A stretch of DNA of 64,000 bases from Aequorivita vitellina (lineage in GTDB: Bacteria; Bacteroidota; Bacteroidia; Flavobacteriales; Flavobacteriaceae), in contig NZ_JAIRBA010000005.1 in assembly GCF_022008365.1 (NCBI RefSeq), positions 62,001-126,000 on the forward strand, given 5' to 3'. The stretch's first letter is position 1; every line of letters begins with the position of its first letter. The notes below the pieces were generated by a model. It searched no databases. It saw only the letters and a program-made list of their open reading frames with translations, and was not told the origin of the DNA. This document shows, in pieces, positions 1 to 64,000 of the stretch. Position numbers and translations under genes: made by a program.

Positions 1-106
1 GCAATGCTTCGGAAACGGTAAAATTCCCAAGCTTTTGCATCAACGGAATAATGCTAAAAATTTCTTTGGGGTCAATAATGCGGATTGAAATGGCGTTATC
101 TTTCAA
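1..106 (-). CDS. Partial gene (N-terminal 35 codons), possibly a GNAT-type acetyltransferase
   Basis: An open minus-strand frame runs off the left edge. It begins with a TTG at 106 and reads LKDNAISIRIIDPKEIFSII and then PLMQKLGNFTVSEAL. The opening IRIIDPKEIFSIIPLMQ resembles the start of small GNAT acetyltransferases, but only about 35 residues are visible and none of the acetyl-CoA binding motif is present. An in-frame stop lies upstream of the TTG, so the start must be near here. It is divergent from the peptidase gene at 143. The family assignment is a guess from the first strand and helix. Confidence 0.4.
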   Translation of the reverse strand, partial: MKDNAISIRIIDPKEIFSIIPLMQKLGNFTVSEAL

Positions 107-142
107 AATAATGGTAATTTTAAAACTTCACTAAAACATAAA

Positions 143-889
143 ATGAAGCGAAACGAATTTATTAAAATTTCAGGTATTGCGGGGCTAAGTTTGGCCATTT
201 TTCCACAGTTTTCTTTTAAAAGTTTTTCAGAGGAATTTTCAAGAAACCAATTAATTGGCAAAGGAAATCCAGATATTGTTGGCGACAGCTATACTTCTAA
301 AATGCACAAAACTGCAAAGGAAGCATTCATTAAAATGAAAGCGGCCGCTGCAAAGGAAAATATAAACATTGAAGTAGTTTCGGCATACCGAAGTTTTCAG
401 CGGCAAAAAGAAATTTTTGAAGGCAAGTATAAACGTTTTACAAATCAGGGACTTTCCCCCGAAAAAGCTCTTGAAAAAATCATTGAATATTCCACCATTC
501 CAGGCACATCGCGCCACCATTGGGGAACCGACATCGATATTATTGACGCCAATGCGCCTCGCCCTTCAAATGTATTGATGCCTGAAAATTTTCACGGCAC
601 CGGGCCTTTTTGCAAATTAAAAATGTGGCTAGATGACAACTCCGAAAAATTCGACTTTTACGAAGTTTACACAGATAACGGCAACCGCAAAGGTTTTAAA
701 TATGAACCGTGGCATTTTAGTTACGCCCCGGTTTCCATCGCGATGTTGAAGGAATACAAAGAAAAAATTGATGTGAAGAAAATGCTTTCGGAAGAAAAAT
801 TGATGGGCAACGAGAATTTTTCAGACGATTTTATTTCTAGGTATGTAAAAGAAAATATTTTGGATATCAACCCGAAACTACTTCCTTAA
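143..889 (+). CDS. VanY-type D-alanyl-D-alanine carboxypeptidase family protein (M15B)
   Basis: This is a 248-residue zinc peptidase of the VanY/M15B family, which trims D-Ala from peptidoglycan stem peptides in the periplasm. The zinc site is visible: S123-R-H125-H-W-G-T-D-I-D132 matches SxHxxG...D, and E188-P-W-H191-F supplies the third ligand. The upstream SAYRSF motif (residues 80-85) is also typical. The N-terminus (MKRNEFIKISGIAGLSLAIF) is basic then hydrophobic, like a degenerate signal peptide with a Tat-like look but no RR pair. It stands alone, with 106 bases before gpmI. The family call is firm; the exact substrate is inferred. Confidence 0.85.
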   Translation: MKRNEFIKISGIAGLSLAIFPQFSFKSFSEEFSRNQLIGKGNPDIVGDSYTSKMHKTAKEAFIKMKAAAAKENINIEVVSAYRSFQRQKEIFEGKYKRFTNQGLSPEKALEKIIEYSTIPGTSRHHWGTDIDIIDANAPRPSNVLMPENFHGTGPFCKLKMWLDDNSEKFDFYEVYTDNGNRKGFKYEPWHFSYAPVSIAMLKEYKEKIDVKKMLSEEKLMGNENFSDDFISRYVKENILDINPKLLP

Positions 890-995
890 AATAATTTATG
901 TACTCAATATTTAAAAACTCGAATTTTTATACTCACAAGTTTTAAAACTAAGATTTCAAAACCTATTTCCAAACTACCCTTCGTATCTTTACACT

Positions 996-2513
996 ATGAA
1001 TAAAAAAGTCTTTTTAATGATCCTCGATGGTTGGGGAATTACGCAGGATCCTTCTGTTTCTGCGGTTGCCCAAGCCGACACACCGTTTATAGATTCGCTT
1101 TATAAAAAATATCCGCACGCACAGTTGTTAACCCACGGCATGAACGTTGGCTTGCCCAACGGTCAAATGGGCAATAGCGAAGTGGGACATATGAATCTTG
1201 GCGCCGGAAGAATAGTTTATCAAGACCTTGCCAAAATAAATATGGCGGTTGAAAAGGGAACAATCAGCAGCGAACCCGAATTGCAAAAAGCTTTCGATTA
1301 CGCAAAAGTCAATAATAAAAACGTCCATTTTTTAGGCCTTGTTTCCAACGGTGGCGTGCATTCGCACATTGACCATTTAAAAGGTTTGTTAAGCGCTGCT
1401 CAAAAAAAAGGTTTAAAAAATGTGTATGTGCATGCTTTTACAGACGGCCGCGATGTGGACCCGCATTCGGGAAAAGGGTTTATTGAAGATTTGGAAAACC
1501 ATTTAAAAAATACCGGCGGAAAATTAGCTTCAATCATTGGGCGTTACTACGCAATGGACCGAGACAAAAGGTGGGAGCGCGTAAAAAAAGCATACGATTT
1601 GTTGCGCTTCGGAAAAGGGAAACCTTCAAAAAATGCCGTAAAAAGTATTGAAGCAAGTTACGCTGAAGGAATTACAGACGAGTTTATCGAACCAATTACA
1701 ATGACCAATCCTGAAGGGAAACCAGTTGCAACAATTGACAAAGATGATGTGGTGATTTTCTTCAACTTTAGAACCGATCGCGGCAGACAACTCACCGAGG
1801 TTTTAACGCAAAAGGATTACGAGCCATACGGAATGAAAACGCTTCCGTTGTATTTTGTAACCCTTACAAATTATGACGATTCCTTCGGAAATATTCATGT
1901 GGTTTACAACAAAGAAAACTTAAACGATACTTTAGGCGAAGTATTGGAAAGAAACGGAAAGAAGCAAATAAGAATTGCCGAAACTGAGAAATATCCACAC
2001 GTTACCTTCTTTTTTTCAGGCGGAAGAGAAATTCCTTTTGAAGGTGAAAAACGAATTCTTTGCCCCTCGCCCACTGTGGCAACCTACGATTTGAAACCCG
2101 AAATGAGCGCATACGAGCTTCGGGATATGATATTGCCTGAAATTGAAAAAGAAACAGCCGATTTTATATGCCTAAACTTTGCAAACCCAGATATGGTTGG
2201 GCATACCGGTGTTTTTGAAGCAGCAATAAAGGCTTGCGAAACTGTAGATAATTGTGCGCGAGCAATCGTGGAGCAGGCCTTGAAAAGCCATTACACAACA
2301 ATAATAATTGCAGACCACGGCAACAGCGAAACCATGCGTAATGCCGATGGTTCACCAAATACGGCGCATACTATAAATCCGGTGCCAATTATTGTTGTGG
2401 ACTCTGAAATTAAAACTGTTAATAACGGAATTTTAGGAGATATCGCCCCTACAATTCTCGATATAATGGGTATTGAAAAGCCCGAAATAATGACGCAGCA
2501 TTCACTGATTTAA
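996..2513 (+). CDS. gpmI: 2,3-bisphosphoglycerate-independent phosphoglycerate mutase
   Basis: This 505-residue glycolytic enzyme interconverts 3- and 2-phosphoglycerate through a phosphoserine, using two metal ions. It is the normal length for the alkaline-phosphatase-superfamily mutase. The metal ligand is seen in MILDGWG (D11), the nucleophilic serine in GNSEVGHMNLGAGR (S61), and the second metal site in IIADHGNSE and the late NTAHT segment. It is a cytoplasmic housekeeping gene. A TATCTTTA box lies 12 bases before the ATG, a near match to the Bacteroidota -7 element. DoxX-family and thioredoxin genes follow on the same strand, but no functional link is evident. Confidence 0.97.
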   Translation: MNKKVFLMILDGWGITQDPSVSAVAQADTPFIDSLYKKYPHAQLLTHGMNVGLPNGQMGNSEVGHMNLGAGRIVYQDLAKINMAVEKGTISSEPELQKAFDYAKVNNKNVHFLGLVSNGGVHSHIDHLKGLLSAAQKKGLKNVYVHAFTDGRDVDPHSGKGFIEDLENHLKNTGGKLASIIGRYYAMDRDKRWERVKKAYDLLRFGKGKPSKNAVKSIEASYAEGITDEFIEPITMTNPEGKPVATIDKDDVVIFFNFRTDRGRQLTEVLTQKDYEPYGMKTLPLYFVTLTNYDDSFGNIHVVYNKENLNDTLGEVLERNGKKQIRIAETEKYPHVTFFFSGGREIPFEGEKRILCPSPTVATYDLKPEMSAYELRDMILPEIEKETADFICLNFANPDMVGHTGVFEAAIKACETVDNCARAIVEQALKSHYTTIIIADHGNSETMRNADGSPNTAHTINPVPIIVVDSEIKTVNNGILGDIAPTILDIMGIEKPEIMTQHSLI

Positions 2514-2559
2514 TGTGTGGGTAAGCATTTATAATTATGGACGACTTATAAGTTGAATT

Positions 2560-2991
2560 ATGACAAAAAGGATCATCAAACTATTTCTTAGACTCGCCAT
2601 TGCAGCCGGGTTTTTATCTGCCTCTGCAGACCGATTTGGGTGGTGGCCGCAAGACGTTTCAGCTTGGGGAAATTGGAATAGTTTTTTAGAATACACCGAA
2701 ATAATAAATCCTTGGATTCCTATATCGTTAATTCCCACGGTAGCTATTGTTGCCACTGCAGCCGAAATAATTTTCGCACTCTTTCTTTTAATTGGTTTTA
2801 AAACGGAACTATTTGCAAAATTAAGCGGGTTTCTTTTGTTGCTTTTCGCTTTATCCATGACTTTTTCGACGGGGATAAAAGGTGTTTTCGATTATTCGGT
2901 TTTTAGTGCTGCTGGGGCTGCATTTGCACTTAGTTTAATGAAGGAGAAATATTTAGAATTGGACACTTTCATTCATAAAAAATCTAGTTAA
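2560..2991 (+). CDS. DoxX family membrane protein
   Basis: A 143-residue protein with four predicted membrane segments (about residues 7-20, 55-78, 83-102 and 107-127) in the DoxX/DoxD-like arrangement. The short polar loop with FGWWPQDVSAWGNW between the first two helices is characteristic of the bacterial DoxX family near thiol-redox genes. No biochemical activity can be read from the sequence. It lies 46 bases after gpmI and 37 bases before a thioredoxin-fold lipoprotein, so a small redox-related pair is possible (inference from neighbourhood). Confidence 0.75.
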   Translation: MTKRIIKLFLRLAIAAGFLSASADRFGWWPQDVSAWGNWNSFLEYTEIINPWIPISLIPTVAIVATAAEIIFALFLLIGFKTELFAKLSGFLLLLFALSMTFSTGIKGVFDYSVFSAAGAAFALSLMKEKYLELDTFIHKKSS

Positions 2992-3028
2992 AAACAGTGT
3001 TAAACAAATCAATTTCAAAATAATAAAA

Positions 3029-3619
3029 ATGAAAAAAATATTTCTAATCATTTCGGCAATTACAGTAGTTGCTTGCAATTCTTCAAAAGAAAAAAATAAA
3101 ATAGACGAAAACACTTCAAAAGAGATGATTTCAGAAAATATACACGAAAAAATAAACGACACCGTTCCCTACGAAGAATCTGTAATGCTTTTGGGTAAAG
3201 CCAATCGCAAAGGTTTCCAAATGGACGCATTTAAAAGTTGGTTTAATTCTGGCTACGAAAGTTACAGCGCAGATTCTGAAGTAATGCAACAGTTACAGCC
3301 ACTTTTAAAAGATGTAACAATCACCCTTTTTATGGGCACTTGGTGCGAAGATAGCCAACGCGAAACGCCACATTTTTACAAAATTTTGGACGATACAGGT
3401 TTTGACGAATCTAAACTTACATTGATTACTGTTTCCGAAGAAAAAACGACGCCACAAGGTTTTGAGAGCGGAAAAAACATTACACACGTACCCACAATTA
3501 TACTTTACAAAGACGGCAATGAATTGGGCCGAATTGTGGAATACCCAATTGAAAGTCTTGAAAAAGATATGCTCGCCATTTTAAGCGGAAAAGAATACAC
3601 ACATGCTTACGCCGAATAA
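3029..3619 (+). CDS. Thioredoxin-fold lipoprotein with a CxxS site
   Basis: A 196-residue lipoprotein: signal peptide with lipobox VVAC (Cys16), a lysine- and glutamate-rich linker, then a thioredoxin-like domain from about residue 85 to 190. The active-site region reads GTWCEDSQRE, so only the first cysteine of the usual CxxC is present. The cis-proline loop is visible as HVPTIILYKDGNELGR. A CxxS site usually favours thiol exchange or isomerase/binding roles over simple reduction (family knowledge). It follows the DoxX gene and precedes the HAD-like gene by 50 bases, which contain that gene's promoter. Confidence 0.8.
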   Translation: MKKIFLIISAITVVACNSSKEKNKIDENTSKEMISENIHEKINDTVPYEESVMLLGKANRKGFQMDAFKSWFNSGYESYSADSEVMQQLQPLLKDVTITLFMGTWCEDSQRETPHFYKILDDTGFDESKLTLITVSEEKTTPQGFESGKNITHVPTIILYKDGNELGRIVEYPIESLEKDMLAILSGKEYTHAYAE

Positions 3620-3644
3620 ACTTTAGCAATGGTATAATTCTTTG

Positions 3645-3652
3645 TAAATTTG
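3645..3652 (+). promoter_or_regulatory. Bacteroidota -7 box for the HAD-like gene and map
   Basis: TAAATTTG matches TAnnTTTG exactly and ends 17 bases before the ATG at 3670. Confidence 0.5.
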
Positions 3653-3669
3653 CGCCTTGAAAAAAGACG

Positions 3670-4077
3670 ATGATTAGAGAAACCATTACCATAGCCGTAG
3701 ATTTTGACGGTACCATTGTTGAGGATGCGTATCCAGACATTGGCCGTCCTATAATTTTTGCTTTTGACACACTGAAAAAATTGCAAAGCCAAGGGCATCG
3801 GCTTATTTTATGGACCTATCGAAAAGGCCGAACTTTAGACGAAGCTGTAGCTTTCTGCAAAGAAAATGGAATTGTTTTTTATGCGGTAAACAACAGTTTT
3901 CCGGAAGAGGAATTTGACATCACCCACAGCCGAAAAATTCACGCAGATGTTTTTATAGACGACCGCAATATTGGTGGGCTAAAAGGTTGGGGCGAAATAT
4001 ACCAGCAACTTACTGGGGAAGCTGCTCCCGCAAAATCTAAAACACAGAAAAAAGGATTTTTCTCCTTTTTAAAATAG
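3670..4077 (+). CDS. HAD-like protein of the BT0820 type
   Basis: A 135-residue cytoplasmic protein with a HAD-superfamily start: ITIAVDFDGTIVED holds the DxDGT motif, and FIDDRNIGG near residue 100 looks like the metal-binding end of the fold. It lacks a cap domain and matches the short HAD-like proteins found widely in Bacteroidota. The substrate is unknown. The tail is lysine-rich (KSKTQKKGFFSFLK). It has its own TAAATTTG promoter box at 3645-3652 and lies 4 bases before map, so the two probably form an operon. Confidence 0.75.
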   Translation: MIRETITIAVDFDGTIVEDAYPDIGRPIIFAFDTLKKLQSQGHRLILWTYRKGRTLDEAVAFCKENGIVFYAVNNSFPEEEFDITHSRKIHADVFIDDRNIGGLKGWGEIYQQLTGEAAPAKSKTQKKGFFSFLK

Positions 4078-4081
4078 CACT

Positions 4082-4888
4082 ATGATAATACCAAAAACAA
4101 GAGAAGAAATAGAATTAATGCGCGAAAGTGCTTTGGTAGTATCCCGTACGTTGGGAATGCTCGCAAAGGAAGTAAAACCGGGCGTTACCACCAATCAGCT
4201 TAATAAAATGGCTGAAGATTACATTAGAAGCCAAGATGCCATTCCAGGTTTTCTGGGCTTGTACGATTGCCCTTCTACGCTATTAACTAGTGTAAACGAA
4301 GCGGTGGTTCACGGTTTGCCAACCGATATTCCGTTGAAAGATGGCGATATCGTGGCTATTGACTGTGGCGCAATTAAAAATGGCTTTTATGGCGACCACG
4401 CCTACACTTTTGAAATAGGCGAAATAGATCCAGAAATTAAAAAACTACTGAAAATAACTAAAGAATCACTTTATGTTGGTATCCGCGAATTTAAAGCTGG
4501 CAACCGCGTGGGCGATGTAGGATTTGCAATTCAAAAATATTGCGAAGCACACGGTTACGGCGTTGTTCGTGAATTAGTGGGACATGGTTTGGGAAGAAAA
4601 ATGCACGAAGACCCCGAAATGCCGAATTACGGACGTCGCGGTCGCGGCAAGAAATTTATTGAAGGAATGACCATTGCGTTAGAGCCGATGATAAATATGG
4701 GTACACACAAAGTGAAACAATTAAGCGACGGCTGGACCATTGTTACGCAAGACGGGCAACCAAGCGCACATTTTGAGCACAATATTGCTCTCGTTGACGG
4801 AAAACCCGAATTGCTTTCTACGTTTGATTACGTTTATGAAGCGTTGGGGATTGTAAGTGATGAGGAGAAGGAATTTAGAAATAGCTGA
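4082..4888 (+). CDS. map: Type I methionine aminopeptidase
   Basis: A 268-residue enzyme that removes the initiator methionine from nascent proteins. The five metal ligands of the pita-bread fold can be placed: D in VAIDCGA, D in FYGDHAYTF, H in LVGHGLGRKMHEDP, E in IALEPMINMG and E in SAHFEHNIAL. There is no N-terminal zinc-finger extension, so it is the short type I form. It starts 4 bases after the HAD-like gene. Immediately downstream is the GxxExxY cassette, whose left inverted repeat begins 9 bases after the map stop codon. Confidence 0.97.
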   Translation: MIIPKTREEIELMRESALVVSRTLGMLAKEVKPGVTTNQLNKMAEDYIRSQDAIPGFLGLYDCPSTLLTSVNEAVVHGLPTDIPLKDGDIVAIDCGAIKNGFYGDHAYTFEIGEIDPEIKKLLKITKESLYVGIREFKAGNRVGDVGFAIQKYCEAHGYGVVRELVGHGLGRKMHEDPEMPNYGRRGRGKKFIEGMTIALEPMINMGTHKVKQLSDGWTIVTQDGQPSAHFEHNIALVDGKPELLSTFDYVYEALGIVSDEEKEFRNS

Positions 4889-4896
4889 AGAAGCTA

Positions 4897-4936
4897 TTAC
4901 ACAGAGTTTCGCGGAGGAACACAGAGTTTCACAGAG
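4897..4936 (+). repeat. Left inverted repeat of the GxxExxY cassette
   Basis: A 40-base segment made of four ~10-base units of the form NNNCRCRGAG (ttacacagag, tttcgcggag, aacacagag, tttcacagag; one extra g after the second). It pairs imperfectly with 5318-5358 in inverted orientation, unit for unit. It lies between the map stop and the GxxExxY start. Confidence 0.85.
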
Positions 4937-4950
4937 TAATTTAATTAGAA

Positions 4951-5325
4951 ATGGATAATAAATTAACTGAAATCATTATTGGTTCGGCAATTGAAGTTCA
5001 TCGAAATCTTGGACCTGGCCTTTTGGAATCTGCTTATCAAGAATGCCTTTTATTCGAATTACGATCAAAAGGCTTAATCGTTGAAAAAGAAAAACCTTTA
5101 CCTATAATTTATAAAGACATAAAACTAGACCACGGTTACAGAATTGATTTATTAGTAGAAAGTGAAGTAGTGATAGAGATTAAAACCGTTGAAAGCTTTA
5201 CAGATGTTCATTCGGCTCAAGTATTGACGTATTTAAAATTAGGAAATTATCCTCTTGGATCATTATTCAATTTTCACACATTACTCTTAAAAAACGGTTT
5301 AAAAAGATTTATAAATTCTCAGTGA
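4951..5325 (+). CDS. GxxExxY protein (PD-(D/E)XK nuclease-like fold)
   Basis: A 124-residue protein of the GxxExxY family. The naming motif is G23-L-L-E26-S-A-Y29. A PD-(D/E)XK-like core follows: Y63-R-I-D66 and E76-I-K78. The normal family length is about 120-130 residues, so the gene looks intact. No function has been established for the family; a nuclease role is inferred from the fold only. The gene sits between inverted repeats, and its stop codon (5323-5325) and last sense codon lie inside the right repeat. That suggests gene and repeats move together. Confidence 0.9.
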   Translation: MDNKLTEIIIGSAIEVHRNLGPGLLESAYQECLLFELRSKGLIVEKEKPLPIIYKDIKLDHGYRIDLLVESEVVIEIKTVESFTDVHSAQVLTYLKLGNYPLGSLFNFHTLLLKNGLKRFINSQ

Positions 5326-5358
5326 AACTCCGCGAAACCTTTGTGCAACTCTGCGTAA
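5318..5358 (-). repeat. Right inverted repeat of the GxxExxY cassette
   Basis: Read on the minus strand this 41-base segment gives ttacgcagag, ttgcacaaagg, tttcgcggag, tttcactgag: four units that match the left repeat at 4897-4936 in the same order with about a dozen differences. It contains the stop of the GxxExxY gene and ends 13 bases before the TTG start of the methyltransferase gene. Confidence 0.85.
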
Positions 5359-5371
5359 CAACCCGAAACAT

Positions 5372-6136
5372 TTGTTCAAAAAAATACTAAATACCATCCC
5401 GCGACCATTACTCATTAGATTGAGTATTATAGGAAGACCCATACTTGCTTTTTTTCTAAAAGGGAATAAATATACAGACCCGATTGATGGTAAATCGTAC
5501 CGTAAGTTTCTTCCGTATGGCTATGAAGTTGTTCGTGAAAATGTACTTTCTCCCGGCACTCTTTCTTTGGAAAGACACCGGTTGTTTTGGCTGTATCTTA
5601 AAAATGAAACAGGGTTTTTTACCGAAAATATAAAAGTGCTTCACTTTGCGCCCGAACAAGCGTTTTATAAGAAATTCAGAAAAATGAAAAATCTGGATTA
5701 CGTTACAACCGATCTAAATTCACCCATTGCCGATGTAAAAGCAGATATCTGCGACTTACCTTTTGCAGATAATGAATTCGACTTTATAATCTGCAACCAC
5801 GTTTTGGAACACATTCCCAACGATACAAAAGCCATGCAAGAAATTTATCGCGTTTTGGCACCGGGTGGTACGGCTATTCTTCAAGTTCCGTATAAAGCAG
5901 ATTTGGAAGAAACTTTTGAAGATAACAGTATTACCGACCCAAAAGAACGCGCCAAAATATTTGGACAATACGACCATGTGCGAGTTTATGGAATGGATTA
6001 TTTTACAAAACTAAAAAGTATTGGCTTTAAAGTGGAAGCCGTGGATTACACAAAAACCATTGCTGCCGACGAAGTTGAAAAATATAGACTTCCGTTGGGC
6101 GAATTCATTCCCGTATGTAAAAAATTAGTTCGCTAA
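5372..6136 (+). CDS. Class I SAM-dependent methyltransferase
   Basis: A 254-residue methyltransferase of the Methyltransf_11 type. The Rossmann core runs from about residue 88 to 190: VLHFAPEQAF (motif I region), ADICDLPFADNEFDFIICNHVLEHI (acidic loop and motif IV) and VLAPGGTAILQVP (motif VI). The N-terminal 85 residues carry a hydrophobic stretch (LLIRLSIIGRPILAFFL) and an FLPYGYE segment seen in methyltransferases near surface-glycan genes. The substrate is unknown. The start is a TTG at 5372; no in-frame ATG lies upstream. The GxxExxY right repeat ends just before it, so the native promoter may have been displaced by the insertion. Confidence 0.85.
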   Translation: MFKKILNTIPRPLLIRLSIIGRPILAFFLKGNKYTDPIDGKSYRKFLPYGYEVVRENVLSPGTLSLERHRLFWLYLKNETGFFTENIKVLHFAPEQAFYKKFRKMKNLDYVTTDLNSPIADVKADICDLPFADNEFDFIICNHVLEHIPNDTKAMQEIYRVLAPGGTAILQVPYKADLEETFEDNSITDPKERAKIFGQYDHVRVYGMDYFTKLKSIGFKVEAVDYTKTIAADEVEKYRLPLGEFIPVCKKLVR

Positions 6137-7141
6137 TTGTTTTTTGAAACCATCCGTCATAAAAACTTGATGGTTGTTTAATGAATCATTAAAGGTTAAA
6201 TAAGCTTCAATTTTAGGTAGATTTTTTAAGACTTCTTTCGATTTTTCTAATCCCAACGCCATAAACGAAGTGGCATACGCATCTGCAAGTCCGCAAGTAG
6301 GTGCAAGTACAGTAGCGCTTGTAACGTCGCTCTTTTCAGCCGAACCCGTTAAAGGATTTAAAGTATGCACATATCTTTTACCAGTTGCCGAATCAATTCG
6401 GAATTTTCGATAATTGCCCGAGGAAGCCATTCCTATATTTTTTAAGGCAACGATAGCTTCAATACTTCGGTCTTCCAGTTCAGAATCTACATTTTCTATT
6501 CCCGCTTTCCATTTTTGATTTTTGGCAAGGTTTTCACCTTTTGTGAGAATTTCACCTCCCAATTCAATTAAATAATCGGTTACACCTTTAGATTCTAAAT
6601 AACGCCCAAGCAGATCAATTCCGAAGCCCTTTGCCACCGCATTAAAGTCGAAATATATTTCTGGGTGTTCTTTGGAAACAGTGCCATCAGCATTGATTTT
6701 CACTTTGTGAAAACCTACGTATTTCATCAAAGAATCTAAGGTGGTGCTATCAATATTTTTCAGAGGTTTTACGTCGCCAAACCCATAGGCATTTCGCAAC
6801 ACCCCAACGGTAGGATCAAAATAACCATTGGTTTTTTTATTGACGTCTTTTGAGATTTCAAAAACTTCCTTAAATATTGAATCTACAACCACAGTGGAAT
6901 CTCCGCGGTTTACTTTTGAAATATCGCTTTCGGGAATATAGGTGCTTACGGAGTGATTCACCACGGAAATTATTGAATCCAACCCTTTTTGAAAGTCTAT
7001 ATTTTTATTGGAATAAAACTGAATATTATAAGTAGTGCCAAATGCTTCGCCTTGTAAAAATTTAGGTTGTGGCTTATCGTTTCCGCAGGAAAGAAATAAA
7101 AAAAGAACTGAAAAAGATAGGTATTTTAATGTGTGAAGCAT
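6125..7141 (-). CDS. apbE: FAD:protein FMN transferase (lipoprotein ApbE)
   Basis: ApbE transfers FMN from FAD to a threonine of target proteins, here most likely NqrB and NqrC. The domain spans most of 338 residues: the EAFGTTYNIQFYS opening, FNAVAKGFGIDLLGRYLES, ELGGEILTKGE, the substrate loop MASSGNYRKF and the metal-binding end ADAYATSFMALG. I chose the ATG at 7141, which gives a clean lipoprotein signal (MLHTLKYLSFSVLFLFLSC); in-frame ATGs at 7174 and 7225 would add a poor N-terminus, and the latter overlaps the upstream gene. It lies downstream of the nqr operon and the small companion gene. The last 12 bases overlap the convergent methyltransferase gene. Confidence 0.93.
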   Translation of the reverse strand: MLHTLKYLSFSVLFLFLSCGNDKPQPKFLQGEAFGTTYNIQFYSNKNIDFQKGLDSIISVVNHSVSTYIPESDISKVNRGDSTVVVDSIFKEVFEISKDVNKKTNGYFDPTVGVLRNAYGFGDVKPLKNIDSTTLDSLMKYVGFHKVKINADGTVSKEHPEIYFDFNAVAKGFGIDLLGRYLESKGVTDYLIELGGEILTKGENLAKNQKWKAGIENVDSELEDRSIEAIVALKNIGMASSGNYRKFRIDSATGKRYVHTLNPLTGSAEKSDVTSATVLAPTCGLADAYATSFMALGLEKSKEVLKNLPKIEAYLTFNDSLNNHQVFMTDGFKKQLAN

Positions 7142-7178
7142 TTGGTTTAATTTTAATAAAATAGTAGCAGTCATAAAA

Positions 7179-7541
7179 TTAATGAATCTCTTGTAAGCCT
7201 TTATAAACAACGGTATAATCTTCATTTTTGATTACTGGTTTGCCATAATCTGTACCGTGACCGAGGCCAACTCCTGCGTAAAATGTTTTGGCTTCAAACT
7301 TAGCTGCGTGCTCCTTTATGGTTTGCATAAAAAGTGGGTCGAACGCGTGTGCATCCTGCGGATACGATATGGCACGTACAATAATAAAATGAAGGGTTTT
7401 ATCTTTTAAAGCCACAAATTGTGGATCTCGTTTCAATTTTGAATTTACGCCTAAAAATTCATAGCCATCTGTTTCCAGCTGTTTCCCCACGATATTCATC
7501 GCGAGGTTGTGCAATTCCTGTTTGTTAAGTTTCTCGCTCAT
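7179..7541 (-). CDS. Small conserved protein of the nqr-apbE locus (function unknown)
   Basis: A soluble 120-residue protein with no signal peptide or cysteine cluster. It has the ordered alpha/beta look of a small cytoplasmic protein (IIVRAISYPQD, TFYAGVGLGHGTDYG). Genes like this are sometimes labelled NQR subunit F because of their position, but no ferredoxin or NADH-binding motif is present, so that label is not supported. The start at 7541 is favoured over the ATG at 7553 because a TAATTTTG promoter box occupies 7551-7558. It probably shares a transcript with apbE. Confidence 0.75.
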   Translation of the reverse strand: MSEKLNKQELHNLAMNIVGKQLETDGYEFLGVNSKLKRDPQFVALKDKTLHFIIVRAISYPQDAHAFDPLFMQTIKEHAAKFEAKTFYAGVGLGHGTDYGKPVIKNEDYTVVYKGLQEIH

Positions 7542-7550
7542 AAGTGACTT

Positions 7551-7558
7551 CAAAATTA
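7551..7558 (-). promoter_or_regulatory. Bacteroidota -7 box for the small gene and apbE
   Basis: Minus-strand TAATTTTG matches TAnnTTTG exactly and ends 9 bases before the ATG at 7541, implying a very short leader. It lies downstream of the nqrF terminator, so the pair appears to be transcribed separately from nqr. No clear TTG is visible at the -33 position. Confidence 0.55.
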
Positions 7559-7594
7559 CGAATATTTGAATGTAATTTTTAAACTTCTTCGGTA

Positions 7595-7626
7595 TAAAAA
7601 AACCGTTCCATAAAAATGAAACGGTT
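7595..7626 (-). terminator. Terminator after nqrF
   Basis: On the minus strand a ~10-base stem (AACCGTTTCA with TGGAACGGTT, one mismatch) around a short AT loop is followed by a run of seven T. It lies 26 bases after the nqrF stop and would end the nqrABCDEF transcript. Confidence 0.7.
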
Positions 7627-7651
7627 GTTAAGTTTTTATAGGAAGCAATTA

Positions 7652-8962
7652 TTAACCTCCGAAATCATCAAAACGAATGTTTTCGTCTGGGATTCCAAAA
7701 TCTTCACCCATCTTTTGAACTGCTTGGTTCATCAATGGTGGGCCACAGAAATAGAGCTCAATATCTTCGGGAGCTTCGTGGTGGTTTAAGTAATTATCAA
7801 TAACCACTTGGTGGATAAAGCCTACAAAACCGTCGCCTTCTTCGTCTTGCATATCCTTTTTCACTTTCCAGTTGTCCTCTTCGGCTGGTTCACTTAAAGC
7901 CAAATAGAATTTAAAGTTTGGAAATTCGGCCTCCAATTCTTTAAAGTGTTCTAAATAGAAAAGTTCTCTTTTAGAACGGCCTCCGTACCAATATGTAACT
8001 TTTCTACCGGTTTTAAGGGTTTTGAAAAGGTGGTATAAGTGCGAACGCATAGGTGCCATTCCGGCTCCACCACCTACGTAAAGCATTTCTGCTTCGGAAG
8101 GATTTATGAAGAATTCGCCATAAGGACCTGAAATTACAACCTTATCTCCTTCTTTACAGTTGAAGATATATGAAGAAGCTATCCCCGGATTTACATCCAT
8201 CCATCCGCCTTTAGCACGGTCAAATGGTGGAGTTGCAATACGAACGTTAAGCATAATTTCGCGACCTTCTGCTGGGTACGAAGCCATAGAGTAGGCTCTT
8301 TCAACAGTTTCGGTATTTTTCATTACAAGGGGCCAAAGTTTAAACTTATCCCACTCTTCTTGAAATTTATCGGGTCTTTCGTGTTCTTCGGGATGGGCAG
8401 TAATGTCCATATTCTCGAACTTAATTTCGCAAGGTGGAATTTCAATTTGAATATAACCTCCTGCTTTGTAATTCATATCTTCAGGGATTTCAACTACAAA
8501 TTCTTTAATAAATGAAGCAACGTTGTAATTTCTCACAACGGTGGCATCCCACTTTTTAATTCCGAAAACTTCTTCAGGAATTGTGATATTCATATCCTGC
8601 TTTACTTTCACTTGACAGGAAAGTCGCATTCCTTCTTGTAATTCTTTACGGGTAAAGTGAGGTGTTTCGGTAGGCAATGCTTCACCACCACCTTCAAGTA
8701 CATGGCATTCACATTGAATACAAGTTCCACCACCACCACAAGCTGATGGCAGGAATATTTTTTCACCACCCAAAGTAGATAATAGTGAACCACCACTTTC
8801 TACTTCAATTACTTTTTCGTCATTAATGGTAATTTTTACTGGGCCAGAGGGTGAAAGCTTCTGTTTGGTAAAAAGTAATAATGACACCAATAGTAGGGTT
8901 AGCACCAAAAAGGCAATAACCGTTACTATTATAACTCCTAATGTACTTACTGCTAAAAACAT
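7652..8962 (-). CDS. nqrF: Na+-translocating NADH-quinone reductase subunit F
   Basis: NqrF is the NADH-oxidising entry point of the pump. This 436-residue copy has an N-terminal membrane helix (residues 5-32), a [2Fe-2S] ferredoxin domain with ligands C75, C81, C84 and C116, and a C-terminal FAD/NADH reductase module. In that module [12 protein letters not shown] is the FAD-binding RxYS motif, and [15 protein letters not shown] and [11 protein letters not shown] bind NAD. It is last in the nqrABCDEF operon, separated from nqrE by 1 base, and is followed by a terminator. Confidence 0.97.
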
Positions 8963-8963
8963 A

Positions 8964-9704
8964 CTATTGCTTCGTTATAGTTGAAACTTTTACGGTTTCT
9001 TCGGTTTCTATATTGTCTTGTTGAATCTGTTCTGTCTGCATTCCCACATTTTCAGGATTTCCGTCTAATGAAGGAGTTGATTCGTCGCCACCTGTTAGCA
9101 TACCACCAAAACTCATAAAGCCGATGGCCATCAAGCCTGTGATAATAAATGTAATTCCTAGGCCTCGCAAAGGAGCGGGAACATTAGAATAACGTATTTT
9201 TTCGCGAATGGCAGCAATCGCTAAAATTGCTAAAAACCACCCGATACCCGAACTAATACCATAATTTAAAGCCAAGCCTAAAGTAGGAATTTCTCTAGAT
9301 TGCATAAATAACGAACCTCCTAAAATGGCACAGTTTACAGCAATTAACGGAAGGAAAATACCTAAAGAGTTATAAAGTGAAGGTGAAAACTTTTCAACAA
9401 CTATTTCTACTAATTGCACCATCGTAGCGATAGTAGCAATAAAAAGAATGAAGGAAAGGAAACCTAAATCATACGAGGCGTATTCTTCGCCTAACCAAGA
9501 TAAAGCTCCGTCTCTTAAAATATACTGATCTAGCAGCCAGTTAATTGGCACGGTTACGGCAAGTACAAAAATTACCGCAGCGCCAAGACCTACAGCTGTT
9601 GCCACTTTTTTAGATACAGCTAGGTATGAACACATTCCGAGGAAGGTTGCAAATACCATGTTATCTATAAAGATTGATTTAAAAAATAACTCTACGTGTT
9701 CCAT
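8964..9704 (-). CDS. nqrE: Na+-translocating NADH-quinone reductase subunit E
   Basis: An integral membrane subunit with six predicted helices. [15 protein letters not shown] in the first half and [11 protein letters not shown] in the second carry the two conserved cysteines that bind the intramembrane iron centre shared with NqrD. At 246 residues it is about 40 longer than the usual ~200; the extra part is an acidic glutamine- and threonine-rich cytoplasmic or periplasmic tail after residue 205. A 67-base gap containing a hairpin separates it from nqrD. Confidence 0.96.
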
Positions 9705-9736
9705 TTTTTTGAGTATTCAGTTTGCAGAAACTTTTA

Positions 9737-9755
9737 GCAGTAGGACACCTACTGT
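9737..9755 (-). other. Intercistronic hairpin between nqrD and nqrE
   Basis: CAGTAGG and CCTACTG form a perfect 7-base stem with a 3-base loop (9738-9754) in the only sizeable gap inside the nqr operon. There is no T-run, so it is not a typical terminator. It could stabilise or process the transcript (inference). Confidence 0.45.
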
Positions 9756-9771
9756 GTTCGTGCCAATTTTG

Positions 9772-10416
9772 TTATTCCTCTATTAAGTCTTTATTTTGTG
9801 CGCGTTGCACCCAGATAATTAATCCAACGATAATTAATGCCATTGGCGACAATAACATAAAGCCGTTATTCTCGTAACCTATGGCGTAAAGCCCGGTTTT
9901 TGAAATGGGATCGCCCAATACTTGGATACCCAATAAAGTTCCAGAGCCTAAAAGTTCGCGGAAAAAGCCAACGATTATAAGTATTACACCATAACCAGCT
10001 GCGTTTCCAATTCCATCTAAGAAAGAGCGCCAAGGTCCGTTCCCCAAGGCAAAAGCTTCAAAACGCCCCATAATAATACAGTTGGTAATAATAAGACCAA
10101 TAAAAACGGAAAGCTCTTTACTTAAGGAATAGGCAAAGGCTTTCAAAACTTGATCTACAATTATTACAAGTGCTGCTACAACCACCAATTGCACTATAAT
10201 TCTAATTTTTGACGGTATAACATTTCGCATTAGTGAGATAACGACGTTTCCAATACCAAGTACAGCAATAACCGAAATGGCCATTACGATAGATGCTTTT
10301 AATTGTGCTGTAATAGCTAATGCAGAACAGATGCCCAAAACCTGAATGGTAATTGGGTTATTGTCTGCCAATGGATCTAGGATTAACCGACTGTCTTTTT
10401 TTGATAGCAATGCCAT
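9772..10416 (-). CDS. nqrD: Na+-translocating NADH-quinone reductase subunit D
   Basis: A 214-residue membrane subunit with six predicted helices, homologous to NqrE in inverted topology. Its conserved cysteines are visible in VLGICSALAIT and ITNCIIMGRFEAFAL, the pair that contributes to the shared intramembrane [2Fe-2S] centre. DGIGNAAGYGVILI and FRELLGSGTLLG are characteristic of the NqrD/RnfE family. It starts 3 bases after nqrC and is the usual length. Confidence 0.97.
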   Translation of the reverse strand: MALLSKKDSRLILDPLADNNPITIQVLGICSALAITAQLKASIVMAISVIAVLGIGNVVISLMRNVIPSKIRIIVQLVVVAALVIIVDQVLKAFAYSLSKELSVFIGLIITNCIIMGRFEAFALGNGPWRSFLDGIGNAAGYGVILIIVGFFRELLGSGTLLGIQVLGDPISKTGLYAIGYENNGFMLLSPMALIIVGLIIWVQRAQNKDLIEE

Positions 10417-10419
10417 AAT

Positions 10420-11169
10420 TTATTGAATTAAAGATTTTAGGTAAGGCAAGTACATTCGTACGTCCTTTTTTATCATTGCTGTTACCCCATCACCAGTAAT
10501 GGTGGCTCCTGCAATGGCATCAACCTTATTGTCTGTTTTATTTTCGTTTATTGGGTCGTTATTTCCCTTTGCGACAGTTATGCCTTTAAAGGCATCACCA
10601 TCCATTATATTTTCGCCAGTAAAGTCGTCCATAAAGTAGCGTTGTTTAATCTCAGCTCCCAAACCAGGCGTTTCACCTGCGTGGTCGAAAAACACCCCTT
10701 GTACTACTAATGATTTATCTACAGCTACAAAACCCCAAATAGCATCCCATAAACCTTTTCCTCTCATAGGAATTATATATAAAGTCTGGCCGTCCTTTTC
10801 ACCTATAAACAGTGGTAGTCTACGTTGGTAATTTGGATCCTTTGCTTTTGTTTCTTCTTTTTTAATATCTATTAAATAAGCTTCCGGATCTTCAGTTACG
10901 TCGTCGCCTTGAATAACCAACTGTTTTTTAATATTAGCTGCAAAAGCTTCTTCAACTTTACTGGTAGCGATAAAGTTTACATCGCCATCGCCTTCATTTT
11001 CGTTTACACCCATTGCGTATAGAATGTTTTGCATTTTCTCAAAACGCTCATTAAGTGTTATCTTACTTTTAAGTCCTTGCGCAACGCCGGCCAAAAGAGA
11101 GCCAACTACAAGCACCATAATAATTGCAAAGATAATGGTGTATGAATTTTTATCTGTGTACTTCGCCAT
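10420..11169 (-). CDS. nqrC: Na+-translocating NADH-quinone reductase subunit C
   Basis: NqrC carries a covalent FMN on the periplasmic face. One N-terminal helix (residues 10-32) is followed by the FMN-binding domain. The flavinylation site is D217-A-I-A-G-A-T223, matching the ApbE target motif (Dxx[S/T/A]GAT), with Thr223 as acceptor. GLWDAIWGFVAVDKS and HAGETPGLGAEI are conserved domain motifs. The length of 249 residues is normal. It overlaps neither neighbour (2 bases from nqrB, 3 from nqrD). Confidence 0.97.
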   Translation of the reverse strand: MAKYTDKNSYTIIFAIIMVLVVGSLLAGVAQGLKSKITLNERFEKMQNILYAMGVNENEGDGDVNFIATSKVEEAFAANIKKQLVIQGDDVTEDPEAYLIDIKKEETKAKDPNYQRRLPLFIGEKDGQTLYIIPMRGKGLWDAIWGFVAVDKSLVVQGVFFDHAGETPGLGAEIKQRYFMDDFTGENIMDGDAFKGITVAKGNNDPINENKTDNKVDAIAGATITGDGVTAMIKKDVRMYLPYLKSLIQ

Positions 11170-11171
11170 GA

Positions 11172-12371
11172 TTACGCTGTTTTTGCTTTTAAACGTTTCA
11201 ATCTCTTCTTAATATTTCCTTTTAACACATAGTGATCTATGGTTGGTGCAAATACATTCATCAACAGAATTGCAAGCATCACGCCTTCAGGGTATGCTGG
11301 GTTAAATACCCGAATTAAAACCGATATAAAACCGATAAAGAAACCATAAATCCATTTTCCCTTGTTGGTTTGCGAAGCCGTTACGGGGTCTGTGGCCATG
11401 TAAACAATACCAAAAGCCAATCCGCCTATTACTAGATGATGCCAGAAAGTTTCGCTCATTAAGCCGTAGAAACTACTGCCTTGTTGAATCCAACCTTGAT
11501 CTACTACACCGTTAAAAATTAGCCCCATTACAATGGCTCCAATTACTGCGGAGAGCATAATACGCCAGCTGCCAACTTTAGTGAAAATTAAAAATGCAGC
11601 ACCAATTAAAATAAGGAAGGTAGAAGTTTCGCCTACCGAGCCTGGGATAAAGCCCCAAAAACTATCCCAAATACTATAAATAGGTTCGTGATTTTGTGCT
11701 AAACTCCCAAGAATGGTTTCGCCAGAAATAGCATCTGGTTGCCCGGCCATTTCTTTTGCGCCGTGTACCCAAACTTTATCGCCACTCATCCAAGTAGGAT
11801 ATGCGAAGAAGAGGAAAGCACGGATGGTTAAAGCGGGGTTGAGTATATTCATTCCCGTTCCTCCAAAAACTTCCTTTCCGATAACTACACCGAAGATTAC
11901 CGCAACGGTGAGCATCCAAAGTGGAATATCAATAGGAACGATAAGCGGCACTAGCATTCCGGTAACCAAATAACCTTCTTCCACTTCATGGCCTTTAATT
12001 ACAGCAAAAATAAATTCTACGCCAAGCCCTACCAAATACGAAACAATTACCAACGGTAAGACCGTCCAAGCACCCAAGATAAAATTATCCCAAGTAAAAA
12101 AATTGCCTAACGGATCTAATCGCAAGGTAGCATCGATAGCTGCGTAGTGTTGGTAACCTGCGTTAAAAATTCCGAAGATTAAACACGGAACTAGCGCCAT
12201 AATAACCGTATTCATGGTTCGCTTTAAATCGTCTGCTGCGCGAACATGCGAGCCAGAATGTGTAGTTTCATTCGGCGTATATAAAAAGGTATGCAGTGCA
12301 TTAAATGCAGGGGCCATTTTAGTGCCCTTGTATTTTTCCTTTAGCTTATGTAAATTCTGTTTCAATCCCAT
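11172..12371 (-). CDS. nqrB: Na+-translocating NADH-quinone reductase subunit B
   Basis: NqrB is the main membrane subunit and forms part of the Na+ pathway; it carries a covalent FMN and riboflavin. The 399-residue protein has about ten predicted helices (first at residues 53-75). GTGMNILNPALTIRAFLFFAYP is a family hallmark, of which the first part is seen at about residues 178-190. The expected flavinylation site reads D213-A-I-S216-G-E218-T219: the acceptor threonine is present, but the usual alanine is a glutamate. It is preceded by nqrA with a 35-base gap. Confidence 0.96.
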   Translation of the reverse strand: MGLKQNLHKLKEKYKGTKMAPAFNALHTFLYTPNETTHSGSHVRAADDLKRTMNTVIMALVPCLIFGIFNAGYQHYAAIDATLRLDPLGNFFTWDNFILGAWTVLPLVIVSYLVGLGVEFIFAVIKGHEVEEGYLVTGMLVPLIVPIDIPLWMLTVAVIFGVVIGKEVFGGTGMNILNPALTIRAFLFFAYPTWMSGDKVWVHGAKEMAGQPDAISGETILGSLAQNHEPIYSIWDSFWGFIPGSVGETSTFLILIGAAFLIFTKVGSWRIMLSAVIGAIVMGLIFNGVVDQGWIQQGSSFYGLMSETFWHHLVIGGLAFGIVYMATDPVTASQTNKGKWIYGFFIGFISVLIRVFNPAYPEGVMLAILLMNVFAPTIDHYVLKGNIKKRLKRLKAKTA

Positions 12372-12406
12372 ATACTACGTATTTTTCATTTTTTCAAAAT
12401 GAATAA

Positions 12407-13756
12407 TTATCCAATTTCTTTATACATTAAATCAAGACCGTTCCTAATAATTTGTTGATGTGGTTGCTTACTTACGCAAATAAATTCGGTAAGTGCAAAA
12501 TCTTCGGGAGCCACTTCGTACATTCCCAAAGCTTCCATTTCATCTAAATCTTGAATCATACAAGATTTCAGCATTTGTAATGGATACATATCTAGTGGAA
12601 AAACTTCTTCGTAATTACCTGTTACAACAAAATTACGGTGCTCCCCATTGGTATTAGTATCGAGATCGTAAACCTTATTAGGCATTAGCCAAGAAAATGT
12701 AAGTGCTCTTGAAGTCGATATTTTATCGAATACGGGTTTGTTCCAACCAAAAAGTTCATAATCGTCTCCTTCAGGAATTACCGATACGGTATTACTATAG
12801 TAACCCAAATAGCCTTTAGGCGAAATTTTTTGTCCCGTAAGCACGTCGCCACTAATAACACGAACGTTTTCGTCTTTTAGTCCAGAATCGTATATAAAGG
12901 TTGAGACCTCAGCACCAATTCGGGTTCTGTAATATTTAGGAGTATTTACCTCAGATCCGGCAAGTGCAACAATACGTTCGGCGTTAAATTTACCTGTAAG
13001 TAGCAATTCACCAATTATTACTAGATCCTGTGGCGCCACTGTCCATATAACCTCACCTTTATTAACTGGGCCTATCTTGTTTATTTGTGTACCTACATTT
13101 CCTGCAGGATGCGGACCAGAAACGCGATGAAGTGCGATGTCTTTCATTGCCTTAAATGGAGAATCTCCACTTTTAGGAATGCTTACGTGCACTTGCCCTT
13201 TGGTAAGTTTGCTAAGGGCAGTTAACGCAGCCTGTAGCTCATTTTCTTTTCCGTGTAACGAAAAATCTAAATCGTTTGCCAACGGGGCTGTGCTAAAACC
13301 AGAAATAAAAATATCTCTAGGCTCCTGCTCTGTGTCTGCAATTATCGCGTACGGACGTTGCATAATAAACGGCCAACAGCCAGCCTCTAACAAGCGGGCT
13401 TTAATTTCAGCACCGGAAGCAGTTGGATTTAACACTCCAAATTCTTTAAAAGAATCCTGCGCATCTGCTTCAATAGAGATTTCAGTAATAACACGTTTTG
13501 CGCCGCGTGAAATTTTAGTAAGTGTTCCGCTAACGGGCGAAACAAACTTTACAATTTCATTGTTCTTTGAGTAGAAAATGGTTTCACCAGCCTGAACTTT
13601 TCCACCTTCTTTAACCACCATTTTAGGGGTGATGAGATGAAAATCGGAAGGTCTTATTGCGAAAGTTCTCGATCGCGGAGCGTTTGACAAGGTTTTATCT
13701 GCGTCGCCCTGTAATTTAATGGTAAGACCTTTTTTAATTTTAATGTCTTTGGACAT
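12407..13756 (-). CDS. nqrA: Na+-translocating NADH-quinone reductase subunit A
   Basis: A 449-residue peripheral subunit implicated in quinone binding. It opens with KIKKGLTIKLQG, and GPHPAGNVGTQINKIGPVNKGEV and the C-terminal CMIQDLDEMEALGMYEVAPED segment are hallmarks of the family; no covalent cofactor is expected. It is first in the operon and has a promoter at 13831-13862. The menaquinone this pump would reduce is finished by UbiE, encoded at 39169. Confidence 0.97.
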   Translation of the reverse strand: MSKDIKIKKGLTIKLQGDADKTLSNAPRSRTFAIRPSDFHLITPKMVVKEGGKVQAGETIFYSKNNEIVKFVSPVSGTLTKISRGAKRVITEISIEADAQDSFKEFGVLNPTASGAEIKARLLEAGCWPFIMQRPYAIIADTEQEPRDIFISGFSTAPLANDLDFSLHGKENELQAALTALSKLTKGQVHVSIPKSGDSPFKAMKDIALHRVSGPHPAGNVGTQINKIGPVNKGEVIWTVAPQDLVIIGELLLTGKFNAERIVALAGSEVNTPKYYRTRIGAEVSTFIYDSGLKDENVRVISGDVLTGQKISPKGYLGYYSNTVSVIPEGDDYELFGWNKPVFDKISTSRALTFSWLMPNKVYDLDTNTNGEHRNFVVTGNYEEVFPLDMYPLQMLKSCMIQDLDEMEALGMYEVAPEDFALTEFICVSKQPHQQIIRNGLDLMYKEIG

Positions 13757-14203
13757 AAATATGGATATTAATAATGCCTTTTTAACACCCGCTAATCCCT
13801 CAAATTATACCATCGGGGACTACGGGCGTGCAAATTTATAAATTAAAACCCTCATTGCACAACAAAAGGGTATAATTTTCTGTGTTAAAAGGCAGGGTAT
13901 TCTATATAAAATGATTTTAAATTATAGAATACACTATTAAATGAAAAAGATTTTAAAAATTGTTTGCTAATAAATTTCAATTCAGATTGATAGCAATATG
14001 ACCAAGCGTTGTCTTTAGCTCGAAACAGTTTGTTGAATATTCCACAAAAATAGAATACAGCTAATCCGTTTTATAAAGCTTTATTTAACAATCGTTCAAA
14101 TAAAGGAAGAATTTTCACCGAAGAATAAAACATGAATGGCTTTCCACAACCTGCGCGCGTAAGAGGCACAAATTTTGTTATCTTAGCTTTTTAAACCACT
14201 GTT
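13757..14203. other. Divergent intergenic region between nqrA and the T9SS plug gene
   Basis: These 447 bases hold the nqr promoter at the left end and a weak box at the right end (TATCTTAG near 14179, 18 bases before the plug-protein ATG). The middle is AT-rich, without a convincing ORF, tRNA or strong hairpin. Confidence 0.5.
13831..13862 (-). promoter_or_regulatory. Promoter of the nqrABCDEF operon
   Basis: On the minus strand TTG (13862-13860) is followed after 21 bases by TAAATTTG (13838-13831), an exact TAnnTTTG box. This matches the Bacteroidota primary sigma consensus. It gives a leader of about 70 bases before nqrA. Confidence 0.65.
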
Positions 14204-15457
14204 ATGTTAAAAACGCTTTCAGCCGCATTTCTCTTTATATTATCTGTCTTTCCTGCATTTTCGCAAATTATTGAAAAAGTAGAGCCCACTTACATTAGCA
14301 CCATTCAATTTCGTGGAGCAACAGACCTCAGCCAATTGCCAATAATTAATTTAGGCAACAATTTGCAACTATCTTTTGACGCCTTAAATGGTGAAGAAGA
14401 AGATTTTTACTATACAATTACACATTACAATTTTGATTGGACACCAAGCGATCTGTCCAAAAGTGAATATTTAGATGGTTTTGACGATGTGCGAATTCAA
14501 GATTACCAAAACTCGTTAAATACGCTTCAAATATACTCGCATTACGAACTATCTATTCCCAATCGCGATACGCGTGCTATTAAAAAAAGTGGGAATTACT
14601 TACTTAGCATTTACAACAGCGACGGCGACCTTATATTTACGCGAAGATTTCTGGTTATTGAAAACATTGCATCGGTTGGGGTTGAAATTAAACGCGCGCG
14701 CGATTTGCGAGTAATTGAAGAGAAACAAGTTGTTCAGTTCACCGTAAATTCACCAAATTTATTATTGATAAACCCAAAACAAACGGTAAAAACCTTGGTG
14801 TTACAAAACAGCAACCTCAAAACAGCCATTACAGATCTTGTACCGCAATACACCATGGGCAACGAACTTATTTACAGATACGATAAAGAAGCATCTTTTG
14901 GTGGCGGGAATGAATTTCTGGCATTCGATAATAAGGATGAACGCTCAGCATCAAACGGTGTGCGCTCTATACAAGTTACAGATGTTTACGAAAATTACTT
15001 ATATACAAATATTTCAAGATACAACCGGCCGTACACCTATAACCCAGATATAAACGGAAATTTTGTAGTGCGAAACATCGACGCCCAAAACCAAAATATT
15101 GAAGCCGAATACGTTCGCATGCATTTTAATCTTCAGTATTTTGAAGATCTTGGCGATAAGGAAATACACCTTTACGGCAATTTTAACAACTGGACTATTG
15201 ACGGGAGTACGTATATGAAATACGACCCAAAAAGCGACACCTACCGCACTACTCGCTTGTTTAAACAAGGGTTTTACAACTATAAATATGTTGTAGTAAA
15301 TAGAGACGGAACCATAGACCCGGGGGCTGTAAGTGGCGATTTTTGGCAAACCGAAAACAACTATACCGTAATTGTATATTTTCGTGATTTAGGTGCTCGA
15401 TATGACCGCATAATTGGCGTGGGTTACGCCAACTCTACCAATATTAGCAACAATTGA
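14204..15457 (+). CDS. Type IX secretion system plug protein (DUF5103)
   Basis: A 417-residue periplasmic/outer-membrane protein with a cleavable signal (ends FPAFSQ) and a DUF5103 domain. The family corresponds to the Plug protein that closes the SprA translocon of the type IX secretion system in Flavobacterium. Recognisable pieces are TIQFRGATDLSQLPIINLG at the start and FDWTPSDLSKSEYLDGFDD at about residue 80; the C-terminal half (from about 300) has a NFNNWTIDGS... carbohydrate-module-like strand set. porT lies 25 kb away in the window. It stands first in a run with DUF3667 and apaG. Confidence 0.85.
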   Translation: MLKTLSAAFLFILSVFPAFSQIIEKVEPTYISTIQFRGATDLSQLPIINLGNNLQLSFDALNGEEEDFYYTITHYNFDWTPSDLSKSEYLDGFDDVRIQDYQNSLNTLQIYSHYELSIPNRDTRAIKKSGNYLLSIYNSDGDLIFTRRFLVIENIASVGVEIKRARDLRVIEEKQVVQFTVNSPNLLLINPKQTVKTLVLQNSNLKTAITDLVPQYTMGNELIYRYDKEASFGGGNEFLAFDNKDERSASNGVRSIQVTDVYENYLYTNISRYNRPYTYNPDINGNFVVRNIDAQNQNIEAEYVRMHFNLQYFEDLGDKEIHLYGNFNNWTIDGSTYMKYDPKSDTYRTTRLFKQGFYNYKYVVVNRDGTIDPGAVSGDFWQTENNYTVIVYFRDLGARYDRIIGVGYANSTNISNN

Positions 15458-15500
15458 ATTATGAAAATTTGACTTGAAACTCTAACTATTTTATTTTGCT

Positions 15501-16601
15501 ATGAAACGCAAAAATAACAAATACGTTACCGAAAGAAAATCGTTACAATATCGTGGCACCAAGTGCCTCAATTGCGAACAGCCCATAGACAGGAGCGATG
15601 TTTACTGTTCGTATTGTTCACAAGTTAACAGCACCAAACAACTTTCATTTACAGATTTCGTCGACCAATTTTTTAGCAGCATTTTTGTTTATGATTCGCG
15701 CCTGCGAAGCACACTCAAAGATTTATTATTTCGCCCGGGTGTAATTACACGCAACTACGTAAAAGGGCAACGATTAAAATATGCCAATCCTTTTCGGTTT
15801 TTTCTTAGCGTATCAATTATTTACTTTTTAATAAATGGCTTGCTAAATGTTGTAAATACAGACACTACTAAGAGTGAAGCCAACCAAAATTTTATTGCCA
15901 ACGCCAAGGATCGCGCAATCTTAGATTCGTTAGGATTAAACGTGACAACAACGCCAGAAGCCATTAAAATAGTAGATAGCATTAAAAACCAAAAACCAGA
16001 CACTCCCTTAAAATATTTTTCAGACAGGCAGTTAGACTCTTTGCCTTTTTTTGAAAGTTATTCAAAGCGGCTAACATTATATAATAGCTTTTACGAAAAG
16101 TATAAAATTAAAAATGCCGAAGTAGCATTAGACAGCCTACATCATAAAAATACAGCTCTCAACAAATGGGTTTATTCAAAAAATGCAACAGTAGAAAAAA
16201 TTAGGGAGAACCCTTCAGCATTTATTAGTTATGTAATCTCGAAGGTGCCTTTTTTTCTATTTTTTTACGCTCCGCTATTTGCCTTGTTTTTCTGGTTAAT
16301 TTATTCCTGTAAGAAGTACACTTATATGGAGCATATGGTTTTTATATTCCATATTTTCAGTTTTATATTTTTAGCCATGCTCCTATTTTTAGTTCCCGAC
16401 TTATTCCTGGGAGCGAATTTTTTTGTGAGTTGTTTATTTCTATTCTTAGGGCCAATTTATTTTTATAAAGCTTTGCGAAATTTTTACCAACAAAGCAGGA
16501 TTGTAACATTAATAAAATTTGTAATTTTAAACACTGTGTTTGGTATAGGTTTATCTATTACCGCAGTAATTTTTGTTATCGCAAGCGCAGCATTTTATTA
16601 A
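15501..16601 (+). CDS. DUF3667 membrane protein with zinc-ribbon start
   Basis: A 366-residue protein of the DUF3667 family. The N-terminal 45 residues hold a Cys4 ribbon (KCLNCEQ and YCSYCSQ), followed by the conserved FLFRPGVITRNYVKGQRLKY-type segment; here it reads LLFRPGVITRNYVKG. There are about five membrane helices: one near residue 98, then four from 248 to the end. The middle is a charged soluble loop. Function is unknown in the family. It is separated from apaG by 3 bases, so they are probably co-transcribed. Confidence 0.85.
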   Translation: MKRKNNKYVTERKSLQYRGTKCLNCEQPIDRSDVYCSYCSQVNSTKQLSFTDFVDQFFSSIFVYDSRLRSTLKDLLFRPGVITRNYVKGQRLKYANPFRFFLSVSIIYFLINGLLNVVNTDTTKSEANQNFIANAKDRAILDSLGLNVTTTPEAIKIVDSIKNQKPDTPLKYFSDRQLDSLPFFESYSKRLTLYNSFYEKYKIKNAEVALDSLHHKNTALNKWVYSKNATVEKIRENPSAFISYVISKVPFFLFFYAPLFALFFWLIYSCKKYTYMEHMVFIFHIFSFIFLAMLLFLVPDLFLGANFFVSCLFLFLGPIYFYKALRNFYQQSRIVTLIKFVILNTVFGIGLSITAVIFVIASAAFY

Positions 16602-16604
16602 GCC

Positions 16605-16991
16605 ATGGTACAACAAGTAACACAAGGGATTAAAATTTCGGTGAAAACCGAATTTGACGGCACGTTTTACAAAAACCGTAAAATACAGTATGCCTTTGCC
16701 TATAATGTAACGATTGAAAACCAAAGCAAAGATACCGTACAACTTACCTCGCGGCACTGGAAAATAAAGGACGCTCTTAACGTTACCGAAATTGTAGAAG
16801 GTGAAGGTGTTATAGGGCAAAAACCAATTCTTCATCCGGGCGAAAAACATATGTACACAAGCGGCTGTTTACTTTTATCTCCATTCGGCGCTATGAAAGG
16901 ATACTATAATATGGTAAACTATGCTACCACCCGCAGGTTTAGAGTTTCTATCCCACTCTTTAAATTAAGCGCTCCGTTCTCTATGAATTAA
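16605..16991 (+). CDS. apaG: ApaG family protein
   Basis: A 128-residue single-domain protein of the ApaG family, an immunoglobulin-like beta sandwich linked in other bacteria to Co2+/Mg2+ homeostasis and Ap4A metabolism. The core YAYN-type strand (YAFAYNVTIENQSKDTVQL), RHWKIKDA and GVIGQKPILHPGE loops are clear. The biochemical role is unsettled. It starts 3 bases after the DUF3667 gene. Confidence 0.93.
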   Translation: MVQQVTQGIKISVKTEFDGTFYKNRKIQYAFAYNVTIENQSKDTVQLTSRHWKIKDALNVTEIVEGEGVIGQKPILHPGEKHMYTSGCLLLSPFGAMKGYYNMVNYATTRRFRVSIPLFKLSAPFSMN

Positions 16992-17054
16992 TACAACGTT
17001 GAACCGAAACGCAAGGAAAATACTTTTTTGAAACGCTAACAGTACAAAGCGAGC

Positions 17055-17768
17055 CTACGGAAAAATGAATTGAGTGGTGCTTATTTTTTTTGTTTGTAAA
17101 TCTTCGTAACGCATGATTGCCGAATCTTTATTTTGAACAATCTGCGTAATGCTTTTGGTTTTTATAAATCCCCGATCCATAATTAGATTGCTGTTGAAAT
17201 CACCTTCGCCCCCAGTTTTATGAAATTGAAGAATTTCTGCTTCGGAAGGCTTTAGCGCGTTCATTAAAAATGCTGAAAACCATTGTTCGCGTTTATTTTT
17301 TAAGTTTTCGGGATACAATGGCGAAGAAGACCAAATATGTGGCGACAGCGGCTTTTCGGAAAAATGGTAATCTTTGCCATCCCAAACCAACTGAAACAGT
17401 TGAACGTTCGTTTTCCATTCAACTATAATTGCTGTAAACGGCTCTATTTCGTTGAAATCGTAATTTTCAATTTCTGCTATTAAGTTTTCGCATTTTAGCA
17501 AATCTTTCACGACCAAACCTCTACTTTTTCGGTAAAATGGTTTTCGTTTGTGTGCTACAAAACCACCATTCATAAGGGTTACAACCCTTTTCTTTTCACT
17601 TATACCAATCCAAGTTCCGCCGGCAACGGCATCTTTCGGGTAAAGCAACTTTACTCCTTCTTCCTTATAAATTTCTGGTGGAAATGTTTCGCGTCCCGGA
17701 GCTTCATCTCTATTGGAAGTTAGTATAAAACCCTTGTTCGGTTTCGGAATAAAAGTTACGGTACACAT
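17055..17768 (-). CDS. NRDE family protein (TANGO2-like)
   Basis: A 237-residue protein beginning MCTVTFIPKPNKGFILTSN followed by RDE, the NRDE signature (N-terminal Cys2, then NRDE at about 18-21). GGTWIGIS and VTLMNGGF are further family motifs. Cys2 could become an N-terminal nucleophile after methionine removal, as in Ntn hydrolases (inference). It is convergent with apaG and divergent from pruA. Bacterial function is unknown. Confidence 0.9.
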   Translation of the reverse strand: MCTVTFIPKPNKGFILTSNRDEAPGRETFPPEIYKEEGVKLLYPKDAVAGGTWIGISEKKRVVTLMNGGFVAHKRKPFYRKSRGLVVKDLLKCENLIAEIENYDFNEIEPFTAIIVEWKTNVQLFQLVWDGKDYHFSEKPLSPHIWSSSPLYPENLKNKREQWFSAFLMNALKPSEAEILQFHKTGGEGDFNSNLIMDRGFIKTKSITQIVQNKDSAIMRYEDLQTKKISTTQFIFP

Positions 17769-17902
17769 ATTTTAAAAAGTAATCAGTGGTCAGTAAAACT
17801 AATAAATTACATAAATCTTGTTCGGAAAAAACGAGAATATTTCTTCATTTAAAATAGGAAAAACTGCCTACCGCTACGGGTCGCTGAACACTAAATAATT
17901 TG

Positions 17903-17910
17903 TACCTTTG
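17903..17910 (+). promoter_or_regulatory. Bacteroidota -7 box for pruA
   Basis: TACCTTTG matches TAnnTTTG exactly and ends 31 bases before the ATG at 17942. Confidence 0.55.
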
Positions 17911-17941
17911 CAATCTTCATAAACACAAAAATTAAAAAGTT

Positions 17942-19567
17942 ATGGGAAATGGATTTTTTGAAGTGCCAATCGCTGTAAACGAACCTGTAAGAAGCTATGC
18001 GCCAGGTTCTGCAGAACGCGAAGAAGTGCTTGAAACTTATAGAGAAATGTACAAGGCTACTGTAGAAGTGCCTTTATTTATTAACGGAAAAGAGGTTAAA
18101 ACCAAGGAAACTGAAACGATGTCTCCTCCGCACGACCACAAACACGTGCTGGGAACGTATTATAAAGCTACTAAGAAAAATGTGGAAGAGGCAATTTCTA
18201 CTGCCTTGGAAGCGAGAAAAAAATGGGCTGTTATGCCTTGGGAACAACGCGCTGGAATTTTTCTACGTGCCGCTGAATTGATTGCAGGTCCGTACCGCGC
18301 TAAAATAAACGCAGCAACTATGCTGGGGCAGTCTAAAAACATTTATCAAGCCGAAATAGATTCAGCTTGTGAGCTTATTGACTTTTTACGATTCAACGTT
18401 CAGTATATGACTGAAATCTATGCTGAGCAACCAGAATCTACTTCTGCAGCTTGGAACCGCATTGAATACAGACCTTTGGAAGGTTTTATTTATGCAATTA
18501 CACCTTTCAACTTTACCGCTATTGCCGGAAACCTTCCTGCAAGTGCTGCCTTAATGGGGAACGTTGTTGTTTGGAAACCGAGTAACACGCAAGTGTATTC
18601 CGCTAAAGTTATTATGGATGTATTTCGTGAAGCGGGTGTGCCTGCCGGAGTAATCAATATGGTAATGGGCGATGCTGTTATGATTTCAGATACGCTTATG
18701 GCAAGTCCAGATTTCAGTGGGGTTCACTTTACGGGTTCAACGGGTGTTTTTCAAGGAATTTGGAAAAAGATTGGCGACAACATAACAAACTATAAAACCT
18801 ACCCACGCATTGTTGGAGAAACTGGTGGAAAAGATTTTATTGTGGCTCACAAAACTTCAGATGCCAAACAAGTTGCTACAGCAATGGCTCGTGGGGCTTT
18901 TGAATTCCAAGGTCAAAAATGTAGTGCGGCAAGCCGTTGCTATATTTCGAATAGTATTTGGGATGACGTTAAAAAATATTTGGTTGACGATATCCGTTCC
19001 TTTAAAATGGGAACCCCAGAAGATATGGGCAACTTTATTAACGCCGTAATTAACGAAAAATCTTTTGACAAACTTGCAAGTTATATTGATGCAGCCAAAA
19101 AAGACAAAAGCGTTGAAATTATTGCGGGCGGAAATTACGACAAGAGCAAAGGGTACTTTATTGAACCTACCGTAATTGTTGTAAAAGATCCAAAATACAC
19201 AACTATGTGTACGGAGTTATTTGGCCCTGTTCTTACCGTTTATGTTTATGACGATAAAAAGTGGGAAGAAACCTTACAACTAGTTGATGAAACCAGTGAA
19301 TATGCGTTAACAGGCGCTGTTTTTAGTGAAGACAGATATGCGCTTGAGCAGGCTGTAAAAGCCCTTGAAAATGCAGCGGGTAACTTCTACATAAACGACA
19401 AGCCTACGGGCGCTGTTGTGGGGCAACAACCTTTTGGTGGTGCTCGTGCAAGTGGAACTAACGACAAAGCAGGAAGCAAACAAAACCTATACCGTTGGAT
19501 TTCTCCAAGATTGGTGAAGGAAACATTTGTATCTCCTACAGATTACAGATATCCTTTTTTGGGATAA
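17942..19567 (+). CDS. pruA: L-glutamate gamma-semialdehyde (P5C) dehydrogenase
   Basis: A 541-residue NAD+-dependent aldehyde dehydrogenase that oxidises glutamate semialdehyde to glutamate in proline catabolism. It has the monofunctional length and no proline dehydrogenase domain. Catalytic residues are seen in IVGETGGKDF (general base Glu) and FEFQGQKCSAASRCY (nucleophile Cys at about residue 327); VHFTGSTGVFQ is the NAD-binding loop. The monocistronic unit has its own promoter and ends at a strong bidirectional terminator. The opposing pathway, proC-B-A, is at 50.4-53.2 kb. Confidence 0.96.
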   Translation: MGNGFFEVPIAVNEPVRSYAPGSAEREEVLETYREMYKATVEVPLFINGKEVKTKETETMSPPHDHKHVLGTYYKATKKNVEEAISTALEARKKWAVMPWEQRAGIFLRAAELIAGPYRAKINAATMLGQSKNIYQAEIDSACELIDFLRFNVQYMTEIYAEQPESTSAAWNRIEYRPLEGFIYAITPFNFTAIAGNLPASAALMGNVVVWKPSNTQVYSAKVIMDVFREAGVPAGVINMVMGDAVMISDTLMASPDFSGVHFTGSTGVFQGIWKKIGDNITNYKTYPRIVGETGGKDFIVAHKTSDAKQVATAMARGAFEFQGQKCSAASRCYISNSIWDDVKKYLVDDIRSFKMGTPEDMGNFINAVINEKSFDKLASYIDAAKKDKSVEIIAGGNYDKSKGYFIEPTVIVVKDPKYTTMCTELFGPVLTVYVYDDKKWEETLQLVDETSEYALTGAVFSEDRYALEQAVKALENAAGNFYINDKPTGAVVGQQPFGGARASGTNDKAGSKQNLYRWISPRLVKETFVSPTDYRYPFLG

Positions 19568-19586
19568 AACCTAAATTGAATTCATA

Positions 19587-19622
19587 AAAAAACCCATCCT
19601 GGAATTTCAGGATGGGTTTTTT
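19587..19622. terminator. Bidirectional terminator between pruA and the Omp28-like lipoprotein gene
   Basis: AACCCATCCTG and CAGGATGGGTT form an 11-base stem with a GAATTT loop. A-run and T-run flank it on opposite sides, so it can serve both convergent genes. Confidence 0.9.
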
Positions 19623-19642
19623 AGTTTTAGAAAACTAAGTTT

Positions 19643-20941
19643 TTATTCAAAAGTTTTGTTTTCGCCAACTTCTGCGTGTTGTGAGTTTTTCGCATTATTG
19701 TCAGAATCTACAACCATAACAACTACACTTAAATTATCAACGTTGTATTCCGAAGGAATTTCTAAGTTATACTGTTTCTTATATTCGGTATATGCTGGTG
19801 TTTCTGTTATGGCATCACCAAAAATATCTGTGAGTGAATTTCTAAGCGCGTCGTTGTGCACAAAATCTGGAATTGGGTTTCCGTGGCCTTCTAATGGGTG
19901 ACCGGAGGTGGCGTTGAAATAATTTGCTTGTGCGTAGATTATTCCACTTTCAACAAGGTAGACAACTATTTTGTCGCCTGTTACAGAACCGCTTGCATAA
20001 ACAACTTTAACATCTACGGTTAGGTTAGCCCCAGTAACCTTTGAGTCTATAGCGATAGCAAGATCGGTTTCAGCACCTGCCATTGCCAAAACATCGTTCA
20101 CATTATAAGGATCCAACCATTTTTGTTTGCGATTAAGTCTTGCTTGTGGCAACCCTCCAATTCCGAAGGCATCTTTTAAATCTTGTACTCTTTCAAAATG
20201 CATTGGGTCTGGAAGTGAGGCTCCAGTTTCGTGAATAGCAACAACTGAAATATGATTTGTAGCTACTTTAGCAGTATCAATAGCAAGTGCTACTGCTGGG
20301 CAAAAGCCACACCAAGTACCTGTGTAATCTTCTATTACTACTTTTCTTTTTGGAATAAACACTTCAAAAGTTTTACTGGCAGTAGTGTGTAATTCATTAT
20401 CTACTTCGTATTCTGCATATACCACAAAACTACCTTCAGTGGCAGAGGAATAGGTAAATCCGGAGATAGCAGTGTCATCTACATAAAATGTAGCATCTGA
20501 CGCTGTATTGTTTCCTTGGCTATCTAATAAACCAAATGTAATAGTCTGATTGCGCAATGCTTTAGGAAAATCAATTGTCAAGGCTCGTTCTGTAGGTGCT
20601 AGCACTTCAAAGTTCAAGCTATTACTTGATACGTCATTATAAATAGCATCTACCGTAAATTCACCCAATTCTTCGAATATATAATAATCACCAGCGATTT
20701 CGACGTTATTCACAAATATTTGCGAAGCGCTCGTATAGTCAACGCCATCACTACCAATAACGGTAAAGTTTACGCTATCATTAGCTCTTAAAACTACCAA
20801 CTCGCCAGTTCCGGCATCACTTTTAAGTTCCAAAGTCAATAACGGGCTAGGCTCCACATATGGGTCTTCTTTTTTACTACAAGAAACAATAGTTATAATT
20901 GCAAAAAACAGCAAGGCTTTTAAATAGGGATTGGTTTTCAT
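19643..20941 (-). CDS. Omp28-related lipoprotein with thioredoxin-like CxxC domain
   Basis: A 432-residue lipoprotein: lipobox TIVSC, two Ig-like segments (about residues 30-110 and 115-195), then an Omp28-type thioredoxin-like domain with the active site TGTW210-C211-G-F-C214. The downstream GIGGLPQARLNRKQKW is the loop with the expected cis-proline. A C-terminal beta-rich part (about 300-432) follows. The family occurs in Bacteroidota surface lipoproteins; the substrate is unknown. It is divergent from a TlpA-type thioredoxin gene, suggesting a shared extracytoplasmic thiol function (inference). Confidence 0.85.
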   Translation of the reverse strand: MKTNPYLKALLFFAIITIVSCSKKEDPYVEPSPLLTLELKSDAGTGELVVLRANDSVNFTVIGSDGVDYTSASQIFVNNVEIAGDYYIFEELGEFTVDAIYNDVSSNSLNFEVLAPTERALTIDFPKALRNQTITFGLLDSQGNNTASDATFYVDDTAISGFTYSSATEGSFVVYAEYEVDNELHTTASKTFEVFIPKRKVVIEDYTGTWCGFCPAVALAIDTAKVATNHISVVAIHETGASLPDPMHFERVQDLKDAFGIGGLPQARLNRKQKWLDPYNVNDVLAMAGAETDLAIAIDSKVTGANLTVDVKVVYASGSVTGDKIVVYLVESGIIYAQANYFNATSGHPLEGHGNPIPDFVHNDALRNSLTDIFGDAITETPAYTEYKKQYNLEIPSEYNVDNLSVVVMVVDSDNNAKNSQHAEVGENKTFE

Positions 20942-21104
20942 ATTAAGAATACTTTTAGAAATAAAAATGTGCGCTAATATAGTTTAAATCTTAAAAATGC
21001 TTGGTCTAAATATGTTAAATGAACAATTTTCAAATAATCCGATTCAAAATTCATTAAAAAAAACTTAATATTGCTTCACTAAAATAATCGCAAATCTTTT
21101 TATT

Positions 21105-21590
21105 ATGAAAAAAATCTTTCCCCTCCTTCTATTATTAGTCACTTTTTTAGGGTTTTCGCAAAGCGAATTACCAAAAATAGACTTAACTACGATTGACGGA
21201 ACTGCCATCAGTTCTAAAGATCTTTCTAAAGACAATAATAAAGTAATAGTTGTTTCCCTTTGGGCCACTTGGTGTGTGCCTTGTTTGAAAGAACTAGATG
21301 CAATAAGTGAAATTTACCAAGATTGGCAGGATGAAACTGGCGTTGAATTATTTGCAGTATCTGTAGATGACAGTCGTACTGTAAAAAGAGTAAAGCCTTT
21401 AATAAACGGAAAGGGCTGGGATTACACCATACTTTTAGACACCAATAACGACTTTCAGCGCGCTTTAGGAGCGGCCACCGTTCCATTAACGCTTTTGGTG
21501 AAAAACAACGAAATTGTATACCGTCACTCTGGTTATAGCCCAGGTGCAGAATATGAACTTTACGAAAAAATAAAGGAGTATTCTAACTAA
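21105..21590 (+). CDS. TlpA-family thiol-disulfide oxidoreductase
   Basis: A 161-residue exported thioredoxin. The signal peptide ends LGFSQ. The active site WATWC57-V-P-C60 is intact and the cis-proline lies in AATVPLTLLV. The domain starts at about residue 22. Such proteins reduce disulfides or haem-ligand cysteines in the periplasm. It starts divergently from the Omp28-like lipoprotein, and the DUF6029 gene follows after 29 bases, so the two form an operon. Confidence 0.93.
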   Translation: MKKIFPLLLLLVTFLGFSQSELPKIDLTTIDGTAISSKDLSKDNNKVIVVSLWATWCVPCLKELDAISEIYQDWQDETGVELFAVSVDDSRTVKRVKPLINGKGWDYTILLDTNNDFQRALGAATVPLTLLVKNNEIVYRHSGYSPGAEYELYEKIKEYSN

Positions 21591-21619
21591 TTGAACAACC
21601 AATCAACCAAAACCTTACA

Positions 21620-23266
21620 ATGAAAAAAATTATATTCGGTGCCTTTCTTTTTATAGGTGCCATAGGCTTTTCACAAGACAACGGCTACTTTTTTGGTGGC
21701 TTGGAATCTAATTCGCAATGGCTTCTTGACGATGAAGATTTTGACTTTACTGCTCCGGAGGATCAATTTAGAGCAAACAATTATTTACAACTTAACTACG
21801 CGCTCGGAAAATTTACGGCAGGGGTTCAATATGAATCCTACTTGCCTTCTTCGCTTTTGGGATATTCCCCAACTTGGGATGGCCAAAACGGCATAGGAAC
21901 CTATTATTTAAATTTCAGAAATGAAACCTTAGATATTACTGGTGGGTATTTTTACGAGCAATTTGGAAGTGGACTGATTTTGCGCACGTGGGAAAACAGA
22001 CAATTAGGAATTAACAATGCTCTAAAAGGAGTACGTGTTAAATTCAATCCTACCGCTTCATTCGATCTTACGGGTGTTTACGGACAAACACGAAATGGAT
22101 TCGATGTTTCGGAAGGTGTAATTCAAGGGCTTGATGCCAATTTAGATTTAAGCGATTTAATGAATTTAGAGTCTGTAGATTTAAAATTAGGTGCAAGTTA
22201 TGTAGGTCGTTACCAAGACAATGGCTCTAGTGATTCAATACCTGCAAACATAAATGCCTATGGCGGTAGATTAGATTTTGTAATTTCGGATTTCTACGGA
22301 AGCATAGAAGCAATCACCAAAGATCCGGATGTTTTAATTAACGAAGAAGTAGTAACCACACCACAGTTATTTGACGGTACTGCGCTTCAGTTTAACTTGG
22401 GTTACGCCCAAAAAGGTTTGGGAATTAATTCAACTTTTAGAAGATTGGAAAATTTCACATTTTATGCAGATAGGTATGCTGAAGGCAATCAATTTAACGA
22501 GCAAGTTGTAAATTACATTCCCGCCATTACGAAACAGCACGATTATCTGCTTTCTAATATATATGTGTACAACGCACAACCGCGTCTTCTTTTTACTGAA
22601 AACGAAAAAAGAGCTGGAGAAGTAGGGGCGCAAGTAGATGTGTATTTTTCATTCGATAAAGAATCTACATTGGGTAAATACGGAACCAAATTAGCTGGTA
22701 ACTTTGCGTACTGGGCTGGCTTAGACGCTACTTTTAATGCAGATGATTTAACCTATGATGCCAAATTTATTGGTGAAGGAGATCGGTATTTCCGCGATTT
22801 AAACATTGAAATTAAAAACCGTTGGTCTTCAAAATGGAGCACTGTAGTTTCTTTCCAAGATGTAATTATAGACAAAGCTGTTTCAAAAGGAGGCATTCTT
22901 GGATCTGAGGGCGATATAAATGCTCAAATAGCAGTTATAGAAGGAACGCGACGTTTTGACAAAGGAAAAGCTGTAAGATTAGAACTTCAACACCTTTGGA
23001 CTGAAGATGACGATAAAAACTGGGCTGCTGGAGTTTTAGAATATAATTTCAATTCATCTTTCACATTATATGCAGCTGATGCATACAATTACGGGGGTGA
23101 AAAAGAACTTCACTATTACAGTTTAGGCGGAAGCTACACTAAAGGAAGAGCTCGTTTTGCAATGAATTACGGCAGACAACGTGGCGGTTTAATATGTGTT
23201 GGGGGGGTGTGTAGAGAAGTGCCACCAAGCACCGGGGTAACGGCAAATCTTGTAGTTACTTTCTAA
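21620..23266 (+). CDS. DUF6029 family outer-membrane protein
   Basis: A 548-residue secreted protein: signal peptide (ends GAIGFSQ), then alternating hydrophobic strands throughout (YLQLNYALGKFTAGVQYESY, GTYYLNFRNETLDITGGYFYE) and an aromatic terminal residue (VVTF), as expected of an outer-membrane beta barrel. It belongs to DUF6029, whose function is unknown. A cysteine pair (ICVGGVC) lies near the C-terminus. It follows tlpA directly; a redox-linked role is inferred from this pairing only. Confidence 0.8.
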   Translation: MKKIIFGAFLFIGAIGFSQDNGYFFGGLESNSQWLLDDEDFDFTAPEDQFRANNYLQLNYALGKFTAGVQYESYLPSSLLGYSPTWDGQNGIGTYYLNFRNETLDITGGYFYEQFGSGLILRTWENRQLGINNALKGVRVKFNPTASFDLTGVYGQTRNGFDVSEGVIQGLDANLDLSDLMNLESVDLKLGASYVGRYQDNGSSDSIPANINAYGGRLDFVISDFYGSIEAITKDPDVLINEEVVTTPQLFDGTALQFNLGYAQKGLGINSTFRRLENFTFYADRYAEGNQFNEQVVNYIPAITKQHDYLLSNIYVYNAQPRLLFTENEKRAGEVGAQVDVYFSFDKESTLGKYGTKLAGNFAYWAGLDATFNADDLTYDAKFIGEGDRYFRDLNIEIKNRWSSKWSTVVSFQDVIIDKAVSKGGILGSEGDINAQIAVIEGTRRFDKGKAVRLELQHLWTEDDDKNWAAGVLEYNFNSSFTLYAADAYNYGGEKELHYYSLGGSYTKGRARFAMNYGRQRGGLICVGGVCREVPPSTGVTANLVVTF

Positions 23267-23285
23267 TAGCTAGAAATTTAAAAAA

Positions 23286-23323
23286 AGAAAGGCCCCGAAG
23301 AAAACTCCGGGGCCTTTTTATAT
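23286..23323. terminator. Bidirectional terminator after the DUF6029 gene
   Basis: AAAGGCCCCG and CGGGGCCTTT form a 10-base GC-rich stem around a ~9-base loop (aagaaaactc region), followed by TTTTT. It lies between convergent genes. Confidence 0.9.
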
Positions 23324-23341
23324 TCAGCTTATTTTGAAAGC

Positions 23342-24079
23342 TTATTGAACCAAGATTTTGCTTGTTTGCACACCACCAGTATTATTTTTAAACTGAACGA
23401 TATACGTTTGTGGGCTTAAATCTGATACGTTTACAACTTGACGACCAGCGTCAAATTGACCTTGCTTTACAACTTTACCTTGAATATTATAAACAACCAT
23501 ATTAACTGGCTCATTTATATTCAACACTAATTCATTTGAAACTAAAGTAGATTGAATAGTTAGGTTTACAGTGTTATTGTCTGCAACACCCATTGTTGGA
23601 TTATAACGATATGTAAATAGCAATGGCGTACCCGTTTCTATTGTTCCTGCTTGGTCAGAATATTGACGGAAGGCAAAAACAAAATCTACGTTATCTGAAC
23701 CGTTTCCTGGATCGTCGTTCCAAAAATGGTTTCCCATGGGAGTAGTTTCACCAACTGCAATAGCTAGTCCATCTTCACCCGCTGGAGGTACTGTACCGCC
23801 CTGTACTATATTGTTATAACACAAGCCATAGCATAATTGTTCAAACTCTCCGTTTGAGGAGTTTGTTTCAGACACATATTCTATACGTGTATAGATTTCG
23901 TCGCTAGGGTTGTCATTGGTTACAAAAAATTCATAAGATGCATCTGGATAGTCCAAAACACCAAATTCTATAACATCGCCATCATTGAGCACATTGCCCG
24001 CTCTGTCCTTAACTGTAAATTGAGCACTCGCCATTGTTACTGAGCCAAGGATACTTAAAAGAAGTAATTTAAATTTCAT
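23342..24079 (-). CDS. Secreted protein with T9SS type A sorting domain
   Basis: A 245-residue cargo protein: signal peptide (ends MASAQ), a beta-rich N-terminal domain of about 150 residues with a cysteine pair (LCYGLCYN), and a C-terminal sorting domain from about residue 170. The latter reads NMVVYNIQGKVVKQG, then LSPQTYIVQF and ends in KILVQ. The N-terminal domain is not one I recognise. It is monocistronic, with a promoter box at 24128-24135 and a shared terminator at its end. Confidence 0.85.
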   Translation of the reverse strand: MKFKLLLLSILGSVTMASAQFTVKDRAGNVLNDGDVIEFGVLDYPDASYEFFVTNDNPSDEIYTRIEYVSETNSSNGEFEQLCYGLCYNNIVQGGTVPPAGEDGLAIAVGETTPMGNHFWNDDPGNGSDNVDFVFAFRQYSDQAGTIETGTPLLFTYRYNPTMGVADNNTVNLTIQSTLVSNELVLNINEPVNMVVYNIQGKVVKQGQFDAGRQVVNVSDLSPQTYIVQFKNNTGGVQTSKILVQ

Positions 24080-24127
24080 GGTTTTAATTTTTAGGTTTTA
24101 ATTGAGAGGTTTGATTACTAAGTATTG

Positions 24128-24135
24128 CAAAAGTA
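24128..24135 (-). promoter_or_regulatory. Bacteroidota -7 box for the 23342-24079 cargo gene
   Basis: Minus-strand TACTTTTG matches TAnnTTTG exactly, 48 bases before the ATG at 24079. Confidence 0.5.
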
Positions 24136-24398
24136 ATTATAATTATTAAAGATTAAAGTTTCTTTACTATTTCTCTTACAGACATTTAACATTTAACAAT
24201 TCTTCAGATCAAAAAAGAACGTTAAATTTTGGGAGAAAGTGTCGTTTTTTACGGATTTGGCGTTTGTTTTATAAAAAATATAGCAATATAGATGAGATAG
24301 TGTATTTTTAATGAAACATTAAAACTCAATTATAATATTTTAACATAAAAAACGCAAATATTTGATTTATAAGTTTAAGATAATTAATTATAAAAAAG

Positions 24399-24406
24399 TA
24401 CATTTG
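24399..24406 (+). promoter_or_regulatory. Bacteroidota -7 box for the first tandem Omp28-like gene
   Basis: TACATTTG matches TAnnTTTG exactly, 43 bases before the ATG at 24450. Confidence 0.5.
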
Positions 24407-24449
24407 TCACGAACACTTAATTCTCACTATTATCTTAAATTTAACTATC

Positions 24450-26114
24450 ATGTTTAAAAAACTATCTCTTTTTCTAGTTTTTGCTTTGTTTGCCATTACT
24501 ACATATGGGCAAACAATTGTATCAACTTCCCCTGAAAACAAAAATGTAATTCTCGAAGAATTTACGGGTATAAAATGTGTTTTCTGTCCCGACGGTCACC
24601 GTATTGCGCAAGGTTTAAAATCTGATCATCCAGACGATGTCTTTTTAATTAATATACACGCCGGTGGTTTTGCTGTTCCAAGTAGCGGCCAGCCAGATTT
24701 TCGCACTCCAGACGGCGAGGCTATTAGAGCTCACTTTGGGGTTAACAGTTACCCTTCTGGAATGATTAACCGACACACTTTTAGCGGCAACAGTCCTGTT
24801 ATAGGCAGATCTGCTTGGCCCAGTCGTGCTAACATAATATTGGGTGAAAGTTCATATTTAAATGTTGCAGTAGAAGCTTCAATTGATGTTCAAACCAGAG
24901 AGCTTATCGTGCACGTTGAAGGGTATTACACTGGAAACAGTCCAGAAAGTACAAACTTTCTTACAGTAGCACTATTGCAAAATAACACCAAAGGCCCACA
25001 AACGGGTGGGGGCGCTGGAAACAACTATAACCACATGCATAGATTGGTAGATATTATTACTCCTACTTGGGGCGACCCCATAAATACTACCACTGCTACT
25101 ACATTTGTAGACAGAACTTATACTTATACCATTCCTGCAATGTACAATAACGTACCAGCAGTTGTAGACGACATGGAAGTTGCTGCCTTTATCACTGAAA
25201 CACAAAGTGAAATTGTTAGCGGTCATGGGGCGCGTGCAACATTTACAGGAATAACTATTGCAAACGACGTTAGCGTTCACGCAATCAAGGATATCGATCC
25301 TACTTGCGAAAGCAATGTCGCTCCAGTGGTTACTATTAAAAACCTAGGACAAAACACAGTTACATCGCTAGCAATAACCTATGAAGTAAACGGCGACTCA
25401 CACACATATAATTGGACTGGTAATTTACCAGCTTTATGGGATGAAACTATTACTTTACCAGAAGTACCATTCACTATGCAAGCAACTAACACAGTAGATA
25501 TAACAATTCCAAGTGATGACGACAACTCAAACAACACATTGTCTTCGTCTTTTGACAAAGCACCCGAAGGTACCGGATCAATAGATGTTCGAATTATTAC
25601 TGATGCTTATGGTTATGAGTGCCGATGGAATCTTAAAGATTCTAATGGAGATATTATAGAAAGTGGCGGACCTTATCCTAACAACACAACTACAGAATTT
25701 AGAATAAATGTTGCAGCAGACTGCTATACTTTCACGCTTATAGACACTGCAGGCGATGGTGGTACAAGAGCTACTTTAAAAGATCACGAAGGAACTATCT
25801 TGTATAATGCCGTTGGAAACTGGGGTGCAGAAAAACCAGGACAGTTTTTAAGCAATGGGGTTTTAGGTGTAAATCAGTCGCAACTAGACAACCTTAGTTT
25901 ATATCCAAACCCGGCAAGTACAGTATTAAATCTTAAAAATGCTGAAAACGCGAATATTCAAGTATTTGACGTTCTTGGAAAATTAATTCTTTCACAAGAT
26001 AACATTGCTATGGATGCGCAAATAAATGTGGCAAATCTTGCCAACGGAACGTACTTTATAAAAATTAGTAAAGACAATGCGGTAGCAACCAAAAGATTCT
26101 TGATTTCAAAATAA
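24450..26114 (+). CDS. Omp28-like secreted protein with CxxC site and T9SS sorting domain (copy 1)
   Basis: A 554-residue T9SS cargo. The signal peptide ends ITTYGQ. Directly after it is a thioredoxin-like Omp28 domain with LEEFTGIKC43-V-F-C46-PDGH and the loop VNSYPSGMINRH (cis-Pro). Further beta domains follow: a CARDB-like segment at about 270-375 and a GDGGTRATL-containing segment to about 455. The sorting domain at 480-554 contains NLSLYPNPAS and ends in FLISK. Copy 2 lies directly downstream. The substrate is unknown; redox activity at the cell surface is inferred from the CxxC. Confidence 0.88.
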   Translation: MFKKLSLFLVFALFAITTYGQTIVSTSPENKNVILEEFTGIKCVFCPDGHRIAQGLKSDHPDDVFLINIHAGGFAVPSSGQPDFRTPDGEAIRAHFGVNSYPSGMINRHTFSGNSPVIGRSAWPSRANIILGESSYLNVAVEASIDVQTRELIVHVEGYYTGNSPESTNFLTVALLQNNTKGPQTGGGAGNNYNHMHRLVDIITPTWGDPINTTTATTFVDRTYTYTIPAMYNNVPAVVDDMEVAAFITETQSEIVSGHGARATFTGITIANDVSVHAIKDIDPTCESNVAPVVTIKNLGQNTVTSLAITYEVNGDSHTYNWTGNLPALWDETITLPEVPFTMQATNTVDITIPSDDDNSNNTLSSSFDKAPEGTGSIDVRIITDAYGYECRWNLKDSNGDIIESGGPYPNNTTTEFRINVAADCYTFTLIDTAGDGGTRATLKDHEGTILYNAVGNWGAEKPGQFLSNGVLGVNQSQLDNLSLYPNPASTVLNLKNAENANIQVFDVLGKLILSQDNIAMDAQINVANLANGTYFIKISKDNAVATKRFLISK

Positions 26115-26135
26115 ATCAGAAATGCTAAACTATTT

Positions 26136-26165
26136 AAAAACCCCGACTCGTTCGGGGTTTTTTAT
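26136..26165 (+). terminator. Terminator after tandem copy 1
   Basis: CCCCGA and TCGGGG form the stem around a 5-base loop, with an upstream A-run and TTTTTT downstream. It differs from the terminator after copy 2 at one base over about 29. Confidence 0.85.
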
Positions 26166-26365
26166 TTCCAATTGGTTTTTAAATTCGCATCATTGCCTTC
26201 GGCTTCGTTATTAGGCTTTTTTTCAGTTCAGCGTAGCTAAAAGACAAAATATCAATGCCTTGCCCCAAAATATTCCGCAATAATCCAATTGTAAATTTTA
26301 TATCTACAGCACTTATGTTTACTTTTACGATACACTTATTTATTTAAACCTAAATTTTAGAAATC

Positions 26366-28033
26366 ATGGTTAAAAAATTACTTATCACTTCAGTTTTTGT
26401 ATTGTTTGCCATTACTACTTATGGGCAAACAATTGTATCAACTTCACCGGAAAACAAAAATGTTGTTCTTGAAGAATTCACCGGTATTTACTGTGTATTT
26501 TGCCCGGATGGTCACAGTATTGCGCAAGGCATTCAAAATGCTAATCCAGACAGGGTTTCATTAATTAATATTCACCAAGGTGGTTTTGCCAGTCCTTCAG
26601 GAGATGATCCAGATTTTAGAACTCCCTTCGGAAATGCCCTAGCAGCACAAACCGGGTTAACTGGTTATCCATCTGGCACCGTTAACCGCCACGTTTTTAG
26701 TGGCAGCAATACGATATTGGGTAGAAATCAATGGCCAGCTCGTGCGAACGAAATTATGGCTGTAGCCTCATACGTCAATCTTGCTGCTACCGCAGCTATT
26801 GACGTTCAAACTAATATTATGAATATTCATGTGGAAGCATATTACACAGGAGATAGCCCAGAAAGCACCAATTTTTTGAATGTTGTATTACTGCAAGATA
26901 ACACCAAAGGACCTCAAACTGGAGGAGGGCAAGGAAACAATTACAACCATATGCACCGTCTCGTAGATATGGTTACAGGACAATGGGGCGAAGAAATTAA
27001 CCAAACAACGTCTGGAACGTTTGTAGAAAGAGATTTTGCTTACCCAATTTTAAATGAAAACAACAATATTCCGGTTGAAATTGGTGATCTTGAAATTGTT
27101 GTTTTTATGACTGAAACACGCCAAGAAATTATTAGCGGTAATAGAACTACCCCTACTACCAACGTAACATATACCAATGACGCAAACGTGCGCTATGTGG
27201 AGAAATTCAGTCCCGATTGCGCTGGCGAAGATTTTGAATTTACACCTAAAGTAAATATTCAAAACGTTGGCACCAATCCAATCACTTCTTTAAGTATTGA
27301 ATATACACTTAATGGTGTGTCCGATACTTTTGCTTGGACCGGTAACATTGAAAGCCTAAAAAGTGAAACCATTACGCTTCCTGAGGTTTCCACAGTTTTA
27401 TTGGAGACAAATACTTTTGAAGTTTCAATTCCGAATGACGACTATAACGCCAATAACGTATTAACCATTCCGTTTGAAGTGCCTTTAACTACTGGTACGC
27501 TCGACTTGATAATAGAAACAGACAATAGAGGAGATCAGTGCAGATGGAACCTCAAAGATAGTCAAGGCACAACGGTTGCAAATGGCGGACCTTATGGTAA
27601 CAATGAAATATATTTTGAGCGCATAAATATTGCTGAAGATTGCTATACATTTTCCTTAATAGATACTGGTGGAGATGGCGGAAACACAGTGAGTTTAATA
27701 GACAACGAAGGCACCGAAATATTTGTAACGGATGGTACCTACGGCACAATTGCAGTAACAAAATTTTATAGTGACGGCGTGTTGGGTTTAAACCAAACAA
27801 CTCTCGAAAATGTAACAATTTATCCCAATCCTGCTAAGGACGAAATTAATATTTCTAACGCCGAAAATGCTGAAATTAAGATTTACGACGTCTTGGGAAA
27901 AATGATATTTTCAATGAACAATATTGAAATGAATCAACAGCTAAACGTTGCCAAGTTTGAAACTGGAACGTACTTTATAAAAATTTCTAAAGACAATTCA
28001 GTAACAACAAAACGATTCTTAATTTCAAGATAA
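26366..28033 (+). CDS. Omp28-like secreted protein with CxxC site and T9SS sorting domain (copy 2)
   Basis: A 555-residue paralogue of the preceding gene with the same domain order: signal peptide ending ITTYGQ, Omp28-type thioredoxin-like domain (C43-V-F-C46), CARDB-like and GDGGNTVSL-containing segments, then the sorting domain with NVTIYPNPAK and ending FLISR. Protein identity is high at the two ends and lower in the middle. A TACTTTTA box at 26320-26327 is a near match to the promoter consensus. It is probably the product of tandem duplication; the diverged central domains suggest different targets (inference). Confidence 0.88.
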   Translation: MVKKLLITSVFVLFAITTYGQTIVSTSPENKNVVLEEFTGIYCVFCPDGHSIAQGIQNANPDRVSLINIHQGGFASPSGDDPDFRTPFGNALAAQTGLTGYPSGTVNRHVFSGSNTILGRNQWPARANEIMAVASYVNLAATAAIDVQTNIMNIHVEAYYTGDSPESTNFLNVVLLQDNTKGPQTGGGQGNNYNHMHRLVDMVTGQWGEEINQTTSGTFVERDFAYPILNENNNIPVEIGDLEIVVFMTETRQEIISGNRTTPTTNVTYTNDANVRYVEKFSPDCAGEDFEFTPKVNIQNVGTNPITSLSIEYTLNGVSDTFAWTGNIESLKSETITLPEVSTVLLETNTFEVSIPNDDYNANNVLTIPFEVPLTTGTLDLIIETDNRGDQCRWNLKDSQGTTVANGGPYGNNEIYFERINIAEDCYTFSLIDTGGDGGNTVSLIDNEGTEIFVTDGTYGTIAVTKFYSDGVLGLNQTTLENVTIYPNPAKDEINISNAENAEIKIYDVLGKMIFSMNNIEMNQQLNVAKFETGTYFIKISKDNSVTTKRFLISR

Positions 28034-28056
28034 CTCATTATATCTTAAACATTTTT

Positions 28057-28086
28057 TAAAACCCCGATTCGTTCGGGGTTTTTTAT
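28057..28086 (+). terminator. Terminator after tandem copy 2
   Basis: CCCCGA (28062-28067) and TCGGGG (28073-28078) with A-run before and T-run after. It is nearly identical to the terminator after copy 1, so the duplicated unit included it. Confidence 0.85.
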
Positions 28087-28111
28087 TATTTTAAACTCAA
28101 AATAGCGCGCG

Positions 28112-28678
28112 ATGAAATACATAATTAAGGATGAAAAAATAGTTTTTGACGACCATTACAAAATGGTAAAAGCTACGGTTACTTACGACACTTTTAACGG
28201 CAACCAAATTAATACCAAAAGATTAGCTTTTGAAAGAGGTAATTCTGTGGCAATTATTCTTTTTGAAAAAGAAACTCAAAGTATTTTATTAACCAATCAA
28301 TTCCGTTATCCAAGCTGCAAAAACCACGATGGATGGTTGCTGGAAATACCTGCGGGTTCTTTGGAAGAAAATGAACAACCCGAGGATTGCATAAAACGTG
28401 AAGTAATGGAAGAGCTGGGATACAAAGTGGCAAATCCAATACTAATAAACACCTTCTACACCTCGCCGGGCGCATCAACCGAACGTATTTTTTTATACTA
28501 CGCCGAAGTTTCCCAGAATGACAAAAGTGAAAAAGGCGGCGGAAATTCAGAAGAAAACGAAGATATTCAATTGGTGAAAACACCTATTTCCGAAATTGTT
28601 GATACCATTTCAAAAGTGAAAGATGCCAAAACAATTCTTGCGCTGCAATGGTTTTTACTTCAAAATTTAGCTGCTTAA
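28112..28678 (+). CDS. Nudix hydrolase, ADP-ribose pyrophosphatase type
   Basis: A 188-residue cytoplasmic hydrolase. The Nudix box is complete: G-SLEEN-E-QPEDCIK-REVMEELGY (residues about 90-112) with metal-binding glutamates in REVMEE. The preceding VLLTNQFRYP-like strand (here ILLTNQFRYPSC) and LEIPAG are typical of ADP-ribose/NDP-sugar hydrolases, and the FYTSPGASTERIFLY loop fits that subfamily. The substrate is inferred. It is convergent with rsmG, 18 bases apart. Confidence 0.9.
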   Translation: MKYIIKDEKIVFDDHYKMVKATVTYDTFNGNQINTKRLAFERGNSVAIILFEKETQSILLTNQFRYPSCKNHDGWLLEIPAGSLEENEQPEDCIKREVMEELGYKVANPILINTFYTSPGASTERIFLYYAEVSQNDKSEKGGGNSEENEDIQLVKTPISEIVDTISKVKDAKTILALQWFLLQNLAA

Positions 28679-28696
28679 AGTAGAGCGCTGCTTGTT

Positions 28697-29326
28697 TCAC
28701 CCTTTAAACTTTAACGGTAAATACACCACGCTTTTGGTTTCATAAAAATCTTCTTCAAAAAAGTCGTTTAACGGATAAATCACTGCATTTTTATAAACCT
28801 TCAATTCGTCGGTAAGGTCGCCACCTTTTAAATATAGGATTCCATTTCGGCGTTCGTGTAAATTTTGTTTAGCAATTTTACCATTAACCCAATGCACAAA
28901 GGTTTCCATTTGGGCTACGGCACGACTCACAATAAAATCATATTTATCTGTAACTGTTTCCACACGGGCGTTGGTTGCTTTTACATTTTCTAACTGCAAA
29001 CCGGCAACAACTTCTTCAACAACTTTTATTTTTTTTCCGATACTATCCACCAAGTGAAATTGTACTTCGGGAAACAAAATAGCGAGTGGAATTCCAGGAA
29101 AACCACCACCCGTACCGACATCTAAAATTTTAGATCCTGGAAGAAACGACTGTATTTTTGCAATCCCAAGCGAATGTAGAACGTGCCGAAGGTAGAGCTC
29201 GTCTATATCCTTTCGGGATACCACGTTTATTTTTAAATTCCAATCTTCATAAAGCGCTTGTAACTGTGCTAATTGCTTTATTTGAAGATCAGTTAGGTTT
29301 GGAAAATATTTCAATATGAGTTCCAT
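28697..29326 (-). CDS. rsmG: 16S rRNA (guanine-527-N7)-methyltransferase
   Basis: A 209-residue GidB/RsmG methyltransferase that modifies the 530 loop of 16S rRNA. The SAM site is visible as ILDVGTGGGFPGIPLAI, with HLVDSIGKK for the ribose-binding acidic residue and VSRAVAQME further on. NVVSRKD near the N-terminus is a family hallmark. Length is normal. A TACTTTTG promoter box lies 16 bases before the start (29343-29350, minus). Confidence 0.96.
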   Translation of the reverse strand: MELILKYFPNLTDLQIKQLAQLQALYEDWNLKINVVSRKDIDELYLRHVLHSLGIAKIQSFLPGSKILDVGTGGGFPGIPLAILFPEVQFHLVDSIGKKIKVVEEVVAGLQLENVKATNARVETVTDKYDFIVSRAVAQMETFVHWVNGKIAKQNLHERRNGILYLKGGDLTDELKVYKNAVIYPLNDFFEEDFYETKSVVYLPLKFKG

Positions 29327-29342
29327 AATTATATTTAAGAGA

Positions 29343-29350
29343 CAAAAGTA
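29343..29350 (-). promoter_or_regulatory. Bacteroidota -7 box for rsmG
   Basis: Minus-strand TACTTTTG matches TAnnTTTG exactly and ends 16 bases before the rsmG ATG. Confidence 0.5.
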
Positions 29351-29405
29351 TGTTATCTTTGGTAAAATTATGATTTTGTAACTTCAGATTTCCACAAAAG
29401 ATAAT

Positions 29406-29413
29406 TATTTTTG
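29406..29413 (+). promoter_or_regulatory. Bacteroidota -7 box for the desaturase gene
   Basis: TATTTTTG matches TAnnTTTG exactly, 39 bases before the TTG start at 29453. Confidence 0.45.
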
Positions 29414-29452
29414 TGCCTTTCACAGTAATAAATTTCAGTTAACAAACACATT

Positions 29453-30553
29453 TTGACATATACGAACTTAAATTTCTCCAGAGTTGACAGCGCTAAATTT
29501 TTTAGAACTCTTAATAGGCGCGTTAACGATTATTTCAAGGAAAATAACATTGCCCGAACCGGTAATTGGAAATTGCATTTGAAAACGGTAATTATGTTTT
29601 CAATTTACCTTACCCCCTATTTTTTACTTTTAACTTTAAATGTACCCGGCTGGGTTCAATTGCTATTTACCGTTATTATGGGTATTGGTATGGCTGGAGT
29701 TGGCATGAATGTAATGCACGACGCTAATCACGGATCGTATTCCTCAAAAAAATGGGTGAACAAAATAATGGGCAGCAGCATGTATATTCTGGCTGGCAAT
29801 GTGTACAATTGGCAAGTACAGCACAATGTACTACACCACACCTACACCAATATTCACGGGCATGATGAAGATTTGGAAGCGGGAAGAATCCTTCGGTTTT
29901 CAAAACATTCCAAATGGAACAAAATGCACAAATTCCAACATTGGTACAGTCTTTTCTTTTATGGATTATTAACTTTTAACTGGGTACTCACCACAGATTT
30001 TTTTCAAACTAAACGCTATTTAGCGCGCAAGCTTTCTTACGGTAAATTGCCAAAACCAATTACGCAGTGGAGTATTTTAGTAATTACTAAACTAATTTAT
30101 ATTTCACTTTGGATTGTTATTCCAATCTTGTTTTTCAACATAGTTTGGTGGAAAATTTTACTCGGTTTCTTTATTATGCACTACGTTGCAGGATTAATCT
30201 TGAGTGTAGTTTTCCAACTTGCGCACGTGGTTGAGGATACAGATATTGTACTACCGGACGAAAGTGGCACTATGAAGAATACTTGGGCAATTCACCAATT
30301 ATTTACAACTACAAATTTTGGCACAAAAAACAAACTTGTTAATTGGTACACCGGGGGTTTAAACCATCAAGTAGAACACCATATTTTCCCTAATATTAGC
30401 CACGTTCACTACAAAAATATTTCAAAAATAGTGAAACGCACTTCAAAAGAATTCAACTTACCTTACAAAGAATATAAAACCACACGCACGGCAATTATTG
30501 CACATTTTCGACATTTAAAACAAATGGGGCTTAAACCTGCCGTATCCACTTAA
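29453..30553 (+). CDS. Membrane fatty acid (acyl-CoA/acyl-lipid) desaturase
   Basis: A 366-residue di-iron membrane desaturase. The three histidine boxes are present: H89-D-A-N-H93, H124-NVLH-H129 and a late HQVEHH. The last form (QxxHH) is typical of front-end acyl-lipid desaturases. Membrane helices are predicted at about 43-62, 68-88, 200-222 and 225-248. The start is a TTG at 29453, the only candidate downstream of the promoter box before the conserved N-terminus. It precedes the aminotransferase gene by 5 bases. Regiospecificity cannot be read from the sequence. Confidence 0.9.
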   Translation: MTYTNLNFSRVDSAKFFRTLNRRVNDYFKENNIARTGNWKLHLKTVIMFSIYLTPYFLLLTLNVPGWVQLLFTVIMGIGMAGVGMNVMHDANHGSYSSKKWVNKIMGSSMYILAGNVYNWQVQHNVLHHTYTNIHGHDEDLEAGRILRFSKHSKWNKMHKFQHWYSLFFYGLLTFNWVLTTDFFQTKRYLARKLSYGKLPKPITQWSILVITKLIYISLWIVIPILFFNIVWWKILLGFFIMHYVAGLILSVVFQLAHVVEDTDIVLPDESGTMKNTWAIHQLFTTTNFGTKNKLVNWYTGGLNHQVEHHIFPNISHVHYKNISKIVKRTSKEFNLPYKEYKTTRTAIIAHFRHLKQMGLKPAVST

Positions 30554-30558
30554 TAATT

Positions 30559-31746
30559 ATGGACAACAGACTTTCAAAACGTGTAAACGAAATGGCCACA
30601 TCGGCCACACTGGCAATGGCCGCCAAAGCTAGAGAATTAAAAGAACAGGGCATAGACATTATTGGTTTGAGTCTTGGCGAACCAGATTTTCCGGTACCCG
30701 AATATATTAAACAAGCGGCAATTCAGGCAATAGAAGATGACTATCATTCCTATACCCCCGTTGACGGTTATGGCGATTTAAAAAGTGCTATTATAACAAA
30801 ATTTAAACGCGACAACAATTTAACATACAAACCATCGCAGATTGTAGTTTCTACAGGTGCTAAGCAATCTTTATCTAATTTAACATTAGTGCTATTAGAC
30901 GAAGGCGATGAAGTATTGCTGCCGGCGCCCTATTGGGTTAGTTACGCAGATCAATGCAAAGTTGCTGGCGGTGTTCCGAAAGAAATTTCAACTTCTATTG
31001 AAACCGACTTTAAAGTTACTCCCGAAGCGTTGGAAGCAGCCATAACACCAAAAACAAAAATGATTATTTACAGTTCTCCTTGTAACCCAAGTGGCTCTGT
31101 TTATAGCAAAAAAGAGCTTCGTAAGTTAGCAGATGTTTTGGTAAAATACCCAGACGTTATTGTTATTAGCGATGAAATTTACGAACACATAAACTTTAGT
31201 GGCGGCCACGCTTCTATGGCTGAGTTTGAAGATATGTACGATCGCACAGTAGTGGTGAACGGCGTTTCAAAAGCCTTCTCTATGACGGGTTGGCGTATTG
31301 GTTACATTGGCGGACCCGAGTGGATTGCCAGAGCTTGCAACAAAATGCAGGGGCAAGTAACCAGTGGCGCAAACGCTATTGCACAAAGAGCTACAATTAC
31401 CGCTTTGGAAAATTCGCCGAGCAAAATTAAATTTATGGTAGATGCGTTTAAAGAAAGAAGAGCGCTAATTCTCAACTTACTTTCTGAAATTGAAGGCTTT
31501 AAAACCAATCAACCCGAAGGTGCATTTTACGTTTTTCCGGATATTTCGTATTTCTTCGGAAAAACATTTCGAGGAAAAAACATAAATACTGCTTCAGATT
31601 TTTCACTTTATCTTTTAGAAGAAGCCAAAGTAGCTACTGTAACTGGTGAAGCATTTGGCGACCCTAACTGTATTCGCCTTTCGTATGCTACTTCGGAAAC
31701 TGAGATTAAAGAAGCCATGCGCCGAATTAAAGAATCGTTGGAATAA
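30559..31746 (+). CDS. Class I pyridoxal-phosphate aminotransferase (aspartate-type)
   Basis: A 395-residue fold-type I aminotransferase. SPCNPSGSVY (substrate carboxylate/PLP region), VISDEIYEHI and VNGVSKAFSMTGWRIGY (Schiff-base lysine in SKA, phosphate-binding Arg) are all present, with the C-terminal NCIRLSYA arginine. The subgroup resembles bacterial aspartate aminotransferases (Ib), which act on aspartate and sometimes prephenate. It follows the desaturase gene and ends at a strong terminator. Confidence 0.92.
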   Translation: MDNRLSKRVNEMATSATLAMAAKARELKEQGIDIIGLSLGEPDFPVPEYIKQAAIQAIEDDYHSYTPVDGYGDLKSAIITKFKRDNNLTYKPSQIVVSTGAKQSLSNLTLVLLDEGDEVLLPAPYWVSYADQCKVAGGVPKEISTSIETDFKVTPEALEAAITPKTKMIIYSSPCNPSGSVYSKKELRKLADVLVKYPDVIVISDEIYEHINFSGGHASMAEFEDMYDRTVVVNGVSKAFSMTGWRIGYIGGPEWIARACNKMQGQVTSGANAIAQRATITALENSPSKIKFMVDAFKERRALILNLLSEIEGFKTNQPEGAFYVFPDISYFFGKTFRGKNINTASDFSLYLLEEAKVATVTGEAFGDPNCIRLSYATSETEIKEAMRRIKESLE

Positions 31747-31760
31747 CACTAGCTTTCTTT

Positions 31761-31804
31761 AAAAAAACGGGATTGATTTAAAATAATCAATCCCGTTTTT
31801 TTTT
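31761..31804 (+). terminator. Terminator after the aminotransferase gene
   Basis: AACGGGATTGATT and AATCAATCCCGTT form a 13-base perfect stem (31766-31778 with 31784-31796), followed by a T-run of nine. Confidence 0.93.
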
Positions 31805-31863
31805 ACAAATTATCTGTATTTTAGACGCTCCTATATTTATAACTCTAAAAAACACCCTAATTA

Positions 31864-34776
31864 ATGAGAATTAAAATTACGCTACTCATGGTTTTCTCCA
31901 TGCTATTTTTCGGAACACAAGCACAGGAAAAAACAAACGCTACCTATGTTGGCACGGTGGGCTCGGTGGTTCACGTACCTTCAATAGCTTCACAGACAAA
32001 TCTTCCTCCAGCAAGAGTGAAAAAACAAATTATGCAAGATGGAAGAGCTTCAAAAAACTTGATAATTCCTGGCAAAGACCCACAAATTGAAGACGATTAC
32101 TTTAAAAGAAATCCAAACAAAATGGAGCAGCTACTTAGCGGAAGAGCTCCAACCTTGGTTTTTGACGCAGCCGCTTCAAGCTCACAACCCACAGACCCTG
32201 CTATTGGCGTTGGGCCAAATCACGCGGTGGTAGTATTTAACACTGGTTTCAGAATTTTTGACAAAAGTGGAAACCCGCCTACCGGACAAATTTCGCCAAA
32301 CCCAACCATTTTCCCAAATGGAGGTTGCTGCGACCTTACTATTTCATACGACAATGCTGCAGATCGTTTTGTGATGACTTTTCTTGGCAACGGAGCACAA
32401 ATAGCAATTTCTGATGGACCCGATCCTGTAAATGACGGTTGGTACGTTTATACCATTCCGCAAATTAATGACTATCAAAAACTTTCTGTGTGGAGTGATG
32501 GTTATTATATGACAGACAACACCAGTGCGTCTAACAGAATTTACGCAATGGAAAGAACCAAAATGCTCGCTGGCGATCCAACTGCTCAGATTATAGGCTT
32601 TCCGCTACCAGGAATTGTAACCAGTGGTTTTTACAGCCCGCAAGCTTTAAATGTTACCAATAACAACCTTCCCGCCCCCGGAGGCTTGCCTATAATTTAT
32701 CTTCAAGACGATGCTTGGTCTGGTGTTACGCAGGATCATTTAAAGATTTGGACGGTAGATGTAAACTGGGCCAGTCCCGGCAGTTCAACTATTTCGGCTC
32801 CGCTTGAATTAACTACAACTCCGTTTATTTCAGTTTTCGACGGTGGAAGTTTTTCAAACTTATCGCAACCCGGCGGCGGTGCAGATATTGATGCACTTCA
32901 AGCAACCGTGATGAACCAAGCGCAGTTTAGAAAATTTGGAAGTCATAATTCAGCTGTCTTCAATTTTGTAGTAGATACAGACGCAACTGGCGGCGAACTT
33001 GCTGGAGTACGGTGGTTTGAGCTTCGTCAACCTGGCGATGGGCAACCGTGGTCTATTCATCAAGAAGGCACTTACACTTCACCCGATGGAAAACACGCTT
33101 GGCACGCCAGCATGATGATGGATATTCAAGGAAATATTGGGATGGGTTACACAGCTATGGCAGGACCTACTACGCCAGATCCTACAACAAAAAGAGTTAG
33201 TTCGTATTACACCGGGCGTTACGCAAACGATCCTTTAAACACAATGACCGTTGCAGAAGAATTAATTGCTGCAGGAAACCAAAACATTCCCGGCCTGCGT
33301 TATGGCGATTATAGTAAGATAGACATTGACCCAGCTAACGACAAGCAATTCTGGTTTATTAATGAATATATGAACAGCGGAAGAAAAGATGTAGTTGGCG
33401 TTTTTCAAATAGCACCAAATTACAATAACGATGTAGGTGTAGTGAGTATAGACGCGCCAATTACGGGCACACTATCAAATAGTGAAAGCGTTACAGTTAC
33501 AATTTTTAACTATGGTCAAAATAGCGCTTCAAATATACCGGTAACTTTTCAAGTTGATGGCGGCGCGGTTGTTTCAGAAGTGTTTTCAGGAACTATTGCT
33601 TCTGCAGCTACGGCCCAATATACCTTTACGGCTACGGCAAACTTAGGTACGGTTGGCCAAACATACACAATTACCGCTGAAACTAATTTGCCGGGGGATG
33701 AGGATACAAGTAACGATGGCCGCACAAAATCGGTTACATACTTAGAGCCTAATGATATTGGCGTAAGTTCAATAAATTCACCCGTTTCCGGTACAGAATT
33801 AACCGCTGCCGAAAACATTGTTGTTACCGTTACCAACTTTGGAGGGGAGTCACAATCAAATTTTGATGTAACCTATAATTTAGATGGTACGGTTGTAACT
33901 GAGGTATACACCGGAACGTTGGCCGGGAACACGTCGGCGTCCTTTACTTTTGCTCAAACGGGAGATTTTTCAGCACTTGGAACTTACAACTTAAGTGCAA
34001 CAACTTCATTGCCTAATGACAGTGATACCACTAACGATGCAACATCGGTAGTAATTGCACATCAAAACTGTCAGCCATCGGGAGATTGTTCTTTTGGGGA
34101 TGGATTTAGGCTCTTTAGTGTAACTGATATTAACAATACATCTGGTTGCGAAGGTTATGCAGATTTCACCCACCTTATTGCTGGAATGGAAGCAGATACA
34201 ACTTACGATCTTACACTTACAACCGAATACGGAGACCAAAATGTACGCGTTTGGATTGATTTCAACGACGATTTTGTATTTAGTAACGATGAAATTGTAG
34301 TAGATAATGTTGTTATTGCACCCGGCCAGGGCGGTGGAACTTATACAATTACTACAGATTTAGTCGTTCCAGCGGGAGCCGCATTCGGGCAACATTTAAT
34401 GCGTGCAAAAACCAATTGGAATGGTCCTGTACCAAATGATGCTTGCGAAGAAACTACCTTTGGCGAAACTGAAGATTACTCTGTGCAGATAGGAACCGTG
34501 GGCGTTACCGAAACTATTTTTGACGAAAGCGGATTAACGATCATTTCCTTAGACAATAACAAGTTTGATGTTACTTTAAAGACAGTTAATTATTCAAATG
34601 CTATGAATTTATCGGTTTATAATACACTTGGCCAACGTATGTTATTCAGGAAACTGGAAAACAACGGCAACGGTTACAATTATAAATTAGACATGAGTTA
34701 CGCAGCCGCGGGCGTTTACTTGGTTCGCATTGGCAACAAAGACAACGGAAGAGTACAACGAATTATCGTTAAATAA
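31864..34776 (+). CDS. Large secreted protein with CARDB-like repeats, GEVED domain and T9SS sorting domain
   Basis: A 970-residue T9SS cargo. The signal peptide ends FFGTQAQ. Residues 95-510 form a large domain with PTDPAIGVGPNHAVVVFN, repeated Trp/Asp loops and SPDGKHAWHASM, suggestive of a propeller-like fold. Two CARDB-like Ig segments follow (about 520-625 and 627-730), each with the NDVGV/NDIGV start. A GEVED domain is at about 762-878 (VWIDFNDDFVFSND...FGETEDYSVQI). The sorting domain at 890-970 ends RIIVK. The catalytic role, if any, is not visible. It is monocistronic with a terminator on each side. Confidence 0.85.
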   Translation: MRIKITLLMVFSMLFFGTQAQEKTNATYVGTVGSVVHVPSIASQTNLPPARVKKQIMQDGRASKNLIIPGKDPQIEDDYFKRNPNKMEQLLSGRAPTLVFDAAASSSQPTDPAIGVGPNHAVVVFNTGFRIFDKSGNPPTGQISPNPTIFPNGGCCDLTISYDNAADRFVMTFLGNGAQIAISDGPDPVNDGWYVYTIPQINDYQKLSVWSDGYYMTDNTSASNRIYAMERTKMLAGDPTAQIIGFPLPGIVTSGFYSPQALNVTNNNLPAPGGLPIIYLQDDAWSGVTQDHLKIWTVDVNWASPGSSTISAPLELTTTPFISVFDGGSFSNLSQPGGGADIDALQATVMNQAQFRKFGSHNSAVFNFVVDTDATGGELAGVRWFELRQPGDGQPWSIHQEGTYTSPDGKHAWHASMMMDIQGNIGMGYTAMAGPTTPDPTTKRVSSYYTGRYANDPLNTMTVAEELIAAGNQNIPGLRYGDYSKIDIDPANDKQFWFINEYMNSGRKDVVGVFQIAPNYNNDVGVVSIDAPITGTLSNSESVTVTIFNYGQNSASNIPVTFQVDGGAVVSEVFSGTIASAATAQYTFTATANLGTVGQTYTITAETNLPGDEDTSNDGRTKSVTYLEPNDIGVSSINSPVSGTELTAAENIVVTVTNFGGESQSNFDVTYNLDGTVVTEVYTGTLAGNTSASFTFAQTGDFSALGTYNLSATTSLPNDSDTTNDATSVVIAHQNCQPSGDCSFGDGFRLFSVTDINNTSGCEGYADFTHLIAGMEADTTYDLTLTTEYGDQNVRVWIDFNDDFVFSNDEIVVDNVVIAPGQGGGTYTITTDLVVPAGAAFGQHLMRAKTNWNGPVPNDACEETTFGETEDYSVQIGTVGVTETIFDESGLTIISLDNNKFDVTLKTVNYSNAMNLSVYNTLGQRMLFRKLENNGNGYNYKLDMSYAAAGVYLVRIGNKDNGRVQRIIVK

Positions 34777-34797
34777 TTTCGAATAAATTTTATTCAT

Positions 34798-34836
34798 TAA
34801 AACCCAAAGTTCAAATTGTACTTTGGGTTTTTTCGT
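34798..34836 (+). terminator. Terminator after the GEVED protein gene
   Basis: AACCCAAAGT (34801-34810) and ACTTTGGGTT (34820-34829) form a 10-base stem with a T-run after it. Confidence 0.88.
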
Positions 34837-34872
34837 GTAACCTAATACTGTATTTTTACCAAAATTTAAAAA

Positions 34873-36039
34873 ATGGCTAAAATTTTATTATTCGGAAGTG
34901 GGGAATTAGGCAAAGAATTCACCATTGCTGCTAAAAGAATCGGACAAACAGTAATTGCTGTGGACAGCTACCCCAATGCTCCCGCGGCACAAATGGCAGA
35001 TTATTCCGAAGTAATAAATATGCTCGACGGCAATGCTTTAGATGCTTTAGTTGAAAAACACAAACCAGATTATATTATTCCCGAAATTGAAGCCATTCGC
35101 ACAGAACGATTTTATGAATACGAAAAACAGGGATACACCGTAATTCCTTCGGCCAAAGCAGCAAACTTTACAATGAATCGCAAAGCCATTCGCGATTTAG
35201 CGGCGAAAGAATTAGGCTTAAAAACGGCCGATTATCGCTATGCAACCTCAGCAGAAATTTTAAAGAAAGCAGTATCAGAAATAGGAATGCCGTGCATTGT
35301 AAAACCCTTAATGTCTTCCAGCGGAAAAGGCCAAAGCACCATAAAAACCGAAGCCGATATTGAAAAAGCTTGGCAATATTCACAAGAGGGTTCTCGCGGC
35401 GATGTAGCCGAAGTAATTGTAGAAGCATTTGTAGATTTTAATTATGAAATAACGCTACTTACCGTTACCCAACGAAGCGGTAAAACGCTTTTTTGTCCGC
35501 CCATTGGACATCGTCAAGAACGCGGCGATTATATTGAAAGTTGGCAACCAGCACCAATGAAAAATGACGTTTTAAAAGAAGCCCAGCAAATGGCCGAAAA
35601 AGTAACCACTGCATTAACTGGTTACGGCATTTGGGGTGTGGAGTTTTTTGTAGCAGATGACGGCGTTTACTTTTCAGAGCTTTCCCCGCGTCCACACGAT
35701 ACAGGAATGGTAACCCTGGCAAAAACCCAAAATTTTAATGAATTTGAATTACACCTTCGCGCTGTAATTGGCCTTCCAATTCCCGAAATTACACTGGAGC
35801 GAATTGGCTGTAGCGCAGTAATTTTAGGATCTGGAAACTTTGAAAATCCAGTTTTTGACGGACTCGAAATTGTGGCAGCTGCTCCAAAAACAGATTTTCG
35901 GATTTTTGGAAAAACCACTTCCCGACTTTATAGAAGAATGGGAGTTATTTTAACCCACGATAAGCTGGATGGCGCCATTGAAGATGTAATCTTTAGAGCG
36001 AAACAATTGGCTTCGAAAGTAAAAGTTATTCAAAAGTAA
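34873..36039 (+). CDS. purT: Formate-dependent phosphoribosylglycinamide formyltransferase
   Basis: A 388-residue ATP-grasp enzyme that forms FGAR from GAR, formate and ATP in purine synthesis. It has the GSGELGKE nucleotide loop at the start, EIEAIRTE (formate/GAR site), MSSSGKGQS (ATP loop), GVEFFV and [15 protein letters not shown] near the metal site. Length and order match PurT. It sits alone, 68 bases from the convergent trkH. Confidence 0.97.
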
Positions 36040-36107
36040 AGTTGGCGGTACTAGGAATACCTACGAGGCACAAAAGAGACCTTGCAGGATAATTATTAAC
36101 TATTGAA

Positions 36108-37613
36108 TTATCTATTTCTCCAGAAAAAAGGAGTGAGTAAAATTAAAAAGGTAAACAACTCTAACCTTCCTATTAGCATTAAAAAGCTAGACCACCATTT
36201 TGCGGCAGCTGGCAGATTTGCATAATTATTAACCGGACCAAGATCGCCGAGTGCTGGACCAACGTTCCCCAGCGTTGAGGCCGCCCCGCCAAGTGCCGTT
36301 TTAAAATCTAGACCCATCCAAGAAAAAACCAAAGTTCCAATTATAAAGGAAAGCATATAAAGAATAAAAAAGCCCAATATGTTAAAAACAATAGGCTGTG
36401 GCACTGCCTTTCTGTTGTAACGCACTGGTAATATAGCGTGTGGATGAAGGGTTCTTTTAAATTCAAGCACACCGTTTTTAATCATGATAAGATGGCGCAT
36501 AATCTTAATTCCTCCTGCAGTTGAACCCGCGCAACCCCCAAGAAACATCATCCCAAAAAAGAAAATAGTTAAAAACGGAGTCCAAATTGTGTAATCTGCA
36601 CTTACAAAACCGGTCGTTGTAATAATGGTTAACACTTGAAAAAGCCCATGGCGAATTGCACTTTCAAAAGGCCCCCAAACCATTGGATGAGCAATAGTTG
36701 AAACCGAAATATCAGCTTCAAAATAAATTAATAAAGCCGCTACAATGGTTAAACCAATTATAAGTGCAGCATACGATTTAAACTCTTCGTCTTGAAATAT
36801 TTTTTGAAATTTCCTTTTAAAAGCGAAGTAGCTCAAAACAAAATTACTCCCTGCCAAAAACATAAAAACAATGATGATGTATTGCACCATGGGATTATCA
36901 TTCCAAAAGGCAACACTGGCGTTTTTTGTTGAGAATCCGCCCGTGCTTAAAGTTGCCAATGAGTGATTAATAGCATCAAAAAAACTCATTCCAGCAAGTT
37001 TCAGTAAAATTGTTTCGGCCAAGGTATAACCCACATAAATTAGCCACAGACGTTTTGCGGTATCTGTAATACGCGGGTGTAGTTTATCGCCGGCCGGACC
37101 GGGAGCTTCGGCGGCAAAAAGTTGCATTCCTCCAATTCCCAGTAATGGTAAAATAGCAATTGCTAAAACAATAATTCCCATCCCACCAATCCAGTGGGTA
37201 ATACTGCGCCAAAATAGAATACCTCGCGGAATACTTTCAATATCGGTTAAAATGGAAGCTCCTGTCGTGGTATAACCACTCATAGTTTCGAAAAATGCAT
37301 TTGTAAAACTGGGGATTGCGCCGCTAAAAATATAAGGCAGGGTGCCTATTAAGGCCATAAAAATCCAACCGAATGAAACAATAATATATCCTTCCCGTTT
37401 TTGAACTTCCTTTCGGTGATTTCGCGTTAAAAACATAACAATTCCTCCTATACTCACGGCTACGGTTCCTGCCAGTAGTATTTCTGTAAGTACGCCATCT
37501 TTGTAATACCAGCTTACAATGGAAGACAGTAGCATAAAACCACCGTTTACCATCAGCAAAAGGCCCATTAAATGCGAAATAATTTTATAATTCAGTTTGG
37601 AGATTGAATTCAT
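36108..37613 (-). CDS. trkH: Trk-type potassium uptake channel subunit
   Basis: A 501-residue TrkH/KtrB membrane protein with four pore-loop repeats. The filter-like segments are SGYTTTGAS, LSTGGFSTKN, ITTTGFVSADY and STLGNVGPALG. There are about ten to twelve membrane helices. I take the start as the ATG at 37613, which overlaps the trkA stop by one base (TAATG) and gives MNSISKLNYK; an upstream in-frame ATG at 37661 lies inside trkA. It partners with TrkA for K+ import. Confidence 0.96.
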   Translation of the reverse strand: MNSISKLNYKIISHLMGLLLMVNGGFMLLSSIVSWYYKDGVLTEILLAGTVAVSIGGIVMFLTRNHRKEVQKREGYIIVSFGWIFMALIGTLPYIFSGAIPSFTNAFFETMSGYTTTGASILTDIESIPRGILFWRSITHWIGGMGIIVLAIAILPLLGIGGMQLFAAEAPGPAGDKLHPRITDTAKRLWLIYVGYTLAETILLKLAGMSFFDAINHSLATLSTGGFSTKNASVAFWNDNPMVQYIIIVFMFLAGSNFVLSYFAFKRKFQKIFQDEEFKSYAALIIGLTIVAALLIYFEADISVSTIAHPMVWGPFESAIRHGLFQVLTIITTTGFVSADYTIWTPFLTIFFFGMMFLGGCAGSTAGGIKIMRHLIMIKNGVLEFKRTLHPHAILPVRYNRKAVPQPIVFNILGFFILYMLSFIIGTLVFSWMGLDFKTALGGAASTLGNVGPALGDLGPVNNYANLPAAAKWWSSFLMLIGRLELFTFLILLTPFFWRNR

Positions 37614-38962
37614 TAGATAAAAAGTTTTTCCACTTTTCCAATTGCCTGCGGAAGGCAGCATGCCACTACACTGTCGCCAGCTTTTATTTCAAAATCGCCC
37701 AAGGCAATAATGCCCTTGCCGTTTCTAACTACCCCACCAATTATAGCCGAAACTGGGAAATTTAAGTCTTTAATTTTTTTGTTGCACACTTTTGAATTTG
37801 CCGAAACTTTAAACTCCAAAAGTTCCGCATTCATATTGTTAAGCTTCGTCATTGCTACAACTTCTCCTCTTCGCACATATCTAAAAATATTATTGGCAGC
37901 CAACAATTTTTTATTAATCAACGTGTCAATACCAATAGAATGCGACAGTTGAAAGTAATCCATATTTTCAACCAAGGCAATCGCTTTTTTAACTCCTTTA
38001 GATTTGGCAACCAAACAAGACATTATATTTGTTTCACTGTTTCCGGTTACCGCAATAAAAGCGTCCATTTCATCTAAGGATTCTTCTAAAAGCAATTCCA
38101 CATTTCTGCCATCGCCATTAATCACCAAACAACTGGGTATATCGTCGGCAATTTCAAAGGCTTTGTCTTTGCTGCTTTCAATTAGCTTCACATTAAAACG
38201 GTTTTTACACAACACTTTTGCTGTTTTATACCCAATTTTACTTCCGCCAAGTATCATTACATTCTTTATTTCCTGCTTGCTTTTTCCCGAGAGTTTTATA
38301 ATTTGTTCATCACCCTTTTTAACGGTGGTAAAATAAACTTGATCGCCCTTTTTAAACTGGGTGCCGCCACGCGGAATTATAGTGTATTGCGTGCCATAAC
38401 GCTGAATAGCGATAGGTACAAATTTTAAATCTGGATACATTTTTGCTACTTCCTTCACCGATTTTCCCACAAATTCTGAGGTACGCGAAAGGTTTAAACC
38501 TATCATTGTTAGTGCGCCGTCTTCAAACTCGTAACTTTCGTTAAAGGCGCTTTGGTTGAGCAGCAGAACAATCTCTTCGGTTGCTAGGGCTTCGGGCGAA
38601 ATAAGTTCGTCTATCCCAAATTTGGCAAAACCTACTTCTTCCTTTCTATCTATAAATTCAGTGTTAGAAATTCTTGCAATGGTACGTTTTGCACCCAGTT
38701 GTTTTGCAAGAACACACACGGTAATATTTGTAGTTTCACTTGAAGTTACTGCAATTAATAAATCGGTTTCACTCACCAGTGAATCTTCCAGCACCGCGAT
38801 AGACGTAGCATCGCCACGCACAACGCGAATGTCTAAATTTGCATCGGCATGGGCCAACGAATCGCGATTGGGGTCGATAAGCGTAATATTTTGCGATTCA
38901 AAAGAAAGCAATTTTGCAAGGTGAAAGCCAACTTCGCCAGCTCCGGCAATGATAATCTTCAT
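37613..38962 (-). CDS. trkA: Trk potassium uptake regulatory subunit
   Basis: A 449-residue cytoplasmic regulator of TrkH with two RCK_N/RCK_C units. The first Rossmann loop is IIIAGAGEVGFHLAK at the N-terminus; the second is VMILGGSKIGYKTAK at about residue 235. The RCK_C part at about 145-220 and the C-terminal 370-449 bind ligands. It binds NAD(H) and nucleotides in homologues. It is translationally coupled to trkH by a one-base overlap. Confidence 0.97.
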   Translation of the reverse strand: MKIIIAGAGEVGFHLAKLLSFESQNITLIDPNRDSLAHADANLDIRVVRGDATSIAVLEDSLVSETDLLIAVTSSETTNITVCVLAKQLGAKRTIARISNTEFIDRKEEVGFAKFGIDELISPEALATEEIVLLLNQSAFNESYEFEDGALTMIGLNLSRTSEFVGKSVKEVAKMYPDLKFVPIAIQRYGTQYTIIPRGGTQFKKGDQVYFTTVKKGDEQIIKLSGKSKQEIKNVMILGGSKIGYKTAKVLCKNRFNVKLIESSKDKAFEIADDIPSCLVINGDGRNVELLLEESLDEMDAFIAVTGNSETNIMSCLVAKSKGVKKAIALVENMDYFQLSHSIGIDTLINKKLLAANNIFRYVRRGEVVAMTKLNNMNAELLEFKVSANSKVCNKKIKDLNFPVSAIIGGVVRNGKGIIALGDFEIKAGDSVVACCLPQAIGKVEKLFI

Positions 38963-39147
38963 TGAGATTGAATTTATTTTTCACATTAACTTTATAAGGA
39001 AGATACTCCAAATAAAACTATTAGGTGAAATTACAGCGGCAAAGATATGGAATAAAAAACCGCTATGTGCAATTAGCATTTTAAGAATAATTATACAAGA
39101 TAGGGTGAAACTTCAAACAAAAGAAGCAGCAGCTCTTAAAAAATATG

Positions 39148-39155
39148 TAGTTTTG
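39148..39155 (+). promoter_or_regulatory. Bacteroidota -7 box for ubiE
   Basis: TAGTTTTG matches TAnnTTTG exactly and ends 13 bases before the ATG at 39169, implying a nearly leaderless mRNA. Confidence 0.55.
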
Positions 39156-39168
39156 CAAGCGCAATTTT

Positions 39169-39900
39169 ATGGAAAAGAAAATAACACCTTATAAAGATTC
39201 TTCGGAAGGAAAAAAGAAGCAGGTTGAACAAATGTTCGATACTATTTCTGAAAATTATGACGGCCTAAACCGCGTAATTTCGCTGGGCTCCGATATTAAA
39301 TGGCGAAAAAAAGTTATTGCAATGGTAGCCGCCAGTAAACCGAAAAATATATTAGACATAGCAACTGGCACGGGCGATTTGGCCATTCAGTTTGCCGAAA
39401 AAACTTCGGCTGAAAAAATTATTGGTTTAGATATTTCCGAAGGCATGCTTTCCGTGGCCCGCAAAAAAGTATTGGGAAAGGAAACTGCAGCAAAAATTGA
39501 ATTTGTGCAAGCAGACTCCGAAGCGCTGCCTTTTGAGGATAATACCTTTGATGCCATAACCGTCTCTTTCGGCATCAGAAATTTTGAAAATCTTGAAAAA
39601 GGACTTTCTGAAATATTTCGCGTGCTAAAAAAAGGGGGCATCTTTGTTATTTTAGAAACTTCGGTACCCACAAAATTTCCTTTTAAACAGGGGTACTACA
39701 TCTATTCAAAAAATATTTTGCCTTTGGTTGGCAAAGTTTTCTCTAAAGACAAAGTAGCTTACAAATATTTAAGCGAAAGCGCTTCGGTATTTCCGTATGG
39801 CGAAAAGCTCAACAATATTTTGCGTAAAATTGGGTTTAATGAAGTGAAAAATAAGCCACAAACCTTTGGCGTGGCAACTATTTATAAAGCTACTAAGTAA
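39169..39900 (+). CDS. ubiE: Demethylmenaquinone methyltransferase
   Basis: A 243-residue MenG/UbiE methyltransferase that carries out the last step in menaquinone synthesis. FDTISENYDGLNRVISLGSD is the family opening (start at about residue 22); ILDIATGTGDLAIQF is the SAM loop, and DAITVSFGIRNFENLEKGL and PFKQGYYIYSKNILPLVG follow. In this organism menaquinone is the probable electron acceptor of NQR (established for Bacteroidota, applied here by inference). It is 3 bases upstream of porT. Confidence 0.96.
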   Translation: MEKKITPYKDSSEGKKKQVEQMFDTISENYDGLNRVISLGSDIKWRKKVIAMVAASKPKNILDIATGTGDLAIQFAEKTSAEKIIGLDISEGMLSVARKKVLGKETAAKIEFVQADSEALPFEDNTFDAITVSFGIRNFENLEKGLSEIFRVLKKGGIFVILETSVPTKFPFKQGYYIYSKNILPLVGKVFSKDKVAYKYLSESASVFPYGEKLNNILRKIGFNEVKNKPQTFGVATIYKATK

Positions 39901-39903
39901 TTT

Positions 39904-40614
39904 ATGAAGAAGCTATTTATTGTACTCTCCTTTTTATGTATTGCAAACAGCGCAAATGCCCAATGGTTTTTTAACAAGGAGCGCATTGCCAACTTAGAAA
40001 ATTTCGATAAAAAGAAGTTTTCCTGGGGATACTTTTTAGGCTTTAACAGCTACGATTTTAAATTTGATTACAGAGATCAATACGCCGACGACAACACCGA
40101 AATTTTAGTAGAACGCTCGGCCGGTTTTAACGTGGGGTTGATTGGCGATATGCGCATAAACGAATATCTTAATTTAAGATTGGAGCCGGGTCTTTATTTT
40201 ACCCAACGCGACCTAACATTTCCGGGGTTTACATCGGAAGCTGACTATCTGCGCGAAGTAAAATCTACCTATATTCACGTGCCATTATTGTTGAAAGTTT
40301 CAACCAAGCGTTTAAATAATATTAAACCCTTTATTATTGGTGGGGTTTCTACTTCGCTTAACCTTTCCAGCAATCAAAAAAACCCGGAAGACAACGAACA
40401 AGGGAGGTTTAGAATGACCAATAGCACAAATTATTACGAGCTTGGTTTTGGAATAGATTTTTACCTCTACTACTTTAAATTTACCCCATCAATCCGCGGC
40501 GTATTTGCATTGAATAATGAATTAATCGCAGATGACGACCCCAACAGCCCGTGGACAGGTAATATTGACAAACTTGCTACCCGCGGAATTTTTGTAAACT
40601 TTACATTTCAATAG
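39904..40614 (+). CDS. porT: PorT-family outer-membrane protein of type IX secretion
   Basis: A 236-residue beta-barrel-like protein with a cleavable signal (ends ANSANAQ). It matches the PorT/SprT family, required for T9SS assembly and gliding in flavobacteria: WFFNKERIANLENFDKK after the signal, then alternating strands (FLGFNSYDFKFDY, LRLEPGLYF, HVPLLLKVS, YYELGFGIDFYLYYFKF) and a C-terminal FVNFTFQ. Its linkage to ubiE is common in Flavobacteria. It overlaps the convergent methyltransferase gene by 14 bases. Confidence 0.88.
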   Translation: MKKLFIVLSFLCIANSANAQWFFNKERIANLENFDKKKFSWGYFLGFNSYDFKFDYRDQYADDNTEILVERSAGFNVGLIGDMRINEYLNLRLEPGLYFTQRDLTFPGFTSEADYLREVKSTYIHVPLLLKVSTKRLNNIKPFIIGGVSTSLNLSSNQKNPEDNEQGRFRMTNSTNYYELGFGIDFYLYYFKFTPSIRGVFALNNELIADDDPNSPWTGNIDKLATRGIFVNFTFQ

Positions 40615-41329
40615 TACGCCTAAACTCACTTAAAAGAATAGCGGTTGCCGTGGCTACATTTAGGCTTTCGGTTTTTTGAATATTCCCGAAACGCGGAATG
40701 CTTATTTTATGGGTTATTTTCTGAATTATTTCGTCTGAAATACCATTGGCTTCATTTCCCATTACCACAATGCCGTCCTTCGGAAGTTTTTCAGAATAAA
40801 TATTGTTTCCCTCCATAAACCCGCCGTAGATTGGCAAAGTGGTGTTTTTTAAACAATCCGAAAGCGAGCGATAATGAATATTTACACGCCCTAAAGAACC
40901 CATTGTAGCCTGCACTACTTTTGGATTAAAACAATCTACCGTATCTTCCGAACACAGTAATTGTCGCACGCCAAACCAATCGCACAGCCGAATGATTGTG
41001 CCTAGATTTCCAGGGTCGCGAATGGCATCGAGCGCCACAATTAAACCTGTATCTTGCAAGGGTTTTACTTTTGGAATTTCAAATACCGCCAACGACGTGT
41101 TTGCTGTTTTTAAAAAACTTATTTTTTTAAGCTCTGTTTCGGTAATTTGAAAATGGTTTTCGGCAGAAATTTCAGCACTATTGGTTGAAAAAAATGCCTG
41201 AAGTTTTAAGCCTTCATTTAGTAATTCAGTAATTACTTTTGGTCCTTCGGCCACAAAAAGACCGTTTTGGATGCGGTACTTTTTTTGTTGTAAACTCGTT
41301 ATTAATTTTGTTTGACTTTTGCTGACCAA
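40601..41329 (-). CDS. SpoU/TrmH-family RNA 2'-O-methyltransferase
   Basis: A 242-residue RNA methyltransferase with an N-terminal substrate-binding domain (QKKYRIQNGLFVAEGPKVI) and a SpoU knot domain: LDAIRDPGNLGTIIRLCDWFG, then IVMGNEANGIS and ISIPRFGNIQKTESLNVATA. The target nucleotide is unknown. I choose the TTG at 41329 (giving MVSKSQTKLI); an ATG at 41377 is in frame but would run through the tamL promoter and signal region. It is divergent from tamL. Confidence 0.88.
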   Translation of the reverse strand: MVSKSQTKLITSLQQKKYRIQNGLFVAEGPKVITELLNEGLKLQAFFSTNSAEISAENHFQITETELKKISFLKTANTSLAVFEIPKVKPLQDTGLIVALDAIRDPGNLGTIIRLCDWFGVRQLLCSEDTVDCFNPKVVQATMGSLGRVNIHYRSLSDCLKNTTLPIYGGFMEGNNIYSEKLPKDGIVVMGNEANGISDEIIQKITHKISIPRFGNIQKTESLNVATATAILLSEFRRTIEM

Positions 41330-41336
41330 AATATAG

Positions 41337-41344
41337 TATTTTTG
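41337..41344 (+). promoter_or_regulatory. Bacteroidota -7 box for tamL
   Basis: TATTTTTG matches TAnnTTTG exactly and ends 21 bases before the TTG at 41366. Its position rules out the upstream ATG at 41312 as the translation start. Confidence 0.55.
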
Positions 41345-41365
41345 AATTTGAATAAAAATGTACAC

Positions 41366-43963
41366 TTGAAGCGCCACCTGACAAAAATATCACTAATTAT
41401 AGTATTTATCGGTCTATTTTTTTCGTGTAATACTGTAAAAAAAGTGCCCGATGGCGAATATTTACTCACCGAAAATACAATTTTGGTTGACAGCGTAAAA
41501 ATCACGGATCCCGGAGTTTACAGCCAATTGGCGCAAAAACCAAACACGACCATCCCATTAATTGGCGTTCCGTTAGAATTACACATTTACAATCTTGCCG
41601 ACCCACAGCCAGACTCTACCTATTACAAATGGCTTCACAAATATCCAAAACGTGAAGATCGGTTAATTCGTTTGCTTTCAAAAAAACAGGTGGATAAAAT
41701 TGACAGCAGTTATGTGAATTTTAACCAATGGCTTCAAAAGTCTGGCGAAGCTCCTGCCATAATCAACGAGCAAAAGATTGAAAAATCTATAGTTCGATTA
41801 AAGCGTTGGTATGCCAGCTACGGGTATTTTAATGACGAAGTATCTTATAAAATTGAACCAATTGAAAATAAAAAGAAGCGTGCAAAAATTACGTATTCGG
41901 TAACCAGACATCAACCCTATTTTGTGGGCGATTCTATTGTTGAGAAGATAAGTTCGCCTGTGGTAGATTCATTATTTCAGGCCACAAAAAGCAGGTCGTT
42001 TATAGTTCCGGGGAAGCAATATGCCGCAAACGATTTTGTAAACGAGCGCGATAGACTTACCATTCAATTAAGAAATTCTGGCCTGTATCATTTTGATCAG
42101 GAATACGTGGGTTTTGAAGCCGATACCGTTAAAACAGACCATAAAGCCAATATAACTTACATTATTCCCGACCGAAAAATTACGCAGGGAGACAGCACAT
42201 TTACCGAACCATTTAAGGTACACAGTATAAATGAAGTTAGGATTATAACCGATTATTCGTACGAAAACCGGAATAAAACGTTGCAAGATTCTACAAGTTA
42301 TAAGGGCTATAAATTATTTAGTTATGGCAAAATGCGTTTTCGCCCAAAAGCTATTGCCGATGCAATATCAATTACACCCGGCAAAATTTATAAAGATATT
42401 GACCGGACGCTTACATACAACCAGATTAGCGATTTGCGTATTTTTAAATATCCGAATATAAATTATTCAGAAGTTGCTTCAGATTCAACCAAAAGTTTAC
42501 TTAACGCCACTGTTTTGCTCAGTCCGCGCGACCGTTTTACGCTAGGGGTAGATTTTGATGCTTACACCTCTACCATTCAACAATTCGGAATTAGTTTTAG
42601 TGGAAATATAATTTTTCGAAATATTTTTAGGGGTGCCGAAATACTTGAAGTATCGGGACGCGGAAGCCTTGGTTCTTCAAAAGATGCAGCAGACAGTGAC
42701 AGCAAGTTTTTTAATATTTCGGAATTTGGTGGCGATGTAAAACTCACATTCCCGAGCATTATTTTTCCTATAAATACCGAAAAGTTAATTCCAAAATATA
42801 TGTCGCCATCAACTGGAATTAGTCTTGGCGCCAGCGTGCAAAACAACATTGGTTTAGACAGACAAACGGTAAACGGCGTGTATAATTACCGATGGAAACC
42901 ATCAAAAATTCTGAATTATCAATTAGATTTTTTAAATCTACAATATGTAAAAAACCTAAATACTGGCAATTATTTTAATGTGTATAGAAATTCTTTTGAG
43001 CAATTAAACAACATTGCCCAGGAAACGGAACGCGATAATCCGGGAACAATAAATCCGGAATATTACATGTATGATGATAACAACAATCTTGTACTTATTG
43101 TGCCCGAAGGAGCCAATGGATTTATTCGAGATGTAAAAAATGGCGTTATTAACCCAATTTTTATAGAAGACGACGGTTCCATTGCCGTAAATAATATTGA
43201 CGAACGCAAAAAGCGACTTACTGAAGACAATTTAATTTTTGCCACAAATATAAGCCGTACACGCGATACGCGCGAAAATATTCAAGACAACAACTTCTCG
43301 AGAACGCGTTATAAACTTGAATTAGCCGGAAATCTTCTCTCTGGAATTTCGAGTCTTGTAGGCGAAAATAAAAATAGCGATGGCAACTATACTGCTTTGG
43401 GCGTTGTTTTTTCGCAATACGTAAAAGGGGAAGCAGAATATATAAAACACTGGGAATTAAACGGAAATAACGTTTTGGCGTTTCGCGTATTTGGCGGAAT
43501 AGCTATTCCATACGGTAACAGTAACAACATTCCGTTTACGCGAAGTTATTTTGCGGGCGGTGCCAACGACAACCGAGGGTGGCGCGCCTACGATCTTGGC
43601 CCTGGAAGCAGCGGCAGTACAGACGAATTTAATGAAGCCAATTTTAAAATAGCCCTTAATGCAGAATATCGATTTACTATTTTGGGAGCCTTTAAGGGCG
43701 GTCTCTTTATCGATACTGGAAATATTTGGAATGTATTAGACAATATTCAAGATGAAGCCTCGGTATTTAACGGAATTGCAGATATGAAAGAATTAGCTGT
43801 TGCTACGGGTGTGGGGCTGCGCTACGATTTTGGTTTTTTCGTATTCCGTTTTGATGTTGGCTTCAAAACCCATAACCCTGCAAAACCCGTGGGCGAGCGG
43901 TGGTTTACAGATTACAATTTCAGAAAGGCCGTTTACAATATCGGCATCAACTATCCATTCTAA
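41366..43963 (+). CDS. tamL: BamA/TamA-family outer-membrane lipoprotein (TamL-like)
   Basis: An 865-residue member of the Omp85 superfamily, in the lipid-modified form found in Bacteroidota. The lipobox is LFFSC about 20 residues after the TTG start. POTRA-like segments run from about residue 30 to 370, and the beta barrel fills the C-terminal half, with the conserved FTRSYFAGGANDNRGWRAY near the end (the lid-lock/RGF-like region) and final strand GINYPF. TamL-like proteins are proposed to work with TamB in outer-membrane lipid or protein assembly; tamB is not in the window. Confidence 0.85.
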   Translation: MKRHLTKISLIIVFIGLFFSCNTVKKVPDGEYLLTENTILVDSVKITDPGVYSQLAQKPNTTIPLIGVPLELHIYNLADPQPDSTYYKWLHKYPKREDRLIRLLSKKQVDKIDSSYVNFNQWLQKSGEAPAIINEQKIEKSIVRLKRWYASYGYFNDEVSYKIEPIENKKKRAKITYSVTRHQPYFVGDSIVEKISSPVVDSLFQATKSRSFIVPGKQYAANDFVNERDRLTIQLRNSGLYHFDQEYVGFEADTVKTDHKANITYIIPDRKITQGDSTFTEPFKVHSINEVRIITDYSYENRNKTLQDSTSYKGYKLFSYGKMRFRPKAIADAISITPGKIYKDIDRTLTYNQISDLRIFKYPNINYSEVASDSTKSLLNATVLLSPRDRFTLGVDFDAYTSTIQQFGISFSGNIIFRNIFRGAEILEVSGRGSLGSSKDAADSDSKFFNISEFGGDVKLTFPSIIFPINTEKLIPKYMSPSTGISLGASVQNNIGLDRQTVNGVYNYRWKPSKILNYQLDFLNLQYVKNLNTGNYFNVYRNSFEQLNNIAQETERDNPGTINPEYYMYDDNNNLVLIVPEGANGFIRDVKNGVINPIFIEDDGSIAVNNIDERKKRLTEDNLIFATNISRTRDTRENIQDNNFSRTRYKLELAGNLLSGISSLVGENKNSDGNYTALGVVFSQYVKGEAEYIKHWELNGNNVLAFRVFGGIAIPYGNSNNIPFTRSYFAGGANDNRGWRAYDLGPGSSGSTDEFNEANFKIALNAEYRFTILGAFKGGLFIDTGNIWNVLDNIQDEASVFNGIADMKELAVATGVGLRYDFGFFVFRFDVGFKTHNPAKPVGERWFTDYNFRKAVYNIGINYPF

Positions 43964-43978
43964 ACCATATAAATTTGT

Positions 43979-43986
43979 TACTTTTG
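43979..43986 (+). promoter_or_regulatory. Bacteroidota -7 box for fbaA
   Basis: TACTTTTG matches TAnnTTTG exactly, 73 bases before the ATG at 44060. Confidence 0.5.
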
Positions 43987-44059
43987 CTGAAGGGCTTTAG
44001 TTTGCATTATGCAAACGCAGGTCCCGTAATTTTATAACACTTAACACCTCAACATAACT

Positions 44060-45127
44060 ATGAGCCACGGAATTAAACCCGGTGTAGCAACCGGAAAGGA
44101 AGTTCAGAGAATACATCAATTCGCAAAGGAAAAAGGTTTTGCAATGCCCGCCGTTAATGTGGTAGGATCAGATAGCGTAAACGCTGTTATGGAAACTGCT
44201 GCTTCATTAAATTCGCCAGTAATTATTCAATTTTCTAATGGAGGCGCACATTTTAATGCTGGTAAAGGACTTTCAAACGAAAACGAAAAAGCTGCAATAG
44301 CCGGTGGTGTTGCGGGTGCAAAACACGTTCACGAACTTGCACAAGTTTATGGTGCAACGGTTATACTTCACACAGATCACTGTGCTAAAAAATTACTTCC
44401 TTGGATTGATGGATTGCTGGATGCTGGCGAAAAGTTTTATAAAGAAACTGGCAAGCCGCTTTACAGCTCGCATATGATAGATTTATCTGAAGAGCCTATT
44501 GAAGAAAACATTGAAATTTGCAAACGTTATTTAGAGCGAATGAGCAAGATTGGAATGACGCTTGAAATTGAATTGGGAATCACTGGCGGCGAAGAAGACG
44601 GCGTTGATAATACCGATGTAGATTCGTCTAAACTTTACACCCAGCCCGACGAGGTTGCTTATGCATATGAAGAACTTTCAAAAATAAGCGATCAATTTAC
44701 GATTGCTGCAGCCTTCGGAAATGTACACGGGGTTTACAAACCTGGAAATGTAAAATTAACACCAATTATTCTGAAAAATTCGCAGGAATATGTTCAGAAA
44801 AAATTCAATACAGGTTCAAACCCTATAGATTTTGTTTTTCACGGCGGAAGCGGTTCTTCCCTTGAAGAAATTAGAGAAGCTATTAGTTACGGTGTAATCA
44901 AGATGAATATTGACACCGATATGCAATTTGCTTTCACAGAAGGCGTGCGCGATTATATAGTGAAAAATTTGGAGTATCTAAAAACCCAAATTGGAAACCC
45001 CGATGGTAGTGATTTACCGAATAAAAAATATTACGACCCACGAAAATGGCTTCGCGAAGGTGAAATCACTTTTAAGAAAAGACTTGAACAAGCCTTTAAA
45101 GATTTAAATAACGTAAATACGTTGTAA
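44060..45127 (+). CDS. fbaA: Class II fructose-bisphosphate aldolase
   Basis: A 355-residue zinc aldolase of glycolysis and gluconeogenesis. Active-site segments: LHTDHCAKKLLPW (Asp base and Zn His), EIELGITGGEEDGVDN (Glu), AFGNVHGVYKPGN (Zn His) and FVFHGGSGSSLEEI (Zn His, phosphate loop), then KMNIDTDMQFA. This is the longer class IIA type. It is preceded by its own promoter box. Confidence 0.97.
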   Translation: MSHGIKPGVATGKEVQRIHQFAKEKGFAMPAVNVVGSDSVNAVMETAASLNSPVIIQFSNGGAHFNAGKGLSNENEKAAIAGGVAGAKHVHELAQVYGATVILHTDHCAKKLLPWIDGLLDAGEKFYKETGKPLYSSHMIDLSEEPIEENIEICKRYLERMSKIGMTLEIELGITGGEEDGVDNTDVDSSKLYTQPDEVAYAYEELSKISDQFTIAAAFGNVHGVYKPGNVKLTPIILKNSQEYVQKKFNTGSNPIDFVFHGGSGSSLEEIREAISYGVIKMNIDTDMQFAFTEGVRDYIVKNLEYLKTQIGNPDGSDLPNKKYYDPRKWLREGEITFKKRLEQAFKDLNNVNTL

Positions 45128-45236
45128 ATAGGCCCCTTGCCCCAAATAGGAAGAAGAGTTTTGGAGCATCATTTATTTTAATTGAGCGTTCAAGACTATT
45201 TCAAAAAGCTAACAACAAACAACAAACTATTAGAAT

Positions 45237-46103
45237 ATGCCTTGGTTTAAAAGAACAAAAAAGGGAATTCAAACCCCCACCGAAGAAAAGAAAGACGTGC
45301 CAAAAGGACTGTGGTATAAATCGCCCACAGGAAAAGTGGTGGATAGCGAGGAACTAGAAAAAAACTTTTACGTAAGTCCCGAAGATGGCTACCACGTACG
45401 TATAGGCAGTAAGGAATATTTTGAAATTCTCTTTGACGACAATAAGTTTAAGGAACTTGACAAGGGACTTTCATCGCAAGATACATTAAAGTTTGAAGAC
45501 AAAAAGAAATATCCGGACAGATTAAAAGAAGCACAGGACAAAACTGGGCTTAAAGATGCAATTCGTTGTGCCGTGGGTAAATCTATGGGTTCAGAATTGG
45601 TTGTAGCTTGTATGGACTTTAGCTTTATTGGTGGTTCAATGGGAAGTGTTGTAGGCGAAAAAATTGTTCGTGCAGCAGACTATTCGCTTAAAAAGAACAT
45701 TCCGTTACTAATCATTTCAAAAAGTGGTGGCGCACGTATGATGGAAGCCGCACTTTCATTAATGCAGCTTGCAAAAACGAGTGTAAAATTGGCACAACTA
45801 AGCGATGCCAGCATTCCATATATTTCGTTGTGTACAGATCCAACTACGGGTGGTACTACCGCTTCATTTGCAATGCTTGGCGACATAAATATTGGAGAAC
45901 CGGGAGCATTAATTGGCTTTGCCGGACCCCGCGTAGTTAGAGATACTACTGGAAAAGAATTGCCGGAAGGTTTTCAAACTGCCGAATTTCTATTAGAACA
46001 CGGGTTTTTAGATTTTATAACCCACCGACGCGATTTAAAACGAAAAATAAACCTGTATTTAGATTTGGTTTTAAACAGGCCGCTTCGGGAGAAAATCGCA
46101 TAA
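45237..46103 (+). CDS. accD: Acetyl-CoA carboxylase carboxyltransferase beta subunit (no zinc ribbon)
   Basis: A 288-residue subunit that, with AccA, transfers the carboxyl group from carboxybiotin to acetyl-CoA. The crotonase-like core is complete ([47 protein letters not shown]). The N-terminal Cys4 zinc ribbon of E. coli AccD is absent: its four positions read S29, G32, S47 and D50 in an otherwise well-aligned segment ([19 protein letters not shown]). The accA gene is not in the window. Confidence 0.96.
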
Positions 46104-46145
46104 AAAAAGGTGTCTAAAGAAAATAAAATTTAGACACCTTTTTTA
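46104..46145. terminator. Bidirectional terminator after accD
   Basis: AAGGTGTCTAAA and TTTAGACACCTT form a 12-base perfect stem, with A-run and T-run on opposite sides, between convergent genes. Confidence 0.92.
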
Positions 46146-46161
46146 TTTAATTACACGCCAA

Positions 46162-46995
46162 TCAATTCATTGTAAACGGATATTCTTGGCCGTTATAAAT
46201 AAATACAGCCATATTATCGCATTCCCCATCGCCAAAATCAATTATGGCTGTTAGCCCATCTTGGGTTATTTGAAGACGTCCATCGACCACAAAAGGACAC
46301 GAGGTTTTAGAAATTAAAGTTTCGGTAACTTCTCCATTACGTGTAAATCCGTTTGTAAACTCGGTTTGCCAATTTCCTGTTACGTGGTAAACATTATCTA
46401 TCCAAGTGCCGGTGCCTACACCTGCTACCCATTCAGAAATTCGTGTTCCATTTCGTGTAGCCGTAACTGTAGTGTTTGGGAAACTCACGGTAATATTTTC
46501 GGTAAGCGTGGCTTGTGGATTATCATTTTGATTTGCTATTTCATATAAAATACTGCCACCGCCACCTACACCATTTCCATTAAATATAAAATCTTGGAGG
46601 CTGTATTCAACGGTATAACTTCCTGAAATAAGAGGGCCGTATTCTAAAAATATCTTGCCAGAAACCACATTCCCATTATTTAAAGTGCAAGAATCGCCAA
46701 AGTCTAATAAAATGGTAAATATATTGCCTTGGTTTCCAACTGTAATTTCAACACAAGTTGGAAAGAGTGAATTTTGAGTAATACCTCGACCTCCGGTTTC
46801 ATTTTCAACAAATGCTTGTTGTATAATGTTAAATGTACCTTCGGCTACATTATCGGTTTTTGCAGCTCTCATGGAATTGTCTGAGGAAAAATTAACTTCT
46901 TCTGAAGGATTATTCTCCTCTTTATCGCAACTTGTAAACAGGAAGAAACCCATTGTAAAAAAGGCTACAATTAATTTAGAAGGGATGTTTTTCAT
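46162..46995 (-). CDS. Lipoprotein of unknown function
   Basis: A 277-residue lipoprotein with lipobox LFTSC. I chose the ATG at 46995 (MKNIPSKL); the in-frame ATG 13 codons upstream adds only a poor N-terminus. I do not recognise the family. It shows a two-fold pattern: VEITV...ILLDFGDSC with a following strand at about residues 90-130, and LQITQDGLTAIIDFGDGEC near the C-terminus. The middle is beta-rich. It is convergent with accD. Confidence 0.7.
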   Translation of the reverse strand: MKNIPSKLIVAFFTMGFFLFTSCDKEENNPSEEVNFSSDNSMRAAKTDNVAEGTFNIIQQAFVENETGGRGITQNSLFPTCVEITVGNQGNIFTILLDFGDSCTLNNGNVVSGKIFLEYGPLISGSYTVEYSLQDFIFNGNGVGGGGSILYEIANQNDNPQATLTENITVSFPNTTVTATRNGTRISEWVAGVGTGTWIDNVYHVTGNWQTEFTNGFTRNGEVTETLISKTSCPFVVDGRLQITQDGLTAIIDFGDGECDNMAVFIYNGQEYPFTMN

Positions 46996-47102
46996 AAATT
47001 TGATATTTAGAAGTTTAGACACATATAACGCCAAAAAGTTGCAATAAATATATATTGATGTAATTTTTTATTTGAAACACATCTAATTCAAATTCAATTT
47101 TG

Positions 47103-47110
47103 TACTTTTG
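47103..47110 (+). promoter_or_regulatory. Bacteroidota -7 box for rpsO
   Basis: TACTTTTG matches TAnnTTTG exactly, 57 bases before the ATG at 47168. Confidence 0.55.
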
Positions 47111-47167
47111 CGGCCTTGATTATCAAAATGGTAGTCAGTACATAAAAATCATTTTAACAATATTGGC

Positions 47168-47437
47168 ATGTATTTATCCACAGAAGAAAAAGAAAAAATT
47201 TTCGCCAAACACGGAAAATCTAAGACTGACACAGGTTCAGCAGAAGGACAGATTGCGTTATTCACCTACCGCATTGAGCATTTAACAAAACACCTAAAAG
47301 CAAATCACAAGGACTACAACACAGAGCGTTCTTTGGTAATGTTAGTAGGTAAAAGAAGAGCTCTTTTAGATTATTTAATCAAAAAAGACATTCTTCGTTA
47401 CCGTGCTATCGTGAAAGAATTAGGATTACGTAAGTAA
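47168..47437 (+). CDS. rpsO: 30S ribosomal protein S15
   Basis: An 89-residue protein that binds the central domain of 16S rRNA. YLSTEEKEKIFAKHG, TGSAEGQIALFTYRI and DYNTERSLVMLVGKRRALLDYL are S15 hallmarks; length is normal. The adjacency to pnp is conserved across bacteria. A strong terminator follows within 10 bases, so most transcripts should end before pnp. Confidence 0.98.
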   Translation: MYLSTEEKEKIFAKHGKSKTDTGSAEGQIALFTYRIEHLTKHLKANHKDYNTERSLVMLVGKRRALLDYLIKKDILRYRAIVKELGLRK

Positions 47438-47444
47438 TATTTTT

Positions 47445-47474
47445 AAAGGGCTCTTTTTTGAGCCCTTTTTAATT
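47445..47474 (+). terminator. Terminator after rpsO
   Basis: AAAGGGCTC and GAGCCCTTT form a 9-base stem with a TTTTTT loop, followed by a T-run. Confidence 0.9.
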
Positions 47475-47548
47475 CTTATAAATCTTTTTATTATTTTTAA
47501 TTTGAAAGATTTTTTATTATAATTTAAAAGTGGCACTTTTGTGTCAAG

Positions 47549-47700
47549 CCCGAGTTACTTCGGGAAACTGCTTCAAGTAAATTTTGGCAGCTATACAGAA
47601 AAGCTACCCTTAAGTTTTTCATTGGTCAATCACAACAACACAACAACACTACGGCTGACGTTCAGCTGTTGACCATTATTAACCGTACGCTATAGCGTAC
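47549..47700 (+). promoter_or_regulatory. Structured 5' leader of pnp
   Basis: Several inverted repeats precede pnp: CCCGA/TCGGG (47549-47553 with 47560-47564), a long-range pair TGGTCAA/TTGACCA (47623-47629 with 47669-47675) enclosing a CAACAACA-rich loop and the hairpin GCTGA-CGT-TCAGC (47654-47666), and a 16-base palindrome GTACGCTATAGCGTAC (47685-47700) ending 14 bases before the ATG. In E. coli, PNPase autoregulates through a leader hairpin; a similar role here is inferred. Confidence 0.45.
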
Positions 47701-47714
47701 AAAATGAAAAACAC

Positions 47715-49949
47715 ATGATACCTAAAGTATTTAAAGAGGTCATAGACCTTGGCGATGGTAGAGAAATCACCCTCGAAACCGGGAAATTAGCAAAGCAAGC
47801 CCACGGTTCTGTAGTAGTACAATCCGGAAAATGTATGCTACTTTGTACCGTAGTTTCAAATTACGAACAAAAAGATTTAGATTTTTTACCATTAACGGTA
47901 GATTATCGCGAAAAATTTGCAGCTTCGGGTCGTTACCCAGGTGGTTTCTTTAAAAGAGAAGCAAGACCCAGCGACGGCGAAGTATTAACAATGCGATTGG
48001 TGGACCGCGTTTTGCGCCCACTTTTTCCAAAAGATTATCACTCCGAAACACAAGTTATGATTCAATTAATGAGTCATGATGACGATGTAATGCCAGATGC
48101 TATGGCAGGTTTGGCGGCTTCTGCAGCAATCCAACTTTCAGATTTTCCTTTTGAATGTGCAATTTCTGAAGCACGCGTAGGACGAGTAAACGGCGAATTT
48201 GTAATCAACCCATCTAGAGCTCAATTAGAAGAGTCTGACATCGATATGGTGATTGGTGCTTCCATTGATTCTGTAATGATGGTTGAAGGTGAGATGAAGG
48301 AGATTAGCGAAGAAGAAATGGTTGAGGCCATTAAATTTGCCCACGAACACATTAAAAAACAATGCGAGGCCCAAATAAGATTGGCCGAGGCCGTTGGAAG
48401 AAAAACAGTACGCGAATACGAGCCTGAACGCGAAGATGAAGACTTAAAGAAAAAAGTGCACGATATGGCATACGATAAAGTATATGCCGTAGCACAATCT
48501 GCTTCAGCGAAGCACGAACGTACCGACGCTTTTTCAGCAATTAAAGAAGAAATAAAAGCTACATTTTCTGAAGAAGAATTAGAAGATTTTGGCGATTTAA
48601 TTTCAAGATACTATTACAAAGCAGAAAAAGAAGCCGTTCGCGATCTTACCTTAAATGAAGGATTGCGTTTGGATGGAAGAAAAACAGACGAGATTCGCCC
48701 AATATGGTGCGAGGTTGATTATTTACCTTCTGTTCACGGATCGGCAATTTTTACACGTGGAGAAACACAAGCTTTGGCAACCGTTACATTGGGAACTTCG
48801 CGCGAAGCAAACCAAATAGACATGCCATCTTATGAAGGCGAAGAAACGTTCTACCTTCATTACAACTTCCCTCCTTTCTCAACTGGAGAAGCCCGCCCAA
48901 TTCGCGGAACATCGCGTAGAGAAGTGGGTCACGGAAACTTGGCACAAAGAGCATTAAAGGGAATGATTCCTGCAGATTGCCCTTATACAGTACGTGTAGT
49001 TTCAGAGGTTTTAGAATCTAATGGTTCTTCTTCTATGGCAACAGTTTGTTCGGGAACAATGGCGCTTATGGATGCTGGGGTTCAATTAAAAAAACCAGTT
49101 TCTGGAATTGCAATGGGATTAATTTCTGATGCTGAATCTGGAAAATACGCAGTGCTTTCAGATATTTTAGGTGATGAAGATCACTTAGGCGATATGGACT
49201 TTAAAGTAACTGGTACTGCAGACGGAATTACGGCTTGCCAGATGGATATAAAAGTAAAAGGTCTGTCGTACGAAATTTTGGTAAATGCTTTAAAACAAGC
49301 TGCTGATGGAAGACTTCACATCTTAGACAAATTAGTTGAAACCATAGCTGAACCAAATTCAGATGTGAAACCTCACGCACCAAAAATGGTTACCGTTACT
49401 ATTCCTAATGAATATATTGGCGCATTAATTGGGCCAGGTGGAAAAGTTATTCAGGAGCTTCAAAAAGCTACTAAAACAACAATTGTTATCAATGAAGATC
49501 CAGTTACCGAAGAAGGTATTGTAGAAATTCTTGGAACAAACCAAGAAGGTATTGATGCAGTCTTGGCGCGTATTGATTCGCTTACTTTTAAACCAGAAGT
49601 TGGTAATTCGTACAAAGTGAAAGTTATTAAAATGCTCGACTTTGGCGCGGTTGTAGAATATTTAGATGCGCCCGGAAACGAGAACTTACTACACGTAAGT
49701 GAACTCGCTTGGGAACGCACAGAAAACGTAACAGATGTAGTAAACATGGGCGACGTTTTTGAAGTAAAATTCTTAGGGTTCGATCCAAGAACGAAGAAAG
49801 AGAAAGTTTCGAGAAAAGCGTTATTAGATAAACCGGAAGGTTACAAAGAGCGCGCACCACGCGACAATAATCGAAGTGGAAACCGTGATAATCGTGGGCG
49901 AGATAACCGCAACCGTGATAATCGCGACAGAGACCGAAAAAGAGATTAA
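47715..49949 (+). CDS. pnp: Polynucleotide phosphorylase
   Basis: A 744-residue phosphorolytic 3'-5' exoribonuclease. Two RNase PH cores (about 10-230 and 315-545) flank an all-helical linker; the second holds [20 protein letters not shown] and [19 protein letters not shown] domain follows ([20 protein letters not shown]-type segment at about 558) and then an S1 domain (about 630-700). The last ~30 residues are an unusual Arg/Asn/Asp-rich tail with DNR/RDN repeats. It lies downstream of rpsO with a structured leader. Confidence 0.97.
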
Positions 49950-49969
49950 CTATCTTTTTAAATATTTAG

Positions 49970-49999
49970 AAAACGCCTTCAGAAATGAGGGCGTTTTTT
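49970..49999 (+). terminator. Terminator after pnp
   Basis: AAACGCCTTCA and TGAGGGCGTTT form an 11-base stem (one G-T pair) closed by a GAAA tetraloop, then a T-run. Confidence 0.9.
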
Positions 50000-50424
50000 G
50001 CTTTTATAGATTCGGCACTTATTTCCCGATAACTCTAAAAACAGAAAGCAAATAAACAATGATTGTTAATACAGCACTAATTAAATCCCCCTACCTCGAT
50101 TACAAACATTAAATCGACTCCCGATGAATTAGACTCAATAAAAGATTTTAAAGAAATAAAATAGTGCAAGCGGTAAAAATTTATAATTAACTTTTTTCAA
50201 AATTGATAGCTAGCCCTCGCTTTATGCCATAATTACCGAAATATGGCAAGATGCGCAAAACTGTCACCTTCGTGGTTTTAAGCGAAAAATTATAAAAAAT
50301 AGCGCTCAAGCACTTCATATAGTGCGTTAACAGTGGGTTTTACTTATCATTTCTGAATTAAATATAATTTACGGCCATCTCGCATAGTACTTGCACCCTA
50401 TTAGGCATAACAATAAAACAAATT
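50000..50424 (+). other. Long intergenic region upstream of proC
   Basis: These 425 bases carry no convincing ORF or tRNA. A small hairpin GCACT-TCATAT-AGTGC lies near 50310-50325. No exact TAnnTTTG box is visible near proC; CATAGTACTTG at about 50384-50394 is the closest. The purpose of the long spacer is unclear. Confidence 0.4.
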
Positions 50425-51225
50425 ATGAAAGTACTAGTAATTGGCGCAGGAAACATGGGGTTAACGTATGCGGAAGGCATGGCAAAGTCGCCACTGTTAA
50501 ATCGCAGAAATTTAATGATTTACGATGTTTCTGAAGAAAAGATTTCAAGTTTAGGGAAAATTTCTCACTTTGATGTTTTTGAGAGTTTGGAAGAATGTCT
50601 TCCCAAAGCCGACATCATTTTTATAGCGGTAAAGCCATACCACAGCGATGATTTATTTCAGAAAATGAAACCAATGGTTAAACCCGATCAGGTATTTATT
50701 TCGCTTATGGCGGGAGTAACTATTGAAACCATTCAGAAAAGTTTAGAAGTAAAAAAAGTAGTGCGCGCAATGCCTAACCTACCAGCAAAAGTAGGTTTGG
50801 GTGTAACTTCATTTACCGAAGCAAAAGAAATTAGTCGCGTAGAACTTTTGATGGTTCGCAATCTTTTAGACACGACTGGCGAGGCTATTCACGTGGCAAA
50901 CGAAAACTTTATAAATGCTTCCACAGGTATTTCGGGCAGCGGTCCGGCGTATGTATTCTATTTTATGCAATCTATGATGGAAGCGGCTCTAAAAATGGGC
51001 TTCTCCCAAAATGATTCAAAAGTGTTGGTAACCCAAACTTTTGAAGGCGCAGTAAAACTTTTTACCGAATCTGACCTGTCACCAAATAGCTGGATGGATA
51101 TGGTAGCCTCTAAAGGCGGAACAACACGAGCAGCACTAGATTCCATGGAAGACAATAATGTAAAAGAATTAATTAAAGAAGCTGCGTATGCAGCATTTAA
51201 CAGAGCAACAGAATTAGGACAATAA
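50425..51225 (+). CDS. proC: Pyrroline-5-carboxylate reductase
   Basis: A 266-residue NAD(P)H-dependent reductase for the last step of proline synthesis. VIGAGNMGLTYAEGM is the dinucleotide loop; FIAVKPYH, VVRAMPNLPAKVGLG and ASTGISGSGPAYVFYFMQSM (P5C binding) follow, with the C-terminal MVASKGGTTRAALDSM. It is first in a proC-proB-proA operon with short gaps (26 and 24 bases). Confidence 0.97.
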   Translation: MKVLVIGAGNMGLTYAEGMAKSPLLNRRNLMIYDVSEEKISSLGKISHFDVFESLEECLPKADIIFIAVKPYHSDDLFQKMKPMVKPDQVFISLMAGVTIETIQKSLEVKKVVRAMPNLPAKVGLGVTSFTEAKEISRVELLMVRNLLDTTGEAIHVANENFINASTGISGSGPAYVFYFMQSMMEAALKMGFSQNDSKVLVTQTFEGAVKLFTESDLSPNSWMDMVASKGGTTRAALDSMEDNNVKELIKEAAYAAFNRATELGQ

Positions 51226-51251
51226 AAACCGAAATAGAAAAGATAGAAAAT

Positions 51252-52019
51252 ATGAATAATAAGCGAGTGGTTATAAAAGTAGGAACCAACGTTATGACAA
51301 ATAAAGACAACCGTATTGTAGGACCCATTCTCGATGAGTTGGTACGGCAAATCGCAGCATTATACGAAGATGGTTACGCCCCGGTGTTGGTATCTTCGGG
51401 ATCTGCAATTGCAGGAATGGAGGTACTTGGCGAGTGTCTTGCAAAAGACGATGCCACCCGAAGGCAAATATATTCTTCGGTGGGGCAACCTAGAATGATG
51501 AGGCATTATTATAGCCTCTTCCACGATCACGGAATGCGTTGTGCACAAATTCTAGCAACAAAACGCGATTTTACGCCGGGGAAACACCGCGAAAATATGA
51601 TTAACTGTTATGAAGGTCTTATTGCTGAAGGGATTGTACCCATCGCAAATGAAGACGATGCAGTTTCATTAACCATGTCTATGTTTAGCGATAACGACGA
51701 GTTAGCAAGCCTCGTTGCCGAACTGATCGATGCCGATGCCTTGGTAATTTTAACCGATACCGATGGGCTTTATACCGGTCATCCAGATGACGACGATTCA
51801 GAAAAGTTAAGTGAAGTGCATCACGAAGAAGCGGTTGAGCATTTTGTTCAGCAGTCTAATAAAGGCGAAGGTGAAGGCCGGGGTGGTATGAAATCTAAGT
51901 TGAAAATAGCCAAGCAAACTGCTAAGAAAAAAATTCCTACTTATATCGCAAATGGAAAACGTAAAAACGTAATTGTAGATCTTTTAAGTGGAAAAGATTT
52001 AGGAACAAAATTTTATTAA
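51252..52019 (+). CDS. proB: Glutamate 5-kinase (without PUA domain)
   Basis: A 255-residue amino-acid kinase catalysing the first step of proline synthesis. VVIKVGTNVMTNKDN, VLVSSGSAIAGME, PIANEDDAVSL, FSDNDELASLVAELIDAD and LTDTDGLYTGHP mark the fold, and GRGGMKSKLKIAKQ the end of the active site. The C-terminal PUA domain present in E. coli ProB is absent, so this is the short form. It lies between proC and proA. Confidence 0.96.
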   Translation: MNNKRVVIKVGTNVMTNKDNRIVGPILDELVRQIAALYEDGYAPVLVSSGSAIAGMEVLGECLAKDDATRRQIYSSVGQPRMMRHYYSLFHDHGMRCAQILATKRDFTPGKHRENMINCYEGLIAEGIVPIANEDDAVSLTMSMFSDNDELASLVAELIDADALVILTDTDGLYTGHPDDDDSEKLSEVHHEEAVEHFVQQSNKGEGEGRGGMKSKLKIAKQTAKKKIPTYIANGKRKNVIVDLLSGKDLGTKFY

Positions 52020-52043
52020 TAAATAAGTTAAACAGAAAAGAAT

Positions 52044-53243
52044 ATGAAGTTGATAAATGAAAAATTAAAAAATAATGTGTTAGCGTCTATGATGACTATT
52101 ATAGATAAAAACCGAGAAACATTATTAAGCGCAAACAAAAAAGATTTGGATGCCTTTCAAAAAGACGATCAGGCATTATACGATAGGCTGGTTGTAAATG
52201 ACGCCAAAATTGATGAAATGATTAATGCCATTTCAGAAGTTAAAAATCAAACAGACCCTGTTAGCAAAGAAATTAGCAGGCGAGAGTTAGATAACGGACT
52301 TAAAATAATCAATAAAACGGCCCCCTTTGGCACGATTATGATTATCTACGAATCGAGACCTGACGTAACAATTGAAGCTGCTGTTTTAGCTTTTAAAGCG
52401 AATAATAAAATTCTACTTAAAGGTGGAAAAGAGGCTTATCACAGCAATAAAATTTTAGTGAAGTTCTGGCACGATGCATTGCGTGCAAATAATCTTGAAA
52501 CAGATTGGATTAAAATGCTAGAGCTAAATCGCGAAGAAACGCAGGCGTTTTTGAAAAATCCAACGGAGCCAATTGATTTAATTGTTCCGCGCGGGGGAGA
52601 AAGATTGATTCAGTTTGTAAAAGAAAATGCAAGTTGTGCAGTATTAGTTAGCGGTCGCGGCAACAATTTTTTATACGTAGCCGAAGATGCCGATTGGAAA
52701 AAAACACTCGAAGTAATTATAAATGCAAAGACCGATAAAATTTCAGGTTGTAACGCTTTGGATAAAGTTTTAATTGACAAGCATATTCCGAATTATGAGG
52801 CTAAACTGAATGAGTTAAAAGAAGTGCTCGAAGCTTCAAAAGTGAATATTATTGTAGATTCTGAAGTTAAAAAAACGCTTTCTTCTACCACAGAAATAGA
52901 AAACGAAGCCATTTGGTTTGAAGAATTTTTAGCAATGAAAATTGCCATTGGCGCCGTAGAAAATATGGATGAAGCTATTTCAAAAATAAACAAATACAGC
53001 GGCGGTCATTCAAGTGCAATTTTAACTGAAAGCACTGAAAAAGCTGCTCATTTTATGGAGAATATTGACAGCGCTGCTGTTTACCACAACGCTTCCACCC
53101 GGTTTACAGATGGCGGGCAAATGGGCGTTGGCGCCGAATTAGCGATTAGTACAGATAAACTTCATCACAGAGGTCCGTTAGGTTTAAAACAACTAGTAAC
53201 AAATAAATACTATGTTTACGGCGATGGCCACGTACGAGTTTAA
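52044..53243 (+). CDS. proA: Glutamate-5-semialdehyde dehydrogenase (gamma-glutamyl phosphate reductase)
   Basis: A 399-residue NADPH-dependent reductase for the second step of proline synthesis. FGTIMIIYESRPDVTIEAA and ILLKGGKEAYHSN are family motifs; KISGCNALDKVLIDK contains the catalytic cysteine, and VYHNASTRFTDGGQMGVGAE the C-terminal signature. It is last in the proC-B-A operon and ends at a terminator. Confidence 0.97.
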   Translation: MKLINEKLKNNVLASMMTIIDKNRETLLSANKKDLDAFQKDDQALYDRLVVNDAKIDEMINAISEVKNQTDPVSKEISRRELDNGLKIINKTAPFGTIMIIYESRPDVTIEAAVLAFKANNKILLKGGKEAYHSNKILVKFWHDALRANNLETDWIKMLELNREETQAFLKNPTEPIDLIVPRGGERLIQFVKENASCAVLVSGRGNNFLYVAEDADWKKTLEVIINAKTDKISGCNALDKVLIDKHIPNYEAKLNELKEVLEASKVNIIVDSEVKKTLSSTTEIENEAIWFEEFLAMKIAIGAVENMDEAISKINKYSGGHSSAILTESTEKAAHFMENIDSAAVYHNASTRFTDGGQMGVGAELAISTDKLHHRGPLGLKQLVTNKYYVYGDGHVRV

Positions 53244-53290
53244 AAAATGACTTAGGACGATAGAACATACCTTTTAGAACACGTTTAACG

Positions 53291-53327
53291 ACGCCTTCAT
53301 TTAATATTTCAGATGGGGGCGTTTTTT
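53291..53327 (+). terminator. Terminator after proA
   Basis: ACGCCTTCAT and ATGGGGGCGT form a 10-base stem using two G-T pairs, followed by TTTTTT. Confidence 0.75.
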
Positions 53328-53407
53328 AATATTACAATTATATTGCTAGTAAACGCAACCTTTTTAAAATAGGCAGACTATAGGGAAACAACTTAATTGT
53401 AAATTTC

Positions 53408-54439
53408 ATGAAAATATTATGCTACAGCCTGCTGCTTTTAGTACCGTTTCTATTTTCTTGTGAAGATGAGCCTATTAGCAAAGCAGATCCTTCAAAAGTT
53501 ATTCAGGTAAATTCTGAACTTTATAATTTAATTGAACGAGCAGCAGGAAACGATTTTGAAAACGAACTAACTTGTATAGATTTTAACTACGCTTTCACTT
53601 TAGTAATCTATAATGAAGAAATGGACATTATAGGCTACCAAGTTATAAAAAGTGATATTGAATTTAGCGAGTTTTTAGCTACCTTAGAAGAAGGACAATC
53701 CATCAGTTTAAGTTACCCAATTACAAGCATTTTAGATAGCGGCGAACCATACGTAATTAATAATAAGGAAGAATTAAAAGAAGCTATTGATATGTGTTTG
53801 GAAGCAGATACAATTACAACTTGCAATAACATTCTTACCGAAACTACTTGCCTTTGGAGGATAAACTATCTGGACGGGCCAAATAATGATTACGACGGCT
53901 CTTATTTTAATGTGAGCAATACTGGCAATGTGGGGCTATACTTTAAAGATAACGTGTACGCCGGTACTTGGATTAGCTATTTTATTGAAGACGAATTACA
54001 TCTAAACATCTTTGTAATTGGCGATGAAAGCGTGAGTGACCATTGGAATTTTGATTGGAAAGTAGTCAGTTTTAACGAAACCCAAATGGAAATCACCAAT
54101 GGCATTGACCGCTTTTTACTCACCAAGGAATGCTCCGAACCCTGCAAGAAATTTTTATTTGAAGAATGTGAAATTCGACCCGATTCCGGAAGGGCCATGT
54201 TTGATTTAGAAAGTTATTTTGAATGCTTTTTCCCACTTACAGGAATTTCGAATCCGGCAACGGTAGTAACAAGCTATTTTGAAACTTACGAAGATATGAT
54301 GGCAGGCACCCACCCTATTGAAAATTTACACTACGAAAACACTATAAACCCTCAAGTTATTTATATTAGATTTGACGATGTGAATACAGGAGAGATGGTT
54401 ACTTATTTACCAATAATTTTAAAAGCGATTAACTGTTAA
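53408..54439 (+). CDS. Lipoprotein of unknown function with a flavobacterial adhesin-type end segment
   Basis: A 343-residue lipoprotein (lipobox LFSC at about residue 18). I do not recognise a catalytic family. The first ~130 residues are helix/strand mixed with FNYAFTLVIYNEE; a middle part has a cysteine pair and YDGSYFNVSNTGNVGLYF, resembling lipocalin-like small-ligand domains. The last ~75 residues (VTSYFETYEDMMAGTHPIEN, then NPQVIYIRFDDVNTGEM) look like one copy of the Ig-like unit repeated in very large flavobacterial surface proteins. It is followed by a second lipoprotein after 11 bases. Confidence 0.65.
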   Translation: MKILCYSLLLLVPFLFSCEDEPISKADPSKVIQVNSELYNLIERAAGNDFENELTCIDFNYAFTLVIYNEEMDIIGYQVIKSDIEFSEFLATLEEGQSISLSYPITSILDSGEPYVINNKEELKEAIDMCLEADTITTCNNILTETTCLWRINYLDGPNNDYDGSYFNVSNTGNVGLYFKDNVYAGTWISYFIEDELHLNIFVIGDESVSDHWNFDWKVVSFNETQMEITNGIDRFLLTKECSEPCKKFLFEECEIRPDSGRAMFDLESYFECFFPLTGISNPATVVTSYFETYEDMMAGTHPIENLHYENTINPQVIYIRFDDVNTGEMVTYLPIILKAINC

Positions 54440-54450
54440 CACCTACAATT

Positions 54451-54849
54451 ATGAAAATCAATTTCTTAAGTATTTTATTGATTTCGACACTATTATTTTT
54501 CTCCTGTTCAAACGATGATGATAGTTCTCGGAATGAAGAAATTCTTCAAAATTCTTGCGAATTGAAACAAGGGAATTCAAAATATACCGAATGTTGCCTG
54601 GAAGGACCATTAAAAGTTAAACCGGGAAATACATTTTATGCCTCCTTCACTTCAACCTATATAAATCCAGAATTTAGTTGGGAGGTCTTAGGCGGTTCAC
54701 TTGAAATTATTGAAGGAGGAAATTCTGCAAGAGCAAAATTTAAGGCAAAGCCAGATTTTGTACGTGATACGCTTCTTGGCATTTCACAGCTTAATACGCC
54801 AAATGGAATCATGATATGTTCCGATTTGATAGTTATAACCTCTGAATAA
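54451..54849 (+). CDS. Small lipoprotein with PKD-like segment
   Basis: A 132-residue lipoprotein: lipobox LFFSC (Cys19), an acidic NDDDSS linker, a four-cysteine region (residues 36-50 and one near the end), and a PKD-like strand pattern (FSWEVLGGSLEIIEGGNSARAKFK, seen in pieces from residue 74). The family is unknown. It is probably co-transcribed with the lipoprotein before it and possibly with the ECF sigma gene that starts 31 bases after it. Confidence 0.65.
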   Translation: MKINFLSILLISTLLFFSCSNDDDSSRNEEILQNSCELKQGNSKYTECCLEGPLKVKPGNTFYASFTSTYINPEFSWEVLGGSLEIIEGGNSARAKFKAKPDFVRDTLLGISQLNTPNGIMICSDLIVITSE

Positions 54850-54880
54850 GCAATAATAATTTGACCACTTTTTTCTAATA

Positions 54881-55435
54881 TTGGTGTATTTGAAAATAGA
54901 AGAATTAATAAAACTGTGTATTAAAAACGACCGGAAAGCTCAAAACGAACTATTCCGGAAGTACAAGGATACCCTTTTCTTTATTTCGCTGAAATATTGC
55001 AGAAACGAGGTTGATGCCGAAGATAATTTACACGATGCTTTTATAACCATTTTTCAAAAGATTAAAACGTATAAAAATAAAGGTTCTTTTGAAGGTTGGA
55101 TGAAGCGCATAACCATTTATAAAGCTATTGATAAATACAAAGTCAGTAAGCCTGTAAACATTGAAATAAATAACGACCTACTTGAAGAGACAGTTGAAAT
55201 TGAAGCGGATTTAAAAATTTCACTGAACGAAATTTTACAACTAATTCAAGACCTGCCAGATCAATACCGGCTTGTATTTAACCTGTATCAAATGGACGGA
55301 TTTTCGCATAAGGAAATTGCTTCGTTATTGAATATTTCCGAAGGCACCTCCAAATCTAATTACCACCGAGCAAAACTTATTTTACGCGAAAAAATAGTTG
55401 CAATTAAACAATCTCTTAATCCAAAAGCACACTAA
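54881..55435 (+). CDS. ECF-type RNA polymerase sigma factor
   Basis: A 184-residue sigma-70 family factor with regions 2 and 4 only. Region 2 is seen in YKDTLFFISLKYCRNEVDAEDNLHDAFITIF and W-containing GSFEGWMKRI; region 4 is the helix-turn-helix LPDQYRLVFNLYQMDGFSHKEIASLL followed by NISEGTSKSNYHRAK. Alternative starts TTG 54881, GTG 54884 and TTG 54890 are all in frame; the last gives LKIEELIKLC and is equally likely. A single-helix membrane protein follows after 3 bases. Confidence 0.9.
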   Translation: MVYLKIEELIKLCIKNDRKAQNELFRKYKDTLFFISLKYCRNEVDAEDNLHDAFITIFQKIKTYKNKGSFEGWMKRITIYKAIDKYKVSKPVNIEINNDLLEETVEIEADLKISLNEILQLIQDLPDQYRLVFNLYQMDGFSHKEIASLLNISEGTSKSNYHRAKLILREKIVAIKQSLNPKAH

Positions 55436-55438
55436 ATA

Positions 55439-56056
55439 ATGGCAAAAAAGAACGACATAGGAACGCTTTTTGAAAACAAGCTGAAGGAAGGAGAAAAGGC
55501 ACCAAACAACACTCTTTGGGCAAAAATAAACACTTCTTTAGAGAAAAAGGAACGCAAAAGAAAAAAGCTATTTTTATATTGGCTCACTGGCGGTGCAATA
55601 GTAGGTTTAATTGGTTTATGGATGATATTCAGCACTTCATTTAATGCTACTAAATCTAAAATTGATTCAATAAGCAATACTGTTATTAAAGATACACTCA
55701 ATAATATTGAAGTAGAGAACGATAAAACGAGCGACCTTAACATTTTAAATGATTCACTTTCTTCGAAAGAAAACAGTGCAAAAAAGGTACTTGAAATTAC
55801 GGATTTAAAGCTAGATTCAATTCATAAGACAAAAACAACCTTAGATAAAACTTCAAAAAACAACCTTATAAATCCTCTTTCAGAAAAGAACCGTATTGAA
55901 GAAACCTTTAAAGTTTCAGAGAAATACTACTATTATAATAGTCGCGATGGGAAACAAATAGTTATTGAGAACAAAAATGAAATAGACAGCATAATTTCAA
56001 AAAGTAAAATTGCCGCAGACTCCATTATTGTTAAAAAGAAAGACAGTTTAAAATAA
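55439..56056 (+). CDS. Single-helix membrane protein, probable anti-sigma partner
   Basis: A 205-residue protein: a charged cytoplasmic N-terminus of ~50 residues (with APNNTLWAKINTSLEKKERKRK), one membrane helix at about 44-62 and a long lysine/serine/aspartate-rich region outside. No named domain is visible. The position 3 bases after an ECF sigma gene and the topology are those of an anti-sigma factor, but the N-terminal zinc motif of typical ones is missing. The role is inferred. Confidence 0.65.
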   Translation: MAKKNDIGTLFENKLKEGEKAPNNTLWAKINTSLEKKERKRKKLFLYWLTGGAIVGLIGLWMIFSTSFNATKSKIDSISNTVIKDTLNNIEVENDKTSDLNILNDSLSSKENSAKKVLEITDLKLDSIHKTKTTLDKTSKNNLINPLSEKNRIEETFKVSEKYYYYNSRDGKQIVIENKNEIDSIISKSKIAADSIIVKKKDSLK

Positions 56057-56079
56057 TTACAAAATGTCTATTGTAGTTT

Positions 56080-56127
56080 AAAAAGGTTCCATTTAAAAAT
56101 TATTTAGTTAACTTTTGTAACCTTTTT
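56080..56127 (+). terminator. Probable terminator after the sigma/anti-sigma pair
   Basis: AAAAAGGTT and AACCTTTTT form a 9-base stem with a long (~30-base) loop, followed by a T-run. Confidence 0.45.
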
Positions 56128-56189
56128 TTAACTTGTTACGTATAACCAAATACACAAGTTTAAACCTTAATCTACAGGACATACCCTAA

Positions 56190-57053
56190 ATGAGACAACT
56201 TAAAATTACAAAGCAGGTAACCAACAGGGAAACTGCTTCATTAGACAAGTATCTTCAAGAAATTGGAAAAGTTGACTTAATCACCGCAGACGAAGAAGTA
56301 GAATTGGCACAGCGCATAAAAGCGGGTGACCATATAGCTTTGGAAAAATTAACCAAAGCAAATTTACGTTTTGTTGTTTCGGTGGCTAAGCAATACCAAA
56401 ACCAGGGGCTTACCCTTCCCGATCTTATAAACGAAGGAAATCTAGGTCTTATTAAAGCCGCACAACGTTTTGATGAAACACGTGGTTTTAAATTTATTTC
56501 ATATGCTGTTTGGTGGATTCGTCAATCTATTTTACAAGCTTTGGCAGAGCAATCGCGAATTGTGCGTTTGCCGTTGAATAAGATTGGTAGCATAAACAAG
56601 ATAAATAAAATGTACGCTTATCTGGAACAAGCCAATGAGCGTCCGCCTTCTGCCGAAGAAATAGCCAAAGAATTAGACATGACCATTAACGATGTTAAGG
56701 AGTCGATGAAAAATTCGGGTCGTCATGTCTCTATGGATGCCCCTCTAGTTGAAGGTGAAGATAGCAACCTGTACGATGTATTGCGAAGTGGTGAAAGCCC
56801 CAATCCCGATAAAACATTATTACACGAATCTTTGCGTACCGAAATTGAACGCGCATTAGAAACTTTAACACCTCGTGAAGCAGATGTTATAAGATTGTAT
56901 TTCGGCTTAGGTGATCAAAACCCAATGACCTTAGAAGAGATTGGTGAAACTTTTGATCTTACTAGAGAGCGAGTGCGCCAAATTAAAGAGAAAGCAATTA
57001 GAAGGTTGAAACACACGTCGCGCAGCAAAATATTAATGACATATTTGGGATAG
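56190..57053 (+). CDS. rpoD: Primary sigma factor RpoD (SigA)
   Basis: A 287-residue sigma-70, the short form characteristic of Bacteroidota that lacks the long N-terminal region 1.1 of E. coli. It has region 1.2 ([18 protein letters not shown]), region 2 ([20 protein letters not shown]... and [19 protein letters not shown]), region 3 and region 4 ([15 protein letters not shown] and [24 protein letters not shown]). This factor should read the TAnnTTTG boxes noted elsewhere in the window (family knowledge). Confidence 0.97.
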
Positions 57054-57385
57054 CTTCTACGTCGCTCAGCTACCGAGCTTTGAATACAATCATTGAACGG
57101 TGCCGAAATGGGCGGATAAACGATGATTAAAGTAGATATTGCAAATCCCTGAACGCTAACGACAGTATTTATTTCTCGATTTATCGGGAATGTAACTGTT
57201 CGTTTTTTGATTGATGAATGACCTCCGGCTGATTACCGGAGGTTTTTTCATGCCATAAAATTTCAAAAAGAAATTTTTCTAAAACCTTATTAAGAAGGTT
57301 AACGTCAAATTTTACACCCAGAATTTAAAGGATTCCCGGCTCCGCGGGAATTTTGATTTAATTAAAATCATTTATAAGATATATG
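57054..57385 (+). other. Intergenic region between rpoD and rpe
   Basis: A ~330-base non-coding stretch holding a terminator (57221-57249) and a second hairpin ATTCCCG-GCTCCG-CGGGAAT (57332-57351) just before the rpe promoter. The first 160 bases show nothing I can name. Confidence 0.45.
57221..57249 (+). terminator. Terminator downstream of rpoD
   Basis: ACCTCCGG and CCGGAGGT form an 8-base stem around CTGATTA, followed by TTTTT. Confidence 0.85.
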
Positions 57386-57393
57386 TACCTTTG
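57386..57393 (+). promoter_or_regulatory. Bacteroidota -7 box for rpe
   Basis: TACCTTTG matches TAnnTTTG exactly and ends 16 bases before the ATG at 57410. The upstream in-frame ATG at 57383 overlaps the box and is therefore unlikely. Confidence 0.6.
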
Positions 57394-57409
57394 CAAAAAC
57401 ACCTTTACA

Positions 57410-58069
57410 ATGAGCAACACAATTATTGCCCCTTCTATACTTGCAGCAGATTTCGCCAACTTACAGCGCGATATTGAATTAATTAACAACAGTGAAGCCG
57501 AATGGTTCCACTTAGATGTTATGGACGGTGTTTTTGTGCCAAATATTTCTTTCGGAATGCCCGTTATTAAAAGTATTGCGAAGCATGCCAAAAAACCGTT
57601 GGATGTACATTTAATGATTATTGATCCTGATAGATATATAAAAGTATTTGCTGAACTAGGTGCCAATGTGCTCACGGTTCATTTTGAAGCTTGCACACAT
57701 CTACACCGCACCCTACAAGCTATTAAAGATGAAGGCATGCAAGCAGGAGTCGCTATAAATCCGCATACCAATGTTTCATTATTAGAAGACACAATTAAAG
57801 ATATAGATTTGGTATGTATGATGAGCGTTAACCCTGGTTTTGGCGGACAGAGTTTTATTGAAAATACGTACAAAAAAGTAAGACAACTTAAAAAAATCAT
57901 CGAAGCCAACGGTGCTTCTATAAAAATTGAAATAGACGGTGGGGTAACCAATAAAAACGCAAAACAACTAGTTGATGCGGGTGCCGATGTGTTAGTGGCC
58001 GGAAGCTATGTTTTTGGTGCGAGTGACCCTACGCAAACAATTTCAGATTTAGTTAAACTTACTCGTTAG
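57410..58069 (+). CDS. rpe: Ribulose-phosphate 3-epimerase
   Basis: A 219-residue TIM-barrel enzyme of the pentose phosphate pathway. APSILAADFANLQRDIEL, WFHLDVMDGVFVPNISFG, DVHLMI, MSVNPGFGGQSFIE and EIDGGV carry the metal and catalytic residues. I start at ATG 57410 (MSNTIIAPSIL), the canonical length; an earlier ATG lies in the promoter. It is monocistronic. Confidence 0.97.
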   Translation: MSNTIIAPSILAADFANLQRDIELINNSEAEWFHLDVMDGVFVPNISFGMPVIKSIAKHAKKPLDVHLMIIDPDRYIKVFAELGANVLTVHFEACTHLHRTLQAIKDEGMQAGVAINPHTNVSLLEDTIKDIDLVCMMSVNPGFGGQSFIENTYKKVRQLKKIIEANGASIKIEIDGGVTNKNAKQLVDAGADVLVAGSYVFGASDPTQTISDLVKLTR

Positions 58070-58090
58070 TTTTATTTCGTATTCAACAAT

Positions 58091-58125
58091 CTTCAAATTT
58101 GAAGGTTTTGCATTTTTTTATTTTT
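58091..58125 (+). terminator. Possible terminator after rpe
   Basis: The palindrome CTTCAAATTTGAAG (58091-58104) is followed by an interrupted T-run. The AT-rich stem is weak. Confidence 0.35.
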
Positions 58126-58190
58126 ATTAAATTTATACATAGCAGGTAGGGTATTCCACATAGTACCTGTTATATTAAAAATGCGGAACC

Positions 58191-60473
58191 ATGAAAATAA
58201 CTGTACTATTTAATTTAATTCTACTTTTAGTAAGCTCACAAACATTTGCACAAGACCCAAATTGGAGTTACATACGTCGAGACAATACCGGCATTGGAAG
58301 TCTTGAACACACTACAATTAGAGGCGATTTTTTCAACAATATTTGGACTGGTGGCTATTCTTCCACAGCAAATGAAGGAAGCTTGGTACGAATAAAAACC
58401 AGTGATACACTATATACCAATTGGGCTACCTATAATGAAAACTACCTTCCCAATGGGTTTATTTTTGATATTGATTTTGACAGCACTGGCATTATTTGGG
58501 TTTCCACAGAACTCGGTATAGTTACTTCGGATGATGGCTTGGTTTGGCAACTTTACGATACTTCTAATACGCCGTTGTTAGCCAATGTTACACGAGCATT
58601 AGCCATTGATAGTAACGATAACATTTGGGCGGTAATTTCAGATAATAATCCATCGCAGGCCGGGGTAGCACATTTTGACGGCACCACTTGGGAATATTTT
58701 ACCAGTGCAAATTCCAACTTTCCTACGGTTGGCGAAATTAAAGACATTCAAATAGATGCCAACGACGGTGTGTGGATAGCTACAGATATGGGCTTGGTGC
58801 AATACAATGGCACAGATTGGACGCATTATACCACAACCAACAGCGGTCTTTCAGAAGATGATATTCTCGAAATTTCCTTAGATAATCAAGACAGAATTTG
58901 GTCGCTAGTAGGAAATGCAATCGATATTTTTGACGGTACAACTTGGACTCAAATAAATCAAAACGACTGGCCTATTTCAAACTTCTATGGTTTTTCAATG
59001 GATATTCGCGACGACAAGGTTCTTATAGCGGGAAGCAACACTACCATTGTATATTTTGATGGTACAGATTGGTTTTCGGAGTACACAAATTTTTATATGT
59101 ACGATTGTTTTATCGATGCAGAAAACAACTATTGGGTATCGGGTTCGGGAACCGTGGCAAAATTTGACGGTACAGATTATACAAAATACACGCAGTACAA
59201 TACGGGCTTACCCACTAATTTTAACAACGATATTTTTATAGATAGTCAAGGTCGCAAATGGTTCGCAAATGGCAATGGTGGTATTCAAGTATTTGATTGT
59301 CCAAATTGGGAAGTTTATGGGCCCAACAATGAAGGCCTCTACCCCAACCCACAGCCACTATATCAAACAACCATAGGCAGTTCAATTTCTGAAGATGCCG
59401 ACGGTGACATTTGGTTTACTTATGATGGCACTTCGGGATATGCCATACAAGTACCCGATGGAAACTATCAAGATTATGCCGCTTGGGTAATTTGGGACAA
59501 CACCAATTCGCACCCTGGGTTACAAAGCCTTGAAGAAGTTGAAGCCACAGATGACGGTAAGGTTTTTATTCGCGGTTTTAATTACAATACTTTTATGTAT
59601 GATAAAAATACGAACACTTGGACGCTATGGGATAATACAAATGGATTAAGCGCGCCTCCCTATTGCCTTACTGCTAGGCCGGGCGGTAAAATGTATGCAG
59701 GAAACTTTCAAGGTATAGATGTTTTTGAAAATGGCGCTTGGACAAGTATAAACCTTTCTTCTGAAGGGATAAGTAACGTACGAGATATTGCTTTTGATGC
59801 AAATGACCATATGTGGATCGCAAGCGCCGAAGGCCTTTGGAAATATGACGGTACTACGTGGACCAATTGGAACGAATCTAATAGCAATATAGCTGCAAAC
59901 TACGTTACTGCCATAGATATTGATACAACTACGAATTATGTCTATTTAAGTGCACACAATACGCAAATCTGGCCCTATTACGGCGGAATATCGTATTTTG
60001 ACGGAATTGCCAGCGACTTTACCACGTTTTTGGACGGAAGCTCTCCCCTTGCACATAAACAAGTAGAAGATATTGCCATCGATTCTTTCGGAAATATTTG
60101 GGCATTAACACAGAGCGAAGGTTTTAGCATTTACAACCCGGCTGGAATAGATGGTTTTGAATGTATTGATCACACAATAGAGCGCATACTTAGTGTTCCA
60201 GAATTTGATAACGACAATACACTTATTGCTATAAATCATCCCAATCCATTTTCTTCCAAAACAACAATTGAAGTTATCACAGAAGATTCGCATCCAATTT
60301 CACTTGAAATTTATGATATTTTGGGTAGAAAAATTCAATCAATTTTAGAACGGGATATACACATTGGGAAAAACGAAATAACCGTTGATTTATCACTCGA
60401 AAGCACGGGTATATACTTTGGTAAAATTTCGACTAATAAGAAATCCAAAACCATAAAATTGCTGAAAAATTAA
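58191..60473 (+). CDS. Secreted regulator-propeller-like protein with T9SS sorting domain
   Basis: A 760-residue T9SS cargo. The signal peptide ends SQTFAQ. The body is built from ~45-55-residue repeats with the pattern IAIDSNDNIWAVISD...FDGTTWEYFT...NSNFPTVGEI, like the propeller blades of hybrid two-component sensors, but no membrane helix or kinase follows. About ten to thirteen blades fill residues 30-660, enough for one or two propellers. The C-terminal sorting domain (about 680-760) contains HPNPFSSKTT and ends TIKLLKN. The ligand is unknown. Confidence 0.85.
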   Translation: MKITVLFNLILLLVSSQTFAQDPNWSYIRRDNTGIGSLEHTTIRGDFFNNIWTGGYSSTANEGSLVRIKTSDTLYTNWATYNENYLPNGFIFDIDFDSTGIIWVSTELGIVTSDDGLVWQLYDTSNTPLLANVTRALAIDSNDNIWAVISDNNPSQAGVAHFDGTTWEYFTSANSNFPTVGEIKDIQIDANDGVWIATDMGLVQYNGTDWTHYTTTNSGLSEDDILEISLDNQDRIWSLVGNAIDIFDGTTWTQINQNDWPISNFYGFSMDIRDDKVLIAGSNTTIVYFDGTDWFSEYTNFYMYDCFIDAENNYWVSGSGTVAKFDGTDYTKYTQYNTGLPTNFNNDIFIDSQGRKWFANGNGGIQVFDCPNWEVYGPNNEGLYPNPQPLYQTTIGSSISEDADGDIWFTYDGTSGYAIQVPDGNYQDYAAWVIWDNTNSHPGLQSLEEVEATDDGKVFIRGFNYNTFMYDKNTNTWTLWDNTNGLSAPPYCLTARPGGKMYAGNFQGIDVFENGAWTSINLSSEGISNVRDIAFDANDHMWIASAEGLWKYDGTTWTNWNESNSNIAANYVTAIDIDTTTNYVYLSAHNTQIWPYYGGISYFDGIASDFTTFLDGSSPLAHKQVEDIAIDSFGNIWALTQSEGFSIYNPAGIDGFECIDHTIERILSVPEFDNDNTLIAINHPNPFSSKTTIEVITEDSHPISLEIYDILGRKIQSILERDIHIGKNEITVDLSLESTGIYFGKISTNKKSKTIKLLKN

Positions 60474-60510
60474 ACAATTGCTTAAAGGAAGTTAACGTAG
60501 TTCTTTTCAT

Positions 60511-60518
60511 TAAATTTG
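60511..60518 (+). promoter_or_regulatory. Bacteroidota -7 box for the YpdA-like gene
   Basis: TAAATTTG matches TAnnTTTG exactly and ends 15 bases before the TTG start at 60534. Confidence 0.5.
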
Positions 60519-60533
60519 CCATAAAACAATACT

Positions 60534-61505
60534 TTGGCAACTATAAAAGATGTACTTATAATTGGTGCAGGTCCTATTGGAATAGCCTGCGCTTTGGCGT
60601 GTAAAAAGAAAAATTTAGATTACGTGGTTGTTGAAAAAGGCCCGTTAACAAATTCGCTTTACAACTATCCATTAAATATGACTTTTTTTTCTACTTCAGA
60701 AAAATTAGAGATAGACGATATTCCTTTTATAAGCAACAATCCAAAGCCCACCCGAAATGAAGCCCTAGAATATTACAGGCGGGTGGCTACTTCAAATAAT
60801 TTAAATATTAATTTATACGAAGAAATTGTTACGGTTGAAAAAACTAGTGATGGTTTCGAGATTACTTCAGATAAAAATAACTACAGCACTAAAAATATTA
60901 TTGTAAGCACGGGTTTTTATGACATTCCAAAAATGCTGAATGTACCCGGGGAAGATCTACCAAAAGTTACCCATTATTACAAAGAAGCGCATCCGTATGT
61001 TATGCAGAAAGTTGTCGTTGTGGGGGCGAGTAATTCATCTGTTGATGCTGCTTTAGAAATATACAGAAAAGGCGGGGATGTTACTATGGTTATTCGCGGC
61101 TCAGAAATTGGTGAACGTGTTAAATATTGGGTAAAACCCGATATTGAAAACCGAATTAAAGAAGGAAGTATTAAAGCTTTTTTTAATTCTGAAATTACCG
61201 AAATTACAAGTGATTCAGTCATCATTAAAACTCCGGAAGGCACTAAAAGACTCGCAAATGATTTTGTAGTAGCACTTACGGGTTACAAACCTAATTTCGA
61301 ATTTTTAGAGAAGTTAGGAGTGAAACTGAGTGCAGATGCAAATAAATTCCCTACTTACAATCCTAAAACAATGGAAACCAATATAAAGGGTCTGTATTTA
61401 GCTGGTGTTATTTGTGGAGGAATGGAAACCCATAAGTGGTTTATTGAAAATTCACGGATACACGCTAAAATAATTGTGGAACATATTGTTGCATCGCAAT
61501 TTTGA
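60534..61505 (+). CDS. ypdA: YpdA-family bacillithiol disulfide reductase (FAD/NAD(P)H)
   Basis: A 323-residue flavoprotein. The FAD loop is LIIGAGPIGIACALACKKK at the N-terminus, followed by YVVVEKGPLTNSLYNYP, the YpdA signature. A second dinucleotide loop reads VVVVGASNSSVDAALEI at about residue 165, and LYLAGVICGGMETHKWFIEN is near the end. Unlike thioredoxin reductase it lacks a redox CxxC. YpdA reduces oxidised bacillithiol in Firmicutes; in this organism the thiol is inferred. The start is TTG 60534, downstream of the promoter box. Confidence 0.85.
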   Translation: MATIKDVLIIGAGPIGIACALACKKKNLDYVVVEKGPLTNSLYNYPLNMTFFSTSEKLEIDDIPFISNNPKPTRNEALEYYRRVATSNNLNINLYEEIVTVEKTSDGFEITSDKNNYSTKNIIVSTGFYDIPKMLNVPGEDLPKVTHYYKEAHPYVMQKVVVVGASNSSVDAALEIYRKGGDVTMVIRGSEIGERVKYWVKPDIENRIKEGSIKAFFNSEITEITSDSVIIKTPEGTKRLANDFVVALTGYKPNFEFLEKLGVKLSADANKFPTYNPKTMETNIKGLYLAGVICGGMETHKWFIENSRIHAKIIVEHIVASQF

Positions 61506-61506
61506 T

Positions 61507-61537
61507 TATTGATTAAAGCACTTTAACATAATCAATA
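61507..61537. other. Inverted repeat between convergent genes
   Basis: TATTGATTA (61507-61515) and TAATCAATA (61529-61537) enclose TTAAAGCACTTTAA, itself a palindrome. It covers the 3' ends of both convergent genes. No clear T-run follows, so a terminator role is possible but weak. Confidence 0.4.
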
Positions 61538-62368
61538 TTGGGCAAAATTAAAGTTTAGCAATTTCTTAGTGTAATCATAAATTTTGGGAAACTGGCTTTT
61601 AAACTCTGTTGGCGACTCAAAAAAATATTCTGCCAATACAGCCATAAACTCATACTGATTTGAAAAAGCGTACGCGCGAAAAAACGCAGTCTTGTCTATT
61701 TTATCCTTCACATTTTGAAGAGTTAGTTGTTTTAATATATTCTGAAAATGTTTGGAGAACCGCAAAGAGTCTAAGTCGCGACTTGTTTTAGCTTCCAATT
61801 GCATGGCGTGCATAAATTCATGAATCCCTACGTTTAGGTTATCATTAGTGATTTTAAAGCCATTTTCAAAATCGCTCCAAGAAAACACCAAGGCCTTTTC
61901 CTTTGGATTAAATTCACCTTTATGGTAGTTATTATTTATTACACTGAAAAATTGGTCGGGATAGATAAGCACGACATTTATTAATGAATAACTATAATTT
62001 TTTCTTCCAAAGCTTAACATGCAACCCACTGCGGCAATTAGAACGCTCATCCGTTCCGTAACAATGAGATTATCTCTTCCAATAAATCTTTTTTCTGAAA
62101 TAAAATGTGCTACGCGATGCTCAAACTGCTGTTTTTGCTTTTTTGTAAGTAGATTATAAAAATTGAATTCAGTTGTAAGTATTGACAATTGTACAGCTGA
62201 AAGTTTTTTATAAATAAAATAGTGTCGAAACAGAGGTTTATTAAATTGGGCAGCATATAAATTTTCAAAAAAACGAAAGAGAAAGAGTAAAAATCCAAGT
62301 AATACAATTCCGTAAGCATACGGTGCAAGCCAAGGAGCATAGACTTCAGAAAGATAGAAAAACAGCAT
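61532..62368 (-). CDS. MtfA-like zinc-dependent peptidase
   Basis: A 278-residue protein with an N-terminal membrane helix (residues about 13-34) and an MtfA/M90 peptidase domain. The zinc motif is H183-E184-F-M-H187, followed by AMQLEAKTSRDLDS, and a downstream EYFFESP glutamate region is typical of the family (NQYEFMAVLAEYFFESP). MtfA of E. coli binds Mlc and controls sugar uptake; here the soluble domain is membrane-anchored and the substrate unknown. It is convergent with ypdA. Confidence 0.88.
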   Translation of the reverse strand: MLFFYLSEVYAPWLAPYAYGIVLLGFLLFLFRFFENLYAAQFNKPLFRHYFIYKKLSAVQLSILTTEFNFYNLLTKKQKQQFEHRVAHFISEKRFIGRDNLIVTERMSVLIAAVGCMLSFGRKNYSYSLINVVLIYPDQFFSVINNNYHKGEFNPKEKALVFSWSDFENGFKITNDNLNVGIHEFMHAMQLEAKTSRDLDSLRFSKHFQNILKQLTLQNVKDKIDKTAFFRAYAFSNQYEFMAVLAEYFFESPTEFKSQFPKIYDYTKKLLNFNFAQY

Positions 62369-62435
62369 ATATTAACTTTTCTAAAAATTATAACGTTTTA
62401 AAATGTGCTATATTCTCTAAATAAAACGCATAAAA

Positions 62436-62463
62436 AAATCCCCAGCAAACGCCGGGGATTTCT
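62436..62463 (-). terminator. Terminator after susD
   Basis: AATCCCC and GGGGATT form a 7-base stem (loop about 9 bases); read on the minus strand it is followed by a run of seven T. Confidence 0.85.
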
Positions 62464-62494
62464 CTATAATTGAAATTGCTGTGTTAGCTATTTC

Positions 62495-63952
62495 TTAAAA
62501 ATCAAACGTATAAAACTTATCCCAGAACAATCTAGTTTCAGGAGCATCTCCGCCAATAGCAGATGAAGCAGCGTTATAGTTATCTTCATTCAATGTTTGC
62601 TCAGCTACTGGGTATAAGTAACGGGTTGGGAAACCAGACTCAGCACCAGTTGGCTCAGCTAAAATTGGGTAATCCAAACGACGTACAGATAGGTAATTAG
62701 CAAAAGTTCTGTTGTAAAGACCTAAGTAAGCTTGCGTACCAATAACTTGTTTCCAAGCTGGATTAGAGATACTTGTCGCTAATGCGCTTGCGTAATCAAC
62801 TTCAGGCTTCGCTAAGTAAGTAGCTACATCGTCCGCACCCCAGTAATCGAATGATGCTGTAATTCCAGCAGCATAATGGGTTGCAGCATCACCACCTACA
62901 GAATAACCTCTAGCCGCAGCTTCAGCCATTAAAAATCTAACTTCAACATAGGAAAGAAGCACTCCAGGTTCAGTAGGATCTACCAAACGATCGGCAACGT
63001 GAGAGAAGTCTGGATAAGCTGATATTTCACCAATTTGTCCACCAATATATTCACCATCAACATCTGTGAAATAAACCGGTCTTCTAGGATCTTCTAAATC
63101 ATTCATAATATCGATGATTGTTACAGCAGCAACATAGTCATTACGTCCACTAAGAACAAGGTTATCATTCATTGGGTTGTTATTAGGCGCTGCAGCTGAA
63201 TACATATAACTTCCGTTATCTGCATTGCTAGTAAACACACCGCTTGTAACAGCAGATTCTACAGTAGATTTAGAGAGGCCTGCGTCAACATCAGAAAGCA
63301 TAATACCCATTCTTAATTTTAAAGAATTAGCAAACTTTTTCCAATTTGAAACATCACCGCTATACATAAGGTCTTGGGTACCGTTAAAGCTTCCAACACC
63401 TGTATTCATACTTCCAATGGCAGCATTTAAACGGGCAATTAAGTCTTTGTAAATAGTAAGACCGTCATCGTAAGCTGGCAATAGATTTTCAATATCTAAA
63501 GCTTCACTATAAGGAACATCGCCGTAAGTTTCCACTAAGTTACTATAAGCATAAACAGTTAGCACTTCAATAATTGCTAGCTTGTTTGGCTTAAGAGCGT
63601 TAGTAAGATCATTATCAGTTTCAGAAATAACTCTTGCAGCTTCGTCTAAATCTTTTAGCACGTCTCTGTACATTTCTCTCCAGTGGTTATCTGGAATGGC
63701 ACGAGTAATTTGATCGTACTGACTTTCATCGGTATAAGTGGTCTCCTGAAGTTGTTGCGTCCATAACCTTAAGTTATTAAGGTTAACGTTTGGAGTCACA
63801 ACTTGGTCGGCCAACTGCTTTTGAGCAGAGGCGAACAAACTTTCACCACTCACTGCAGTAGGGTCTTTTATATTCTGGTTCAGGTCTTCAAGATTGTCTG
63901 AACACGATACGGCCATAACTGCCGCAGTTAGTATTAAAAATATTTTCTTCAT
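62495..63952 (-). CDS. susD: SusD/RagB-family nutrient-binding outer-membrane lipoprotein
   Basis: A 485-residue lipoprotein (lipobox AVSC at about residue 17) that binds glycan or peptide ligands on the cell surface for a SusC-type TonB-dependent transporter. Helical TPR-like regions (ANLRL..., MYRDVLKDLDEAARVISE, IIEVLTVYAYSNLVETYGDVPYSEAL) and RFLMAEAAARGY are family hallmarks of the SusD-like_2 group. The end reads WDKFYTFDF. It is last in its operon; the preceding gene at the window's edge ends as SusC genes do. The ligand is unknown. Confidence 0.9.
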   Translation of the reverse strand: MKKIFLILTAAVMAVSCSDNLEDLNQNIKDPTAVSGESLFASAQKQLADQVVTPNVNLNNLRLWTQQLQETTYTDESQYDQITRAIPDNHWREMYRDVLKDLDEAARVISETDNDLTNALKPNKLAIIEVLTVYAYSNLVETYGDVPYSEALDIENLLPAYDDGLTIYKDLIARLNAAIGSMNTGVGSFNGTQDLMYSGDVSNWKKFANSLKLRMGIMLSDVDAGLSKSTVESAVTSGVFTSNADNGSYMYSAAAPNNNPMNDNLVLSGRNDYVAAVTIIDIMNDLEDPRRPVYFTDVDGEYIGGQIGEISAYPDFSHVADRLVDPTEPGVLLSYVEVRFLMAEAAARGYSVGGDAATHYAAGITASFDYWGADDVATYLAKPEVDYASALATSISNPAWKQVIGTQAYLGLYNRTFANYLSVRRLDYPILAEPTGAESGFPTRYLYPVAEQTLNEDNYNAASSAIGGDAPETRLFWDKFYTFDF

Positions 63953-63963
63953 TTGTCTATATA

Positions 63964-64000
63964 TTAAAATTGTGCTTTAATGTTAAACCCGTAATCTTGG
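63964..64000 (-). CDS. C-terminal end of a SusC-like TonB-dependent receptor (partial)
   Basis: Reading the minus strand from the right edge, an open frame gives QDYGFNIKAQF and then a stop at 63964-63966, 11 bases before susD. A terminal beta strand ending in Phe directly upstream of susD is what a SusC gene would show. Only 11 complete codons are visible. Confidence 0.6.
   Translation of the reverse strand, partial: QDYGFNIKAQF

Follow-up and report, generated by a model that had tools for sequence, protein, structure and literature searches.

A short gene of the GxxExxY family, enclosed by two inverted arrays of short tandem units, occupies the gap between map and a methyltransferase gene in the window (the whole stretch of 64,000 nucleotides of Aequorivita vitellina DNA that was analyzed). 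This arrangement raises the question of whether gene and repeats belong together as a minimal mobile or self-maintaining element, as had been proposed in the earlier note on this DNA, and, if so, what moves them. The proposal is supported by the empty sites found in related species and by the co-occurrence of the repeats with the gene, both described below.

The element and its protein

The features of the element are collected in Table 1. The GxxExxY protein scores well above the curated cut-offs of both profiles it matches, TIGR04256 (E 2.2e-42; 144.1 vs. 35 bits) and PF13366 (E 2e-41; 141.4 vs. 22 bits). The description of the gene as lying inside inverted arms of four ~10-nt units each holds at the positions given in Table 1, as does that of the arms as imperfect repeats (81% and 83% identity over 21 and 18 nt) and of a stop codon inside the right arm (TGA, 5323-5325). 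Of the unit initially written as NNNCRCRGAG, the length of about 10 nt stands, while the core is better given as CRCNRAG, judging by eye over related arms. A two-unit motif with up to 3 mismatches has 4 matches in the 64-kb window, all of them in the arms, against 0.08 expected, and 0 of 100 shuffles reach 4 matches. The neighbors had also been named correctly, with TIGR00500 and PF08241 matches on either side. Between the arms, searches of Pfam and of open reading frames (ORFs) revealed no transposase, in agreement with the earlier note, and no CRISPR, recombinase, or helicase partner; the PD-(D/E)XK gene is the sole gene there, and PF13366 is its only Pfam match.

Table 1. Features of the element and of its neighbors (positions in the window)
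Feature	Position	Strand	Remarks
map, type I methionyl aminopeptidase, left neighbor	4082..4888	+	TIGR00500, E 1.2e-85
Putative loop remnant of a left hairpin, outer arm lost	4889..4899		AGAAGCTATTA; by eye, inference
Left arm, four units at 10-nt spacing	4900..4936	+	CACAGAG 4900-4906, CGCGGAG 4910-4916, CACAGAG 4920-4926, CACAGAG 4930-4936
GxxExxY gene	4951..5325	+	124 aa; TIGR04256 and PF13366 (PDDEXK_3) profile matches
Right arm, four inverted units	5318..5355	-	CGCAGAG, CACAAAG, CGCGGAG, CACTGAG on minus strand; units at 5318-5324, 5328-5334, 5339-5345, 5349-5355
SAM-dependent methyltransferase gene, right neighbor	5372..6136	+	PF08241, E 9.7e-17

Bases 4890-4899 (GAAGCTATTA), to the left of the left arm, resemble by eye the loops of complete hairpins with 10-nt units (L263, TAAAAGCTATTT; L010), and the C-terminus of the map product reads KEFRNS in the window vs. 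KEFREKEFVL in relatives with an empty site. Given these loop-like bases and the altered last codons of map, the insertion has probably overwritten the last part of map and is itself missing its outer arms.

Across 82 aligned sequences, that of the window among them, G23, E26, Y29, D66, E76, and K78 do not vary, and Q90 and Y94 are almost constant; the QxxxY that follows the catalytic lysine is the RecB-type signature. The AlphaFold2 model of the window protein has a pLDDT of 95.3. Its best fold matches in the PDB are all weak: the Cas4 protein SSO0001 (E 4e-3), lambda exonuclease (E 0.026), AdnAB (E 0.028), and also LHK exonuclease, with TM-scores below 0.5 and none at E 0.001 or better, and the PD-(D/E)XK homing enzyme I-Bth0305I stands at rank 50 in the list. 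No relative of solved structure was detected by sequence at E ≤10 with either the protein or a profile. In a PADLOC search with three proteins, one gave a weak Cas4b match (E 2.3e-4), and the other two gave none. The predicted fold and the conserved residues support a nuclease, not a particular substrate. A phage origin was considered and rejected, just one relative having been found in a viral collection by two peptide patterns. In the literature searched, where GxxExxY proteins are named in passing only, no function for them was found, and a search by family names, repeat strings, and repeat topics revealed no description of the gene-repeat association in titles or abstract openings. PF13366 is named in one paper, as expanded in Arctic microalgae.

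Repeat units around GxxExxY genes

The genome of the window has four GxxExxY matches, each with different inverted short-unit repeats (by eye): CACAGAG at 10-nt spacing in the window, CGCAGATT at L001, CACAAAG-like units at L002, and CGCAAAG at 8 nt at L004, a copy with an internal TAG. Inverted pairs without a gene lie elsewhere in this genome, at L005 and at L009/L010, the latter followed by a gene that, from the reading of its start, is presumably parC. In the genus, sampled by 28 genomes with one genome per species, a GxxExxY family match is present in 26, some of which hold broken copies only, and the unit-pair pattern CACAGAGN{1,4}CRCRGAG in 24, up to 55 times per genome, with the reversed control in 0/28. 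The genome with 55 matches (G023; L256-L267), 99% complete, has no GxxExxY match, and its repeats may stem either from a lost gene or from another mover. A tandem CRCNRRG core stands on both sides of 29 of the 48 intact non-duplicate genus genes (reversed-motif control, 0). The remaining 19 have inverted repeats of other short units, CACGAAT, CCGAATTTAT, ACGGATT, CGCAGAT, and CTTGATT among them, assigned by eye and without a formal control; the scores of four (L061, L062, L170, and L178) are weak.

Further relatives came from a genome-collection scan, of which the best 80 of 573, all from other genomes, were surveyed. By record titles, and with many metagenome bins, these 80 are mostly Bacteroidota, accompanied by Anaerolineales (Chloroflexota), Planctomycetota, Alphaproteobacteria, Treponema (Spirochaetota), Nitrospinota, Acidobacteria, and Ignavibacteria; relatives of GxxExxY span at least seven phyla. 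Upstream of the gene, 60 of these 80 loci have tandem CRCNRRG units within 300 nt; 63 have them downstream and 48 on both sides, against 6, 3, and 2 for the reversed-motif control; CRCNRRG units stand on at least one side in 75 loci and on neither in 5 (L085, L090, L111, L149, and L150). Forward-strand units reach 15.3/kb over the 100 nt just before the gene vs. 0.23/kb at 1–2.5 kb, and reverse-strand units reach 16.9/kb over the 100 nt just after it vs. 0.06/kb at 1–2.5 kb, a 60- to 280-fold drop with distance from the gene. This unit-density test (CRCNRRG) took the place of a comparison of inverted-repeat scores, in which just 16 of the 80 loci stood above the 99th percentile of cross-locus pairing, a poor control because arms at different loci resemble each other. 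Eight of the 80 loci were retained in the counts even though they have no clean ORF of 112–150 aa, which makes their gene ends less sure.

At the level of the phylum, 247 Bacteroidota genomes were searched with one array pattern, CACARAGN{1,3}CRCNRAGN{1,3}CRCNRAG. A GxxExxY family match is present in 122 of them, with up to 12 matches per genome, and the three-unit array in 56; the array occurs in 52 of the 122 genomes with the gene vs. 4 of the 125 without it (Fisher 8e-15, uncorrected for kinship). The four gene-less genomes hold five arrays (G183) or one each (G134, G200, and G252), 70 of the 122 gene-bearing genomes are without an array of the one pattern searched, and the reversed array gave 4 matches in 3 genomes. 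In the window's own family alone, the figures are 12/20 with the gene vs. 1/7 without, which is not significant (p 0.08). Repeats and genes, whose co-occurrence the earlier note had asked to be tested, were found together in the genus, in the 80-locus survey, and in the Bacteroidota genomes; the repeats are not scattered independently of GxxExxY genes but strongly tied to them, and yet the genome with the most pattern copies in the genus has no gene match.

The type of repeat was further compared with a tree of 120 proteins (48 from the genus and 72 others, including L288 and L289), made by a quick method from few columns and with many open forks. Unit type could be classed for 78 of the 120 rows, with spacing classes of 8/9, 9/11, and 10, and could not for 42. 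Over the 78 rows, spacing class changes 11 times on the tree vs. a shuffled mean of 36.4 (minimum 30), core type 15 times vs. 29.6 (minimum 24), and CAC/CGC usage 12 times vs. 18.7 (minimum 15), the rows not being independent, as those of one genus clade partly represent the same locus in several species by descent. Outside the genus (43 rows), spacing changes 8 times vs. a shuffled mean of 16.3 (minimum 12) and core type 8 times vs. 13.2 (minimum 9); CAC/CGC usage there, with 7 changes and a shuffled minimum of 7, is not below the shuffles. Since several clades with different units coexist in one genus, the unit follows the protein and not the host.

A RAYT was also tried as the mover of the repeats and rejected. 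Y1_Tnp matches are present in 19/28 genus genomes; of the 19 strongest loci, two were dropped because the stretch was too short, and none of the 17 used has units within 450 nt, eleven weaker loci (L334-L339, L346-L350) having been left out. One genome contains a row of three Y1_Tnp genes that have the same score and follow each other at intervals of about 1 kb (G009:C1:116037-118199; L322, L340).

Turnover at intergenic sites and probable exchange between species

Gene-less copies are hairpins in which two inverted arms of 2–4 short tandem units, 8–11 nt apart, surround a loop. Among 40 fetched pattern sites, 28 of them from G002, G024, and G026 (some sharing a locus) and 12 selected from G023, there are 26 plain inverted doublets (20 R'-R and 6 R-R'), 13 single arms, and 1 triple. 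The site center falls in an ORF of 90 or more aa at 6/40 of these sites vs. 716/800 random points, and many hairpins lie, by eye, close behind stop codons. Folding, which the earlier note had suggested for each arm, gave a divided answer: three complete hairpins fold strongly (z -6.6, -8.8, and -10.5), but the single arms of the window show no strong fold in the same test. A comparison with known RNA families returned one match far below the gathering score (E 0.32) and no other at E ≤1.

The map-methyltransferase junction was matched in 27/28 genus genomes, the window's own included. It holds an intact gene in 5 (G000, G002, G024, G026, and G005, the last within a triple array) and deleted elements in 2 (G017 retains a piece of the gene; in G009 the arms enclose an internal deletion); it is empty, with 35–37 nt, in 10, carries a gene-less hairpin of another unit type in the opposite orientation in 9, and contains other DNA in 1 (G013). 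The empty site sought at this junction thus exists in 10/27 genomes, and the opposite case, that close relatives all carry the gene here without the repeats, does not apply, since they do not all carry the gene. In the triple array of G005 (L376), a remnant, the intact gene, and a remnant follow in a row with arms on each.

A second junction (L049), matched in 28/28 genomes, has the full gene in 3 (G002, G011, and G010), a broken gene in 1 (G005), an empty site of 27–29 nt in 13, a hairpin without the gene in the same position in 2 (G018 and G004), a short other repeat without a hairpin in 2 (G017 and G020), other DNA in 4 (G000, G003, G013, and G025), and flanks that are not adjacent in 3 (G016, G023, and G027). 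In G002, the gene at this junction is enclosed by two complete hairpins that are almost identical and directly oriented, and the gene of G011 likewise has a complete hairpin in direct orientation on each side. It is because of this placement between two direct hairpins that gene-less hairpins (arm', loop, arm) look reversed in comparison with the arms around a gene. Another short repeat, CCTTCGACTTCGCTCAGGACAG or TCACGCTGAGCGCAGTCGAAGCG, was noticed at junctions with GxxExxY hairpins, namely L300 (G018), L302 (G017), L303 (G020), and site L231 in G012 (L271); such junctions seem to attract several repeat families. At the second junction, short tandem arrays of GTAGGCT and GATTAGA type also fill the same intergenic spot in G003 (L301) and G025 (L316).

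Gene-less hairpins were followed individually in G002, G024, and G026, which are 94–95% alike at the map locus, and in the more distant G012. At site L233, G026 has a 64-nt hairpin where G002 and G012 are cleanly empty. Three species each have a hairpin of their own at site L231, and G012 has none there; at site L238, two species differ in their hairpins and the other two lack one. The hairpins at site L229 look as though they result partly from slow divergence, not replacement. The target-site duplication for which the earlier note had called did not emerge: the alignments of L231, L233, L238, L229, L250, and the second junction contain no consistent one, at most an ambiguous 2–3 A at two clean sites, the other sites being unreadable. 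This comparison of species shows that gene-bearing and gene-less copies come, go, and change type at fixed intergenic sites.

The gene itself appears to pass between species. Around the element shared by G002 and G011, identity is 99% in the element's 500-nt bin, 90–97% for ~2–2.5 kb on each side, and 72–87% beyond, with 85% as the reference at the map locus, whereas the G002-G010 pair is flat at 75–84%. In G001 and G008, the element plus ~50 nt on each side (by eye) is ~97% identical, with flanks at ~80%; in G012 and G018, the element is 98% alike, the flank figure being less safe because one flank is rearranged. Over 109 same-locus pairs, the identity of the element is above that of the flanks by over 10 points in 11 vs. 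4 of 1246 control windows and below it by over 10 points in 11 vs. 23 of 1246, and in 79 the gene is within 8 points of the flanks. The pairs are not independent: the 11 positive ones come from four loci, two of which contribute six and three pairs, and a single locus contributes 10 of the 11 negative ones. Near-vs.-far flank identity is mixed, most pairs are without a peak, and the element is set apart only in comparison with the control windows. These identity profiles support, at four loci, that species have exchanged the gene without a change of locus; for two pairs, the tract was inspected in detail. At one locus (L396-L401; also L363, L365, L371, L378, and L392), two GxxExxY allele classes ~67–74% alike occur between flanks ~78–85% alike; for example, the alleles of G002 and G026 (99% alike) belong to one class and that of G024 to the other.

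A proposed nuclease-based counterpart of REPIN-RAYT and its alternatives

Taken together, we consider it fairly probable that GxxExxY supplies the coding part of a small, mobile system of gene and repeats working like REPIN-RAYT, in which a RecB/Cas4-type nuclease replaces the HUH transposase. In this reading, clades of the GxxExxY protein have their own hairpin repeats, and the gene-less hairpins scattered between genes are the non-autonomous form. The data show that the unit spacing in the arms around a gene follows its clade and, by comparison of species, that gene-bearing and gene-less copies are gained, lost, and type-switched at fixed intergenic sites. A passage of the gene between species at one and the same locus is supported at the four loci, the tracts in the two pairs examined covering a few kb or ~50 nt of flank. 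The RecB/Cas4-type nuclease may recognize and cut the units of its own clade, perhaps when these are extruded as a hairpin in which successive units lie about one helical turn from each other, and repair of the cut may copy the hairpin, or the hairpin with the gene, into a new site. The spread of the gene-repeat system is well supported; the action of the nuclease on its own repeats is what we infer. That this PD-(D/E)XK nuclease by itself drives the spread of the hairpins and of its own gene, through cognate cutting and repair copying, is a tentative proposal, and we know of no enzyme of this fold that transposes hairpins.

The resemblance to REPIN-RAYT (PMC2817692, PMC3116915) is extensive: a single chromosomal gene lies between inverted repeats, which are sometimes alternating arrays; gene and repeat type covary (here in spacing and core, with CAC/CGC usage not doing so outside the genus); gene-less, hairpin-forming inverted doublets are dispersed between genes; and the repeats are commoner where the gene is present. 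The enzyme, however, is a PD-(D/E)XK nuclease, with PF13366 as its only Pfam match, unrelated to the HUH/Y1 transposase (PF01797). In addition, the arms here consist of tandem 7-nt cores at 8–11-nt spacing vs. REPs of 20–40 nt, up to 55 matches of one pattern were counted vs. more than 100 REPs per genome in PMC2817692, and homing-like gene exchange is seen here at a few fixed loci. A GTAG/CGTC tag at the REP end is described in PMC3733652. Since the enzyme differs despite the matching anatomy and behavior, the GxxExxY system is not a member of REPIN-RAYT.

MITEs and other IS-derived miniature elements are short intergenic inverted repeats with gene-bearing and gene-less forms, and they share these properties with the system described here, together with an internally deleted copy (G009); unlike them, the latter has no DDE transposase and no clear target-site duplication, its arms are built of tandem units, and its coding part is only 124 codons long. 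It could be imagined that another host or mobile enzyme, e.g., a RAYT or an IS enzyme, moves the hairpins, and that GxxExxY genes merely live inside them. The abundance of hairpins in G023 and the nuclease fold of GxxExxY, not that of a known transposase, agree with such a passenger role, but it is made improbable by the tracking of the GxxExxY tree by unit spacing, by the gene being present in 52 of the 56 repeat-bearing Bacteroidota genomes, and by the lack of units at all 17 strong loci of Y1_Tnp, the sole other mover screened, of which the repeat-rich G001, G002, and G011 have no match at all. Another possibility is homing only, in which GxxExxY would cut a hairpin or an empty allele, repair would copy the gene in with co-conversion of the flanks, and gene-less hairpins would be cut sites or relics that are themselves immobile. 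I-SspI is a PD-(D/E)XK homing endonuclease, and with it and I-Bth0305I, which appears in the fold list, GxxExxY has in common the fold superfamily, exchange tracts centered on the gene, and empty alleles. The identity peak on the G002-G011 element, well above the map locus, the short tract beyond the arms in G001-G008, the excess of too-similar and too-different alleles at a few loci, and the hairpin, gene, and empty states at one spot of the second junction all fit homing. We nevertheless regard homing alone as unlikely, as gene-less hairpins are present or absent where no gene is seen (site L233), and unlike hairpins occupy the same place in close species (site L231); moreover, GxxExxY is carried with hairpins between genes, not in introns or inteins, and gene-less hairpins are dispersed.

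That the repeats are transcription terminators or RNA-stability hairpins under selection, with a cellular nuclease gene among them by chance, would accord with the many hairpins near behind stop codons and with the strong folding of the three complete hairpins tested. It is very hard to reconcile with a unit spacing that tracks the protein clade, a unit density that falls so steeply away from the gene, single window arms that do not fold, and changes of presence and type between species 94–95% alike at the map locus, and we give it very little credence. Hardly better placed is a defense or genome-immunity module, whose nuclease would attack foreign DNA and whose repeats would mark or regulate the locus. 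The weak Cas4b match and Cas4 as the best, though weak, fold match point that way, and GxxExxY shares with Cas4, lambda exonuclease, and AdnAB, all of RecB-type PD-(D/E)XK, the nearly invariant QxxxY after the catalytic lysine; in contrast to these enzymes, it is a minimal domain on its own, with a helical GxxExxY part at the N-terminus. No partner gene lies between the arms, the other two proteins compared with PADLOC have no match, a genome may contain up to 12 GxxExxY matches, and gene-less hairpins are scattered, so that a defensive role seems highly improbable.

If the reading of GxxExxY as the coding part of a mobile gene-repeat system is true, it would be the second REP-like system to have evolved, independently of the first, and record titles, many of them those of metagenome bins, would place it in at least seven phyla. 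The GxxExxY family would gain a function, and the short-unit intergenic repeats of Bacteroidota and other phyla would gain a cause. The pairing of protein and repeat is specific enough for a direct test with cognate vs. non-cognate hairpins. REP-type partnerships between a gene and its repeats would then have evolved at least twice, with unrelated enzymes.
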